Shown piece by piece: positions 1-64,000 of a stretch of 64,000 nucleotides of DNA. The stretch spans positions 1 through 64,000 of the forward strand of contig JAAMPI010000084.1 in NCBI GenBank assembly GCA_013054445.1, written 5' to 3'. The DNA is from Cudoniella acicularis. Lineage: Eukaryota; Ascomycota; Leotiomycetes; Helotiales; Helotiaceae. Made by a program: the position numbers and the translations under genes. The number at the start of each line of letters is the position of its first letter. Within the stretch, counting starts at the first letter, position 1. A model generated the notes under the pieces. The model did not search any database. It was not told where the DNA came from and saw only the letters and a program-made list of their open reading frames with translations.

Positions 1-1130
1 CCCACATTGAAACCACTTCCTACTTTATTTTTCATCACATCCTTGATATCGACTCTGCTCCCAACCTCATCATCCACTCTCCTCACAATCCCAACCTCGA
101 CGCCATTATTCCTCAACATCTCCGCCTCCCCAATCTGACTCTCTGCAGCTCTCACCAAGCTCTCCTCTCTTACCGCCCAATACAGTAGAAATCTCTTGGC
201 TCTTCCCCTCCCCTTCTCAGACAAATACATCTGCAAATAGCCCATGACACTAGGAATCCCAATTCCTCCCGCAATACCAACAATCGTGTCCATATTGTTC
301 AAAAGATTAATTAGTGCAGAACCATATGGACCTCCTACCATGACCGAGATGTGAGCTGATTTTTATAAACTCGTCTCCTGGAAGCAATTCCACAAGCGCG
401 GATGGATGACCTCGAACAAACCATGACTTCCAATTGAGGCTGATAAATCGAAATGGGCATACAATTCTGTCGAACCCCCAAAATGCAAATGCGATATACA
501 GCCAGGTTTCATAGCCGTAAACTTTGTTGAAGCGGTCCATTACATGGTACCACAGGGCAGCGAGAATTGCAATCGAAAACACAATATGTACGAATAAAAA
601 CACCTCGTACATTTTAGCTCGCAGGGGCAGCCATGAGAATAAGGAGACCATTAATGCCAGAGCTCCCACCGCTATCTCGCCATATGACCAGTAGGAATCA
701 TTGTAGTTGACTGTGTGGATGCCTGCAGCTAGAGTGAACATGTTATTTTCAAAGCTATTAGTGCTGCCCATGTATAAAGCGACATGGATTATGCCTTGAA
801 TGGCAGCAACTCTACCGACCCAGCGGTGGGATGTGAGGATATCTGTGCGGTTTGCTCCCGTGATGTAGAGAAGGAGCGTATTCCTTCCGGAAAACATAAT
901 TGCGGGGGCGATATTCGCAAAAGACAGGACGCCGAGACGGTTGGCGATGAAGGAAAATTGCCAGGAATTCGTCGAAGATGCAAAGACCCGATGAGAGCTG
1001 GCTCGAAGATGTATATTTTTAATAATTTCGAAATGGCTCGTGGGAGGGAGAAACCTGGCAAGAAGCTATTGATGGGACGCAAGAGGCCGAAGTAAAAGCA
1101 GACTCCGACGACAGCCAAGATGACGATCAT
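1..1130 (-). pseudogene. Ferric reductase-like (FRE) pseudogene, runs off left edge
   Basis: Reading leftwards from 1130, the translation follows the order of a fungal ferric/cupric reductase: an N-terminal membrane segment (MIVILAVVGVCFYFGLLR), then 'FEPALIGSLHLRR', the heme-binding transmembrane block ('IANRLGVLSFANIAPA', 'LLLYITGANRTDILTSHRW', 'FLFVHIVFSIAILAALWYH'), then the NAD-binding motif 'VGGPYGS' and 'GGIGIPSVMGYL'. Family members reduce Fe(III) at the plasma membrane using FAD and NADPH. Two blocks are missing, each with a frame change. One lies near 985-1000, where a lumenal and transmembrane stretch should be. The other lies near 350-360, where FIKIS is followed almost at once by AHISVMVGGPYG, so the FAD-binding domain is absent. 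I therefore read it as a deletion-damaged pseudogene; very unusual splicing is the alternative. Gene identity is firm, exact limits are not. It sits head to head with a broken esterase only about 40 bp away. Confidence 0.8.
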
Positions 1131-1169
1131 CCTGTATGTTTTGGTTAACTAAAAAAAACCCTCACACTA

Positions 1170-3168
1170 GAATTGTGGTTACAAACCCATACAAAGTATG
1201 AGAAAATTCCTCGCTCACATAGCCTTGAATCGTCCTTCTCGAATCGAAGATGTGCAACATATTACTACGGGCTGACTACCTTACCCACCATCTGTCATAA
1301 TCGAAGATGTCAAAACCCCGCCAGATTACTATCTAGATTCTGCCCACTATATCTCACAATATCTAGGCCCCACGCGGATGAACGAGACTGGCAGGACTTG
1401 GTGGCAGTGGCGAAGACCTAACAGTGTGGTGAGGGCGGAATGGGTTGAAATGAAAGTGGATTATTTGGAGAGGAAATATTCGAATAAGCCGAGCTAAAAG
1501 GTCATGTTCTATAGTAAGTATCTCTTGTGACTTCCCAGACATCAAAAGAACAGAGTATTTTTCGAACCACTTTTCCAAACATCTGACTATCAATTATATA
1601 CCCCTCACCACTTCAGTTCGTTGATAATTCAAATTCTAACCGTAATTGCAGTTCACGGCGGTGCTTATTATCTTGGTGGTATTGGTCACGGTCTTCAGAT
1701 CCAAAGACATGCTCGAAAGTATGTTCTTTCATCAACTGTCATCCTTGAAGTAAATGGCTAAAAAAACAACAGGCTACAAGGGAGAGTCTTCGCTCCTCGA
1801 TATCGTCTAGCTCCAGATTTTCCATTCCCCTGTGCCATACCAGACGTCTTATCCGCATATCTTTACCTCCTCAAACTTCAGTAAGTAGCACCGAGCAAAG
1901 CTACAACACGGAGAAAAGCTCACCTTGTCAACAGAAAACCAGAAACAATCGTCGTTGCAGGCGACTCAGCCGGCGGTGGCCTATGTGTCACACTCCTCCT
2001 TATTCCCTGAGATCTAGGCCTACCTCTTCCCACCGGAGCAAGTTTAATTTTTCCTTGGGTTGATTGGACACATTCCTTCCCAAGTATCACAATTCCAACC
2101 GAGTTCGACTATGTTCCAGCACACGGATTCCATGCTAAGCTTCAATGGCTTGGCCACCGCCGAGTTCAGTTGAAGTGAAGATGCTTGGATGACCTGTACA
2201 CCCAGGAGCCCAACCGGATTTCGAGGTTGAGGTTGATAGTTAGAGAGTACCTCTTACTGAACAGTTTCAGATGTATGCGCAGAACACGCATCTACAGATC
2301 CCGTTAATATCGAGTATCACAGCAGCGTCACTTGGAGGTAAGACGCATCCATCCATTTTCTTGAATTTTCGTACACATTTGTAGGAGTTTCACTAACAAC
2401 ATAACTTATCTAGGCCTATGCCCTTTGCAAGTCATCGTTGGTTGAGGCCAGGTCCTCCGAGACGAGCAAATCTACCTCGAGCACAAAGCAGCACACCCGG
2501 ACCAGTACCCACCATGCGAGGAAATCCTCATGGCCAACGGAAACACCGCCAAAGACGTGATGAAATACCTACCAATAGACGTGCAGCTCCTAGTATTCGA
2601 TAATTGTCCCCACGCAGCACCAACTCTCGGTCACACCCGTGGTGCAAAATATCAATACAGGTCTGTAGCTCAATTTGCAGCTTGGGCGCTTTCAAGGGCA
2701 CAGAAAACAGATATTGATCTTCAAGATAATTCTTCTATGAGATCTGGGAGGACGGGACACTCTGAATCCGTTAGTGACCTCTTCCAACTTCCATTTCCAA
2801 AAAAAAAAAAAAAAAACTAAAACTATATGAGGACGTCTCTTACTTACCAATTTTCCGAACAGCAGAACAACACACTCGACCAAATTGGCAAAGCAGGAGA
2901 TCCAATTCCCTCATTCGTAGACCACATGGTCCGACAGCGCGTAGATCGATACGGAAATCCCTTTCCCCTCGAGCCAGCATCAGAGCTTCGCGCGTGCAAT
3001 GTCCCAATAGAAGAAATAGGTTGGCCTAAAGAAACCGCTTTGAGGGGCTGGTTTGCGTCCCGCCAAAAGCAGAATGCCAAATATGCGTGGCAGAAAGAGA
3101 AAAGTTCGTATTCGAATTCTTGTGCAATAATCACTTCAATTTCTATATATGAGAGAGACTGGAATTAA
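1170..3168 (+). pseudogene. HSL-type alpha/beta-hydrolase (esterase/lipase) pseudogene
   Basis: The reconstructed reading contains the oxyanion-hole motif HGGAYYLGG (about 1654), '[16 protein letters not shown]', the nucleophile motif GDSAGGGL (about 1962-1985), 'LRDEQIYLEHK', 'PHAAPTL' with the catalytic His region, and 'YRSVAQFAAWALSRAQ', followed by the family's C-terminal extension ('DHMVRQRVDRYGN', 'PLEPASEL'). Introns are visible at 1514-1651, 1719-1772, 1881-1934, 2338-2413 and about 2770-2863; the last one carries a run of 17 A. The frame contains stops: TGA after 'QHITTG', TAA after 'NKPS', TGA after 'LLLIP' and TGA in the VGxGQVLRDE motif. Several of these fit C-to-T change of CAA or CGA. 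The family hydrolyses short acyl esters. With at least four stops this copy is not functional as read. The 5' end is unclear; the frame is recognisable from about 1198. Confidence 0.85.
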
Positions 3169-4657
3169 CGGAGGAAACAATAGTATTCATGCAGCGAGCA
3201 CAAGACTGCCAAATTGGCTTCGTGAAATTTCCAGATGGCAAGGTTCCTCCTCCGTGTTCCTAAGCATATTACCCCCTCAGCTCCCCGCAATAACTCCTAA
3301 TAGAAGCACAATCTTCCAATTCTGAAATTCTAAGTCCCCTCACAACCCAGAACAATTATTTAAACAGAGACAAAATAACCCCTCTACCCTAATCCCCGAT
3401 TCATGGCCTGCTTCAGTCTCAAGTCCTTAGCACACTTACTCACTGCACGAAGAAAAAAAGTGGATCTACCCATCCATGCATGCACTCACTACTTGGAAAC
3501 CCACCAACCCACCTTACAGTACTTCCCCCCCCACCCCATCGATCTCCTCCTCACATCCAAAAAAAAAAAAGTGCCAAAAGGTCTACTAACGTCATCCAGC
3601 ATTATCTGATCTCCACCCTTTATATCTATGCATAATCCACATCCATGGTAACCTAGACTCACCGCCTTGCTTTAAAACTGTCAGATGAAGAATGATTTTA
3701 ATGGGTTGGTGTATTGGCGATTTATGAAACGCTCTGTATGATGTCATTGGCTCAAAAAGCAAAAAAGGAAACGTGGGATAGAGCCAGGAATACCAACAAT
3801 ATTGAATAAAAAAATTTCAATGAGGTTGATTGATGAATAGGGAGGGCAACTTCACATCACGTCACGAGTTTAAGAGTGCTCATATCATCAACTCTCTTTT
3901 ATTGTCAATGATTCACCATACCGTAGCTAGGCGTAATTGGCGGGCCATTTCCTGGCACTTCGTCCAAAATCATCAGCAACGTCCGGAAGTTAACGAAGGT
4001 GCCCCCCAAGGAGCATCGCTTCCTCAACTCAACCCGGTGGTTGTCCTCTTGTTCATCGTATGTACGTAACGCTGGGAATCTTTTCCCCCCCTTCCAGACC
4101 GACCCATAGCAGCACAACTTTTTGTCCAAAAAAAGCAATCTCAATCTCAGAGGCTTTCAAAAAGCCTTTATCCCCATTATCCGATCCCGCAAGTAGGCTC
4201 ATAATGAGACCTAAACGTAAAAATGAAGATTAAAACCCAGTCTATGTTGGAAGGAGAAGAGAGGCCCGTCGTGAATAGCCATCACGAAGCTAGGAGAAAG
4301 AACATGCAAGAATCGCGAAAATCGCTCAAATGTACAGCTGAAGTCAAGGCAAAACCCATTTGTTCACCACCGTTCCCACCCGCAAAAATGCTAAAGACCC
4401 AAGGTTCCGGGGCAAGAGGAGTCGTTTCGTATAAACAATGGGTGAGAACCGACAAATTCTTCACCCAATCGGGTCATCCCAAAGTTCGTAAAGGCGGCGC
4501 CAATTTAGGTTATCCATGTACCACACTCAATGAAGAGGTAGGTCAAATGGTTTTCCGACAAATACCACGTAATCGTGATGATTCTTCAAAAGTCGTGTGC
4601 TGGATTCTTAAAATATTGATCTCGATAGTTTCCGAACTACTCAACGAGCAATCATCT
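3169..4657. other. Intergenic, no gene seen
   Basis: There is no coding signal. The stretch holds short poly-A tracts (for example near 3559-3570) and probably the 3' flank of the phosphatase-regulator gene to the right. A 232-codon open frame on the plus strand at 4223-4921 overlaps that gene's last exon antisense and has no recognisable domain. Confidence 0.6.
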
Positions 4658-7081
4658 TCAACCGCGAATAGCTGTTGCTGTATGAGCGTCGTGGAACGGA
4701 AAACCAGAATGTATGTTGTAGGGATACATCGGAGACGTACCCGTAACGAAGCCCGTCATCGGGGCTGGCGAAGCAGAGCGAGAAGCTTGCGAGGTTGGAT
4801 TTTGAGTCCGTGGAGGAGACGGCTTCTTCTCCATCATCAAAGGCGAACTGTCTGCAGTAGACTCGGCGGAACCAAGAACGTAGCCGTCTTCACTACTGCC
4901 GTCATATTGACCGGAGCGTAAGGTTCCATCTTTGAGCTGAGGCGAACTCTTCACGGATCCAAACTAAAGTTAAAATTAGCTCAAGACGGGTTATGGGTAC
5001 GTGCCACCCCAGTGGTGCTCGTTGGTACGTACGAAACAATACTTGTCCAACAACTCGTTGTAGGATTGAGACGCTAGAACCGGCTTCTCAATCCCAGCGG
5101 GTCGAGGGGAATCGGTACCACTGGTAATGGGCGTAGCGACAACAGCGGGTGCTGTTTTGGTGGGCGGTGGAGTTGGCTTGCTCAAAGATTGATTGCTGGT
5201 CATGGTGAGGGGAGAAGAAGTCTCTCCAACATCGGCAATAAATTTCCGGACTGGTTTCTTAGCAGTAGGCTTCATTGTGATACCACTCCTATCACCCAAT
5301 ACACTGTTAGCAGCTTGGATAGCCGCAGACAGAGAGGCTCCAAAATCATATCTGTTACCGAATGCTTGGCCATTTGGATGGGGTGCTCGGCGAGTGAGGT
5401 TGTCTGAGCCAAGATTGACAGCGGACTTGACTCCCTTTAATCTCAACGATGTTCCAGTCTCGCCCAAGTAGTCACTGACAGGTTGCTTATAATTGTCAAA
5501 CTTATACTTGGCATCAAACCCATCAGCAAAATCGTCGAAAGCAACCGGCATGGACTTTGGCCTTTCGGCAGGCGGTGACTTTTTGTTGCTTCGTGGAAGG
5601 GAGTGGGCAGGCCTAGATCCTGCACATTGCATGCCCTTCTTTCCATTTTGTGCCTTGGGCTTTTTCTTAAAGTCGACTTGGAAATTGGTGGAGTTATTGT
5701 TGTCCCAGTACTCTTGACCGTTAACACTATACTTGACGCAAAAGAACATTGTCTTTGCCTCCAGGTTAGCTTGATCAGCTAACTTGATGTTGAAATTGAA
5801 ACGGTCGAAACCATCAGCATTCTTCGGTTGCCGTACGTCATTGTTGAACTCAGCAACCACCTCAGATGTAGTCTTCCAGTAGTCGAGCGTGAATCGTGCC
5901 ACCACGAATTTGTGGAATGCAAGGTTTGCCACAGCGACGCTGCCCACCAGGGTTTTGTTATCGGCAGACAGGAACACTCTCTCGACTCTTATAGGCAGTG
6001 CAAGGCGTTGTGGGGTTTCGGCGGGGAAATTGGACACGATAATTTCCCATTCGAAAGGCGGAGTTCGACCAACAGTTGTATTGTCCTCACCGAATGGAAA
6101 CTCTGTGTCACTCTCGTATGCTTCAACTGGCGATGAACCTGCACTGACTGCCAACGGTCGATCGACTTGTAGAAAGTGTCTCACATGTTCCAGATGGGAG
6201 TCGAAATGGACAGCCTTGGAGAAGGTGGGGGTACCGGGCATACTTGACGGCCGCCGCCGTGCCGATGAAGGTCTCAGTGCTGGCCTCACAAGCTCACCTG
6301 ATTTCTTTCTCAACATGGGCGGTTTGCGTCGTGACCGTTCGGGCTCGTCTCCTTCACTTGATGACTCTTCATCAGATCCGGTTAATGGCGTCTCGGGAGA
6401 GTTGATACTTCGTAGATCGACGAAAACCGACGTGTCCGTGTTTGACCTGTTGTGAGCAATCTTGCGGACCGCTTGTGACGCCGCTTGTTCGACATGTGCT
6501 ACAATCGGTTTGTCGTCGGACTGGGAGGGCATGATTAGAGTCAATACTTGGTTGGCTTTTGAATTTTCTTCTGCCCCTCGGCTCGGCGAGCTTTCACGAC
6601 GTTGCTCTATTATTCTGATGGCCTCCTGAAGTTCCGCCAAGTTTTCCAGATTCCGTCCTCTTGAGGTCTTCGTATCCTCATCATCACTCGAGTTTTGCGC
6701 GGAATCAGGTGGAGAAATAACAGCACCTGGAGGCATTTGCGTCTCGTCGGTCACGGGCGGCGGCGATTGCCTAAGACTGCCGTTAGGAGCTAAGCCGTTC
6801 GTATCATTATTTTCTTTGTCCGCTGTTCCAGGTGGTGTATGTTCGAGGGCGGGCTCAAAGGAGGTTGTCTTGACCGACGTCGACCGTCTATGCCGGGTGA
6901 GATAGGATGTCGAGCGTGGGAGCTCCGGTCGACTCGAGTGATGAGCTTGGTGATGGTGATTTGGTTGGTATGACCCACGCCGACTGAGGTTTGGAGAATG
7001 AGGAGCGGAAGAGGCTGGAGATCGTTGGGAGGGGGGAGTGTAAGGCATCCGTACGGTCGGTGCCCTGATCTGATGTATCAA
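4658..7081 (-). CDS. Protein phosphatase 1 regulatory subunit, glycogen-targeting (CBM21)
   Basis: This gene would target protein phosphatase 1 to glycogen, as yeast Gac1/Pig1 do, so that glycogen synthase is dephosphorylated and activated. It has two exons, 7081-5033 and 4963-4658, joined over a 69-nt intron (donor GTACGT, acceptor TTTAG). The junction restores 'LLDKYCFFGSVKSSPQLKDG', giving 784 residues. Residues 1-285 are low-complexity and rich in Ser, Pro and Arg. An RVxF-type PP1-docking motif, KAVHF, lies at about 289-293 in the context TPTFSKAVHFDSHLEHVR. The CBM21 domain spans about 345-472 (WEIIVSNFP, VERVFLSADNKTLVGSVAV, VKYSVNGQEYWDNNNSTNF). The rest is a disordered tail ending in ATAIRG. 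The start is the first Met of an uninterrupted frame. A very long gene-free upstream region may hold its promoter and leader. Family assignment is secure; which yeast paralogue it matches is not. Confidence 0.93.
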
Positions 7082-7822
7082 AAGATTTGGGTGCGGTGAA
7101 TTTTGACGAGGGGATTATTGAGGAGCAGTCTAGCTCTCGCTCAACATGAAAGCTCTGGTCTCCAGCAGAACCCTAAGTATCAATGCACTAGGTGTCTGGG
7201 GCAGCGGGTTAGCCGGAGTCCGTGAATGGTGAAAAGAGAGGAGTCGAGGCTCTTTAGGTGTTAAAGAAGGAGACAAATCGAAGGCTACATTGAAGCCCGT
7301 TATTCATTTGAACTTACGAGACGTGTAGGAAAATGTATGCGGGAGCGGGAGGGCACGGGTCAAGACTTTCGAGCACGGCGTATTCCAGCTATCGTGCTTG
7401 GGTCTTCCACGGCAAGAGCGAGGGGCGACAAAGAGCCTTTCGGGGTGGAATGTTCTCCAGAAGACGGCTTGTGCGAGGTCAAGAGGGAGGCGACGAAGGT
7501 GCCAGGACAAAGTCAATCGCGACTTCTCTACCTGTTCCTTCTCGACGGGTGTGCAGGGTGGATTGGGTAAGGCGGGTTAGGCTCTACTTGACGCTGGTGC
7601 GGTCGAGGAGCAGCAAGGCCGGCCTTTTATGGAATGACGTCTTGCGGATTATGCGAGCAGCAGAAGGCAAATCCTATGCAGTCCGTAAAAAAGAAGAATT
7701 GAATCTCTCACGACAATGTGAATCCAAGGCTGGCGGTGGCCTAGATGTGTGGAGGATAGAGAGAGGAATTAGGGATTATTAGAGGAGGGTTGCAACTAGG
7801 TGTAGGTAAGTAGCAGACGGGC

Positions 7823-7848
7823 GCTGGTGCTGGTGCTGGTGCTGGTGC
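7823..7848. repeat. Hexanucleotide tandem repeat (GCTGGT)n
   Basis: About four and a half units of GCTGGT in a row lie upstream of the phosphatase-regulator gene. This is a simple microsatellite with no known role. Confidence 0.8.
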
Positions 7849-8202
7849 CAGGAGGCAGACCGGGATGGGATTAGATGCTGGGCAGGCCAAGATTGTTGGA
7901 TTGGCTTGATGGGCGTAGTGCCGTTTGAAGTGCGGGTGGATGTGTGAATGGTGCATGCAACTGGATGGGTGGTGGAGCGGCGGTGGTACGAGTTTACCGC
8001 CACCAAAAAGATGACCGTCAAAGAACCTGCGAGGGGCGACAAGCTCTCCCTCGTCCAACCGTCCAACGCGTTTGCCAAACGCAGTGGGGCGCTTTGCCTG
8101 GTCTGGGCTTGCTGGGGGGGGCCGGGGCTGCCTGCTGGTACATGTGGTTGAACGACACCAGCCGCTAAGATTCTGGAGATGGTGAAGATGAGGGGTACTA
8201 GG

Positions 8203-8226
8203 CCTCACCTCACCTCACCTCACCTC
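8203..8226. repeat. Pentanucleotide tandem repeat (CCTCA)n
   Basis: Nearly five perfect CCTCA units in the gene-poor interval. Confidence 0.85.
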
Positions 8227-11200
8227 TTTTCACGTAACTGCTTGCGAGATTCATATACAGACTTGCGAGGACATGGTCCATTGAGTTGTCTTGTCTGATC
8301 AAATTCCAGAGGCATGGCCTGTTCTGTACATGTTCATGTCATGTACATATAGTATTGTGTATAGTATAGCATGGTACAGTACAGAGGCCCGTTCTGATTT
8401 GGCAATTGTCAAGTAGTAGGTAGCAGCTTCTCCTCGCAGCCAGTTTCGCTTTGTCCAGCCGAATTTCTTGGTGGGCAGTGGCTGCGATTGCCCAAACTCG
8501 AAATGGGCAGAAAAAAAACTTGGTGGAATTGGCGTCGACCGGGGTAGGGACGCCAAGCGCGCCACATTGGCCTTCGCTCTCAACCCCTGTCCTTGCCCCT
8601 CCCCATTCCCATGTTCGCATGCGACCGGGGTCTGGCCGCATTCGCCATGGATCAGTCGGCATCGATATGGAGCCTGCCAAAGCTGCAGACCGCGTCGCAA
8701 CTCGTCAATCGCAAAACGGCAACGCGGTCACCACCCTCATCAACGCAACTCACTGGCCGGTAGTAGCAGCAATGATGGGAATTGGAGCAGCTTCTAAGAG
8801 CAGGAGATGTATTCCTGTGGCCTCAATCGACTGTAGCTCTCTGGAGAGGACGGTTATACTCGTAGAGTCGCTGCAATCACCGCAAGCGCGTGCTGCACAC
8901 TGCAGAGGGCCTCATTATTTTGCAATTTACGGTGCATCTCGAGAAATGACAGGTATCGCGTCGCTGTAACACCGAATCGACGCAGCCCAGATCGTGTCAC
9001 CCACGTATCTCTTGCTACGGAGGCTTTTGTACCATGTATCTCTTGTCCTTCTAGAAACTCTCCGGGATGTCAAAGATGGAATACGGGGTACAGACAGTAG
9101 TCGTCCTCAAAGCTACACGGCCAGACAACTAGAGTACAATATACATCTACAGCACAGTGCCTATGCATCGGCCACCATGAGTGGATGTTTACTTGTGTAG
9201 AAACTTTACACCCGGGCGCGGTTGAGGCCGATCAGTCAGTTGTTGGGGAACTGCAAGTGCGAACATATCATATACACCGTAAGATGAGTACAGTACAGTA
9301 CATACATTCAGCACGGTACTCCGAACATCGGATAAGGATTAAATTTATTCTCATCTACTCCCTCCTCATGGAATGTGTTCTCTATTACAAACCAGCGATT
9401 GATAAGGCAATGGCAGGCGGCAATGGCAGGCTACGACCCCTCTCCTAGTGATCACTGATTGTGGTACTACACCGGCGACAGCGACGGATAAGGTGGAATT
9501 TTAATAACCGCAATGCGCTGGTATCCCACTGACTTTCGGGTCGTTTAGTGAGGCTTCGGCATCATCGGAATGCGCCATGGTTTAACGACAAATCACATCT
9601 GAAATTTCCACCTAGGCGGCCACTGTTTCGATTGGAGGGGTTCAGCCACGAAAAGGTGGCATGTTCGACACAAAAGACTGTTGTGGTTGCAGGAAGGCGT
9701 AGCCTGGTGTAACCCTCTAACGACAAAGACGTTAATCTCTCCTTATGAAAATGCGACTCTTTTCTTCCGACAGCATCCAGCATTCTGGAAGCAGCATATC
9801 TGATACCAATAAGACGCGCGCGGCACCCTCCACTAATACTGTACAGTATAGTAGATTGACACTTCCCGCTCTCAGCCTGTTCGCTGGGATGCAGTATGCA
9901 CTCTTTACATGAGAGGTTGACCTCTAGCTACTGTCGCCCTCAACGCCTCCCCCTCAGCCAACGGTGAAGGTGCGAGAAAACCGGATCTCGGTTGCTCTGC
10001 TGCAGGTCGGGCACAGGCATTAATATTGAGGGCAACTCTCCTCCCAGTCATGTTTGAGAGATTGCTGTGTCACATCAAAGGTGGGAAGGCTATCGCGGGA
10101 GAGCGAAAGACACAATGGTTTATCTTGATAAGCGGCTATGATGGCAGAATTGGCCTGGTACAGATAGTACAGATACCGATGCTATACAGACGTCGACCTC
10201 CCATCCTGTTGCTCCTGCGCGGATATGTGAATATACCGCAAATCAGTTCAGCTGATGCGCTTCTTATTACGACTCCGTCGTCATCGTCACTGAACCCCAC
10301 TCTGTAGATATTCCGAGTCTTCGGATTATTCTGTCTCATGAGCCTCCGCAGCATGGAACACCTCTCCACCGAATGGTGGCAGGGGCCAGGTCCGTGGGTT
10401 CCGCCAGCGCGGCCAAAGGGCCAAGGGGTAAGAGGTGGGCAGAGTGGACACAGTCAGCCGGCTCCACATAAAAACATCGTGAAGTTGGGACATCAGACCA
10501 TGATCACGATCAGAAAGCGACTTTTGCCATCAGCCACTTTATGTGATCGACGATGTACCTGATCCACCGGGGCGGAAGCTCCCACCTCGACCGCGAATTC
10601 TCACGATCCGCTGACTTGGAATATATCTCCGGAGGCATCTCTCACCCCAATCCAAGACTGAAATTCAGCCTCATCGTCCTTGCGATCTATAACTTGTTTT
10701 GTGTTGCGCTGACCAAAAAAAGAATCTTGCGATGACTTCATCGTGCCTTCGCATGTTTTCCCAATTTCCTCTACCAAGGGAGCTCGCGCACGACTTGCTG
10801 CACGGTCATGATGCTGCCTCGTGCTCGTGATTGATGCGTGGGCACTGGGCGAGCTTTGCACCGCAGGCTCGCAGCATAGACGGCCAATGGAAAACCGTTG
10901 CATTCTCCCTCCTTCACTCATTCTTAGCGGCAGGAAGCTTTTGAAACGGAAATCACTGGAAATAAGCCGTCCCGAGCTTGCAAGTTGCTTCCCGTCTGAG
11001 GGAATCAAAGTTCAGCTGCCAGCTTCCAAGGTCGGAGATTCTCAGACGCCCAAGAAGGGATATCTCCTCGGAGCACGAGGTCTAGCTGCTTGCGCTCACA
11101 ATTATTAGGTGAAAAGTCAAACAGCTGCGGCAATCACGACCAGCTTCACAGGTGCTTCTGGAAGCTCGAGATGGCGGTGAGGACAAGTAGACGCAGCACC

Positions 11201-13323
11201 TACGGTAGCATGCTCAACATATCAGCCGCCCAACCAGCATCCTGCATTTATTGTTGCCAAAAGCTCCGTCCCGGAGCATGTCAAGCGTTGAAAGCGTTCT
11301 CATCACCAAACCACTGACCATCACGCAAAAGCCCCGCCTCCCACAAGCCCAGCGCAAGCACCTTCCCGTGATCCGTGCGTCAAGGCCTGTCCCATGGCCC
11401 TTGGTCGCAGAGCAGGCCTTCCTTGTTCCTCGCTACACCAAAGTGTGCAAAAGCAGGAAATGCTAATCATCATCCCGGGCATTTCGACGCGAGCCTCTCT
11501 GGCCAGCCAACCAGCACTGCCGAGAGGGAATCCAAGGAAACATTGCCCGAATCGATGGATCGCAAGAGCCTTTTAAGCCATGGCATGGACACGGCATGGG
11601 CACGGCATAGACGGTTGCGCCCTGGGAGACGGGGACGAGGCTTCTAAGACATCTTCTATTTTCTTGCGAACCGCGAACGCCACCACGGTGAAAATCTAAT
11701 TCGGCGTTGTGAAGATTTTTGTATACGAGAGTGAGACTTTCTGAGACTTTTCTTTCGTAAGGGCCGACATGTTTGACAGCACAGGGACCAGACCACACCG
11801 TTGGATGACCGCCACTGTGCCACAGGAACAGAGTTTTCCAGGCACAGTTTCCTGAGCGCATTCGGATTCTCTCCAGCAGTCGCCTACAGGATGCAGTTTC
11901 TGTGTTGCAAACATGAGTAATACCATTCTTTGGGCCGTGGCAACTTGTTGTCCCTATTAAATTAACCTTTGGATGGACATCTTAGACCAATGCTGGTGGG
12001 GCAGAACGAGAGGGGAACTGGAGTCTGGAGCAAACGCGCCTCTCCGCTCTCCGGAGCCCCACGCAGAAACTTTGGACTGGGACTTGGGGCTTGGGACTTA
12101 TTAGCTAATAGACCATTTCAACTGAAGCCTCAGGAAGACCAAGAGCTCACCGAGACGGCCAATTTGATAATTCCTTTTCTGTGGTGACGGCATCACTTTT
12201 CGACACCCATGGGATGGCATTCTTCAAATTCCCATCACGAGGCCTGTCCCATCGCTGGTTTTATTTCATTACCCATGGCTCTGTCGGGCAACCTCGCCCG
12301 CCGGACATACCCAGCAGGTACTTGCTAACCGACATGAGAAAGCATCGACCATTAGGGTCCAAGCCCTGAGGGACTTCCCCTTCACCTAACCTCCACACTG
12401 GTTCAGGGGGGAAACCTTTGCTCGAGCGGGAAGAGGGATGCCACTTCAAAACGGAACCTAGGGACCCGAGCCTAGAAGTTTCGGAAGCGAGCCGGAATAA
12501 TAGTAAGAAACTATTTCTAGGACCAGGGCTTTCTTAACAAAGGCCCAAGCTAGGTAGTAGCCGCCTCGAGTCTCCCCGCCCCCTGAGCTACACTACACTT
12601 GTACAGTAAGTACCTCCGTACAAAGCTTCAATTATTGCTTGATGGCTTGCTCCGTTGCCCATCGTCGAACGATTCGCAGGAAGTGAGGGGTTGTCTCTCC
12701 TAGCTACTCAGGTTGAAAAACATGAGAACATTTATTCGGCTCGCGCCTGCCCGAAACCATCAAGCCGCTTCGAAACATCAGCACCTGCAGTTCGCATGTT
12801 CGAATGTTCGCATCCTTCACGCCACAAGTGGCTGAGAAATTTATTTTCAGCGAGCAATGCACCCGAAATATATGTTGTGCAACACAATTTCACTGGAAGC
12901 TTTCCGTCACCAATCACTCTTTTATCTCGCAGCGACACGCATAGAAGAGACGCTTCTCTTCATTTATGCGAATGAATCCAAGCTCCTCCTTCCCACTACG
13001 GAAGTTGCCTTCATAACAAAACTCGGACTCAGCCAGCTCGGCCATCTCCGCCCAAGCTCGCTGCACAGGCCCCATCTTGCACCTTTCACTCCAAATCCGC
13101 GTCTTTCACGCAATCGTGTGTTGCATAATAGTGGAGATAAGCGACCCATAAATACTTTGGATATGTATCTACAACTTATCAGGACGCATGTGTGACATGA
13201 GCTACCGAAAGATGCATTGACGAAGCCATAAACATCAGACCATCGTCAGCCAATTGCTCAATTTAGGGGTCCACCCCGTTGAACCTGAGATAAGGTCCCT
13301 GCATGCGCATGCGTTCACCTGCG

Positions 13324-13348
13324 AGCCCAAAAGCCCAAAAGCCCAAAA
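13324..13348. repeat. Octanucleotide tandem repeat (GCCCAAAA)3
   Basis: Three consecutive GCCCAAAA units in the gene-poor interval; no function visible. Confidence 0.8.
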
Positions 13349-14852
13349 GCGAGGAGATGTTCAAGGGGGGTAGATTGACTGGACAAGCGCTGAAGGAGCA
13401 ATTACAAGCATGTGAAGTAATCGCAAATTCATAATGCAGAGTCGAACCGGTCAGGTCTTCATCATACGACGTCGGGAAAGACGACAGATAGTAGATATAC
13501 AAATGCAGCTAGCGGTGGAGGCTATGTGCAAGGCTATGACAGCGGCGTCCCGACTCTTTATTCATTCAGAAGGTCGTTATCTTCCTCGTGGGTGCGATAG
13601 TTGGCAGGCGGTAGTTGAAGGCGGTGAGCCACGGCGAGGCTGTTGGGATTTCCGCTTCAACAGGAATTGCTCGTATGATATGAATTCGCCACTTCCACCT
13701 TGGCTTATGCAAATTTTTTCAACCAATTTTTGCCCTCGACGGCAACATGAAAAGAATTTATTCGATTGAGCATCAAAAATACCAGATCAGGAATTCTGTT
13801 GGCCACAGCCCCGCCTTCCAATCAGCCTTGTGCTCAAAATAAACATCCCTGGCCCAGATCTCGAATGACGGGCATGAAAAGTTAAATAAATCATGGCACC
13901 ATAAAAAGACAAGTCACCTAAAGTCACGATACCTTTCCCCGCACCATCATGAAACGAGAGTCAACCAACCCTCCTCTGCTCGACGCCAACAATATGCATG
14001 CATTCCAGCGCATCGGCTGGGTAAGCATCCGTCTCCCAAAAAGACATCTTGGAATCGTGATAGATTGTTTGAGGGGGTCTCACTGAGGAAGTGAGGGGTG
14101 CAGACGCCATGCTTTCGTGGCTATCACGGGATTGGACACCACTGATATGAGGCTGCTTTATGCTTATCGTAAACGCAAGCTGAATGACAGTTGAGCTGAG
14201 AGTTTTCTCTTCCCCAGATTCTTGACGGCAGTCATAACTCATACTGCTGAGAAGCACGAACCTCCTTGCATTCAACAGCAGCACTAAAAATTCTGACTGA
14301 CACTTACCAGAAGGGGTGCTTTCCTCACGGCGCAGGATCTTCCACTCGAAGACTAGGGGGCAAAAATCTAGATTCTCCGCGGCGTTCAGAACCATGGTGT
14401 TTCTATTGTTGCCACGGCTCTCCCCAGCAGTCAAAGACATCTATCAAAATCTTTATCTCACGTTCCTAATCTTATCTTCACACCGCTCTGAACAGCCACC
14501 ATACCGATATCGCAGCGTTATCCGCCTTAGCATCATTCGTCACCTATCGGTTATCAAACCCTAATTTGATAACCCTTATTCGTCGTCTCGACTGAGTCGA
14601 CTCATACAGCAGTGAAAATCACCACACCTCCAGACTTCGCCATCCATTCGTCATCCTCCTAGAACAGTTTTCAACTCGAAGGAAATGCCTCCAGGGCCGT
14701 CACAACGACTACGTCCAAATCAAGCATCTAGACCTTTGATCCATTCTTCTCCAAACTCAAAAATGTGCCAGCACAGTCCAGGTTCTTGTTGTATCATGCA
14801 GGCCAAAAACGGGTCCCCTAGAAGTAATCTACTAAAGTAGTTCCCGCCACTA

Positions 14853-14881
14853 CTCCCTCCCTCCCTCCTTCCCTCCCTCCC
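14853..14881. repeat. Pyrimidine-rich (CCCT)n tract
   Basis: An imperfect CCCT/CCTT repeat, all pyrimidines on the plus strand, of the kind often found in fungal promoters and leaders. It follows a short open frame at 14685-14840 that I do not trust as a gene. Confidence 0.7.
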
Positions 14882-17800
14882 GCTCGTCGAGGGTCCAAAT
14901 GACACAATTCAGCGTCCTCAACATCCACCTTTTCGGCTTCACGGTTGATATTAGGGTTGCGAGGAGAAGCTTTGCGAAGAGATGTGACATTGAAGATCTT
15001 CTTTTATCCAAGTTTTCTTAAAGTATATCGATTCATTGATTGCCAAATACCAGTACCAAACTTCAAGCTTAAACTGTTGGGACGCCGGACTAGAACTTTG
15101 AGGTCGATCCTCGAAACACTACTTTGCATAACGCCGTCTCAATTATCGAAACAATTGATATCCTCAGTCGAAACGCAATCGTATACGCTTAACTCGACCC
15201 TGCTTTACATACTGCAATGCACTCTCAGTTCCAACGCCCTTGCAGCGTAGTTCGCAAACTTCCAGAAGCAATCACGGTATCTCCCATACCCTGCCTTGCC
15301 TCTTTTCAACCCCTCACCCTTCCCCTCCCTCCTCTCTCACCCCTGAACAAAACAAAGTGCCTAGGACCCGAATCCTCGCCCAAACCTACGAGGCGCAAAG
15401 TATGCAACCAACACACAACAAATGAAAATAAACCTAGCCTGCAGCCAAGTCCACAAAAAAAAAATGAGAAAAGATGCGCCTTCCATCTGCAGTTGACCCT
15501 GCACAGATATGGTGTACATAATACATACATTACATTACATTATTTTACATACCTGGTTTGCCGCTGAGCTATACAGGGGCCAGACATACTTCGTACAGGA
15601 AAACTACTTTGTGCTATCTCCCCCTTATCTCTCAAATTCCAGATAGGGAAATCTGGATGACAAGGGGACTGCGCTTTTCGTCGGATGTATGTGTGTCAAC
15701 ACTTCTATTAAAAAAGTGGGGGCAATCAAATTCCTCCAATTCTCCAATCAGCATCTATAACTAAGACGAGGCGAAGGAGGAGGGGTATACTATCGGAGAA
15801 GGGGTTATATGTGAGCCTTCATTTTTGCGTCATGTCTGCCCTCCTCTTCCTAGCAGGCAGGCGAGGAGTATTTTTGCAAAAAACGAATTGATTGCGAGAT
15901 CGCGTGCGATGAATGTAATGCGGTAAGATTGATGCTTGTGGTTGCGGGCTTGCAGCATTTTGCGGGGCGAGAGGGTGTCGTTTTTTTTCCAGGATGTAAG
16001 CGATATGACATGTGAAAATGGCAGGGGTGCACGTTCGCCTTTTGAGTGAGCTTCAACACCTTAGTTTTGACGTCCCTTTGCTTGAGGAGGATAGAGAGGA
16101 GGGGACCGCAAAGGTTGCGGTGCGGTGCAGTGCAGATTCAGTTGTGGCGAAATGAATTTGGTGTCGTGTGTCATGCATTCGTGCGTTGAATTGTGGAGTT
16201 GTGGATGGTGGTTGAGAGCTCAACAGCGCTGGAGAAGAGGGGAACTGCTTGGCTCGTAAGCACACTATGATTTCCCCGCCATTTTTGAATTGTGGAGGAT
16301 GAGGAGAAGTATTTTTGGATGCTGATGAGCATTGAAGACGGCTGGTAAAAGGCCAGGCGTGCATGGCAGCAGCATCTCTCTTGCAGTCTATCTTGCTGGA
16401 GCAAAGGAAGGTTTGCAATTGAGATGGAAAAAAGAGGACGATGAGGGGCAGCTCAGGCACCAGTGAGGTCATGGGTGACCTGTCAGGTGCCAGCCATGTG
16501 TTACGCTTCACATTCAACATCTCTGGATCTTGGGACTCAGGTGGCCACTGGCTGCCGTGAAACATTCCCCTTTTTCGAACATTGTGAAACATAGCACAAC
16601 ACAACGACAACTCGTCGATGAGCAAAATAGCCGTGGGGGCACGGCAATTGAGGAAAATGGCCTTCTGTTCCACAGCATAGGGTTGAAGTACAACCTGCTC
16701 TTGTCTCTTTTGTCTTCCCCGAATTTGTCTGTCTCCAGATGCATGCACGACCGTTTACCATCAGATTCCCAGAGCCGTGGTCACAATACTTCCACGAGTT
16801 GTACAGTTTTCGCGGTGTCGGAGTGGATGTTGTAAGGCGTGCTTGGTTTGTGCTCTGCACGATATACACGACTGATAGTGATGGGCCGGCCAACTCATCA
16901 TATTTTTGGTGGGATGCGACGAGAATTCGGACGATTATCGTTTGCTATCAGATATTATTATCTTCAAGTGATAGGAAAGTTGTCACGAAAGAGCCTGAAT
17001 GATGAAAACCAGATTTCAACTTGATCTAGAGCCCTAGCTTTACGAGGGCTCCAATTTGGAGAAGCTGGAGTGCCAATCCAATCTGTCGTACCCCCTTTTT
17101 CTCACAGGCATAATATTCAAAATGTAGCCGGCGCTTTCATGACGCCGTTTGAGCAGCCGCTGTGTGATCACGGCAGCGAAATGAAGGGTTCAGTCGATCA
17201 AACTTTAACCAAGTAGTCAGAGCGCCTGGAGTAGCTTAAGTGCAAAGATAAGGTTTATCGCCCTGCATCTTCGTATCGAGATGTGTCGATCACCACCAGT
17301 TCAAGTTTTTCAGGGTCTTTCAGGGTCATTCCGTTGCAGATGGAGGGTTGGTTGATCCCGTTGATCTTTGGCTTAGTGACAAAAACGGCGCGTCTATTCT
17401 CGCTCACAGACGCGGATATTAGGGTTCCAACAGGCGGCTCCTTTTCTTGATTTTTTTTTTAAAAAAAAAATTCGAGGCTGGAACTTCGTAATTTTTGTGT
17501 GCTCCGGAATTGTGCTTTTGCCGGCTCGAGACGGTTGAGAATTTGAAAAGCGCGGAGGCGGAGTAGAGCGCAAGTTTCGCGGCTCGATAAAGCCGAGTAC
17601 CTGGGTTGCTTGGTGCGTCGTGCAAAGCACTTTGTGGCTTTGTGAAACGATTTCCACGCGGGATGAAATTCAACAACGGAGGAGAAGCCACAGATCGGTA
17701 TCTGAATGGAAAGCTCGGCTGATGCCCAATGCGGTCATTTTAGAATGCGTCGTGGGGTCCTTGCAAGGCCGAAGACCATTGAGTAACGTTGCTCTTGTGA

Positions 17801-19850
17801 TGCAAATCAATCGAGAGATAAGGATTGTTAGTCTCTCGGCCTACTGTTGTGTCTTGCTTATCAGATTGTCGCGGATCGTCGATGCTTTGCGATCGATCAA
17901 TGCCTCTCTTTCCCCGAGCTCCGCCTTGGCTAAACTTCTTATACCTTGCTTTATTCTTGTTAGAATAGCCTATTGAAGTTGACAACGTCAAGTAACCTCG
18001 TGCCTGCTTTCTTGTTCCTTGGGATACTCAAAATTGGTCTCTCGTGGAGAAGTAAAAGCGGTTTCATGGTATGAAGCAAATCCTCAAGAAGCAGTGATAG
18101 AAGGACGAAAGTTATGAATTCCAACGCGATCCTCACGACTTGCAATAAAATATAATGCGAAAATGCCATGCTCCTTGAAATTTGGGTTTCAAATTATTTT
18201 ATCGAGTCTTCTAAAATGTGCAGCTTGAGATGAACAAGTCCCAGGAAGATATCAACACAGAAATGAAGCAGCTACCAACCTGCCATCCTACACCTTTAGG
18301 CAGTCATCTCCCAGTGACCCGAATTGGAGTCATCGACAATCGAGTTAACTTAGAATTTTCGGGGAAAGTTCCTCTTGATGCTAGAAAAGACCTGTAGAAG
18401 TTGACGTTTTGCAGCTTATAAAATAATGATACTCTTTTTATTAAAAAATGAAAAGAAAGATAATTGCAGCCACTGTTCTCGCTTAATGAAAGAGGCTCCT
18501 TCCTCGACAAACTCACAAGTTTTTATACATCAGGGCACGCAACCAGTCGTAAGTACTGACGAGAAATACCTATTTCCGTTATAAGCTGAGGGCAATACAA
18601 ATATTAGTTTAAATTGCATCGCTGTTTGGAAATTGAGAAAATTAGAATCTTGCAATTCAGAATCATTTGTCAAGGGCTACATTTTCCTAATCTGTTTAGG
18701 AAACGACATCTGGAATACCGCAATCCTCCCCTCATCCACGCACAAGGATTCAAAGAATTCAGTTGTACTGAAAAGAGTAATGAGACCTCACAATGGGTGA
18801 ACTTCTAACGTATTGGTATTTTAGAACTGCCAAGATGCTTTTGAGCCTTTTGGTTTCCAACCGCCTTGCATGAAAGAAGAGTTGAATTTTGATGTCGCAC
18901 CTTCCAATTCAACAATTTCAGAGCGAAATACGTCATCTTGTCAACCTTTTAGCAGTCAACATAGCCCATTTGGGTGAATGATCAGGTAGTGCCGATGGGA
19001 CATTGGACCCCCCCCTGCTATCCTCAGTGGCTGTGTACTTTGCTTTGTTCATTCCGCAATACATTCCTATCTCAAGTGAATACCTTCCCTAACTCTCCTC
19101 CCCTCTCCTTCCCGATCCTATCCGAACGCCCTCTAACCAGCTCAAACCAAGAAAGTGAATTGTGAACCAAGGGACCAAAGGTCTAAATTTCTGTTTAATC
19201 TCTGTCTTATATGTTAAAGTGTAGAACTATTAAGTATCAGAATTTTATTCATAGTCATTTTTTGAACAAACATATCTATATAACTCGTTCCTTCTACTTT
19301 AAGCGCATTTCATTCATATTTCGTGCTCTAGGAAGCTTATTCGTTCACAACATTCACTACGCTCGTTTTAGTCCTATTCTTTACCCCGCTGCATCTCTAG
19401 AATTCACCAGCATCTCAATTCGTCTCTTGCTTTTATTCAATTACTTACACAGCCTCCTTTGATCGAGTTTGGGAGGTTTGCTTCAAAAAGGCCCGAATGA
19501 CTGTAGACCTGGAGCTCAAATGTCCTCTACCTATAAATACCTCCCTTCTCCTCAATCGATTTTCTCCTTTCTCCTTACAACTCATTCCATTCCTTACAAT
19601 TTGGTCTTTTGTCGCTCCCTCATTCACACACAATTGCACCAACCTCAGAAGACTTTAGTCTTCGACCCATTCCTTTCTATCCAATCAGACATTTCAGTCA
19701 CTCATTCAAACGTCTTTCAGACTGCAAAACTTTCAGTTAATATCAGATCCTCTCATTCAACTAACCTGGACTCGTTATTGAAGTGGGTTTGGCATCTCCC
19801 TGTCCTAAATATTCTGCTGACTGACATTCCCAGGCAATTGAAGATTCAAA

Positions 19851-20433
19851 ATGCATTCCATCATCCTCGTTATCGTTGCCTTCTTCCTTGGCTTCGCTGT
19901 CGCTGGCCAGAAACAAATTAGTGGTTCAACAATGTCAACAATGCTCTGAGCCGTGGCACCAATCACCTCCTTGGCTTCAATGAACCCAACAACTGCAACG
20001 GCTAATCATGCATCTCTTCTTAAGACGCCGCCAACGCCTGGGTGCAATACATGATGCCTTACAAGGATAGTGCTTGGTTGGGCGCTCCGGCTGTCACAAA
20101 CGGACCCAGCGGCATCGTATGGCTCCAAGAGCTTTTCTCCGTTTGCGCGAGTATGGGCTTCCAAATCGACTTCGTGTCTTCCTCGACCAAGTCATCCCTT
20201 GGATGGACAACACCCCGTGAATTGAGAAATATGCCTGGTTCTGGTGTGACCTAAGTTACACTGATGGCGCTCTTGTCAACGTAAGCAACTTATTCTTTGC
20301 CCCTTCCTCTCAACATCCCACATCAAGAGAATTTTTTATCCTCCCGGCACCCTGCTCCTAGGAAAAACATAGTGCTAATTTGTTGAAGTGGGATGCCACC
20401 GTAAGCCAGCCACTAGGCGGCTTCTACGGCTAG
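19851..20433 (+). pseudogene. GH128-type secreted glycosidase (Asl1-like) pseudogene
   Basis: It begins with a clear signal peptide (MHSIILVIVAFFLGFAVA). A frame change then leads into 'WFNNVNNALSRGTNHLLGFN' and the NEP motif whose Glu is the expected acid/base, followed by 'DAANAWVQYMMPYKDSAWLG', 'APAVTNGPSGIVWLQELF' and 'FQIDFV'. These are the conserved blocks of GH128/Asl1-like proteins, which act on beta-1,3-glucan in the fungal wall. Damage is plain. The 60 or so residues between signal peptide and WFNN are missing. A TAA follows NNCNG and another stop lies before DAANA. The HWY block with the second catalytic Glu region is replaced. The C-terminal part ('KYAWFWCDLSYTDGALVN') is in another frame with a TGA. 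An intron probably starts at the GTAAGC near 20281. Family assignment is good; the gene is dead as read. Confidence 0.75.
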
Positions 20434-21759
20434 AGAGCCTTCTAAGCTTATCATCCAGCCTTTTGCTTTCCTCCAATTGATCTCATCACCACAATTCTCC
20501 CGAGGCTTATTGCGGTTGAACTTTGGAGAAAAGGAAGATTCTTGGTTGGAATATTCAGTCAAGAAGCGGCAGCTGGCAAGACTTTCAATTTGAATTTTAC
20601 ATCATTGGGTACAGAGGCAGAAGCTTTCATCAACATAGTTCGTTCTTTTGGTCTACGGTCCAGCAATGGAGTTTGGGAGTTACCTTTTGGAGATGCCTGT
20701 CGTTGGAGTGACCAATGGATTGAGTCTTTGAGATGGGATCTGTTCTTAGAGACCTGCTGTCAAGACGGCTAGCTGGCAAGTCCCAAACCAGTGATGTAAT
20801 GGCTGTTCGGCCCGAAAGGTCTGAATTGCTTCCTTTTCGGGTATTGCTTTTTGTCGATCATTTTGTCGATCCGTAGCGGCTACGTCGCACAGAACCTGTA
20901 TTTATCTAGCCTCTGGCCTCTGCTTTTGCTTTATCCTTTAATCAAAACGATCACCTTTATCACTGCTTCACACCTGCGTTTGAGAAATGGGGTGAACGTC
21001 ACTTGTTTTGATCAGTTTTGATAGTAACAATTAAAACCTGTTTCCACAACTGCCTGGTTTTATTATGTTTGGATTGTGATTTTGTAAATTCGTGTGTGTT
21101 TGCGTTGCGTAGGAGGAGATGCAGAAAAGTTTGAACCGGCATTCAGAAAGAAGTGTACTATGCCTTCCGACGCTTTTCGTGTCTTCGCAACATATTTCAT
21201 TGTAAGAGCATAGTGTAGTTTTGTAGTCCGGGCTTTTAAGTAAAAGGCGCAAAGTTGCAATATTTTCAGATATTGAAGTTGCATCAATTTTAGCTTTTGA
21301 AGTGTTTTTGGAAAAATATGCGCTGCGCTAAATTTCTGGTGTATAAATCACTTCAAATAATAAAAATACCTACACATATTATTAACAAGATTATTAAAGT
21401 ATTTGAGATGAGAGTGAAGAAGCACTCTTCATATACAATTATAAGTTGATTGATTGCGAATTGCCTTAAGAGATTTTGAAGTGTGAAGTGTGAAATTCAA
21501 ACTGAGGAAAACTTTTACGCTAGCTCTGACTGCGTTAAGTGGACAATATATTTCTCCGAACTGGGCTTTAGTATAATCGGATATATTTGACATAAAAGTA
21601 TTTAGATGTTGAATAAGGATTCATTTCAAAGGGTACGCCTGCGCTCTTCTAATTTTCTCAGCACCGAATTGAAGATTGTAAACATATGCCATCTACTGAA
21701 ATAAAGTTCCCAAATCAGTGGAAGAAAAGAAGGAGGATAGTAATACTCACAATAGCAAT
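20434..21759. other. Intergenic, no gene seen
   Basis: A 76-codon open frame at 20542-20772 (plus) has a mildly protein-like composition but I recognise nothing in it, and it might be a worn-out 3' piece of a neighbouring gene. The rest is AT-rich with no signal. Confidence 0.5.
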
Positions 21760-22110
21760 TTATAGGCATTTGGTACCTGGTGGGCAGGGAGCCGGATTAA
21801 ACACACTATCAATGCTGTAGCCATCCACAGCGGCTGTAACAATCTCCGGACCAGGACCTCTACATCGGTGACCGGTGATTGTTCCGACTGGAACATTGTC
21901 TCCTCCGATGATTGTTTTGCATCCTTGCTTTTGCATAAAAGCAGCAACGGCAGCGCCACTCTGAGCGGCGGCGGCGTTGAGGGGCTCAGCACACATCCCG
22001 AAAGTCGAATCATTGGGAGTTGTGAGAGGGGCGGAGGCCATGGCAAAGCTGGCGAGGCTAGCAATGGTGAATGCTGCCATAGTGGTAGACTTGGTGAGAG
22101 TATTGAACAC
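21760..22110 (-). CDS. Small secreted cysteine-containing protein, effector-like candidate
   Basis: This single-exon frame encodes 116 residues. The N-terminus (from either Met1 or Met11) ends in a hydrophobic stretch with a small-residue cleavage site (FTIASLASFAMASA), which supports secretion and a mature chain of about 90 residues. Five Cys follow, two of them close together in the last eight residues (PCPPGTKC). There is no transmembrane segment and no domain that I recognise. Small secreted Cys-containing proteins of this shape in fungi include effectors and wall proteins, but function cannot be read from the sequence. A second exon is possible because a GTGAGT lies just after the stop. 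It stands alone, with gene-free DNA on both sides. Confidence 0.6.
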   Translation of the reverse strand: MFNTLTKSTTMAAFTIASLASFAMASAPLTTPNDSTFGMCAEPLNAAAAQSGAAVAAFMQKQGCKTIIGGDNVPVGTITGHRCRGPGPEIVTAAVDGYSIDSVFNPAPCPPGTKCL

Positions 22111-22254
22111 CTTGAAGGTCTGAGAGTAAGTTTCTGGACCTTTGGGGTGGGGGGTTGCTGGAAGTACCTACCTTGGTAGTTGAATGAAGCAAAAAGTAAC
22201 TTTGGGTTAACGATGCTAGTAGTACTGGCAGTGCTGGAGGATTGCTTGGTTGTT

Positions 22255-22296
22255 GATGATAATGCTGATGATAATGCTGATGATAATGCTGATGAT
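22255..22296. repeat. 12-bp minisatellite (GATGATAATGCT)n
   Basis: About three and a half perfect units lie roughly 150 bp upstream of the small secreted-protein gene, in its promoter or leader. Copy-number change here could affect expression, but that is speculation. Confidence 0.85.
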
Positions 22297-24218
22297 AGTG
22301 AGATGTATTTAGAGAGAATTGGTGCTTCTTAAGTATCCCTTCAACACATGCTTGAGAGTGAAATAAGTTATTTTGCACGGTGTATTCTTCAACCCACTCC
22401 AGTAACATGTTATCAGAGTTTCTGCTCTATTCGGAAAATGCTGTTTTTTAAGAGTCCCAAGCGCGATTCGGCATCGCTTTCACTGTTTTCGTTTTACTGT
22501 TGCCAAGCCAGAGTCCTTAAATCTTCTCTCCAGGAATTTAGGGTCTCATTATTTTCTCATCGCGAGTTACTGTAGTCAAGCAAGGAGAAACCGAAATTAG
22601 ATTTTCTGTCAATGAAGAGTCAGCTGATTGAGCCAGGACCCTGACCTTCCCTCGATCAGTTCTTAAGCTTCGAAAATATGAACAGGGGAAATATCTCCTA
22701 AAGTAGCCAAAACTGGAGTAACACAGTATTAAGTTAACTCGAATATTCACTCGTATTTAAATTAATAGCTTCGTAGTGTTTATCGGATATCCATTCCATA
22801 GACCATCAGCTGAATTCTCAATGGTCGCTACAAGTGTTTACACAACTCACTTTAACTGCCCAAATAAATTATCCTGTAAATATATTTTTAATTTGTTTTA
22901 GAGTATTGAGGTTACGATTTATCGTGTATTTTATGTATTTGGTTCTTGAAGCGCACTGAATAACCCCTAATTTTCCCTGTGCTGTAAAAGCTGGGCTTTA
23001 GATTACTGTAGGTAGAGTTTCGCTTTCGAATGAGATATCTTGGCATTCAACTTTACTTCAGAGTTTAGCTGAACTTACAGATTTAAATCATTCGTGACTC
23101 AAGAATCAACTCGTGTTTTGAAATCAAGACATTCAAAAAAACCCGTGGGTCGGAGGATGAACGAAGTCCGACTCCTAGTTATGTCCGTCTTTGTCCGAGT
23201 TCGAGCTGTTTTTCAAGTGACTCGGCCCAAGTCTGACTCGAGTCTGTCACGAGCTTCGGTTTAAGGCGAGCCCAAGTTTGATTTAAGTTGGTTTGGTTTT
23301 GGCTGTCCGAAAGTTGTACGAGTTATTCTGAACATACTGCGTCTGGCATTCAAATTTCAAGGTTCACCCTAGTTCGAGAGGTTATGCATAATCCGAATCC
23401 GGATACTTCGCATCATCTTGCACATTTGAGAGTTCTAGAATGAGCATATCTCCTGAGACGACTTGGTGGCTTAAGAGCTTCCTCCATATTACGTGCATGA
23501 TGCTAAAAGTTGGGCAAGGAAGGAAATTGTGTATTAGAAGTCCCAGGTTTGCATGTTTCTGATTCAATTCGTACCACTATCTAAAGTGTGGGTTTTTGTC
23601 CAATTTCTTGTTTCCCGGTCCCAATTTGAGCACAGCTTAAACTGAAATCTAATATTGTCCCTGTCGTTCATGTTGCTCACAAAAATCACCAGCTCACGAA
23701 GTAGTGGTTCGTGACTTCATTTATGTAAGCCCCTATTATTAGCCGAGCTAGATCCTTGTTTGTTTTTCTGTCATTCTTAAGAGACCTCATAGTCTTATTG
23801 TTTGTTAGTTCTGCATAATCGAGAATTAGAACGCCAGCCTTGCTTTTGATGCAGAATCACTTGAGCTTCCAAATGAGACATGTCGCAAAAAGAGAAAAGG
23901 GTGTAAGAGGCAGTGTCACGTGGGCATGACTGTGGAGCGGGCCGGATTATGTAAGCGAGGCTGGGATTTGAAATCAAAGCTTGGCGGTTGGTGATGGGAT
24001 GTCATGACAATTTTGGCAGATTTGTTGAAGCTCTGCACCACCAATTCACCGACGAATTACAACACAAGTTTCATAACTCAAATCCGAACGAACTAACGAA
24101 CAACCAATTTATCTTGATCTGGATACAACGGCAGTAAAAAGAGTGTTTCGCGAATTATATCTACGAAATCACCGAACTTCGACAACGAATTTCTAAATAA
24201 GGCAGAGAAAGGGAAAAG
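22297..24218. other. Intergenic, no gene seen
   Basis: AT-rich DNA with no supported gene. A stretch at about 23130-23280 is full of short CCGACTC/GAGTCGG-like words, giving weak inverted-repeat character. The right end should contain the promoter of the BolA-like gene. Confidence 0.5.
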
Positions 24219-24887
24219 ATGGTCAAATCAGCTCTTGCATCTGCAGCTCTGCGCACTTGCTTCCGAAGCACATCTAAAGCTCTACGATGTCAACAAGGAG
24301 AGAGAGGCGCGAAATGCGTGGCCTTCGGTATTTGCCCAGCAAGGAGGTTTATTGCTTCGACTACTTCCATCCCATCAATACCGACAACCACATCTTCGTC
24401 TGCGGGAAAGAGTAGGCCAGCACAATTAGTGAGGGGCTTTGACAGGGCAAGGGGAAGAGGATACAGCACGAAAGAGTCTTCAATTCAAGGCACAATTGGC
24501 AAAGGCGAGAGCGGCGTTGCGGATGAAATTGCGAGAGAGAGAGAGGTTTTGGAGGCGCCGGCACATTTGAATGAGAAGGAGCGGGGTATCTGGGAATTGC
24601 TGATGAGGGAGTTGGCATGTGAACGTTTGGAGGTTTGTGTTTCCCTTCTCCGTATACCTCCAAGTTTTTTTTGGCCCTAGGGAAGTTAGGGGGTTGGAAA
24701 TTAGCTAATCCTACTGGTATAGGTACAAGATATTTCAGGTGGCTGCGGCAGCATGTATGGCATTGATGTGATCAGTGAACGGTTTAGGGGATTGAGTATG
24801 TTGAAGCAGCAGAGGCTTGTCAATGAGGTTCTCGGAGAGGAAATAAAAGGCTGGCACGGGGTACAATTGAAGACTAGGGCTCCATGA
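24219..24887 (+). CDS. BolA-like mitochondrial Fe-S protein (Bol3/Aim1 type)
   Basis: Two exons (24219-24632 and 24723-24887; intron 90 nt, joining RLE to VQDIS) give 192 residues. The first 75 or so residues are rich in Ala, Ser, Arg and Thr with almost no acidic residues, as in a mitochondrial presequence. The BolA domain covers about 115-190: 'LNEKERGIWELLMREL', 'VQDISGGCGSMYGIDVIS', 'RFRGLSMLKQQRLVNEVL' and 'IKGWHGVQLKTRAP'. The SGGCGSMY signature and the WHGVQL end match the Aim1/BOLA3 branch rather than Bol1. In yeast and human these proteins help pass 4Fe-4S clusters to mitochondrial targets such as lipoate synthase and succinate dehydrogenase. The structure is intact and typical. Confidence 0.93.
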
Positions 24888-25255
24888 GCAACACCGGAAC
24901 ATGTCGGAGAGGGGTTTGTATGATATTGGGATATGTAACGTCTTATTGGAAGGAATGCACATATGGGACGACAGAACTTCTAAAATCGGTATGTAATAGA
25001 CAACTGGCCATTTTGAGGCCTCAAGAATGGCCAACATCTATGACAGTGGTGGTACCGAGAACGAGTGACCTTCTGACATTAGGCCAGTGGCTGATAGAAC
25101 AACCTTTCTTTGGTTGTTACTGTACCAATTGAAAGTTGATGATTCGAATCGGGACAGACTTGTCCGAGAGTCGGAGACAGAGTGGATGAACCCCGCATCT
25201 AGGGAACTCATGAAATTTCAGTATTGGTATCCAAGGAGTGTTGATCGATGCTGAT
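24888..25255. other. Convergent intergenic region, no gene seen
   Basis: About 370 bp lie between the 3' ends of the BolA-like and dehydrogenase-like genes. It should hold both polyadenylation regions; no clear motif is visible. Confidence 0.5.
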
Positions 25256-26236
25256 CTATTGAGTTTTCAGACTTTCTTTATAGTCTCTAACCGCCTGTTC
25301 GAAAGTGACATCCCTCTGGAAACCCAAGCCATAAGCCAACTTATTATCAAACTCCGTTCCCCAACTCCTCAATATCCTTTCCATTCCTTCATCTGTTTCT
25401 TCCCTTAACAGCTTCAACTTATCCTCTCCTCCGACCTTTGCAAGTGCATCCATCATCTCTTGCACTGTGACTCCAATCCCAGGCATGTTGATTGCCCTGG
25501 TATGCTTCGGCAACGCATCGTCCTTCAAGTGTAAAGCGTGCACCAAGTTCTCCGCTAGGGTCTTTGGGCTGCACAGCCAGGACCTAAAAGTACGATCCTT
25601 TAGGGGAATAACACACTCTTCTCCGTTGAGCGGCTCTCTAATCATTCCGCTCAGAAAACTGCTCGCAGCTTGCGTAGGCTTTCCCCCCCTCACCACAATA
25701 GTTGGAAACCGTAGCGAATATCCATCTAGAAAGTCTTTTCGCGTATAGTCACTGAGGAGTGTCTCACACGCAAATTTCTGAGCCCCATAACTCCCTTCTG
25801 GTGTAGGCAGCACGTGCTCATCGATGACTTCTGGCAACGGTTGTCCATAAACAGCTTGTGAGCTGGCATACAAAACTCGCAAAGGTTTCTCCCCCTCTTT
25901 CTTAGCCTTCCTCAGAACTTCGAGGATGTTGAGCGTAGAATGCAAATTTACTTTCATCCCCAGCTCGAAATTGGCTTCTGATCCTGCAGACATAATGCCG
26001 TGGAAGATGCAGATGGCATCCAGGGGAAGCGAAGAGGCGATAAGATTGTCGAGAGACGAGGCATCGCAGAGATCTGCCTGAACTGTTGTGCAATTTTGGG
26101 GGTATTTTGCCGAAGGGGGAATGGAAGGCTTGATTATATCGGTGAGAATGACTTCATATTGCGGTTCTTGCAGGAGGCGAGCAGCGAGCAGGGGCCCGAT
26201 CATTCCTGATGCGCCAGTTATGAGGATTTTAGGCAT
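25256..26236 (-). CDS. NAD-dependent epimerase/dehydratase family, D-erythronate dehydrogenase (DenD)-like
   Basis: A single exon of 326 residues. I take MPKILITGASG as the start, because an in-frame extension upstream adds only an unconserved hydrophobic stretch. The Rossmann motif TGASGMIG is at 7-14. The extended-SDR catalytic set is present: Ser125/126 in YASSQAVYG, then Tyr150 and Lys154 in SYGAQKFACE. Also typical of DenD-like enzymes are 'DGYSLRFPTIVVRGGKP', 'AASSFLSGMIREPLNG' and 'INMPGIGVTVQEMM'. Bacterial DenD oxidises D-erythronate to 2-oxo-tetronate; other members act on related C4 sugar acids, so the substrate here is inferred. The gene is transcribed away from a class II aldolase gene 339 bp off, which suggests co-regulation in one carbohydrate pathway. 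Confidence 0.85.
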   Translation of the reverse strand: MPKILITGASGMIGPLLAARLLQEPQYEVILTDIIKPSIPPSAKYPQNCTTVQADLCDASSLDNLIASSLPLDAICIFHGIMSAGSEANFELGMKVNLHSTLNILEVLRKAKKEGEKPLRVLYASSQAVYGQPLPEVIDEHVLPTPEGSYGAQKFACETLLSDYTRKDFLDGYSLRFPTIVVRGGKPTQAASSFLSGMIREPLNGEECVIPLKDRTFRSWLCSPKTLAENLVHALHLKDDALPKHTRAINMPGIGVTVQEMMDALAKVGGEDKLKLLREETDEGMERILRSWGTEFDNKLAYGLGFQRDVTFEQAVRDYKESLKTQ

Positions 26237-26575
26237 GGTGTGGGATTTGAACAATTCAAGAATCTCTGAAAATAGATAAATTAATTCAAAATTGGAGCGG
26301 AGGGAGAAAAAACCCAAGATATAGAGAAGAAATCGAAGGGTGGAGGAGGTGCCACGAGACGAGGGCCACACCTCACTCGGCTAACCTGCCCCCTTTTGAG
26401 GTGCCGTGGTGGGTACAGCTCTCCCCCACAAAATTGTCCGATACTCGGGGCAACATTATCCGGGTATTCTGCCTTTACTCCAACGTCACTTCTCTACTTC
26501 TCTCTCATATCTCCTTCTGATCCTCTTTTCTCATATTCTCTTCTGTACATAGTTTTCAAAATAACGATCTACAAA
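26237..26575. promoter_or_regulatory. Bidirectional promoter of the dehydrogenase/aldolase pair
   Basis: This is the 339-bp gap between two divergent start codons. Pyrimidine-rich stretches (CTTCTCTCTC, TCCTCTTTTCTC) lead up to the aldolase start, as in fungal core promoters, and GCGGAG/CCGAG words lie mid-way. No specific regulator site is proved. Confidence 0.6.
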
Positions 26576-27556
26576 ATGGCAAAATTAATGAAGGATAACA
26601 AAGCGGTAAAGATGCTGAAGGCAGCCGAGGAGGGAGGATATGGAATAATAGGTGTTGTATCTGTAAGAAAATCTTACCCTGCCACCATGATTTTCACATC
26701 AATCCTGACCTGCATTCTCAGTATAACCTCGAAACCATAACTGCCGTTGTGCGCGCAGCAGAAAAAAAGCGGTCCCCAGCACAAATTCTTCTCTTTCCTT
26801 GGGCCCTCCATTACTCCCCCCTTCTTATACATCTTGCGGCAGCCGCCTGCTCCACAGCCACCGTCCCAATCGCTTTGCACATGGATCACGCGCAGTCCGA
26901 GGAAGAGATTATTGCTGCAGCTGAATACCCTTTTGACAGCATCATGGTTGACATGTCGCATTATGAGAAGGAAGATAATTTGGAGAAGACGGAAAGAATC
27001 ACAAAAATGCTCCATGAGAAGGGGATAGCGACTGAGGCCGAGCCAGGAAGAATTAATGGGGGTGAGGATGGGGTTAAGGATACGGGAGATTTGGAGGGGT
27101 TATTGACCACCAAAGAGGAAGCAGCTTTGTTTGTGGCTACAGGCATTGACTTTTTGGCTCCAGCCTTTGGAAACATACATGGGAATTATTGGGGGGTTGA
27201 GAATATTAAATTGGAATTTGATAGGTCAGTTGTCTTACTGATATAAAGTTTGGGAGGAGTTACTATCATACTAACGGATTGACAGACTTGAGAAGATCCG
27301 AGAAGCGACAGATGGGAAAGCACAATTGGTATTGCATGGAACAAACACATTTCCGGATGCGACGATGCAATCTTGTATAAAAGGAGGCATGACCAGATGT
27401 AATGTGAACGAATTGGTCTTGCATACATACAGCAAGTACGTGGCGGAGAATACGGGCAAAGTTCCGCTGACGGAACTGATGTCCAAGGGAACGGATCTAA
27501 TTCAAGAGCTGGTTGAGTACCAAATGGATGTTATGGGCTCTTCAGGAAAAGCATGA
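26576..27556 (+). CDS. Class II (zinc) ketose-bisphosphate aldolase, GatY/KbaY/Fba type
   Basis: Three exons (26576-26662, 26722-27224, 27286-27556) with introns of 59 and 61 nt encode 286 residues. Landmarks are 'YGIIGVVSYNLETITAVVRA', the active-site HMDHA with catalytic Asp84 and zinc ligand His85, 'EAEPGRINGGEDG', zinc ligand His182 in AFGNIHGNY, and His214 in LVLHGTN with the following phosphate loop. The spacing is close to that of tagatose-bisphosphate aldolases, and the length is normal for the GatY/KbaY branch. The enzyme would split a ketose-1,6-bisphosphate, or a related phosphorylated sugar, into DHAP and an aldehyde. The substrate cannot be told from sequence. Its divergent partner is a DenD-like dehydrogenase, so a minor sugar-acid route is more likely than glycolysis; that is inference. 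Confidence 0.9.
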
Positions 27557-28090
27557 ATAAGCTGTAGGTCCGAGGTGTAAGAAATTTCGTCGATTACGCA
27601 AGCGAGCTACTTTTCCTCACAACATCAGTACTGTGGAAACATATTGTCTTGCCGGCCGAGATTTTGATGAGATATAATGACAACCTCCACAGCTTTAATA
27701 TCCAAGCATTTTAAGCTATTTTGACTTGACATGTAACCACAAACTTTATCCTTTTTAATATCTGCAAAATGATTGATTTCCGCATCCATCAATAAATATG
27801 TATTTTCCTCATTCGACCTCAATTTACATCTATGTTTATTATAGAAGAGGTCCGAGGAAACTTTTTACAGGTTTCAATGGATGAAGGTTGGGACTTGAAA
27901 AAATGTCTCTGAAATATGTTTTATTTGCTGTAAGAAGTCTATGTATGAAAGTCTAGAAAGTCAAAATATTTGGCTGTTCTTTTTTTATGATGGAAAACAA
28001 AAACCAAACGCCATATGCGATTGTGTAAATCATACAAGCCAAGAAGGCTATCGAGGAAATATTCATACTCATACACCGCAATCCTCTATC
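27557..28090. other. Intergenic region downstream of the aldolase gene
   Basis: Apart from the BCS1-like fragment at 27632-27830, this AT-rich stretch holds only the presumed 3' ends of the aldolase gene and of the BCS1-like pseudogene. Confidence 0.5.
27632..27830 (-). pseudogene. Fragment resembling the BCS1-like pseudogene's 5' region
   Basis: This short piece aligns, at both DNA and protein level, with the segment just upstream of the open part of the neighbouring BCS1-like pseudogene (28975-29165). Shared blocks are ATTGTCTT, AGATTTTGATGA and TAACCAC, and in translation 'GYMSSQ' against 'GYMTSH' and 'SHQNLGRQDNMF' against 'FHQNLS*EDNSF'. Only this part of the gene is found here, in the same orientation. 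The simplest view is a leftover of a tandem duplicate. Confidence 0.5.
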
Positions 28091-29170
28091 TCAAACCTCC
28101 TTGGCCTCCTTGGCTTTGGACGACTCTTCCTCTTTTTCTTTCCGTGCCTTCTCTTCCTCCTCTTTTTCTTTTTGTGCCTTCTCCTCTTCCTCCTTCTCCT
28201 TCTTTTCCTTCTCCTTGATCTTCTCCGTCCGCATAGTCTTCACCCACTCGGCGGCATTTTTAACGGCTGCTTCTGGAGCTCTCTTATACTTCAAACAATA
28301 CCCCTGAATCTCCGCAGGAGAAAATGTCATGGTGGGAATAATTTGCGCGAATTCCTCTGCCAATCCCTTGACCTTTTCTTCCTCCCTTCTCTTCTTTTCT
28401 TGAAACTCCAATTCTCGTTTCCGCTCTTCTTCCTCTCTTTGCTTCTCATCCAATTTCTCTTTCTCGGTAGTGGCGGGTTTTGGGGCACGGATGCTGAGCT
28501 TGGAGGATCGGGGAATGTCGCCTTCAAGAGTCGCAAAGATAGCGCGGAAGATGGTAGAGAGCATTTCTGTGCTTGCCAAGTCGAATTTCACCATCATGTC
28601 CACGCGGCCTGGACGGATGAGCGCCTCATCTAGCTTCTCGATGTGGTTTGTCGTCATGATGAGGACCCTTCCTTCTTGACTTGCAACTCCATCCAGAATG
28701 TTGAGTAGAGCAGAAAGCGAGATTTTTCCACCACGAGCTTTCGGCTTGGCGAGGGATTTAATGGGCGTTGAGGCTGCCATGGTGGTTACCAGTGGTTTCG
28801 AATCAGAGTCCTTTTCGTCACGAGTGTGGGTTAGACCTGCTGTATCAATGTCTTCGAGAAGGACGACGCATTGCTTAGGAAGTTCGGAGAAGAGTGTGCC
28901 GAGGTTTTCCTCATCCATTGATGGAGAGTTTAGACTGATGATGTAAATCTTGAGCTTGAAGTAGCCGGCAATAGCAAAACTATTGTCTTCCTAGCTAAGA
29001 TTTTGATGAAATAGAATCAAAGGCTCTACATATTTCCGATTCAAGTATTTGATATAGTGACTAGTCATATAACCACGGACTTCGCTATTTTGCTCCATAT
29101 CGGCTAACAAAATACTGACCATATTCCTCACCTGACTGTAATTCACATCCACACACTTAGCTCGCTGAGA
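28091..29170 (-). pseudogene. BCS1-like AAA ATPase pseudogene with eroded Walker A
   Basis: The open part (28918-28091, 275 codons) carries the second half of a BCS1-family AAA module: Walker B 'CVVLLEDIDTAGL', 'GKISLSALLNILDGVASQEG', sensor 1 'LIMTTNHIEKLDEALIRPGR' with the arginine finger, then an insertion rich in Glu and Lys, a C-terminal lid ('IQGYCLKYKRAPEAAV') and a long charged tail of KEKEEEE repeats. Upstream, the frame still reads 'NSFAIAGYFKLKIYIISLNS', typical of the family. But the Walker A loop expected just before it is reduced to 'LFHQNLS*ED', with a TAG stop and no GxxGxGK. Further upstream only weak traces remain. BCS1 proteins act in the mitochondrial inner membrane on complex III; the fungal relatives are diverse. 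ATP binding is impossible as read, and the untouched 3' half suggests recent loss. Confidence 0.75.
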
Positions 29171-29217
29171 TTCGAAAAGTACTTTTGGGATTGCATGGCT
29201 ATCAAAGTAACTACTAT

Positions 29218-32200
29218 CTAAAGTCTCGCACGATTCTCGGCGGCCCTTAATTGGAGTTCCAAAGGCATAGCCCTTGATTCCATCATTTTTACTACATCTC
29301 TAGGAAATGCAGTGTACTTGATATGAATGCCTTTTCCAAAATGCACTTCTGACTTCCCTTGCATGCGGTTGTATAACAGATGGAGCGCAAGTTGGAGGCA
29401 GTCCTCTTGCTCCAGGTCTTCCAACCTCCATGTAACATAAGGATCAAGCTGAAGCAAGGCAGCCCGTTCCCGAGTCTCGTCGTCTGGCTGCTCTTCAGAA
29501 AGAAAATCATTCAATCTGTAGAGCTTTCGGAGATGCTTCTCATCTTTCTTTTCCCGCGTTAGCTCTCGTGCAGCTTCCAGACTCGTGTCTACGAGGAAGT
29601 CTTCCTCATCATCCCCATCCTCAGATGAGGCGAGAAACTCTTCTTCTGAAGCTGCATCAGGTATAAGATCATAGTCTGAATCCATATGATCACCCTCATC
29701 GACGTATTCATCGTCCTCGTCGTCTTCCTCGTCCGGACCACTGCTATCGTCATCATCCTCCCCCCTTGACACGCTCTCCTCAAAAGTACTTTTGTCATTG
29801 GGCAGTGTAGCCATTCGACATTTTTGGCAATGAAGGGGCACTTGTACCTCGTCTAAAGCGATCCCAAGACATTTTGCGTGACCGAGCGTACAACAAGAGC
29901 TGCACGTAACTGTGTCGTTCTCGTCGGAAATGGAGCGATAGCAAACCTCACAGAAGCTCTCTTGCTGGGTAGCTTCTTTATGGCGCCTTTCGCGCTCTTC
30001 GGGTTGAAGCAACGCGCCTGTTTTACCGTCATAATCCAAAAGCGAAAATCGCTCGACAGTTTTCCGCGTTCGTTTACTCCCTTGCGTACTTGATTCTGCA
30101 TTTGTGACATCCAGCTGCCGAGTTTCTTTGGAGGCCTGTTTCTTCAACTGGTCCTCTCTCCGTTGTCTCTTCATTTCCTCCATGCGGACAGCGATAGCAA
30201 CATCCCGAGTGTTTTGCTTCTCTTGAATTTCTTTGAGCATCTCTTGACCGTCTTGACTTTCATGACATGCATTCACCCGTGGTTGAAACTCATTTAAAAG
30301 GCGTATAAGCAAATTTCGTATAGCTGGGTCCTGCGAGTTGGCAGCGAGCATTACCGTTGCTTTACCCGTTTGCCTTGAACTTCTAAATTGATCATGGCTG
30401 TTGGGGGTGCTCTTCTTAATGGCGATGCCTGGGAATTCGGAAGTGACCTAGAGCGGGATGTCAGTAGCCAGGTCTAAAAAGTACTTTTGGAGCAGAGTAT
30501 TAGTGATGGGGTTCTCTTACGCGGTTGATTCGACCCCCAGCTTGTGCCTCCTGAGGGTAGGAGCGGAAATCCGCCCCGAACACAATCACATTGCAAGATA
30601 TATGCATGTTAAAGCCTATTGCGCCAACGTCCTGTAGCAAAATCAACACCTTCAAACTGCTTTCGGGGTCGTTGAATAAGTCAACCAGCTCGGATCTCGC
30701 ATTGTTAGATAGTCCTGAATGCATGGTGCGCGCATCCACAAGGCCGGCCCGCAAAGTTTTTTCAACATAGTAAGCATTGGCCGGGACAGTGTCGGCATAT
30801 ATAAGTTTTTGGTGATGCTTGTAGAATGGCTTGTTCAAGGGGTCCAGGACATGGTACGTCAGTAGTACCTGGAATAGCAGTCTGAGGGTTGGTGAGCCCT
30901 TGGTCAGGAATCTCACGAGATCTGCAGCAGTTTGCGACCGTGGTTCGCCTTCTCCTCTAGTGAGATCTTGGATAAAATCAGCTTCCTGGTTTTCCGACCT
31001 CCATTTGTCCAGCGTGGCGACGTGGGTATTGCCTTCCACACTCTGCATGACTAAATTCAGCCTTGCTAATATGGTTGAGCAATTAAGCATGGCCAACTTT
31101 CGGAGGGCTGCCCCACCGCAAACGGAAGCCCTTGCCGACATTGCCATCGGTCTCCCGATTTTTTCGGTCCTAGTTTGCTTTTGGAATTCCTGCACATACT
31201 CGCTATGACGCGTTAGTATGGTACTACAAGGCCTGTGGCTGAAAAGTACTTTTCAGAAGGAGCTAGAACAGGGTGCATGAACTTACTTTGCATACTGGCG
31301 ATGAAAATACTGATACTCAGGTTCCTCAGCGGGTAGTCTCTTCACGATAGCGGTCTTGGTGGTCATCTTCCTAAACAGAGGGCGCAGCGAGACTGGGTCG
31401 CCAATCTCCATCGGCAGTACCGAAGACGTAGATCGCTGGATTAGCACGAGATCTAGGATCGGTCTGAACTTTTTGGCGACTTGAATATGAACTTCACTAG
31501 AAGCGGCAGCCTGACGTAAGTGTCTTGGATCTAGAAGCGCAAGGCGTCGGGTATCACAGGCGGGGAGGTTCGACAATTCTGTGATAAGGTCTAATTCCTT
31601 TTGGTAAATGTCGGCGAACCACTCTGAGATAGAGGGATCTAACTTCACGCGGACTTGCAGCTCAGTCTCGATCATGGGCCATAACAGAAGCAAGAGTGCG
31701 ATGAGGTCCTGCCGAGGTGTTAGTCAAGAGATTCTTGTAAGTGAGAGGGTGCGATGAGAGGAGGGTAAAGAGGGCGTCGCCAAAAGTACTTTTGGATAGA
31801 TAGAAAAAACCATGATGACCTACCTTGATCGTGTTATGCATGGGCGTTGCCGTTAGCAAAACTATCTTCCGAAAGGCCTGGTTGTGCAAGACCGCCCATA
31901 GCCCCGTGGTAGTGTTCTTGACTTTTTGACATTCATCCCCGGCGAGCAAAGAGTAAGTCCCAGTATGTTGGGTGACCCAGTAATGCTTTTTCCGAGGTTT
32001 TCGCTTCCATACCGGAGCGCCTTTGTCGTTAAACCGAGGGGGTTTGAACGGTACCCCAGGGATGACTTTAGTCTTTCTACGAGCAGTTCGATTCTTGTGC
32101 GTCTCATATGAGGTTAATATAAGCACATTCGCTGCTCTCGGATCTTTCTGGTCGAAGATGAAGCGTAAGTTTGCCGGCAACGTGTCAATATGAGGGTATT

Positions 32201-35176
32201 GGCTCATCGCCGAGTAGGAAAGGGAGGACGTTTGCATCATATCCTTGTATTCGTGTTCTTCGTAGGACATGACTACACGAAAACCGGGCCAATGCAAGCG
32301 GAGCTCGCAAAGCCATTGATTTACGAGCGAGGGTGGGACTACTAACAGTATGGGGCGAAATATGCGTTCCTTGCCTGTGGGGTCCATCGAGTCGTCGAGT
32401 ACGACATGAATGAGTGCAACCATTAGAGCTTGTTTGGTCTTTCCAAGGCCGACCTCGTCAGCTAAGATAGCCCCATGGATCAGTAAGTGCTCGAGTTTGC
32501 CTGCTGCTAAATGCACCTTTTTCGCACATGGGAGGTGTGCTGAATTTGTAGCAGCGAGTAAGCGTTCAGCGTCGATCTTCCCGTAGAGTTTGAGGAGTAT
32601 GCCGACAATCCCAGTTATTTGGTAATTGAAAAAAGAACAGCCGGTTCGGTCTTTAAAGAGGCGGGACTGATATCGACCATTAGATAACTGCTCGCAGTCG
32701 AGCAGTTGTAAACAAACATCTAACTCTGGTCCAGCACGCGAGTTAAGGCCGGAGAACGCGGAGCGCATAGTATAGTAATCGTCCTCGCGCAGAGAAGAGG
32801 CCTGCTTAAGTAGTCAGAACCGAAAAGTACTTTCGGAAGGGGACGGGGAAGAGCTACTGACCTCTGATTCTTCAGTGAGGGGTACGTCGATAGTGACGCC
32901 TTCCTGGGCGATAGCAAGTTGCGTGCCTAATTCTTCGCCCGTCTGAATGGCACTTCGCTCCGCCGATGTCAGTTTCAAATCTCGGGCGACCTTGTCTACC
33001 TTCAGAATAGCGGTCTTGGCGTTTTGGGACAATTCCATGAATAGCTTTTTCTGCCATTGACGCCGTGTTTCCGGCTCGGTCACATCCATCCCATCATAGT
33101 ATTGGAGGAAAGCGATTTTGTTGGAACCGAAACGCTTCATCGGGTCTGGGGGGGCGCCAATGCCATTTATACCACCTCCTTGGGAAAATATAATGTCTAG
33201 GTAAGACCGGCCGATGGACGAGACCTCGTTGGTGGGGGGCTGAGCACCATCTTTAGAGCCGGATGTCCCGTCAAATGCAGCGGCAACGATGGAAGCAACT
33301 CCCGCTTCATTGACCCTGACATCGCCAGAGGAGGTGTCGAACAGGCCAGCAATTTCTGGAGGCGGCTCGAAACTCTCGAAAATGTTAGAACTTGGGTCGT
33401 CTAGAGCCTCAAAGGTGACATGTAGACCGAAATCCTTATTCGACGGGGACTCAAAAGTACTTTTCGAGGCGGGCCACGGCGCACGAAACACGTCCTGGGT
33501 CTCTTTTACTCCATCTTCCGAGATGAAGGTGAGTTCGAGAGATCGAATGTCCATCTTTATCTCGTGGCAATTGTACTGCCGGCGGATGGCATCTCGAAAA
33601 GCCTCAATGCTGGAAAATAATCGGGGGTCTGCTAGAAGCCTTTGCTTCCGCGTAGGCTGGGGGATGTTTGCTTCCTTGGCCGCAACTAATGCATCTTCAA
33701 GATCCTCGATCCCGTCAAATCTGATAGCCTCCCAGATGATTGTAATATCAAGGGGCTCGAGTTGATCGGCAGCTTGAACGTTAACGCTCTTTTGTATAAG
33801 GGTTGCTATGTTAGCTGGGGGTGCTTCGGGGGGTCTGAGCCATTGCGGCACATGGGATATGTCAATTACGCAACGCTGGAGCATTGCCTCAGATGAGAAC
33901 TTCTGCTCCCACTGGGTGTTGTTGAAACAGTACCTCACGTACCTGAGCAAATTCCATAGACGGTTGAAGACCTCAAGCCGGGTCTCCTGCTCATAAGGCC
34001 CCGTGATTGGGGGAGAGAAGGAAAGTACTTTTCCGTCCGCATGGGAGTCTTCATAGCCGATGCTCGGTATCTCTCGACCCATGAATCGGTGGGCGAAGGC
34101 TGCTGCATAGATATCTTGCTGCTGACGGTTAAAGTCGCTCGAATTTTCTGTTAAGCTTTCCACTTCCGATTTCATGGTGCTCAGGAGACAAGCAAGATGG
34201 CGGCTTTTGATTTCTGTCGAGGGGGAGGGTCCTAATGGCCAATTTATATCTGGATTTACACCTGTGAAGAGAGCTTCGTTGTCATCGAGGAATCTCAGGG
34301 CAGTCTTCTTGTTCATGTTGGCTCCGAAAACATCGAAGCGGATGGATGCTTTCAAAACTGGCCAAGACATAGCCAACGCTCGCAGTTGAGTGACATCGTT
34401 GAAGCCCATATATGATCCGAGCTTTTGCTCGTTGTTGGGGATGTCGATGAAGGGAACTCCTTTCTTGATGTTTCCGGGGCTCTCGACTAATTTGGGTTGC
34501 GATGGACGTCTTCGAGAGACCGAAGCGCCCTTCTTCACCTATGAAATTGTCAGTGAATGGGGGAAAGTACTTTTGAGATCCGGATGATCAAGCGTACCTT
34601 TTTTGGCTTGTCCTTAGATGGAGTCTCATCTTGGCCCTCTTCATCGGATTGCTCCCGCTGCTTGCCCTTGCCCTGTACGCAGATGAATTAATAGAAAGTT
34701 CTTCCATGAATGAATTGATTGCGCCTTACCTTGTCTACCTTCTTAGCTGGCGAGTCATCGTCACCCTCAAACATAGCACTATCACCAAGAGGCTGGGAGT
34801 TCTTCTGACGTTTCGGTGCGGGTCGTCGCTAGGCTCCGTCGATGCTGGTTTGCTGGGGGTTGGAGCAGGTTTGGTCTTCTTTGAGGAAGCTTTCATCGGG
34901 AAATCTTGGGCGGCAGTCTTGTTGGTCGCAGCTTTGCCCGCTGGCATGGTTGGTCTAGCTCCCGAAGGTCCACTCATGGCTTGGTCCTACGGCACGCCGA
35001 TAAGTCAACTTTGGCGATAATATCGAAAAGTACTTTTGGATACGCACTAGCTCAGCTTTGTTGGAATTCCGCAAAGGTCGTCTAGGTGCTGTAGGCGGCT
35101 CAGCCTCTTTCTTACCATTCCCTCCACCTTCTGGGGCTGGCTGGGACACTGGCTGGGACACCGGCTTGGGCGGCAT
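29218..35176 (-). CDS. Very large SNF2-family helicase with Cys-rich finger; one frameshift
   Basis: I read eight exons: 35176-35048, 34986-34730, 34672-34598, 34538-32862, 32801-31824, 31708-31287, 31202-30521 and 30447-29218, about 1,816 residues. The N-terminus is basic and disordered. The SNF2 motor has motif I 'ADEVGLGKTKQA' (about 828), a DECQ box in place of DEGH (about 1002), motif III TATPMHN (about 1030) and a helicase C lobe ending 'QAGGRINR' (about 1402). A Cys-rich finger (CEVC..CSSC..CQKC, about 1570) and a long acidic stretch follow. Splices agree in phase except exon 2, whose 257 nt leave the frame one base short between 'STEPSDD' and 'PKRQKNSQPLGD'. That is a 1-nt loss or a sequence error. 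It lies downstream of, and on the same strand as, a DUF3435 recombinase. Six of its seven introns carry the AAAAGTACTTTT palindrome. Family members remodel chromatin or translocate on DNA; the role here is unknown. Confidence 0.85.
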
Positions 35177-36154
35177 GTTGTCGCTGTATGGAAGAGTCAA
35201 CAGACAGATGGGGGGGATAAGGATGGGAATAGTTACCTGGAAACAAGAACTCGCGAGCTTGCTTGCTTGTGAAAGAGATGGAGTTCTGGTTCTTGTGAGA
35301 ATCCAAGATATTTGTGTCGTAAATAAAGATAGTGTCGTGGTGTCAAAGTTGAGGTTCAAGTGTCGATATTGACCACAACCTCTTCACCTTTGGGAATATG
35401 GCGTAGAAGACGCGCACGGTTTGTGGTATATGCTTGCAAATATCCCCGCCGATTCACTGCGCGAAGGCAGTCGTTAGATTGATTGGTAACTGCAAAGGAC
35501 GTGGTGGTGGCGAGGCAAAGTTGATGTTGTTGTTGTGGTGTTAGTGGAGGAGGAGGAGGAGGAGAAGGAGGAGGCTCCAAAGACGTCACTAGGCCTCGAT
35601 AACAAAAACCTACCGAAGACAGATCACCTCTTCTCAAATCCCATAGCCATTTCGAAAGGAAATTTATAGCTTGTTTACATGTAGGGAATGAATCACTTGG
35701 TGCAGGTGAAGCTATGCTCGTGAACGGTCTTAGGTACTTTTCGGTCTTATTATTATAGCTATATGTGTGATGGATGGATCGAGCCAGCCCGGTTGAGAAG
35801 GCTTCTCTATGTCCGTGATGACGATGGAAGCAACAACGTGATGAATGAAGGGGATGCATGAAAGGCCCGAATAAACGAGATCTCTCCCAAAAGTACTTCT
35901 CAGTTATCTTATAGGGCTAGCCATAAAAGCCCCGCAGCTCGCTGCGATAAGAGTGAGGGTCCCACTTGTTGGTATGGTACTAGCTTTTATGGTTGTTCCA
36001 CTAGCCAGCAACGGCAAAGCTGTAAATCATCTTGGATTTAAAGCTATCTGTTAACTATAAGCCCTGCTAGCACAATAGAATCTACTGAGAAGCTATCTTC
36101 CACATGGTATATTTCATGTCACCCTCTCCTGTAAGCAAATCCTTCATACACATC
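35177..36154. other. Intergenic region between DUF3435 and SNF2 genes
   Basis: It should contain the SNF2 promoter and the 3' end of the recombinase gene. It holds palindrome copy 35889-35900, a weaker copy at 35733 and an imperfect inverted repeat at 35915-36006. A 167-codon frame at 35356-35859 (minus) has low complexity (Pro and Gln runs) and no domain, so I do not call it a gene. Confidence 0.55.
35915..36006. repeat. Imperfect inverted repeat (GGCTAGCCATAAAAGC arms)
   Basis: The left arm GGCTAGCCATAAAAGC (35915-35930) pairs with GCTTTTATGG (35983-35992) plus CTAGCC (36001-36006), with 8 extra bases inside the right arm. The loop is GC-rich (GCCCCGCAGCTCGCTGCG). It may be the footprint of a small element or a strong hairpin between the two genes. 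Confidence 0.6.
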
Positions 36155-39100
36155 TTACTTCCTAGCTTTCTTCAACAGCCTCTCCTCTTCCACCCCTCCT
36201 TGAACATTTGCAGGTCTCTCGGAAAGTACTTTCAAGTTCTTGCGCGCTTCTGATCGTGATACCTCAACCCTCCCTATGCCATGAACAGTGCGCAAATGAT
36301 TTTCCAATTCGGCAGGCGTCATCTCGCCTTGATAAGAGCAGGTCTTTGGAAAGCAAGGGCAAGGAAGAATTGAACCGGAATCGACGCCATCGAAATGCGC
36401 AGCTATGTGCTTTTGGTAGTCTCCACGAGAGAGGAGGTTCATTGTCTTTGAAATTCTCTCAACAGGCGAAAGGTTCTCGTCATGAAGACAGAACGGGCAG
36501 AAAGAGGGGATCGTTCGACGCCCATTGTCAAACTGGCCGGTATATCCGTATTCCATAACCAAACTCCATACCTCGTCCCAGTGCATCTCGAAATGCTCGT
36601 CGTGGGCGGTGCCAAATTGGACCCACCCCAGGAAGTGCTCACATATACCGCACCATAGTACTGGTTCAATAGCGCGTGGACTAAGTCGATGCTCTTCATA
36701 CAAATGGCTAAGATAGCTCTGTTTCGACATAAAGACCGACGTTGTTGACAAAAGTACTTTTGGAACTTTCCCAGCATCGGAAGGCGTAGAAGTCAGAACA
36801 GCACAGCCCTTATAGTAGCAATGCCACTCTCCATGAGGAATGTTTCCGACCTCGTGATGTCGTTTGTGGGCCTGTAATGTATGCTCCCAGACATGGTTAA
36901 TCTGCTGCCGGCGAGTCTTGAATTTGTTGTACTGACAAAGCTTTGGATTCTTCCTCTTCGTCGGTCCTTGAGAGTAATAAGTACAAGGCACGTCGAGAGG
37001 GAGGAGGTGCTTCTCGAATGCCTCGTTCGCGGCGTGCCGAAGAACGGTGGCATGAGCGCTATGAGCAGTTTCAGGGGCATGCCAGTCCAGTGAGAGATCA
37101 ACACCAGAAAAGCGACAGATAGACGTTCCAAGCACAGGCTCTTCCCCCGGAATGTACTTCCCACTCCTATGAGTGGCAGAGAAGACCTCAACCATAATGT
37201 CGGAAAGAGCTGCATCTGTGAGACCACCCGAGCTCATTGCCTCTCGAACTCGAGCGATAGTCATATTCTTTGGTCGTGCACTTCCATCATTGATTTTGTG
37301 AAGCCGAATCATGTCGGATCCTTCGGCAAGCTGAAGGGGTAAGCCAGCAGAATGGTTGGTGGGCATCGGCATGACATCGTCCATCACCATCAGGCTTGAA
37401 TTGGGCCCGCCGATTTCGACGTCGCTGACCGTCGGCTCCTCGGCGACAATAGTCTGGTAATCAGCTAACTCTTGTGCCGCCGATTCCTCTTCCTGCTCTA
37501 AATGCAGCAACCAGTCACGACTATCTTCGGTAGTAGGGTCGTCGACCTGTACAAGATCCGGCCAAGAATGGTGATCGATCATCATCATCGGCGTGGAAGG
37601 AGTGGGGACTGGAGGGCGACCGGGATCTGTGAAGAGCTTGCGATACTCTTCTCCATAGATGCGTCTCAAAAGTACTCTTCGACGGTTCTTGAGGCGCGCA
37701 GTTGCGGCGATTAGGTCTCTGACACGTTGATCACTAGAACGAACTGCCGCAGCAATAGATCCGTACAGCTCCGAGAGACTTGTACGCATCTGCGAGGTCT
37801 CGAGACTATATTGTATGACTTCGGTATCTTGTTCTATCGTCTGCCAGCCTTCTGGGCTTATGGTCTCAGGAAGATGCTGAATCCTATTAAGCGAAAGACC
37901 AACCATTTCAGCGTTGTTCACAGCGCGTACGTCACGGAAAAGCTCCTGGACGTGAACCATTGAGATCGCGGAGTGATAGTTGCTATAAATCTCCGAATTT
38001 GTCTTGTGACCCATCAAAAACCTTCGATCCTCCGCAGATGCTCTCAGGTAGAGCATGTTTGCATAGCCTCTCCGGAGCGTGTAAGGGACGGCATTGTGCT
38101 CAAACCCTAAAAGTCGACCTAAGCCTACTAAGCTTTCCCCAAGTTTTCCACTGCGAAGTGGTCGTCCGCGTGCGGACGGAAAACGGGGACTTCGATAAAG
38201 TCATCTGATTGCCGAATCTCCCGAGTATGGGGTCCTAGATTTGAGCCGTCCAGTTAGCAAATCGGAGGCGCCAATTCTGACCTGATTTGATTTGAAGCTC
38301 ACCCGGATCGATAGCGAGAATGCTCGACCAAGAAACCCCAGGACCGAACACGCCATCGACAAGAGCCAGCGTCGCAAGCAGACGTAAAGAGTCCTGCATA
38401 GCCATATTTACTGGAAGGAGACGAAGGGTGACCGTCTTCTGCAGGTCTTTCCTTCGCTGACCTTTCTGATACTTGATATCGATGTTGGCGGCGATGACGC
38501 GGTCCCCATCATCCACGTTAACAACGTAGAAGTGGCAATGGTTCCAACAAAGGCAATGATTTTCCTGCTCTGAAATCATCGGACCGCCCCAAGCAAGGTC
38601 CGAACCACGGCCACAAACATCCACGAAAAGATTCATATACAAAGCCATGTTAAGCACCACTCTGATGCTCTTGACACTGAGGCTATATGCGTCGGAGAAG
38701 GCCGCGTCGACCAAGAGATCAAGATCATTACTCGTGGCTACGTGTTTCGGCCGTACCTTGTTCGAGAGTTCACCGTCGTGTCCAAGAACCCCGATATAAA
38801 CAAAGACCTGTTTCCTTTCCTCCGGTTCGAGTTGTTTCTTCCCGGTACAGCGGTAAGCAGCAGAGATCGTATTGGAGATGTAACCTTGTACCGTCTTTAC
38901 CGTGATCCTGTCGTCAAGCATTCCACTCGAAGTTCGAGCCAAGTAAAGCGTGAAGAGCTTGATGATTTCGAGGGAGAAGAGTTGAGCTCCGAGGGAAAAG
39001 TACTTTTGAGGATCGGTTACCTTGACTTGATTTCGAGAGAGTATCGTTAGTCCTGATGGCAATAGAGAAGATGGTGAAGCTTACTTCGAGGATCTTTAGG

Positions 39101-39322
39101 ACCTATGATCTCGAGGAACTCGCGGAATCGTTTTACCGCAATGTGAATTAGGTTCTCGTACCCCCAGGAGATGGGTGGAGCAATCCATTTGTTAAGGTCC
39201 GTGTCTTTGATAGACGTTCCATCTGTACGCTGTTCATCTTCTGCTAGCTTCAATAGACGAGATTGGCGCTTTCTCTCCTTGACACTCTGAGTTCTCTGAG
39301 TTCTCTGAGTCTTGGAAGGCAT
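36155..39322 (-). CDS. DUF3435 tyrosine recombinase-like protein with C-terminal zinc fingers
   Basis: Exons 39322-39085, 39025-38303 and 38234-36155 give about 1,013 residues. The core looks like the fungal DUF3435 tyrosine-recombinase fold, the family that includes Starship captains and Crypton-like enzymes. 'DVCGRGSDLAWGGP' carries the first Arg (about 220), 'VPYTLRRGYAN' the second Arg region (about 373), 'RRFLMGH' follows, and 'SEIYSNYH' holds the candidate Tyr (about 399). The C-terminal half has several Cys/His clusters ('WCGICEHFLGWVQFGTAHDE', 'SFCPFCLHDE', 'LPCPCFPKTC..H') that look like C2H2-type fingers. The frame breaks once near 38137-38143, between 'FAVENLG' and 'ESLVGLGRLLGF'. 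A 1-nt loss in the GGGG run explains it; a 50-nt GT-AG intron nearby would also restore the frame. Family members cut and rejoin DNA. Whether this one is active is unknown. Confidence 0.8.
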
Positions 39323-39365
39323 CGTATGGCATCTTCCCCTCCTTGATGCGAGAGGGGGAGGGAGG

Positions 39366-39367
<2 letters not shown>

Positions 39368-39409
<42 letters not shown>

Positions 39410-39419
39410 TGTGTGTGTT
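39368..39419. repeat. (GA)n-(GT)n compound microsatellite
   Basis: About twenty GA units are followed by about six GT units, 45 bp upstream of the DUF3435 start codon, in its promoter or leader. Confidence 0.9.
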
Positions 39420-39613
39420 GAAGTAAGTGCAGAAGGTGTCTATAGGGAGCTCGGGCCTCCCTCACTGGAAGACTCCTGCCCGTTGTTTTCGCTTTGGAGT
39501 ACTGGTCGGACTCTTTCTCTAGCGTGAACCTTGCCTCTTTGGATTGTGCGCTTTAGTTTTTCCTCCTCCGCCTGAGCTACTTCATCACTCATATATTTAT
39601 AGACTACCTCTGT

Positions 39614-40099
39614 TTAGAGAGCCCCCCAGGTTCTTTTTTCTGTTTGCCACTCCTCCTCGGTCATGCGCCTTGCTTCCCCCATCTTGCTGATGATGTCCCG
39701 CTGATGTTCAGCTCGCTGCAGGAAATTCTTCTGTTTCAGGGAACGAACCTTTTGGAGTTGCTCTAGGTGTTCGGTTGCTGTGCGAACTTGGATACAGTGC
39801 TTGCAAAGATGTTCTGTGTAGTCTATCACAACCGGTGTGTAGTGCTGATCAGGATAGCCTGGAGTGAGACCCGTATGGTCTGAACACATATCGATTCTCG
39901 TTCGTTTGGAATGGCCGCACATATATTGTTCATGCGTTGCTGAACAACTCGAACAGAAACCTCGGTCTTCTAGTTCGGATTCGTCATGATGGAACGGGTC
40001 TGGTTCTGGAGTGTATATATTTTCCGGCTTCTTTCCCAGTGAAAGCTTTTTCCCCACCTTCTGGAACATTTTAGCAGCCTTTTCAGCCATTTCAGCCAT
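39614..40099 (-). CDS. Small Cys/His-rich hypothetical protein
   Basis: A single-exon frame of 161 residues. The N-terminus is a Lys/Met-rich helix (MAEMAEKAAKMFQKVGKK). The middle has paired Cys and His residues (FCSSC, YMCGH, DMCSDH, LCKHC), which suggests a zinc-binding fold. The C-terminal third is a charged helix, probably a coiled coil. It has no family name that I can give. It lies about 290 bp upstream of the DUF3435 gene on the same strand, but contains no copy of the palindrome, so it may not belong to that unit. The N-terminal style resembles that of the broken RING gene at 41.5 kb. Confidence 0.6.
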   Translation of the reverse strand: MAEMAEKAAKMFQKVGKKLSLGKKPENIYTPEPDPFHHDESELEDRGFCSSCSATHEQYMCGHSKRTRIDMCSDHTGLTPGYPDQHYTPVVIDYTEHLCKHCIQVRTATEHLEQLQKVRSLKQKNFLQRAEHQRDIISKMGEARRMTEEEWQTEKRTWGAL

Positions 40100-41518
40100 T
40101 GTTAATGGTGATTGTTGGTAGATTTCTTTTCGGGTTGGGGAATCTCGAAAGGCTAGATTAGTTACTTTGTGAAAGCAATTGATTGAAAAATGAGAATCTA
40201 CGAGTTTGTTACACTGACAAATTGGAAGATGAGAAAGCTGCTGAAGATTGCGATGAGAGTTGGTAAGGTTAAGCTACTTAACTACTTTTTGATCAAGTGT
40301 TGTTCTGCTTCAACGTGCTGTTCCATCTCCAAAAGCTATATGACGTTATGCTAGAGTATAGTAGAACATATATTTGACAAAAGATTTATTTGATGTTAAT
40401 AGTGCTTTCTTTAACCACTTTAGATTAAACAATTATTTTGTTACTAGAACAATCTGAATCGGTGTTTCAGCACAAAATATTGAGCGGATCAGAGACAAAG
40501 AAATAGATATTATCTATGCGCAGGGTTTAAACTCAAAGGCACAATTAAAACACTTCAGTATTTATTTTTAACAAATAGAAAACATATATTCTTCTAAAGA
40601 GAAAGGCACTGAAATTCGTTTGAAAAGGATATTAGCGCTTTTGGAAAGACAAAAGAATGAACTAAATCAGAAAATATTTTTAAGACTGTTTTTGTCATTT
40701 GTTTTACGATTTAACAAAATAGCAGATGGCCCAGTTTTCAGAGAAAATGCATTACACAAGTAATAACAAGAATAATAAACTAAAAATTGTTAAAACTATG
40801 TTATGGGACCCCTGGAAATTGAGAAAACCGAGATTCAGTGTCTGTGGTCAAGTATGTTTTAAAGAAATTCAGTATCACAGGATTCTTGCGGGATTGAATT
40901 TCAATAATACGGGAATCTTGTGATATTAACATTGCTTGCACGTGATCCCCAAAACTCTTGGGGCTCCGTTTCTATAGATTTTGTTACGCGCAAAGTTTAG
41001 TTATATTGATGTCTTTAAACTTAAAAGGCTCAGGTAGTATGTGTTTTATTCTTTGAAGTGTTATTAGTGGATACGTGGCACAGGCTGCTGAATTATCGAA
41101 GTAATCTATCACCTGTAACCCTTCAATAGGAAATTTCTTTGTAGCGGAGTTTGCATTGTGCTCAACCCATGTTTCTCCCCTGACTGTTTCGGATCGAAAA
41201 GTTCTGAAATGTTGTCTCTGGCTGCAACTAAAACAGCCTTCCTTTCACAATGGTAAGAGGCCAAACAAAGCGTCCAACGTTTGTTCGTAACAATGCTTAT
41301 TGTTTACATTTACGAAAGTCGGTGGAACCTCTGGACAGTTCGAACTCCCTTTATCGAAGAGATATCCTGTTCTGAATGTCTGAGCTATTGGTGGGTGAGT
41401 TCTAAGATAGGGGGGAAAGGTATCTACTTAAGGCGTCGACATATTCTCTAGAAATCACTTCGCATCATCAATCCAAAAGCTAGCGAGCTAGCAAGAAACG
41501 AGGAAATCAAAGTTCAGA
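40100..41518. other. AT-rich intergenic region, no gene seen
   Basis: 1.4 kb of strongly AT-rich sequence with only short random frames. It looks like decayed DNA; it contains the promoters of the two flanking small genes. Confidence 0.55.
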
Positions 41519-42256
41519 ATGTGCCGTAGCCAAGTAGAACAGTTATTCTATCTTTGTGGACATATTGTTCGTTTTGAGCTCCCCTCAACCAACCCGGCCT
41601 GTCAACAACGCGAACCGGTTTTTCGATGGGAATTTGTGCACAAATGCCCGGTCTGCAGAGGATTGTGCAACGGGTGGTACGATATCAAAATGCTGGCATA
41701 TGAATGCGAGGATTTTCTGGGAAAAGTTCAGATATGCCAAAGGTCGATATGCCGTTGACAAGAATGCTACCCGGTACTCTATACTCGAGTTATGGGAACA
41801 CAGAAGACTCTTTCTCAAGCACGCAAATGAACTTGATGCCCGCGGAAAGAAGCAACTCGAGCATGACATCTACATCGACGAAATGATCAAAGGCGTTAGC
41901 CCTTTAGAGTCCATCTACTTCATCGACTCCAAAGAGCCGTTGAATCCACTCCTCAAAAACATGCAAGTCCCGAGCTTTCAGAACATCAACGGAAGTGCGG
42001 GATATGCTTTGATTCTCTGCTTGAGAATGCCGAAGATCCTTGCGAGAGTCGGAAAGGATGTATACTTCCCTGCGAGCATGCTTTTGGCCTAGAATGCGCA
42101 CAGGAGGCTTTCTGCGATCTGAAACATAAATGCTGCCCGGTTTGCAACCATGAATACAACATTGTTCGTGACTCGGAGAAAGTGCAGAAAGTCAGCGAGG
42201 ATGATATAATAGCTGTGATGAGAGATGTTTTCCTCAAGAAACACTTCGGCTGGTAA
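41519..42256 (+). pseudogene. RING-finger-like gene with two frame changes
   Basis: Three coding-like blocks follow one another in different frames. Block one (from ATG 41519) has CGH and 'HKCPVCRGLCNG'. Block two (about 41700-41960) reads 'FRYAKGRYAVDKNATRYSIL' and 'ANELDARGKKQLEHDIYIDE', a helical linker. Block three (about 41960-42256) ends in a good RING-type pattern: CGICFD, then 'CILPCEHAFGLECAQ', then CCPVCNHEY, stopping after KKHFGW. Blocks one and three share a frame and block two is shifted, so a gain and a loss of one base would restore a single protein of about 245 residues. No intron of normal size repairs it. RING proteins are mostly E3 ubiquitin ligases. I rate it a recent pseudogene, or a gene with sequence errors. 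Confidence 0.55.
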
Positions 42257-42481
42257 GTGAGGTAGATTTGGTTCTTAGCTGGAACTGTCCTTGCTAGAAA
42301 TAGGCTAAATAGAAGAATAAGTGATAATGATATAACCCAAATTTTGAAATAAATTGTACTGAGGTTGTACCGAGCGATCGTAGTGAGAATATAAATATCG
42401 ACGCAACTCGATCAAGCTTGAATCAATGCCCGTGGGCTACGGGAAAGAACTTGTTTTGATTTTGTCTATTTTGGTTCATGA

Positions 42482-43880
42482 TCAACCTACAGCAATTTCT
42501 TCTTCTTGATCTTCCCATTCGCCCTGCGTCTCCATTTCTTCGTTCAATTCCATTTCCGCATCTCCCTCGAGGCCTTCTGAATCCCACTCATCGACGTCCA
42601 TCTCGTCGTCCTCGCCTTCTTCATCCTTCGAACCAAGACCTTTAGCTTTCCGCTTTTTCTCGACATTTTCTTTTTGAATTCGCTTCCTGGCTTCTTTTTC
42701 TTGCCTTCGTTTCCCCCATACCTTGTCCATTTCCTTGATCTCCTCTTTGGACTTGTGAATATACTCGTGCCACATGATTTTGCCAGTACAGACTCCTTCT
42801 TCGACCTTTGTCATCCGAAGTCTCATTCTAGGCCCTAATTCCACAAGCTTTACAGCCCGCTTTTCAACGCCGTTGCCTGAGGTTTTATTCTTGCCATCTT
42901 CACGGTCCTTTTGCCTTTTCAATAAGAGTTTTTTGGTTCTTGTTTCTACCACTTCTACTTCCGCATCCGTATCGGCTTCACTGCCGCTTGTTGCGTCCGT
43001 CATGTAACCTGCACCATCTGCTCCTCCAACTATATAATCTGCGATGTCCTCCAGCTTCCCAAGGTTCGGCAGGCCACCCTTCTTGCCTTTCGCTTTCTGG
43101 GAATTTAACAATTTCTCGGCAGCATTTAATCTTCGCAAAGGTTTTGAGAGGCCAGTAGCTTTTGTTGTGATTGCGTAATGTCTGAGATTAAGAACGTAGG
43201 ATCCATCCTCTCCGTCTTTGGGCAGCTCGCGATTTAATAGCATAACTCGTCGGATCGAGGTGAGTGGGGTAGTTTGTGGGGAGATTGGTGGGAAGAGGGA
43301 TTGGAAGACAGTCGTAGTGAGAGATTCGAGATGTTTGGGAATTTTATTCTTAGATTCAGACTCGGTTGCAGGAGATGTGAAATTGTTCATGACAAGCTGC
43401 AATAATTAGCAAAGCCTCCAAGGAACAAGGAAGAGGATTTACCAGAGGTGGAGTGGTGTACTCCCTTCCGCCGCCTTTCGGATGTTTCAGGGCTTTTCGC
43501 ACATCCTTGCAAAGCGAGTACTTTTCTACCTGGAAGTGTAAAGTTGGTCCTCTCGGAGTAATAGCTAGTCTCATGTTTGTATTCCCCGATTCCGACCTCG
43601 AAAAGAGCATGAGATGAGTGACCCCCAATGGACCGGACATGGTGAGATAGTCCCTCAATCTATTGGCCTTTCTTTCCTTCAATCTCGCCGCCGTGTCGGG
43701 TTCCATCATTGATCGGACATCTTTCACAAGCTGGCTTACACTGGGTCCAACCTCGCCAGCTCCAATTCGAATGACCATGCTTTTCGGGGTGCGGGATATC
43801 GAATTCGCAGACGGCACTTTTCCGGAAGGGCCATTGCTCGCGCCCTGATGGGTCCGCTTCTTGACCTTTGGTCGTGCCAT
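42482..43880 (-). CDS. SSF1: Brix-domain ribosome biogenesis protein SSF1/PPAN
   Basis: Two exons (43880-43443 and 43396-42482) joined over a 46-nt intron give 450 residues. The N-terminus MARPKVKKRTHQ is basic. The Brix domain runs from about residue 30 to 310: 'PKSMVIRIGAGEVGPSVSQL', 'VKDVRSMMEPDTAARLKERK', 'LSKPLRRLNAAEKLL' further on, and 'VKLVELGPRMRLRMTKVEEG' at its end. The C-terminus is a Lys/Glu-rich coiled coil followed by an acidic tail. Ssf1 works in the nucleolus in 60S pre-ribosome assembly and 27S pre-rRNA processing. It shares its upstream region with RRP3, another ribosome-assembly gene. Confidence 0.93.
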
Positions 43881-44097
43881 TATTATTATTGTTGTGTATT
43901 TGCGTGTTGTAGAATGAGGATTGATTCGGGGAGGGTGAAAGGCGAACGGAGGGCAGAATATTTTCGGGGTTGGAACTTTTGCGCAGCCAATCAGAAGCGA
44001 GACCTCGATAAGCCGATAAATATTTTATTTTCTCCACAACCCTCGCCTTTCTCGCCCATACCACTCACTCCCACTCGCAATCAAGTCCTGCACAACC
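43881..44097. promoter_or_regulatory. Shared divergent promoter SSF1/RRP3
   Basis: 217 bp separate the two start codons. It contains a CCAAT box (AGCCAATCAGAA near 43985-43997) and an AT-rich core (GATAAATATTTTATTTT) about 80 bp from the RRP3 start. I do not see a perfect PAC or RRPE element of the yeast ribosome-biogenesis regulon. Confidence 0.7.
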
Positions 44098-45619
44098 ATG
44101 TCTTCAGTGAAGCGGAGAAAGGTCGACGAATATGTCCCTTCCGGGCTGCTCAAGAAGAAGCACAAGAAACATGTAGCACGAGAGATCCCGCCTGTGTCAG
44201 CCTCGCCTGATCCCACATCAGAATCCTCACCCGGCCCTTCACAGCCACCATTAGAGGGCGAGGAAGTACCCACGAAGACTTTCAAAGACTTGGTAAGATC
44301 ACAGGCAGCAGTGTTTCGATTGAAGAGAGTCAGCATCTAATGTGTACTATTAGGGTATCATCGACTCATTATGCGACGCATGCACCGCCCTAGGCTACAA
44401 AGCACCAACACCCATCCAAGCCGAATCGATACCGCTGGCTTTACAAGGTCGAGATCTAATTGGTTTGGCCGAGACTGGTAGTGGAAAGACGGCTGCTTTT
44501 GCTCTGCCTATACTTCAAGCTTTACTTGACAAACCGCAGCCTCTGTTCGGCCTTGTCCTTGCTCCTACCCGAGAATTGGCATATCAAATCTCACAAGCTT
44601 TTGAGGCTCTAGGATCGCTGATCTCGGTACGATGCGCCGTCATAGTCGGTGGGATGGATATGGTTCCTCAATCGATTGCGCTAGGGAAAAAACCTCACAT
44701 CGTCGTGGCAACACCTGGGCGACTTCTGGATCATTTGGAGAACACCAAAGGATTCTCGTTACGATCTCTAAAATATCTTGTCATGGACGAAGCCGATCGA
44801 CTACTCGACCTAGACTTTGGGCCAATTCTTGACAAGATCTTGAAGGTACTACCAAGGGAGAGGAATACATATCTTTTCTCGGCGACAATGAGCTCGAAAG
44901 TCGAAAGTCTACAAAGGGCGAGTTTGAAAGACCCGCTTCGTGTCAGCATCAGCAGCAATAAATATCAAACCGTGTCGACGTTGCTGCAAAGCTACATTTT
45001 CATTCCTCATCCGCACAAGGACACCTATTTAGTCTTCCTCCTAAACGAGTTTGCTGGTCAATCAGCCATCATCTTCACCCGCACCGTGAATGAAACACAA
45101 CGTTTGGCCATTCTTTTAAGAACCCTTGGATTTGGCGCCATTCCTTTACACGGCCAACTCTCGCAGTCGGCCCGCTTGGGAGCTCTGAACAAATTTCGGG
45201 CTGGCTCGCGGGAAATACTAGTAGCGACCGATGTTGCAGCACGCGGTCTTGATATTCCCTCTGTGGACGTAGTGCTCAATTATGATTTGCCGCCAGACAG
45301 CAAGACATACATCCATCGCGTCGGTCGTACTGCAAGAGCGGGAAAATCTGGGCACGCTATCAGCATAGTCACACAATATGATGTTGAGATTTGGTTACGA
45401 ATAGAAGCTGCCCTCGGCAAAAAGCAGAAGGAGTATGATACGGAAAAGGAAGAGGTGATGTTGTTCAAAGCACGGGTTGAAGAGGCACAACGACATGCAA
45501 GAAACGAGATGAAAAATCTTCACGAGGACCGAGGAAAGAAGGGCTCAGTACTGAAAGGTAGGAGATCAGCGAAAGGTGGCAAGAAAGGTCGCGATGAAAT
45601 GGACAGAGAAGAAGGCTAG
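44098..45619 (+). CDS. RRP3: DEAD-box rRNA-processing helicase RRP3 (DDX47)
   Basis: Two exons (44098-44292 and 44354-45619; 61-nt intron) give 486 residues. All DEAD-box motifs are intact: Q motif 'GYKAPTPIQ', motif I AETGSGKT (about 104-111), PTRELA, TPGR, DEAD (210-213), SAT, and in lobe two '[15 protein letters not shown]' and [10 protein letters not shown]. The basic N-terminus and the Lys-rich C-terminus, together with '[20 protein letters not shown]' and '[15 protein letters not shown]', match the Rrp3/DDX47 branch. It acts in the nucleolus in early pre-18S rRNA cleavage. Its divergent neighbour SSF1 serves the large subunit. Confidence 0.95.
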
Positions 45620-46739
45620 CATGAGGACTCAAATATAATTTTACAGAACTGAGGAAATAATACCGCCGCATCTCCTTGTTGTGTTTCTTATCTCTTATGC
45701 GCCATGATCCAGCAGCGTAATAATGCCTTGATTTTACTTCTATTCATACGCAGAAACCCCAGTAGCTGGTTCAATTGGCATGTTACGGTACCAAGCTTCC
45801 TTGACTGCATGTGGTTGGGATTTATGATTGTAACACCACAAATCTTCTTTCGTCTTTTTGCACAAGTTTTGCGGTATTGTCAACGCTACAGCAGTGCAGT
45901 GCCATGTCATGTCATCAATAGGCAGTCTCTTTCTTTTTATATCTCTTATAGGTTGACTTTCAACTCCAAAAGCTCAGCTGAGCAACGCATCTTACTTCAA
46001 TTGACACATTCCTCTTGTCAGCCTGTCCGGATTCCTTTCCATCTTTTTCTTACAATGATAGACACGCTTTAAGGGTTGTCTTGGGTGCGGATTTCATACA
46101 AAGAAACGTCAAACTTCGATTTTCGATTCTTGCAAATGATACAGAAAATTGCAGATAAATTAATTGACTATCGCAAAGCATATTCACGAATTAATGGAAA
46201 CGTTGGGTTTTACTGTGCAATCTCTGGGTAATCATTTTCATTTAGACGGCTACTTATTCAAATATGTCCCTTCTCTCACATCAATAGCATAATGAAGAGT
46301 TTTGTGCCCCTTTATACGTGAGCAGGACGCAAGCGAGTTCTTTCCTCAGGCAGACTTTCGACGTCAATATTTACGTACCACCTATACGACAGGATTTATC
46401 CTTGTGGCTATGTATCTCGAGACAAGGCATTGTTCGGATTTTCTCCATTAGGTAACAACCAGGAGCACCGGGCCAGCTTCAGATCACTCCTGCTTCTCCT
46501 CATAACGCCATTCCTCGCGAGCTGCGGGGCTTTAGGCACCCTCCAAAGGTACGTGAAAGTCACATAGCTATAAGCACAAAATAAGGTTTCTGTATGACAA
46601 TACTACAACATTACTCGAGGCTCTAGAGTTTGCTCCTCAAATTACGATAATGTGTTTATCTTGTTTTCCTTGTTAACCGTGGCTTCTCTCGAATGTCAAT
46701 CAATGTACGACACAAGTTCTCCCTCCTATAAATGGAAGG
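45620..46739. other. Intergenic, no gene seen
   Basis: 1.1 kb without coding signal. Positions 46517-46533 (GCGAGCTGCGGGGCTTT) repeat, inverted, a 17-base word found in the DUF3435-SNF2 intergenic hairpin (35926-35942). Confidence 0.5.
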
Positions 46740-47959
46740 ATGCTCTATCCAGAACTAGGCACTCTGGAAATCACAAGTCAACATAGTCAATCACATACAA
46801 AAGCAAGGCCTGGCGGAAGGAAAATTTTTCCAAAGGCAGCACTTTGCATCGTTTTCGGTCCTGTCTGGGTAGCAAGCTACATCAAACATTGCATGCAACA
46901 TTTCTCAAACGGAATACACTCGCAAAATACAGCAGACCAAATGGATATGGGAGTTTCAGAACCAGCAATCGACAAAGAGGAGAGGAATCAGCAAAGGGAG
47001 GCCAAAGAGATAGAGTTTCAAAGGCGAAGGGTTGAAAACGCACCTCAGCCCCTAGATCAAGTGAGAAAGAAGCCGCTTTCTCTCAAATTCTTGGACCTGG
47101 AGGAAGAAGATGCATACAACGTTGTTATTACTGATGTAGATGCAGGCACGGAGAGAACAGAAGTGCATTTCCAATACAAGCACCCCCAAAGCAAATGCAC
47201 AATCCTCACTAAATTCCCTCCAAATGTCCGCCAAAGGATATGGAGGTATACCATTAGCAACCACATCATTGCAATATCTCGAGGACAAGGGTGCCTCATC
47301 CACTCACTACAAAACGAAGAGGCATCCGAAATTCCCGGGACCTCAAATACCTCTAGCCGTATTTCTTCACTGATAAAAACGTGCCGGCAAACGTAAGTTC
47401 CCCCTGTATTTCCACCTTCTTGGACTTTCTGGCTAATTCGGACCGCAGATACAACGAGACAATCCATTTGCTTTATACAACCAACCAGTTCCGCCTTTTG
47501 CAGAACGATAATCTCTGCGACCTCCAACGCACCATTCTCCCTCAGCGCTTCTCCTCCATCCGCTCACTCGCACTACATTGGCAAATCCGCGACGACGAGA
47601 CGTTCCAGCGCGATGAGTCTGGTGCGTGGATGACGAACGTGCCTCCACCATGGGATATTGCCACTTGGGAAACGACTTGTTTCCTTCTTAAGAAAATGTT
47701 TGCACTGAAACAACTGATGATTCATGTGCGCGGCCCGTTTATGATCAATCAGCATATTGAAGAGATGTTGGGATTCTTGAAGGGATTGAGGGTCCCGAAG
47801 GAGGAGCTCTTGGTTGTCGTACCCTGGCCGAGAGTTATTGTTATGGGGGCTGGTTGGAAGGAGGAGGAGTTGAGTTCTGACTTTTGTACTGTGAAGCGGA
47901 GGGGTGAGGTGGTGATACCGGATGAGGATACAGGGCCAGAGTTGGATGAAGAAATCTGA
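46740..47959 (+). CDS. DUF7730-like fungal protein
   Basis: Exons 46740-47392 and 47449-47959 (56-nt intron; the junction restores 'CRQTYNETIHLLYTTNQF') give up to 387 residues. The middle has the F-box-like start 'LTKFPPNVRQRIWRYTIS', followed after the intron by 'ETIHLLYTTNQFRL', 'LPQRFSSIRSLALHWQI' and 'PPPWDIATWETTCFLLKKM'. This pattern (a short F-box-like motif, a helix, then 'LY..N.F' and a beta-rich body) is common in large fungal families annotated DUF7730 or F-box-like. No function is known. The true start could be the internal Met at about 46941, because the first 65 residues look unconserved. The C-terminus is acidic. Confidence 0.7.
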
Positions 47960-49356
47960 TTGGTAATCAACGTGTGGGCGCCGAATGCATTGAAGTACGA
48001 AATCAGTAAAAGTTGGTGGAGGGGGATTCGTGTGACAACAGGGGTTGGCTTTTCAGCAAGGTTGCAGATCCGGAAGTGAACGGGAGGAGGCTCGGGAGGA
48101 GGATCGATCGGAGGATCTATGCAGGGAAGGTGAGCCCATGTCCTGTTTTCTAGAAGTATAATCCATTGCGCTTCTAATTTGCATTTTCTAAATTCCAAAT
48201 TTTCCTTTTGATACGGTCGATATGAAAATTATTTCCTGGCTTTGACGTAGAAAAAGTTACTGATGAATCTGAAGCCAATTTTCTATCTTAACATCTTCAC
48301 ATTGCAATACAAGCATCTGCGCTAGACGTGTATGTTATGCCCATTATATGCATGTTTATAGCATAATATACCCCACTCGAACTTTAGAATAGCTGATTAA
48401 AATAAAATCATATAACTCTACAATGTCTTCCAAAACTGAATTGCAATATTTTCCTGACTTAGATGACAATATAACACACTTAAGAATCAAGTGAGCTATA
48501 TAGGCACAAAATCCCTCTTTATTTATGATATATACCCACATTCTTCCTGTTGTCTCGGAGCGGACCGCGAGACGGTTAACAGGAGATCTTCATATAACTA
48601 TTTGGATAGAGATGAAGATATGAATCCTTAAGCGTGGCTCAAGCTTGCCTACAGAAAATGATATGGAAAGTTTAAAGGTAAAGGTTATAGGTCGAAAGGG
48701 TGGGTACTGCGTCGCTCTCACAGTTGAGTGGTCCGTGCGACGGACTCACCTACAACACTTCAAAGAGAACACACGATCTCGGCGTAATAAATTGACATTT
48801 CTATAAAGTGCACGCATAAAATTCTCCCTTTCTATTACTTCCTCTCGGATACTTTGATTGTTATTTGAGTTTATGGGTAATTCATTGTTTTGAAGTGTAG
48901 GTTAAGTGCTTCGTAATATTAAATTCTTAATCGAATAGAGAATACGGCATCAGAGGCTCGCCTTAAAATATCACAACGTTGATAAGAGCGCATTGGTAAA
49001 ATTAGAAAATCCGTTATGAGTGTATTGGTATCTATATGAATGTATTGTTCAAGAGTGAGCCCTCGAGTAATCGAGTCTGAGCCAGCCGACTTCAGCCGTA
49101 GTAAACATGACAAATACTCCAAGATGGCGCTAAGAAAAAAAACATCTAGGAAACAGCCTTTTTACATACTTTCTCCTTTGAAATAAATTGATCATCATAT
49201 TATGCATGTTTTGATACGAACCTCCTTCAAGTAGGGTATTCGTAAAATCGAAGCAACTGCAAGTGCATCTGGACGAGAGCTATTGGAGTCATCATCAAAG
49301 TAATTCCGCCTACGCTTCTGCAATATTGCTAATGACAGGTCTCCGTTTACCCCAAA
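47960..49356. other. Intergenic, no gene seen
   Basis: AT-rich 1.4 kb between two convergent genes. Open frames here have no domains. Confidence 0.5.
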
Positions 49357-50314
49357 TCACGCTCCATAATGTAGCTCGTTAGCCACTCTGCTTAACTCAA
49401 GAGTTTGTTTCTTGATTTCAGCCATCTTAGTATTAACTTCAGCCAGCGCGACATCGATCTTTGCTTGGATAGCAATCTTCACTTCTTGCTCGTCGCCACC
49501 GAAATCTCTGTAGTCTTCAAATCCTTCCGGTGTCTCACTAACTGCAGCTTGCATCCACATCTTGCGCAAGCAACTTTGCTCTGTTCGGAGGCGCTGAAGC
49601 TGTTCGAGGCACATTTTATGTTTTTCAAAAAGATCATGGTGTTGACGCTTTTTCGTCTCAGCCTTAGTCTCAGCCTTGAACTTTCCGTAGTAAGAGTATT
49701 CCTTTTCCCGGGCTTCTTTTTCTCTGGCCTGTTTTGCTCGCTTTGCAAAGTCTTCCCACTCCTTGGGGGTGCTGTATCTCGATTCCCAGGTTTCTTTCTC
49801 TCTGGCCTCTTTTGCTCGCTTTGCAAAATCTTCCCATTCCTTGGGGGTGCTGTAACTCGATTCGTAAGCCTTTGACTGGCGGTAACTTGGTTCATCGTAA
49901 CTAGGCTGAGTGTAAGCTCTTGGCTGCTCATAACTTGAGGTCTTTTTGCGTTCGCGTAATTGCGAGTCGAATCGTCGTCGTTTCTCTGGATCTTTCAAAG
50001 TGTCGTGAGCCTGTAAGAGCAGCGAGTTAGCACATTCCAATTCCAGCATGCTTTAGGTGATAATGGTGCAGAAGAGACCGCGTTTTCAACTTTTTCGTAA
50101 CATGTGAAAGGCGGCTTCGTGGTGATTTGGCCAATAGCTAAAGAAATCAGACACTTACGCTCGAGATCTTTTGAAAGAACTTTGTGGCTCCGGGATTGTT
50201 GCGGTTCTTGTCGGGATGGTGGACGAGAGCGAGTCGGCGATATGCTTTTGTAATATCCAAGGGTGTACAGTTGGGCATGATGCCGAGAACGGAATAATGG
50301 TTCTGGAAATCCAT
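49357..50314 (-). CDS. J-domain (DnaJ/Hsp40) protein with 26-residue tandem repeat
   Basis: Exons 50314-50159 and 50010-49357 (148-nt intron) give 269 residues. The J domain is at 3-72: 'NHYSVLGIMPNCTPLDITKA', the HPD triad at 33-35 in 'LVHHPDKNRNNPGATKFFQK', and 'AHDTLKDPEKRRRFD'. There is no Gly/Phe region, zinc finger or substrate-binding domain, so it is a class III type. Residues 105-119 and 131-145 are near-identical copies of YSTPKEWEDFAKRAK, from a 78-bp duplication. A coiled coil (EVNTKMAEIKKQTLELSRV) ends the protein. J proteins stimulate Hsp70 ATPase activity; the client and location here are unknown. Confidence 0.85.
49741..49870. repeat. 78-bp tandem duplication inside the J-protein gene
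   Basis: The sequence starting CTTTGCAAAGTCTTCCCACT at 49741 recurs at 49819 with few changes (CTTTGCAAAATCTTCCCATT). The period is exactly 78 bp, so the reading frame is kept. Confidence 0.85.
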
Positions 50315-51837
50315 GTTGTCGACAGGTAGTTTGGAAGATTTGTTGCACTGTTAAGTTGCGAGTAATGAAGACGCGGAATTTAAAGTTGCTGAGTTCGTCA
50401 GAGGCTAGACAAAGTGGAAGTAAGCGATACCCAAGCCAGCGACGATTGATTTCTCTATCGAATGGCCTTGCCAGATGAACTCTGGTCTATTTAATTAGGC
50501 GGTGAGTCAGGACTAGTAATCCGGTGAAAAAGGAACAGTTGATATTGAATTTGAAGTCACAACGGTATCGCTTAACTATTATCCGCGCGCTGGCTGTTCA
50601 TATTCTCTCCACGCCGACAAGCTGGCTGGCTGTGTACGAGGTTTCATTAGATACACCAAAGGCGGGGATCAGAATTAGATGCACTTTACCACTAATTCTA
50701 CCGAAAATTGTGCTGCTTGAGGAATAAAAGGTCATATAAAACATCCCAAAACACCTCGGGACAAAACAAAGCAGTATATGGATAACAATTAAAAGCAAAT
50801 AAGGAGACGACATTGTAGCCATCTATCACGTATATAGAACAAGTTTTGTATCGACCAAAATATACAAATCAGCTCCTCCCGTTGTATGACAGCAAAAAAC
50901 TGGAGTCCTATATGGAAAAGCAATAATCTACTACCAAACGGTACGTTGTGCATCGGAATCATTTGGGACATCATGGCTCGGTCCTTGACCTTAGAGGACT
51001 CTTTTTTTTTGGCACTTCGCACTAGAAAAACTTCATGCAAAACAAGAACAAAACAAAGAGGGAAAAAAGAGTTCACTAGCACTCAGTTAATGATTGGATT
51101 CGATCAGAAAAGAACGGGCGTGGTGCTGAGCTCCGAATCAAATTTCCCAAGCATTTTAACCCCGTCGAATCAAACCTAGAAGGCGGGCAATTTGGCACGC
51201 CCAATCGTTTGCATTCACAGCATGTATCTCATTGATGATCCCTGCCAAAAAGCCCAGGAACGTTGTCGGCCTTGTTGAGAGAGTGTAATGTGAGCACAAG
51301 ATTTTCGTGATGAAGGTAAAATTGAAGTGAGGTGAACAAGAAATGTTGTTTCCCTGGCTAGGACGGAACGTGCCGAGCCATTGCCGATGATAGCCGTGAC
51401 CCTTCTCCTATTTCGAAAAGGAGACCTCGTTTAGATTTGTCGTCACCATCTAGGTCCAGAGTTACTATTCCAACATTCAAGAAATGGTCACCAAACCCTA
51501 AAACTATGTCTGTTTCCGGTGGTGTCTACGCAGTTTTTGTTGGGGAGGAGAGTTTTGTTTATTAAGTTCATGAATATTGCTTTTTGAATTCGGAAATTTG
51601 AAAGATAAATGCTCCATGAGATGCAGATCACGATTCAAGGTTTGCCCATAGCATTGAAATTACAGACAAATGTAAACAGTTCAGTTCTGAATGTTTTCTC
51701 AAATAAGAGAGCTTTATTAATATTGACTATTCAACCGCAAAGTAATGAGCTTGGGGTCCTATCGGCGATGGTGCTCTCAATTCCTCAATGGTATTATTCC
51801 CTAAGCGGACCTGTCACATCCCGTTACCACTTCGTGT
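50315..51837. other. Intergenic, no gene seen
   Basis: No supported gene. Some stretches are purine-rich and there is a short poly-T at about 51003-51010. Confidence 0.5.
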
Positions 51838-52629
51838 TTATAACTCAACCTCGTCCTCCCTAACATCATCTGCCTCGTCGTCACCTTCGTTTTCATTCTC
51901 CAAAAACTCTTGATCCTCGCCATCATCATCAGCACCTTCGGCCCAAAATTTCTCTTCTTCTTCATCGAGCTTTGGCTTCGTCTTACTTTTCTTCTCAGCC
52001 TGGGTCAAGTCCTCCATATACTCCATTTGCATCCTCATTTGTTTACGAGTAAGTGGAATTGCCCAGTCCTCCTGATCCTCTCTTGACAACCTCAATGCAC
52101 GCTCAAATGGAGATAATAATTCGGCTCGGCACTTTTTCATATCGATTTCTTCCTTTGACTTTGCCAACACGTACTCCGGTTGTCTTCTCTCTCGCTCCTC
52201 AACAGGCAGATCAAGCGCGAAGAGCTCAGGCGGAACGTTTGTCTTTGCAGATTCGGGATCTCCTTTATTAAAGCTGCCAAATACAAGCTTCTTTCCTTCT
52301 TCCTCTAACTTTCCTTCGAAATTATTGCTGGAGGTAGTGCTAGGCTCTTCCTCGGCGGTCGCGAAAATGAATGAAAAGGAAACATCCGCAGCTCTTTTCT
52401 CTGCCGCTTGAGACTCTGGTGGGCGCGAAGGCAAAGCTTTGCTGGTTTCCGAAGAGGCCGGTGTATTAATCGCGCTTGCAAGAATGCTGGCAGAGCGGGA
52501 TGGTTTGTCAAGAGTTGTGTACGGAAGATCAAAAGCTGAATCGGGGAATTTTGGGATACTCCTCTTGCGCTGAACCCCTTGAACACCATCACCAAACACA
52601 AGTATGTCAGGAGAGTTTCGGTAGCGCAT
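51838..52629 (-). CDS. Acidic hypothetical protein, 5' end uncertain
   Basis: An open frame of 263 residues from the first Met. The N-terminal part is rich in Ser and Pro, the middle reads 'FALDLPVEERERRQPEYVLA' and 'CRAELLSPFERALRLSREDQ', and the C-terminus is strongly acidic. I do not recognise a domain. The same frame stays open and protein-like for about 35 codons upstream (for example 'FLIHEDPNTIDITPTSS') to a TAA near 52737, with no Met. A short 5' exon joined by splicing is therefore likely, or the start has been lost. Confidence 0.55.
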   Translation of the reverse strand: MRYRNSPDILVFGDGVQGVQRKRSIPKFPDSAFDLPYTTLDKPSRSASILASAINTPASSETSKALPSRPPESQAAEKRAADVSFSFIFATAEEEPSTTSSNNFEGKLEEEGKKLVFGSFNKGDPESAKTNVPPELFALDLPVEERERRQPEYVLAKSKEEIDMKKCRAELLSPFERALRLSREDQEDWAIPLTRKQMRMQMEYMEDLTQAEKKSKTKPKLDEEEEKFWAEGADDDGEDQEFLENENEGDDEADDVREDEVEL

Positions 52630-52739
52630 GTCGGTTGGCTCAAACCCAGTAGTGTATGGTGGTATTCTTGAACTAGTGGGGGTGATGTCGATGGTGTTAG
52701 GGTCTTCGTGAATGAGAAACTCAACTTAATTAAAATCTA

Positions 52740-53808
52740 TCTTGAGTATCTCACTTGTGGGTTGCTTAAAAGTGCTGTTTGATGAGGAGCGTCTGTTGGC
52801 CGAAGGCACGAGGCGCGTTAAGATCCTAATCTTTGTTTAAATTTTGCTTCGCATCAAGACTTTTATAAACAAGATGAAAGAAGCAAACTAGAATGGTGGA
52901 TTTCTAGTCCTCGATCGAATCAGGGTGAATGATAGCCGAGGTTCCTCTCTATCACCATGTAAAAGATACTTTTGAACGTCTTGAATCTCACCTCAGGAAA
53001 TTTTCTAATGAGCTCCCCTGCCTTTTGTGGCTATTTTTTATTTGGAAAACCTTTCTTTGTCTTTTGTTCGAAAATTATAGCTCGTAATAAATGCTTACAC
53101 GTAACCACAACACTTGCGACATTTTACAGATAGCACAGGTTATTTCCTAGCTATAGTTAGACTTAAATGAACATGAACTCCACGTAATATAATTAATCAT
53201 CCTCATTTCTTCCGATGAATGGAAAGTTCCAAAAATTTGCAATTGTTATCCCTTCAAGTATTTGGTAGTTCACAACACAAAAACTGCATCAAAACACTTG
53301 AAAGTTATAAAGTAGCCACGAATATAAACATGAAGGGATCCGATCAATTGTCAAGTTAGTATAAATGAGTTCATACTCCTTCTATTGTTGTAGTATTTTA
53401 CAGCGGTATAGTGTTTAGTTTTTGAAGTGTTATGGGCACACAAGTGACAAAGAGCATAAATTATTCAAAAGTGACTTTTTTCTCGAGCATTAGAGACCTA
53501 GATCAAGAGAAAAAGGCTTATATCACTGTAAATTTGTGTAATTAAGAGCTCCATTTTTTTTTGCAAGGAAACACTCATTATATTAGATTATGGAAGTAAC
53601 GGAAGCCTTGAAAAGAGTTGTCTGATATGAAATCTCAAGTCATAATCTTAAACACCGGACTACTCCTCTATTCTTCTAAATGCTTGAGATTATTTCCCAA
53701 AGACCAAATATCATAAGGTTAACAGCTGAGTGTGACCGAATTCTGCAGGCGTAATCCATTCTGCCCTCAACATTTTGCCTCATCACTACTTACTGTCCAA
53801 CTAAACTT
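52740..53808. other. AT-rich intergenic region, no gene seen
   Basis: About 1 kb of AT-rich DNA between the acidic hypothetical gene and the first F-box-like pseudogene; no supported features. Confidence 0.5.
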
Positions 53809-55971
53809 CTAATCCTTAACAGGTCCACAAAATTCTGCATCAGTAGCAATCTTGGTAATTTTTCCATCTCCTCCCCCATAGCTACCACCATGGTCGCTGT
53901 GGTAGTTGTCATAATAGCTGCAATATTCCAGCTTCTATTCCGGGCTAAGGTTTGGTTCGTTGACGTCCCAACTGACTATTTCGTCAAGAAGGAATGTAGA
54001 AATATCTAGGTTAATAGCGTGTTTGGGGTTGTTAAGCTAGTCCTATTTGAAAAGCTCTGTTCGAGCTTTGCGGATAGTGAGGCAATGCGTATCTAGGTTG
54101 TCGACAGCTTGTCTGAAAAGATCGTAGAAATCCGCATACTCCTCGTCGTCAAGAAGGGTGTTGAGGCGTTTTATCGCAGATTCGGCTGGGCAGATAGAAT
54201 AGTAGTAGTTGTTGAATAATTTTTGGTAAAGCTTGTAATCTGCTCTTAGATCGACTGTCGGAAAGTGCGCATTCTTGAATGCTACCGGATATTTTTCCAA
54301 ATATAGAATACCCTCAGCCAATGTGCGTTTAGATACATGGAGCCGTTCTTTTCCTCTTCTACCGTGAACCGCGAGCAATTTATGTGGCCGCTTTTGCTCT
54401 TTGATGAAATTAGCTAGCGTGGCAGAAGCTTTTGCAATCGGTTGATATTGGAGCTCAAGAATCTCAAGCAAATCAGAGCGCCCAGACTTAAAGAATAACG
54501 CTTCTGTGCCGTCGATGGGATGGTGATGCGGGTATCGCAATTCACGAAAAATACTCCAAATATGATTTTTTCTTAAGTCGGAGAATTCACTGCTCTAGTC
54601 ACGTTGTGTCCACGATATTTCTCCGATAGAGTCCGTAATCCATGTGTGATAAGCTTCCAAGTCTGCTCGAAAACGGGGGTGTCGTTAAAATGCTAGGGCA
54701 TATGCCAGGAGAGATTTGTACATGTAGGAGAATTCTATCGGTGTGCTTCCCTTCACAAGCTGATGTAGCTCGGCTTCAAGTGCTGGATTGTCTAGCATAT
54801 GAGTTCTAAACTGTGGCTGCGAGGCCCGGCTTTGGTTGCTATACTAGCCTTGAGCTCGTCTGTTTTCAAAACCGTCGTGGATGAATTTGGGTACTTCAGA
54901 GTTGGTTGCGTCTCGAAGAGCGAAACTTTTCAAATTTAAGAAAAGTCTTAGGGACTCAAGAAGGGTTCCTAACTGTATCGAGTAATATTCCTCCTTCTTG
55001 GACTCAATCCCTTTCGGAATGATCAAAACTTCCAAAGAACTTGACGGATCGAGGCAAATTGCCCGACAAAAATCATCGAGGCTGTATGGTGGGTCATGAA
55101 AGGGCTGGCGCCGCCTACCAGAGATTATCACTCGCCAGTTTCTGACTCTCTTCGTGATCGAGCAAGAAGAATTGGTGGTTTAGGTGTTGAGAAAGCTCTA
55201 GAAGCCTCTAGAGCAGTGGCAATTTAGAGGCAAATCACGTGCCTTGCCCCCTTCGGGGGTCCAGATCGTGTATATATAGACCCTCATTCTCCTAGATTTT
55301 AGGAGAGTGAGTCACAATGGAAATCACTAGATTCACCTCAAGCTTGTTCTGCTTAGCATTGGGGACCAAATCTCGTCAAGTAGCTTTTTCGTTTATGGTT
55401 CGACAAGTGGTGAGCAAAGCTGCAGATAGGCCATAGTCACGTTCGGAACCCCACGAGTCGTCTTTCTCGATCGAGGCTCGATCACCCAGCAGTGAGTTAT
55501 AATTAGAAGATAGCTGAAAATCTGCTTTCGAATCTCTGGCGGAATTTTTTCCAGGAGATAGTAGGTTTTCTGATCTTGTGGGGGAGTGCGCGTGCTAGCG
55601 TTTGAAGCTGTAAAGGTAGCCAGTTCAGCGAGGTTGACTTCTGGAATCAGGATTAGATGTCTGAACACTTCTTGACGCGCTTCTCGGGTAAGGTTATTCA
55701 GGAACCCTAAATCTTGGGCCATGAAACCCGCTAGAATGATGTCGCCGGTTTTCTCGTTTTCCTTAGGCCTCTTTACTTTGTAGTTCTCAACAAAGTCTTA
55801 TCCTTTAGCAGAGTCATAGTTGTTTGCGTCTTTGCCGCCATTCTCGGTGTTAGTGTCGTGAATGCCTTTGTTAGAATCCGAATTCGGTCTACTAAGGATT
55901 GTAGTTTTGGCTGAGGACTCTGAGGAGGACATTGGTTCTAAGTAGGTTCGGGTTTTAATGTCTTCGGTCAT
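53809..55971 (-). pseudogene. F-box-like family protein pseudogene, copy A
   Basis: This is the most complete of three local copies. It starts at Met 55971 (MTEDIKTRTYLEP) with an acidic leader. It reaches the F-box-like motif 'YLLEKIPPEIRKQIFSYLLI', then 'LLTTCRTINEKA' in a second frame, 'SSLEVLIIPKGIESKKEEY', 'SATLANFIKEQKRPHK', 'YSICPAESAIKRLNTLLDDE', 'DNLDTHCLTIRKARTELFK', and after more stops 'LLDEIVSWDVNEP' and a Gly/His-rich tail to 53809. In-frame stops include a TAA after 'DSAKG' and two close together after 'ELFK'. The stretch 55140-55340 is the most degraded and is full of small hairpins (CCCCCTTCGGGGG, TCTCCTAGATTTTAGGAGA). Function unknown. Confidence 0.65.
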
Positions 55972-56450
55972 ATTTGGGATAAATGTCTGGCAAATATTTA
56001 AGTTAGAACTGCAAGGACAGGAGGGCTGCTTTGCCTATCGTGTATCATAACATGGTTTGAATCTTTTGCATGATAATCGTTTCAAAAAGCCGTAAGACAG
56101 GCTCAAGATTGATGAGAATATCGCGACGTACAAAAAGAGGTCTGTTGACTTACCATGATAATGCGCTTTGACTGGTTGATGTTATGGAATGCTTGAGAGA
56201 ATACGCAAAAATATTAAGTTGGGTGAGGAGACGCACTAAGCATATTAATCTGTTCCCATCAGTTCGTGAATCTGATTCATGAATCAGCAAGCTCATTCAC
56301 CAATTAACTAGATTCACGTATCAACTAGATGATTCATGAATAAATATAGTTAGTTCGTAAATCTAGTTCACTAGTGAATACTAATACTGCTCCTAGATTT
56401 TAGGGTGTAAAAGAACTCTAAATCCCTGAACTATAGGCTTTACCTCGCTA

Positions 56451-56506
56451 TCGTACCCTCGCTGTTGCACCCTCGCTGTCATACCCATCCTGTCGTACCC
56501 TCACTG
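56451..56506. repeat. 14-bp tandem repeat, four units
   Basis: Four consecutive 14-bp units vary around TCGTACCCTCGCTG (also TTGCACCCTCGCTG, TCATACCCATCCTG, TCGTACCCTCACTG), at the centre of the inverted-repeat element. Confidence 0.75.
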
Positions 56507-56534
56507 TCAAAGACCCCCGATAGAGCGAAACGTA

Positions 56535-56573
56535 GGTAAAGGTTAGGAGGTTAGGGTTAGTGGTTAGGATTAG
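56535..56573. repeat. Degenerate telomere-like repeat
   Basis: GGTTAGGAGG, then TTAGGGTTAG, then TGGTTAGGATTAG follow one another. This resembles a worn (TTAGGG)n tract, the usual fungal telomere repeat, but may be chance within the element. Confidence 0.45.
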
Positions 56574-57986
56574 CCGGGGGTTTGGGGAGCGGTGAGAGCC
56601 CCTTAAGAGGTAAATTTTTTTAGGGCTAGGTTCACGAAGTAACTAGTCAATTTATGAATTAACTCGATTCATGAAACAACTAGGGCTATTCAGGAATCAA
56701 CTAGTTGCTTCGTAAACCCAGTTGATCTATGAATAGACTAGTCTATTCATGAATGAATTGCATTCACAGGCTGATCGGAACAAATCGTACTAACAACTGC
56801 AAGCGACCCTAAGCGAGGATTAGTGTTACTAGTGGATGAATGACAGATAAGACCTAAATTATTTGAATTAGCCATTGGTTAAATAGTATCGAGCATCAAG
56901 CACAAATTTAATGCATTCAGCATACGCTAAACTCTATTTTAAGCTAGAGCCCCTTGTAAGGGGGTTTTTTTTTTTTGAAAAGTTTAATATTTAGGTGAAT
57001 GCATAAGTATAACTTGTCAACTTAGAATGACTCATACTTGCCCGGTAAGTGTTTTGAAGTTCGAATTATTTCACTAGGTAGGCCTTCTCATGTGGAAATA
57101 GTGGAAGTTGGGAAATCGCCAGGAAGAGTTAAATAAGAGGAGTACTTGAATCTTTTACCAAGTATCGTTCCAGAAGGGAAAACGAAAATGAGACCGAAGT
57201 TAGCTGAGATAACCTTGCTCAATCAACGAAGGTAAATACTAACTCATGAGCTGGAATTGTATTTCCTATTTACTATTTGGCCTGAAAATAAGACCTCAGG
57301 CCCTCGACTGCGCAAATACGGTGTTTCTATTGCCATGAGCATTGGTGTAGGGGGGAGGTCGGGGATGAGATAAGATTTTAAATCTAATAATTATTAACTA
57401 ATGTAGCATTTCGTGAGAGAATTTACATGGGCATCTCAATTATTTTGGCCACCTAATTCCGTATTCCACGCATTTTCTACCAGTACAATCAAATCTAAAC
57501 CACAAGAAATGTACGCTCAAGAAACTCTTTGAATCGAGGGGATATGGTTGTGCAGAAGCTACTGAGTTAATTCTTTAGAGTTTTGCAAATATCAAGTTAC
57601 AGGTAACAATCGATGTTGAAGTTCAAGTCAGCCGAAGTTCAGCCGACAAAATAGGGGGAACCCCGCACTTTAGCGAGGATTTGGTGAGGGGCATTGAGGA
57701 AGAAGGAGCTATTAAAGTCAAATCCTGAAATTCAATCTCCAAATACGGCTTAACCGAACGCAATTAACGGATGCTTGATTCTGCTGTTGGCTCCTCGGAC
57801 CGAGCCACTCAATGAGCCACGATCTCGCGGCTTGCGGATCCTGAACGCTTCTAATGTCAGAACCTCTCCTCTGTGACCCGTTGAAGACTACTTATAAGTG
57901 TAAGTATCTAGAAATTGTGTGTCGAACATGGTTCTCACTAACCAGCTAGCCAGAACTCAGTGGTTCTTCAGATTGAAATCATTTCA

Positions 57987-59396
57987 CTAGTAGAATTCTT
58001 TGGGCTTGCGCAGTCGTCCCTGCAACTCCGGACCAATCAGCGGCTCTTTTGCCGCCCAATTTATCATCTCGTCGAGTCTGCCTTGGATCTCGTTAATCCC
58101 AATAGTACATTCTGGCTTCTTCAGCCAGTCCCACTCAAATGGCTCCTTTCGCGCTTTTCGGGTTTTCAAAAATTGAGAGTCCAGATTGTCCACAACTTTC
58201 TGAAATGATTCGAAACAGTTGTGAGTGACGTCTTCGTTCAGACGGTAGTTGAGCTCTCTTATGGGTATTTCTGCTGGCATCAATGAGTAGTATCTCTCTA
58301 TCACCTTTTGTTCCATCTTGAGTTGAATTCGAAACTCGAGAGTTGGGCCTTGTTGCGTCTGTAATCTGAAAGCCGCGAAGTAGTTCTCCAACAGAAGCAC
58401 GGCTTCGCTATTTCCCTACTCCATGGGGAATTCCTCAACTTCGGGGATAATAGACCACGAGCCCTCTTTCCGTCTTTAATAAAGTTAGCGATGCTTGCTG
58501 ATGCTGACCCGATGCGCTGATATTGATTTTTGAATGCTTCTATGACAGTACGGCGATTCTGTTTGAGCTTGACTCCATCGCCATTTTGAACAGCTATAAA
58601 CAACTGGTACAGAGCATTGTAGGCAGGCTGAAAGCGATGTGGGCGGGAGCTATAACCAGACCTAGGTGTTACAATGCGTCCCCTGTAAAGATCGCCTTCG
58701 TTGGAAAGCCTATGCCAACAATAGCGTTCCATCAGATTATCACTTAATTCCCCACTTCGTTCGAAGGGAGTTGCATATGAAGCGCAATTATTGTGCATCT
58801 CGACCAGAAATTCTACTGGTTGATTTGATTTGACAAGCTGACCAATTTCTGCTTCTAGAGCAGGTTCATCTTCGAGATGGAAACTGTCGGCGACAGACTG
58901 ATTTTTCAGCAGTGATTTGATGACATCTGGAACCTCAGATGAGAGAGCTACCTTCCTGATAACAAAACTTCCCACATTCCGGAGAAGTTGGAGTGGTTGG
59001 AGGCACTTTAGAATGCTGTCTTCTCCATTCCAGTTGCGTGAAGGAATCTCAAGCCCTTGAGTAATTATTATAACGTCTAGTGCTTTTAGAGGCGAATGCA
59101 AATCTCTTGGCATAAAGCTTTGAGTTGGAGAATGCAATAAATTCCCGGGTGCCTTCCACTCAACCCACAAAGTATCTTCCATTTCGGACCTTCGGAATCG
59201 CCCTGGTAAAACACTTGGTCCTATATGTGGCTAACGGAGAGTAGATCTTTGGATAACCTTTATCATAAGTAGGCCCATGGCGAAAGTTTTTATACACAAT
59301 GATGAACGTGTTATTTTTGTAGAGAACCTCGCGAGCTTCTTCGTAGATCTGTTTGCAAAGCAGCAAGGTACTGGGGCAGAGGTCGTAATGCATTGT
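57987..59396 (-). pseudogene. F-box-like family protein pseudogene, copy B
   Basis: It lacks the N-terminal F-box-like part and starts with 'DLCPSTLLLCKQIYEEAREV' (59393 down). Frame changes follow near 59175 and 58395. Recognisable blocks are 'LKALDVIIITQGLEIPSRN', 'ASASIANFIKDGKRARG', 'LLLENYFAAFRLQTQQG', 'RYYSLMPAEIPIRELNYRL', 'VDNLDSQFLKTRKARKEPFE' and 'LDEMINWAAKEPLIGPE'. Each has a clear counterpart in copies A and C, in the same order and orientation. Unlike copy C it has no acidic tail. The middle frame is open for about 290 codons, so decay is modest. Function unknown. Confidence 0.65.
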
Positions 59397-60113
59397 TGAC
59401 CCATAGTTGTTCTATTTGCAGGAAAGCCTTCATCTCTTTCCCCCTTTAATATCGTGGCGGGAATTTGAATCTATCTGATTTACGAAAATCGAGATCGTCG
59501 AGATGCAAATGCAAAAGGTGCCCTCAACTCACACAGAAGTGATTTGTCGTGCTATTATCCGTGAAAAACGTCGAAATGTAGTGCTCATATACCCTTTCTG
59601 GGTGTTTGAAGCTCCCGTCCGTCACTCTTTATCTATTCGCGACGATCTGAGTGATAGATGTACGCAGAATAAGGGATGATGAGTTGTAGTGTCACCGGCA
59701 GGCAATTGCGATTGCCCTGCATCTTCCCCACTTCAAGGCGGGGTGGGCCGAAAAGAGTCCCACTAAACTTACACCTCTTCAGATAAACGCAACCCTTGCC
59801 TACGACCTTCATAAATCATGCAGTTCAAGCGCGCAAAAAAAAAGCATTGATAAAGATATACTTCTTTTATTTATATTTTTTACGCCTTTGCGATTCTGCT
59901 AGGTGCATCTAGAGAAAAGGCGTTCTCGCTAAAACGAGGGGCTCTTTTGGTATGGTCAGGGGCATGAAGAATACCCCACTTCAGACGACATCCACACTTC
60001 ATCAATTCATTAACATCACAAAATCCATATTGAAAGGCTGCATTGCAGATCAACCACCGAGAATTAATTCGAGATGCCTTTTCTCTTCGAGTCTTCTGTT
60101 CTGGGCTCTCGGA
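59397..60113. other. Intergenic region between copies B and C
   Basis: About 0.7 kb with no gene of its own. It includes a poly-A run near 59834 and the lost upstream part of copy B. Confidence 0.5.
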
Positions 60114-61663
60114 TTAGCCCGAATAGGCATCCCCTGCGTCAACTTCACTTCTAGGCCCTTCGGTCTCCTCATTGTCCAATTCATCGACTGGCTGTCCTTC
60201 AACAGTCTTGCCTTCGCCATATCCAATCACATCTTCCTGGGTATCTCCTTCAATATGGCTATATGCGTTGTTGTCCGCGTCGGTTTCGTTTTCTAGATCT
60301 GCGTCTCCGTTGAACTCATCCGAAGGTTCGTCGTCCTCTTTATCGCCGTATCCCTCATCGTGATTTCAACATTCATCAATCTACTCAGAGTCTGAGTTAT
60401 ACCGGATTTGTCTATATTTTGGAGGTCCTATAACTGGCTCGTCGACGTCCCAATTGATCATTTCATCAAGCAATGTCGGGTCGTTGATGTCTACGTCGCA
60501 ACCTGGCGTCTCAGGTCCATCCCGCATAAAGAGTTCCTTTCTAGACCTTCGGATCTCAAGGTATTGAGTGTCTAGATCAGTGACAGCTGTCTTGAATAAC
60601 TCGAAGAGGCGACAGAAATCGTCCACTTCGAGCAGTGCCTTCATCTCCCGAACTGCTGAGTCCGCCGGAAGCTTTTGACAATGGGTTTCAAACAAATTTA
60701 CGTAAAGCTTCGCCCCAATCTCCGATTTCTGATGTCATTCGCAGCCTTAGAGTGATGCAAGATAATCCTCTAGCAGAGACATGCCTTCCAAAATATCTAT
60801 GCGATCACCATGCCACAGATACTGCCTATGGTAAATGCCCAAAATTCCATCTTCGGTTTTGGTTCGCTTGACGTATTGGAAAATTCTGGCGCTAGCTTCA
60901 GTAATGTGCTCATATCGGGGTTTCATTGCCTCAAGCACTTGGTGTCTTCGTTTCTTGAAGCCGAGAAGGTCATTACACCCAGCAGAATCTCTCGCTGCAC
61001 CCAGTTTGATGTAAATTGGCGCAGTGCTCCATGATAAAGCCGTCCTCTCCAAATGACATCTAGAGTGGCTATCTCCAAACGCACGCGCCGGAAAGGACAT
61101 TCCAAATCTTCTAATATCGTGTGAAGGGTTGCAATAAGTGTTCTTGAAATAGTTTTTCGCCGGCTCCCAGCGTTCAAAAGCTGAAACATATGTAACAAGA
61201 TTGTTATTCATTTTTTCTAGGACTGCGACAGGCGATGTCGATGTGACGGCTTGCTGCAACTCCTCGCAGATAGTATCATGGCCCGTCAAAAGTGATGCTA
61301 ATGAAATCGAACCGGGGCCTCGGTGATAAAAATTGGGAATTTCAGCCAATGTGGCATCACGCAGGAAACTCCCTAGATTACGCAGCTTCCAGAAGGACTG
61401 TAGAGCTATCTTGAGGCCTTGATGAGGGCCAGCTATTTTGTAGTCCTTGAAACCCTTGAAGTCCTTTGGAACCAAGAGAACCTCAATGGATTTGGGAGGA
61501 CCCCAGGGGGAATGCAAATGGCAAGACACAAGGTTCTCAAGGCCCAATTAGGCTGTTTTCCGGAGTCGTGATAAGCAGGTTGAATATCGATTTTACTTGT
61601 GCGCCTTAAGGTCAGATAGAAATTGGTTTCAAAATACCTGTTAGGAACGGCTAGAATGTTCAA
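60114..61663 (-). pseudogene. F-box-like family protein pseudogene, copy C
   Basis: It shows the same block order as the other copies: 'NRYFETNFYLTLRRTSKIDI', a frame change near 61545, 'SIEVLLVPKDFKGFKDYK', 'VAVLEKMNNNLVTYVSAFER', 'ASARIFQYVKRTKTED', 'EGMSLLEDYLASL', then TAA and TGA in frame, 'KLYVNLFETHCQKLPADSAV', 'TDLDTQYLEIRRSRKELFM' and 'LLDEMINWDVDEPVIGPP'. Behind the TAG that ends SDSE the same frame continues, through one TGA, into an acidic tail rich in Asp and Glu down to 60114. The TAG and TGA stops could come from CAG and CGA. The N-terminal F-box-like part is absent. Function unknown. Confidence 0.65.
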
Positions 61664-62399
61664 GGGAGTTAGTAGGAGCAGGTATCAAGTCTTTGTGCTG
61701 TTCAGTTAAGAGGATATGTAGAATAGGTTGTTTGGCATTTGTTTTATGTTTAAGATCTAGTTTTAGAAAGTTTGCTATTTTTGTTACAATTTCAGAGCAC
61801 CCCTTTAAGAGCTATCTTTATATTTCTAGTCTACAATCATCCCAGGGACTAATTTGCCGTGATGCACTTTCCTTAAGAACTTTTGAAAGAACCCTAAGAC
61901 TTGGTTTACATACTGATATCAGCGTTTTTGTAATCCCAGCGGGCTAATCCAAGGGGTCACGCGTAGCGGCAGAACTAAGATTTTGAGACTAAAGAAGACT
62001 GGATTAAGGAGGAGAGGGAGGAGATCTTAAACAAAGCGTGATTAGATTACCCCCTTTCTAAGCGAGGCGAGAAGGAGTCCTTAGGGATAACCTAAATAGG
62101 TAATTCTGAAATTGAAAATAGGCTTATCGATTGTTTAAGGGCGGAGTAATGACCTTTTACAACTGCTTTGTTTACAACTCTTGATTTTGCTGGCATCTGC
62201 CTGTGGCCCGTGCAGTGCAGCGTTTGCAACTTCTGGCTTCTGGACCTTACTCTTTACGCACTTCTTTCACGGCAATCTTTGCTCGGAATAACTCGCCCTT
62301 CAATTGAGCGATACTTAGGAAGCTGTTTAACAATCATACAACTTCCCACGATCTTTACTTTTTGGCATCATGTCTTTCTGTTAAGGTGTTCCGCTTGTC
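61664..62399. other. Intergenic, no gene seen
   Basis: No supported gene in these 0.7 kb. A plus-strand frame near 62168 shows no domain. Confidence 0.5.
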
Positions 62400-63110
62400 T
62401 CTGGCGCTCGCTTGTTTACCTGACAGCCCGACCAGCCATGATCTGCCGCCTCAAATCAAACGTCCTCCCTACGAACTACCTTCTGAACTCGCATACGAGG
62501 CTCTCGAAATTCAGTCTCCGAATCGCATAAATACCCAGTCAAAGGAGCTCCCGAGGCTCGCTCTTGTCAGCCGGGGAGCAGGGCCTACCGGTACGGAATT
62601 CAAGGTACAAACGGGAATAACCTCACAAATTACGCTTTCAAAGCTTCAAGTTGTGTACGAGCAAGTATATGAAGTCGTGCTATCGGATTCTTCCTTGGTT
62701 CAGCCCTCCGGCCGTTCATCGATTCACACCTAAATCTTTACTGTCCTTGATGGCAGTTCTAATCCCGCTTCTTCAACCGACATACAAGATATTCAGGATG
62801 CTATAGTAAGCACTTGCACAGACGATACAACCGATGGCACGGCATTTTTGGTGACTAAAAATGCTCCGGCTGACGGCCCGGCACAAAGTTTAATACTGCG
62901 CATAGTACATATGTCGATATTTATGATCTGCCTCACCCGTACACGTTTATCCTTGACTACGATGACGATATCAATTCGATCAACGATACGAACAGTACAC
63001 AGGTTGTGCAAACCCTTTCTGCTTGTCGGATTAATAGATTACTCTACCTGTTACTCTTGTCGACTAGTCTCTCCTCACTTCGAAATCTCTGAATAGCCCC
63101 AATGTTACTA
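62400..63110 (+). pseudogene. Unidentified decayed coding region
   Basis: A frame with protein-like composition runs from about 62400 ('PPQIKRPPYELPSELAYEAL') through one TAA at about 62733 into 'IFTVLDGSSNPASSTDIQDI' and 'CTDDTTDGTAFLVTKNAP'. It then shifts frame near 62900 into 'YDLPHPYTFILDYDDD' and 'NDTNSTQVVQTLS'. The Ser/Thr/Asp-rich style recalls a secreted or surface protein, but I cannot place it in a family. Further fragments to about 63600 are too weak to join. Confidence 0.3.
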
Positions 63111-63805
63111 CTTACAGCTCTTCGTTCAACAAGCTGAATTCTCAGTCTTCTTTACTCGGAACTCGCCTCTCTGTCTTTAACAACCACCTTCCATTTGACC
63201 GTGAGATCTCCTTCGAGTACCTCGGTAGGATCCTCGAATATCAACCTCCCTGAACTTGGACTTTAATCTGGAAATGCTGCTTTCTGGGCTCTGTTTTATG
63301 ATGGTATGGAAAGGTGGATATACTAGCTTTTGGTGTTCTAGGATTCTGTTCTCTGATTGGCTGCTTTTATGCAATGTATAGATCGTTGTCTTTTGGGCAC
63401 TATTACTAGCTTTGGATTTGCATACGGATATTGCGAAGCGTTTTGCATTTTGTGCTTAGATTTGGGAATAGCTTCATTTTTTGTTGTTTTGAGTTTAGCT
63501 CTTTTGGTTGGCTCGGCGGGGCTCACTTTCAAAGGAGGGGACATGATAGGCTCAGCTAAATAGCCTGCATGGTTTGGATCGAACAAACAAGCTTTCAGGG
63601 GGTTAAATAGCTGGTTCCCTTCCTCTTCACAAATCAAGCTTCTTCTCTCTCATATAACTTCAGTTGATGCCTCTTATCTGCTTTGGTGTACAGTACAAAA
63701 TTTTGCTATATAGCACTTAAATTCGCCTTGCGAAATGAAACATGAGCGCGTTCTATAGATATTCCTTGATCGGATTTAATCGAGATAGAAGCTCAAGCAA
63801 TTTAG
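63111..63805. other. Intergenic, no gene seen
   Basis: Both strands contain only short frames with no recognisable content. Confidence 0.45.
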
Positions 63806-64000
63806 TTATAGATAATTCTGTATAAATTCGGGTGATATATCGTGGTATGGGCAAGGGTCTTGAGCCCAGAGCGGTCCTGTCAGCTCTTTTCTTCTCAGGA
63901 TGTACTTGGCAATTCTCCACTCGTCAGTTGTGGGATGACAACCGTGTTCTTCAGGGTTAGGATGAAGTTCGTCTTCCTTGGCTGGCAACACATTTATATC
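63806..64000 (-). CDS. 3' end of a hypothetical gene running off the right edge
   Basis: An open frame enters from the right edge and ends at a stop at 63806. The last 65 residues include 'TTDEWRIAKYILRRKELTGP', 'LWAQDPCPYHDISPEF' and a C-terminal IQNYL. The composition looks like real protein, but no domain can be recognised from so short a piece. The frame has no stop before the edge, so the gene very probably continues. Confidence 0.4.
   Translation of the reverse strand, partial: DINVLPAKEDELHPNPEEHGCHPTTDEWRIAKYILRRKELTGPLWAQDPCPYHDISPEFIQNYL

Follow-up and report, generated by a model that had tools for sequence, protein, structure and literature searches.

A palindrome repeated along a DUF3435–SNF2 gene unit of Cudoniella acicularis as a putative protein-binding site of recombinase elements

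The palindrome array of the two-gene unit

Why should one short palindrome recur 15 times within a single pair of genes? This question is raised by a 64,000-nucleotide stretch of Cudoniella acicularis DNA (the window), in which a DUF3435 tyrosine-recombinase gene adjoins an SNF2-type gene. The sequence AAAAGTACTTTT, which has perfect dyad symmetry, occurred nine times exactly in the window, all within 29175-39007, compared with a mean of 0.01 in 100 shuffles. When up to two mismatches were allowed there were 20 matches, of which 15 were the array sites at 29175-39007 and the remaining five were dispersed at chance level (mean 4.9). Every copy of the core AAGTACTT (n = 14) and of the 10-mer AAAGTACTTT (n = 13) was inside the two-gene unit, with no core in the rest of the window. 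The motif is thus repeated many times within the unit, at 15 sites over 9.8 kb. The first site starts 31 bp beyond the SNF2 stop codon (29218-29220), and the last (38996) lies in DUF3435 coding sequence past the first intron, the 3′ end of which is uncertain. The original prediction, which described 15 copies of a 12-bp palindrome, expected hardly one by chance, saw no match in the other 54 kb and matched the limits of the array to the two genes, was confirmed, with the correction that the site forms three more clusters beyond the window. The genes and sites are as follows ('exact' denotes AAAAGTACTTTT).

29218..35176, minus strand: SNF2-type gene, 7 introns, start uncertain
36155..39322, minus strand: DUF3435 tyrosine-recombinase gene, start uncertain, C2H2-like motifs at the C-terminus
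29175..29186, unstranded: site 1, AAAAGTACTTTT, 31 bp past the SNF2 stop codon
29782..29793, unstranded: site 2, exact, SNF2 last exon, frame KSTF
30477..30488, unstranded: site 3, exact, SNF2 intron 30448-30520
31242..31253, unstranded: site 4, exact, SNF2 intron 31203-31286
31782..31793, unstranded: site 5, exact, SNF2 intron 31709-31823
32823..32834, unstranded: site 6, AAAAGTACTTTC, SNF2 intron 32802-32861
33453..33464, unstranded: site 7, exact, SNF2 exon, frame KSTF
34021..34032, unstranded: site 8, GAAAGTACTTTT, SNF2 exon, frame KVLS
34563..34574, unstranded: site 9, GAAAGTACTTTT, SNF2 intron 34539-34597
35026..35037, unstranded: site 10, exact, SNF2 intron 34987-35047 (GT..AG called by eye; no homologue seen there)
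35889..35900, unstranded: site 11, AAAAGTACTTCT, spacer between the SNF2 and DUF3435 genes
36222..36233, unstranded: site 12, GAAAGTACTTTC, DUF3435 exon, frame KVLS
36750..36761, unstranded: site 13, exact, DUF3435 exon, frame KVLL
37668..37679, unstranded: site 14, AAAAGTACTCTT, DUF3435 exon, frame RVLL
38996..39007, unstranded: site 15, exact, DUF3435 exon, frame KYF

The SNF2-type protein has SNF2-related and Helicase_C domains and a PHD-like finger under the cut-off; its N-terminal region gave a weak PB1-like match, with a score within the range of unrelated models, and the N-terminal exon had no second match in the genome assembly. The DUF3435 gene scored 50 bits against a Pfam cut-off of 25.8, and its reading frame is broken near 38.1-38.2 kb; the DUF3435 loci of this genome include degraded copies. 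Among the neighbours of the unit in the window are BCS1-like AAA, Brix and DEAD-box genes.

The sites use introns, the spacer, the 3′ flank and exons in all three coding frames, which argues that constraint acts on the DNA. A site is present in six of the seven SNF2 introns (P = 2.6e-5; the SNF2 result alone was used, since intron D1 was implausibly short). Spacing was even, with an interval of ∼700 bp along the unit and a CV of 0.37 that was equalled by 6 of 100,000 random placements in which the two end sites were held fixed. Among 30 sites from five loci, AGTACT was invariant (the central GTAC was the selection rule), and 20 of the 22 changes in the outer three positions of either half were A-to-G. 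Four near-sites without the central GTAC, all from the recombinase-like family described below, had been dropped from this set, and locus limits were set by hand for four contigs. The sequences flanking the sites were unrelated to one another.

Apparent conservation of the site in homologues

At 36-57% identity, homologues contained palindrome-coded peptides inside apparent intron read-through tails. Taken from 15 of the 16 homologues (the fragment P0005 was left out), 17 tails contained seven matches in 404 residues compared with 0.2 expected (P = 2.5e-9); the start of each tail was judged by eye, and the peptide pattern was written after the tails had been inspected. Four near-forms were uncounted (EVLF in P0003, ESTS and RSTF in P0034 and ASTF in P0040). 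The peptides occur at two intron positions. That of site 5 was present in the tails of P0035, P0037 and P0038, with near forms in P0034 and P0040 and none in P0039, and that of site 6 in the tails of P0001, P0004 and P0006 and in the 5′ read-in of P0037, with near forms in P0003 and P0034 and none in P0002.

Conservation of exonic sites varied. KSTF at site 7 was kept in three of six homologues and differed by one residue in the other three, and the KVLS residues of site 8 showed no conservation among the homologues compared; site 2 was left out of this comparison. In the DUF3435 gene, KVLS of site 12 was found in 2/27 homologues, KVLL of site 13 in 7/27 and RVLL of site 14 in 4/27, while KYF of site 15 was present in one (P0030) of the four homologues covering the position. 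The decayed paralogue C1144:5525 also has site 12 as DNA and has lost site 13. Read from these peptides, the site is apparently kept in the SNF2 genes of distant relatives. Orthologous DUF3435–SNF2 pairs lacking the palindrome had been named as an outcome that would refute the original prediction; homologous SNF2 genes appear, by their peptides, to keep it.

Distribution in the genome and a second palindrome

Exact AAAAGTACTTTT was found 22 times in the assembly, nine times in the unit and once on each of 13 further contigs, against 8 in the reversed control, and RAAAGTACTTTY occurred 46 times in 53 Mb (reversed control, 23), 13 of them inside the unit. The palindrome is therefore not common genome-wide; abundance throughout the genome would have counted against the original prediction. 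The genome-wide total of the 10-mer AAAGTACTTT was at control level; its positions were taken among the matches listed, up to contig C1090, and clusters were judged on all 46 places of RAAAGTACTTTY instead. Defined as at least two RAAAGTACTTTY within 3 kb, four clusters were identified: the DUF3435–SNF2 unit and three genes of one separate family. The other 25 sites were single, compared with 23 in the control. Restriction of the site to DUF3435–SNF2 pairs, as had been proposed, was not supported, because the three further clusters all lie at recombinase-like zinc-finger genes. Only one of the four clusters coincides with such a pair, and no SNF2 homologue was found near the others (C887, C1226 and C1090) within stretches of 8.5-18 kb.

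The separate family, which includes the C887, C1226, C1090, C1782 and C1577 genes, resembles tyrosine recombinases that bear zinc fingers. Family alignment A6 shows the motifs H-x-x-R, G-H and Y, with the H missing in C1226 and with C1090 outside the alignment. Two collinear sub-threshold DUF3435 matches were obtained, for C887 (profile 29-80, 13 bits) and C1782 (profile 101-206, 14.8 bits), against the cut-off of 25.8. The family had no match above cut-off in a Pfam scan, none in NCBIfam and none among solved structures, its genes were not among the matches listed in a DUF3435-family search of the genome, and profile comparison with the protein family of the window unit was poor. Assignment of this family to the tyrosine recombinases is tentative, with indirect support and weak profile matches.

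A second palindrome, of 17 bp, was found in six of eight loci of this family and was absent from the window unit. These counts, over stretches of unequal length (2.6 to 18 kb) and with the two gene copies of C1663 treated as one locus, are only partly independent because the consensus was drawn from loci that were then counted; the independent part is a dyad scan, in which AATCG-N7-CGATT ranked first in both C1577 and C1090. The 12-mer array was absent from C1577 and C1663, and neither palindrome was found in C254 or C1688, so the array is not clade-wide. The second palindrome suggests that the same principle is at work in this family.

Possible readers of the site and relation to known systems

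The array, its specificity and spacing, and its clustering in the unit and one gene family suggest that recombinase elements may be recognised by a DNA-binding protein that would occupy the palindromes as a dimer, a reading to which we give a probability of roughly 0.4. The original prediction is supported in part, in its proposal of a symmetric, probably protein-read site tied to a selfish-looking recombinase unit. We propose that AAAAGTACTTTT is a 12-bp dimer-binding site maintained by selection on DNA, recurring every ∼700 bp in the two-gene unit and again within recombinase-like genes elsewhere in the genome. The reader would most likely be element-encoded (a zinc-finger or recombinase-core part), landing on sites across the whole element and marking it as self. 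The SNF2 motor, perhaps polymerising via its PB1-like region, would act on the marked DNA and maintain its accessibility for expression or excision. Chromatin opening, transposition and autoregulation may each be the purpose, and spreading, silencing, copy-number control and self-recognition, the roles raised in the original prediction, are likewise candidates that the present results do not separate. A more speculative version, which we consider doubtful, is an address code, in which dispersed palindromes in exons and introns, common to recombinase families, let a dimeric reader tag the whole element; a PB1-polymerising remodeller would treat the tagged stretch of the SNF2 unit as one chromatin domain, and the 12-mer and 17-mer would be different addresses, some elements having both.

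Alternatively, the palindromes could be cis-sites of transposition, bound by the recombinase or a helper that folds the element into an excision complex, like TNPA on the subterminal repeats of Spm/En. The restriction of clusters to the window unit and recombinase-like genes is consistent with this, as is the TNPA precedent, a 12-bp repeated motif being described for En-1 in the portion of PMC2613891 available to us. The same portion describes an element protein that reads an oft-repeated short motif and serves both transposition and suppression. Like the TNPA-bound repeats of this CACTA element, the window motif occurs many times in one unit; unlike these subterminal repeats, the window sites are palindromic, run evenly through exons and introns, and occur in more than one gene family. 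Repeats massed towards the ends, the mark of Spm/En, were not seen within the unit: the sites are even over both genes of its 9.8 kb. With the single-copy SNF2 N-terminal exon also against it, we regard this alternative as unlikely; the array is not classed as an Spm/En-type member, but may work alike.

Autoregulation, in which recombinase/zinc-finger proteins bind their own and related genes and repress transcription, also seems improbable. C2H2-like motifs can be read by eye in these proteins (best Pfam matches under cut-off), and the C1226 gene is preceded by a 12-mer site. However, the sites run along gene bodies as far as the 3′ end, promoter control does not require even spacing, and the DUF3435 gene has no upstream site. 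A host transcription or silencing factor appears a poorer candidate for the reader. One site common to families joined poorly or not at all by profile comparison is expected of one trans-acting reader, but the copies beyond the clusters are about as many as in the control, and no host regulon is visible; an element should moreover lose sites that served silencing alone, yet these appear kept.

Palindromes without function, arising by insertion or propagated through gene conversion, would explain why few loci hold many sites and sit easily with degraded copies among the DUF3435 loci. This origin is very improbable, given the even spacing, the tail peptides at two intron positions and the unrelated flanks. 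In addition, no homologue had a gap confined to the site at 33453, 36222, 36750 or 37668 (29782 and 38996 were left out of this check), and longer gaps touched or overlapped a site in P0020, P0026 and P0033. Chance accounts well for the 25 single sites elsewhere (control, 23) and is refuted for the array by nine exact sites against 0.01 expected.

Starship captains are DUF3435 proteins (PF11917), and the window gene, whose score exceeds the Pfam cut-off, likewise encodes a DUF3435 tyrosine recombinase. In a Starship the captain leads the element as its 5′ gene, the ends are defined by direct repeats and sometimes TIRs, and cargo moves together with the captain. The likeness rests on this gene, not on ends, direct repeats or cargo, and solo DUF3435 genes are said to outnumber captains within elements in the sections of PMC12134995 consulted. 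Neither an adjoining SNF2 gene nor a palindrome array was found described for Starships in the literature searched, whereas both are present here. The recombinase-like genes, which stand without an SNF2 partner and were scanned against Pfam and NCBIfam models, bear comparison with Cryptons. According to those sections of PMC12134995, Cryptons are tyrosine-recombinase elements first found in fungi, and captain and Crypton recombinases are very distantly related.

In the literature searched, as far as its text was accessible, we found no account of the way in which a DUF3435 recombinase identifies its own element, or of the way in which these elements evade or exploit silencing by chromatin. A site apparently kept over deep divergence and common to gene families gives a direct handle on recognition. 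The palindrome search led to genes that were not among the matches listed by the DUF3435 model, and the palindrome may serve as a signature for recombinase elements that family models miss because the proteins have diverged too far.

The palindrome array and its placement

The 12-mer palindrome AAAAGTACTTTT is present in nine exact copies in the window, and allowing up to two mismatches gives 15 sites spanning 29175-39007, in a unit formed by two genes:

29218..35176, minus strand, SNF2-type gene (start uncertain)
36155..39322, minus strand, DUF3435 tyrosine-recombinase gene (start uncertain)

The other matches in the window (n = 5, all with two mismatches) are at the chance level of 4.9, and all 14 copies of the 8-mer core AAGTACTT present in the window fall within the unit. 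Because the sequences flanking the sites show no relation to one another, save for a weak C/G adjoining the site, the sites are not fragments of a longer repeat. Their mean spacing is 702 bp (CV 0.37), an evenness matched by 6 of 100,000 random placements with the end sites held fixed.

A site is present in six of the seven SNF2 introns that could be delimited; six of this gene's nine sites thus fall in introns, which account for 8.5% of it (P = 2.6e-5). Sites in exons encode KSTF, K/RVL or KYF, i.e. all three frames, one site lies in the spacer and one directly beyond the SNF2 stop. This placement fits best with constraint on DNA rather than on RNA or protein. The DUF3435 frame is broken at about 38100-38200, between two conserved stretches, and a CT/GA simple repeat lies at about 39365-39425, immediately upstream of the DUF3435 start.

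Genome-wide distribution and a second palindrome

Counts were made in the 53.2-Mb assembly with the reversed motif as control. The exact 12-mer occurs 22 times (control 8), nine of these in the unit, and RAAAGTACTTTY 46 times (control 23); the 10-mer AAAGTACTTT showed no overall enrichment (112 versus 120). The three RAAAGTACTTTY clusters outside the unit lie in genes of one family, and a single site, C1782:63348, lies at a fourth member together with two looser sites. When AAGTACTT was tabulated over 24 loci, five held at least three copies.

Palindrome sites by locus
Unit: RAAAGTACTTTY 13, AAGTACTT 14
C1226: RAAAGTACTTTY 4, AAGTACTT 4
C1090: RAAAGTACTTTY 2, AAGTACTT 4
C887: RAAAGTACTTTY 2, AAGTACTT 3
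C1782: AAGTACTT 3
C1144, C785, C1019: AAGTACTT one each
16 loci, including family members C1577, C1663, C1688 and C254: AAGTACTT zero
Single sites, whole assembly: RAAAGTACTTTY 25

We interpret the genes with the three other clusters as encoding tyrosine recombinases whose C-termini resemble zinc fingers. A four-member alignment (C887, C1577, C1782 and C1226, the last without the H) contains the motifs H-x-x-R, GH and Y. DUF3435 matches in C887 (profile 29-80, 13 bits) and C1782 (profile 101-206, 14.8 bits) are below cut-off and run in the correct order along the gene; C2H2 matches in the family are likewise below cut-off. Against this reading, the family was absent from the matches of a DUF3435 search of the genome, and NCBIfam and solved structures gave zero matches. 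Profile comparisons with the unit's protein family were also weak; in one, the R region was collinear (E 0.0054), although the probability was 6.7%.

In a dyad scan with no motif given in advance, AATCG-N7-CGATT came out on top in both C1577 and C1090; this 17-bp palindrome has AATCGRCANTGYCGATT as its approximate full form. Allowing up to three mismatches, it was found in 6/8 loci of the recombinase-like family and 1/15 other DUF3435 loci, and was not found in the window. With at most one mismatch there are 10 sites genome-wide versus 3 for the control; seven of the 10, among them every one of the three perfect sites, belong to this family. The less strict form AATCGN7CGATT is only slightly enriched (72 versus 56). 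Both palindromes are present in C887, C1226, C1090 and C1782.

Conservation and decayed copies

Conservation was read from proteins predicted across introns. One SNF2-exon search gave six proteins (36-42% identity) and a second gave 54, of which 10 were clear relatives (40-57%) and 44 were weak matches to helicases in general. Homologues of both exons extend beyond the splice junctions in apparent intron read-through. These tails (17 from 15 proteins, 404 residues) contain seven peptides that AAAGTACTTT would encode, four near-forms excluded. Taking whichever of two background rates was higher gives an expectation of 0.2 (P = 2.5e-9), and shuffling the residues 20,000 times never produced seven. 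Tails with neither such a peptide nor a near-form include those of homologues P0039 and P0002 and four of fewer than 10 residues. At site 33453, KSTF is exact in 3/6 homologues and one residue off in 3/6. Among 27 DUF3435 homologues, KVLL of site 36750 is kept in seven, RVLL of 37668 in four and KVLS of 36222 in two; KYF of 38996 is kept in one of four covering that position, and the residues of 34021 are not kept. The pattern suggests turnover of sites, with some positions being old.

The single site C1144:5525 lies in a decayed DUF3435 paralogue, and its DNA matches site 36222; there, 36750 is lost, and 37668 and 38996 were not found.

This paralogue (C1144:1-8500, positions 3748-5604) is enriched in G-to-A and C-to-T differences, and no SNF2 match was found in the following 2.9 kb. 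TAG/TAA stops occur in many DUF3435 and recombinase-like copies (C1626, C785, C503, C940, C1462 and C1663), as expected under repeat-induced point mutation. In other DUF3435 genes TAGTACTA, which has the AGTACT core in common with the 12-mer, is repeated beyond the DUF3435 match: in C1626:1-9900 (about 3400-3590) as short tandem units about 0.8-0.9 kb past the match, and in C785 near the end.

Possible roles of the sites

Changes at outer positions among the sites are almost all A-to-G and the core is unchanged. With the symmetry, even spacing and restriction to the unit and one family, this points to putative dimer-binding sites belonging to these elements. A DUF3435-SNF2 pair with a palindrome array was not found described in the literature covered, which included few subscription papers, on DUF3435, Starship captains, Cryptons, subterminal repeats, captain binding motifs and the site itself, nor seen in the parts consulted of PMC12134995, PMC2613891, PMC10799480 and PMC5374152.

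We place first, at roughly two chances in five, the reading that the sites would mark the entire element for chromatin or excision control. Transposition sites rank second and autoregulation third. A host factor, ranked fourth, may instead read the sites, given that families with the 12-mer in common are hard to join, but a host regulon is not visible, so a candidate reader encoded by the element would be most economical.
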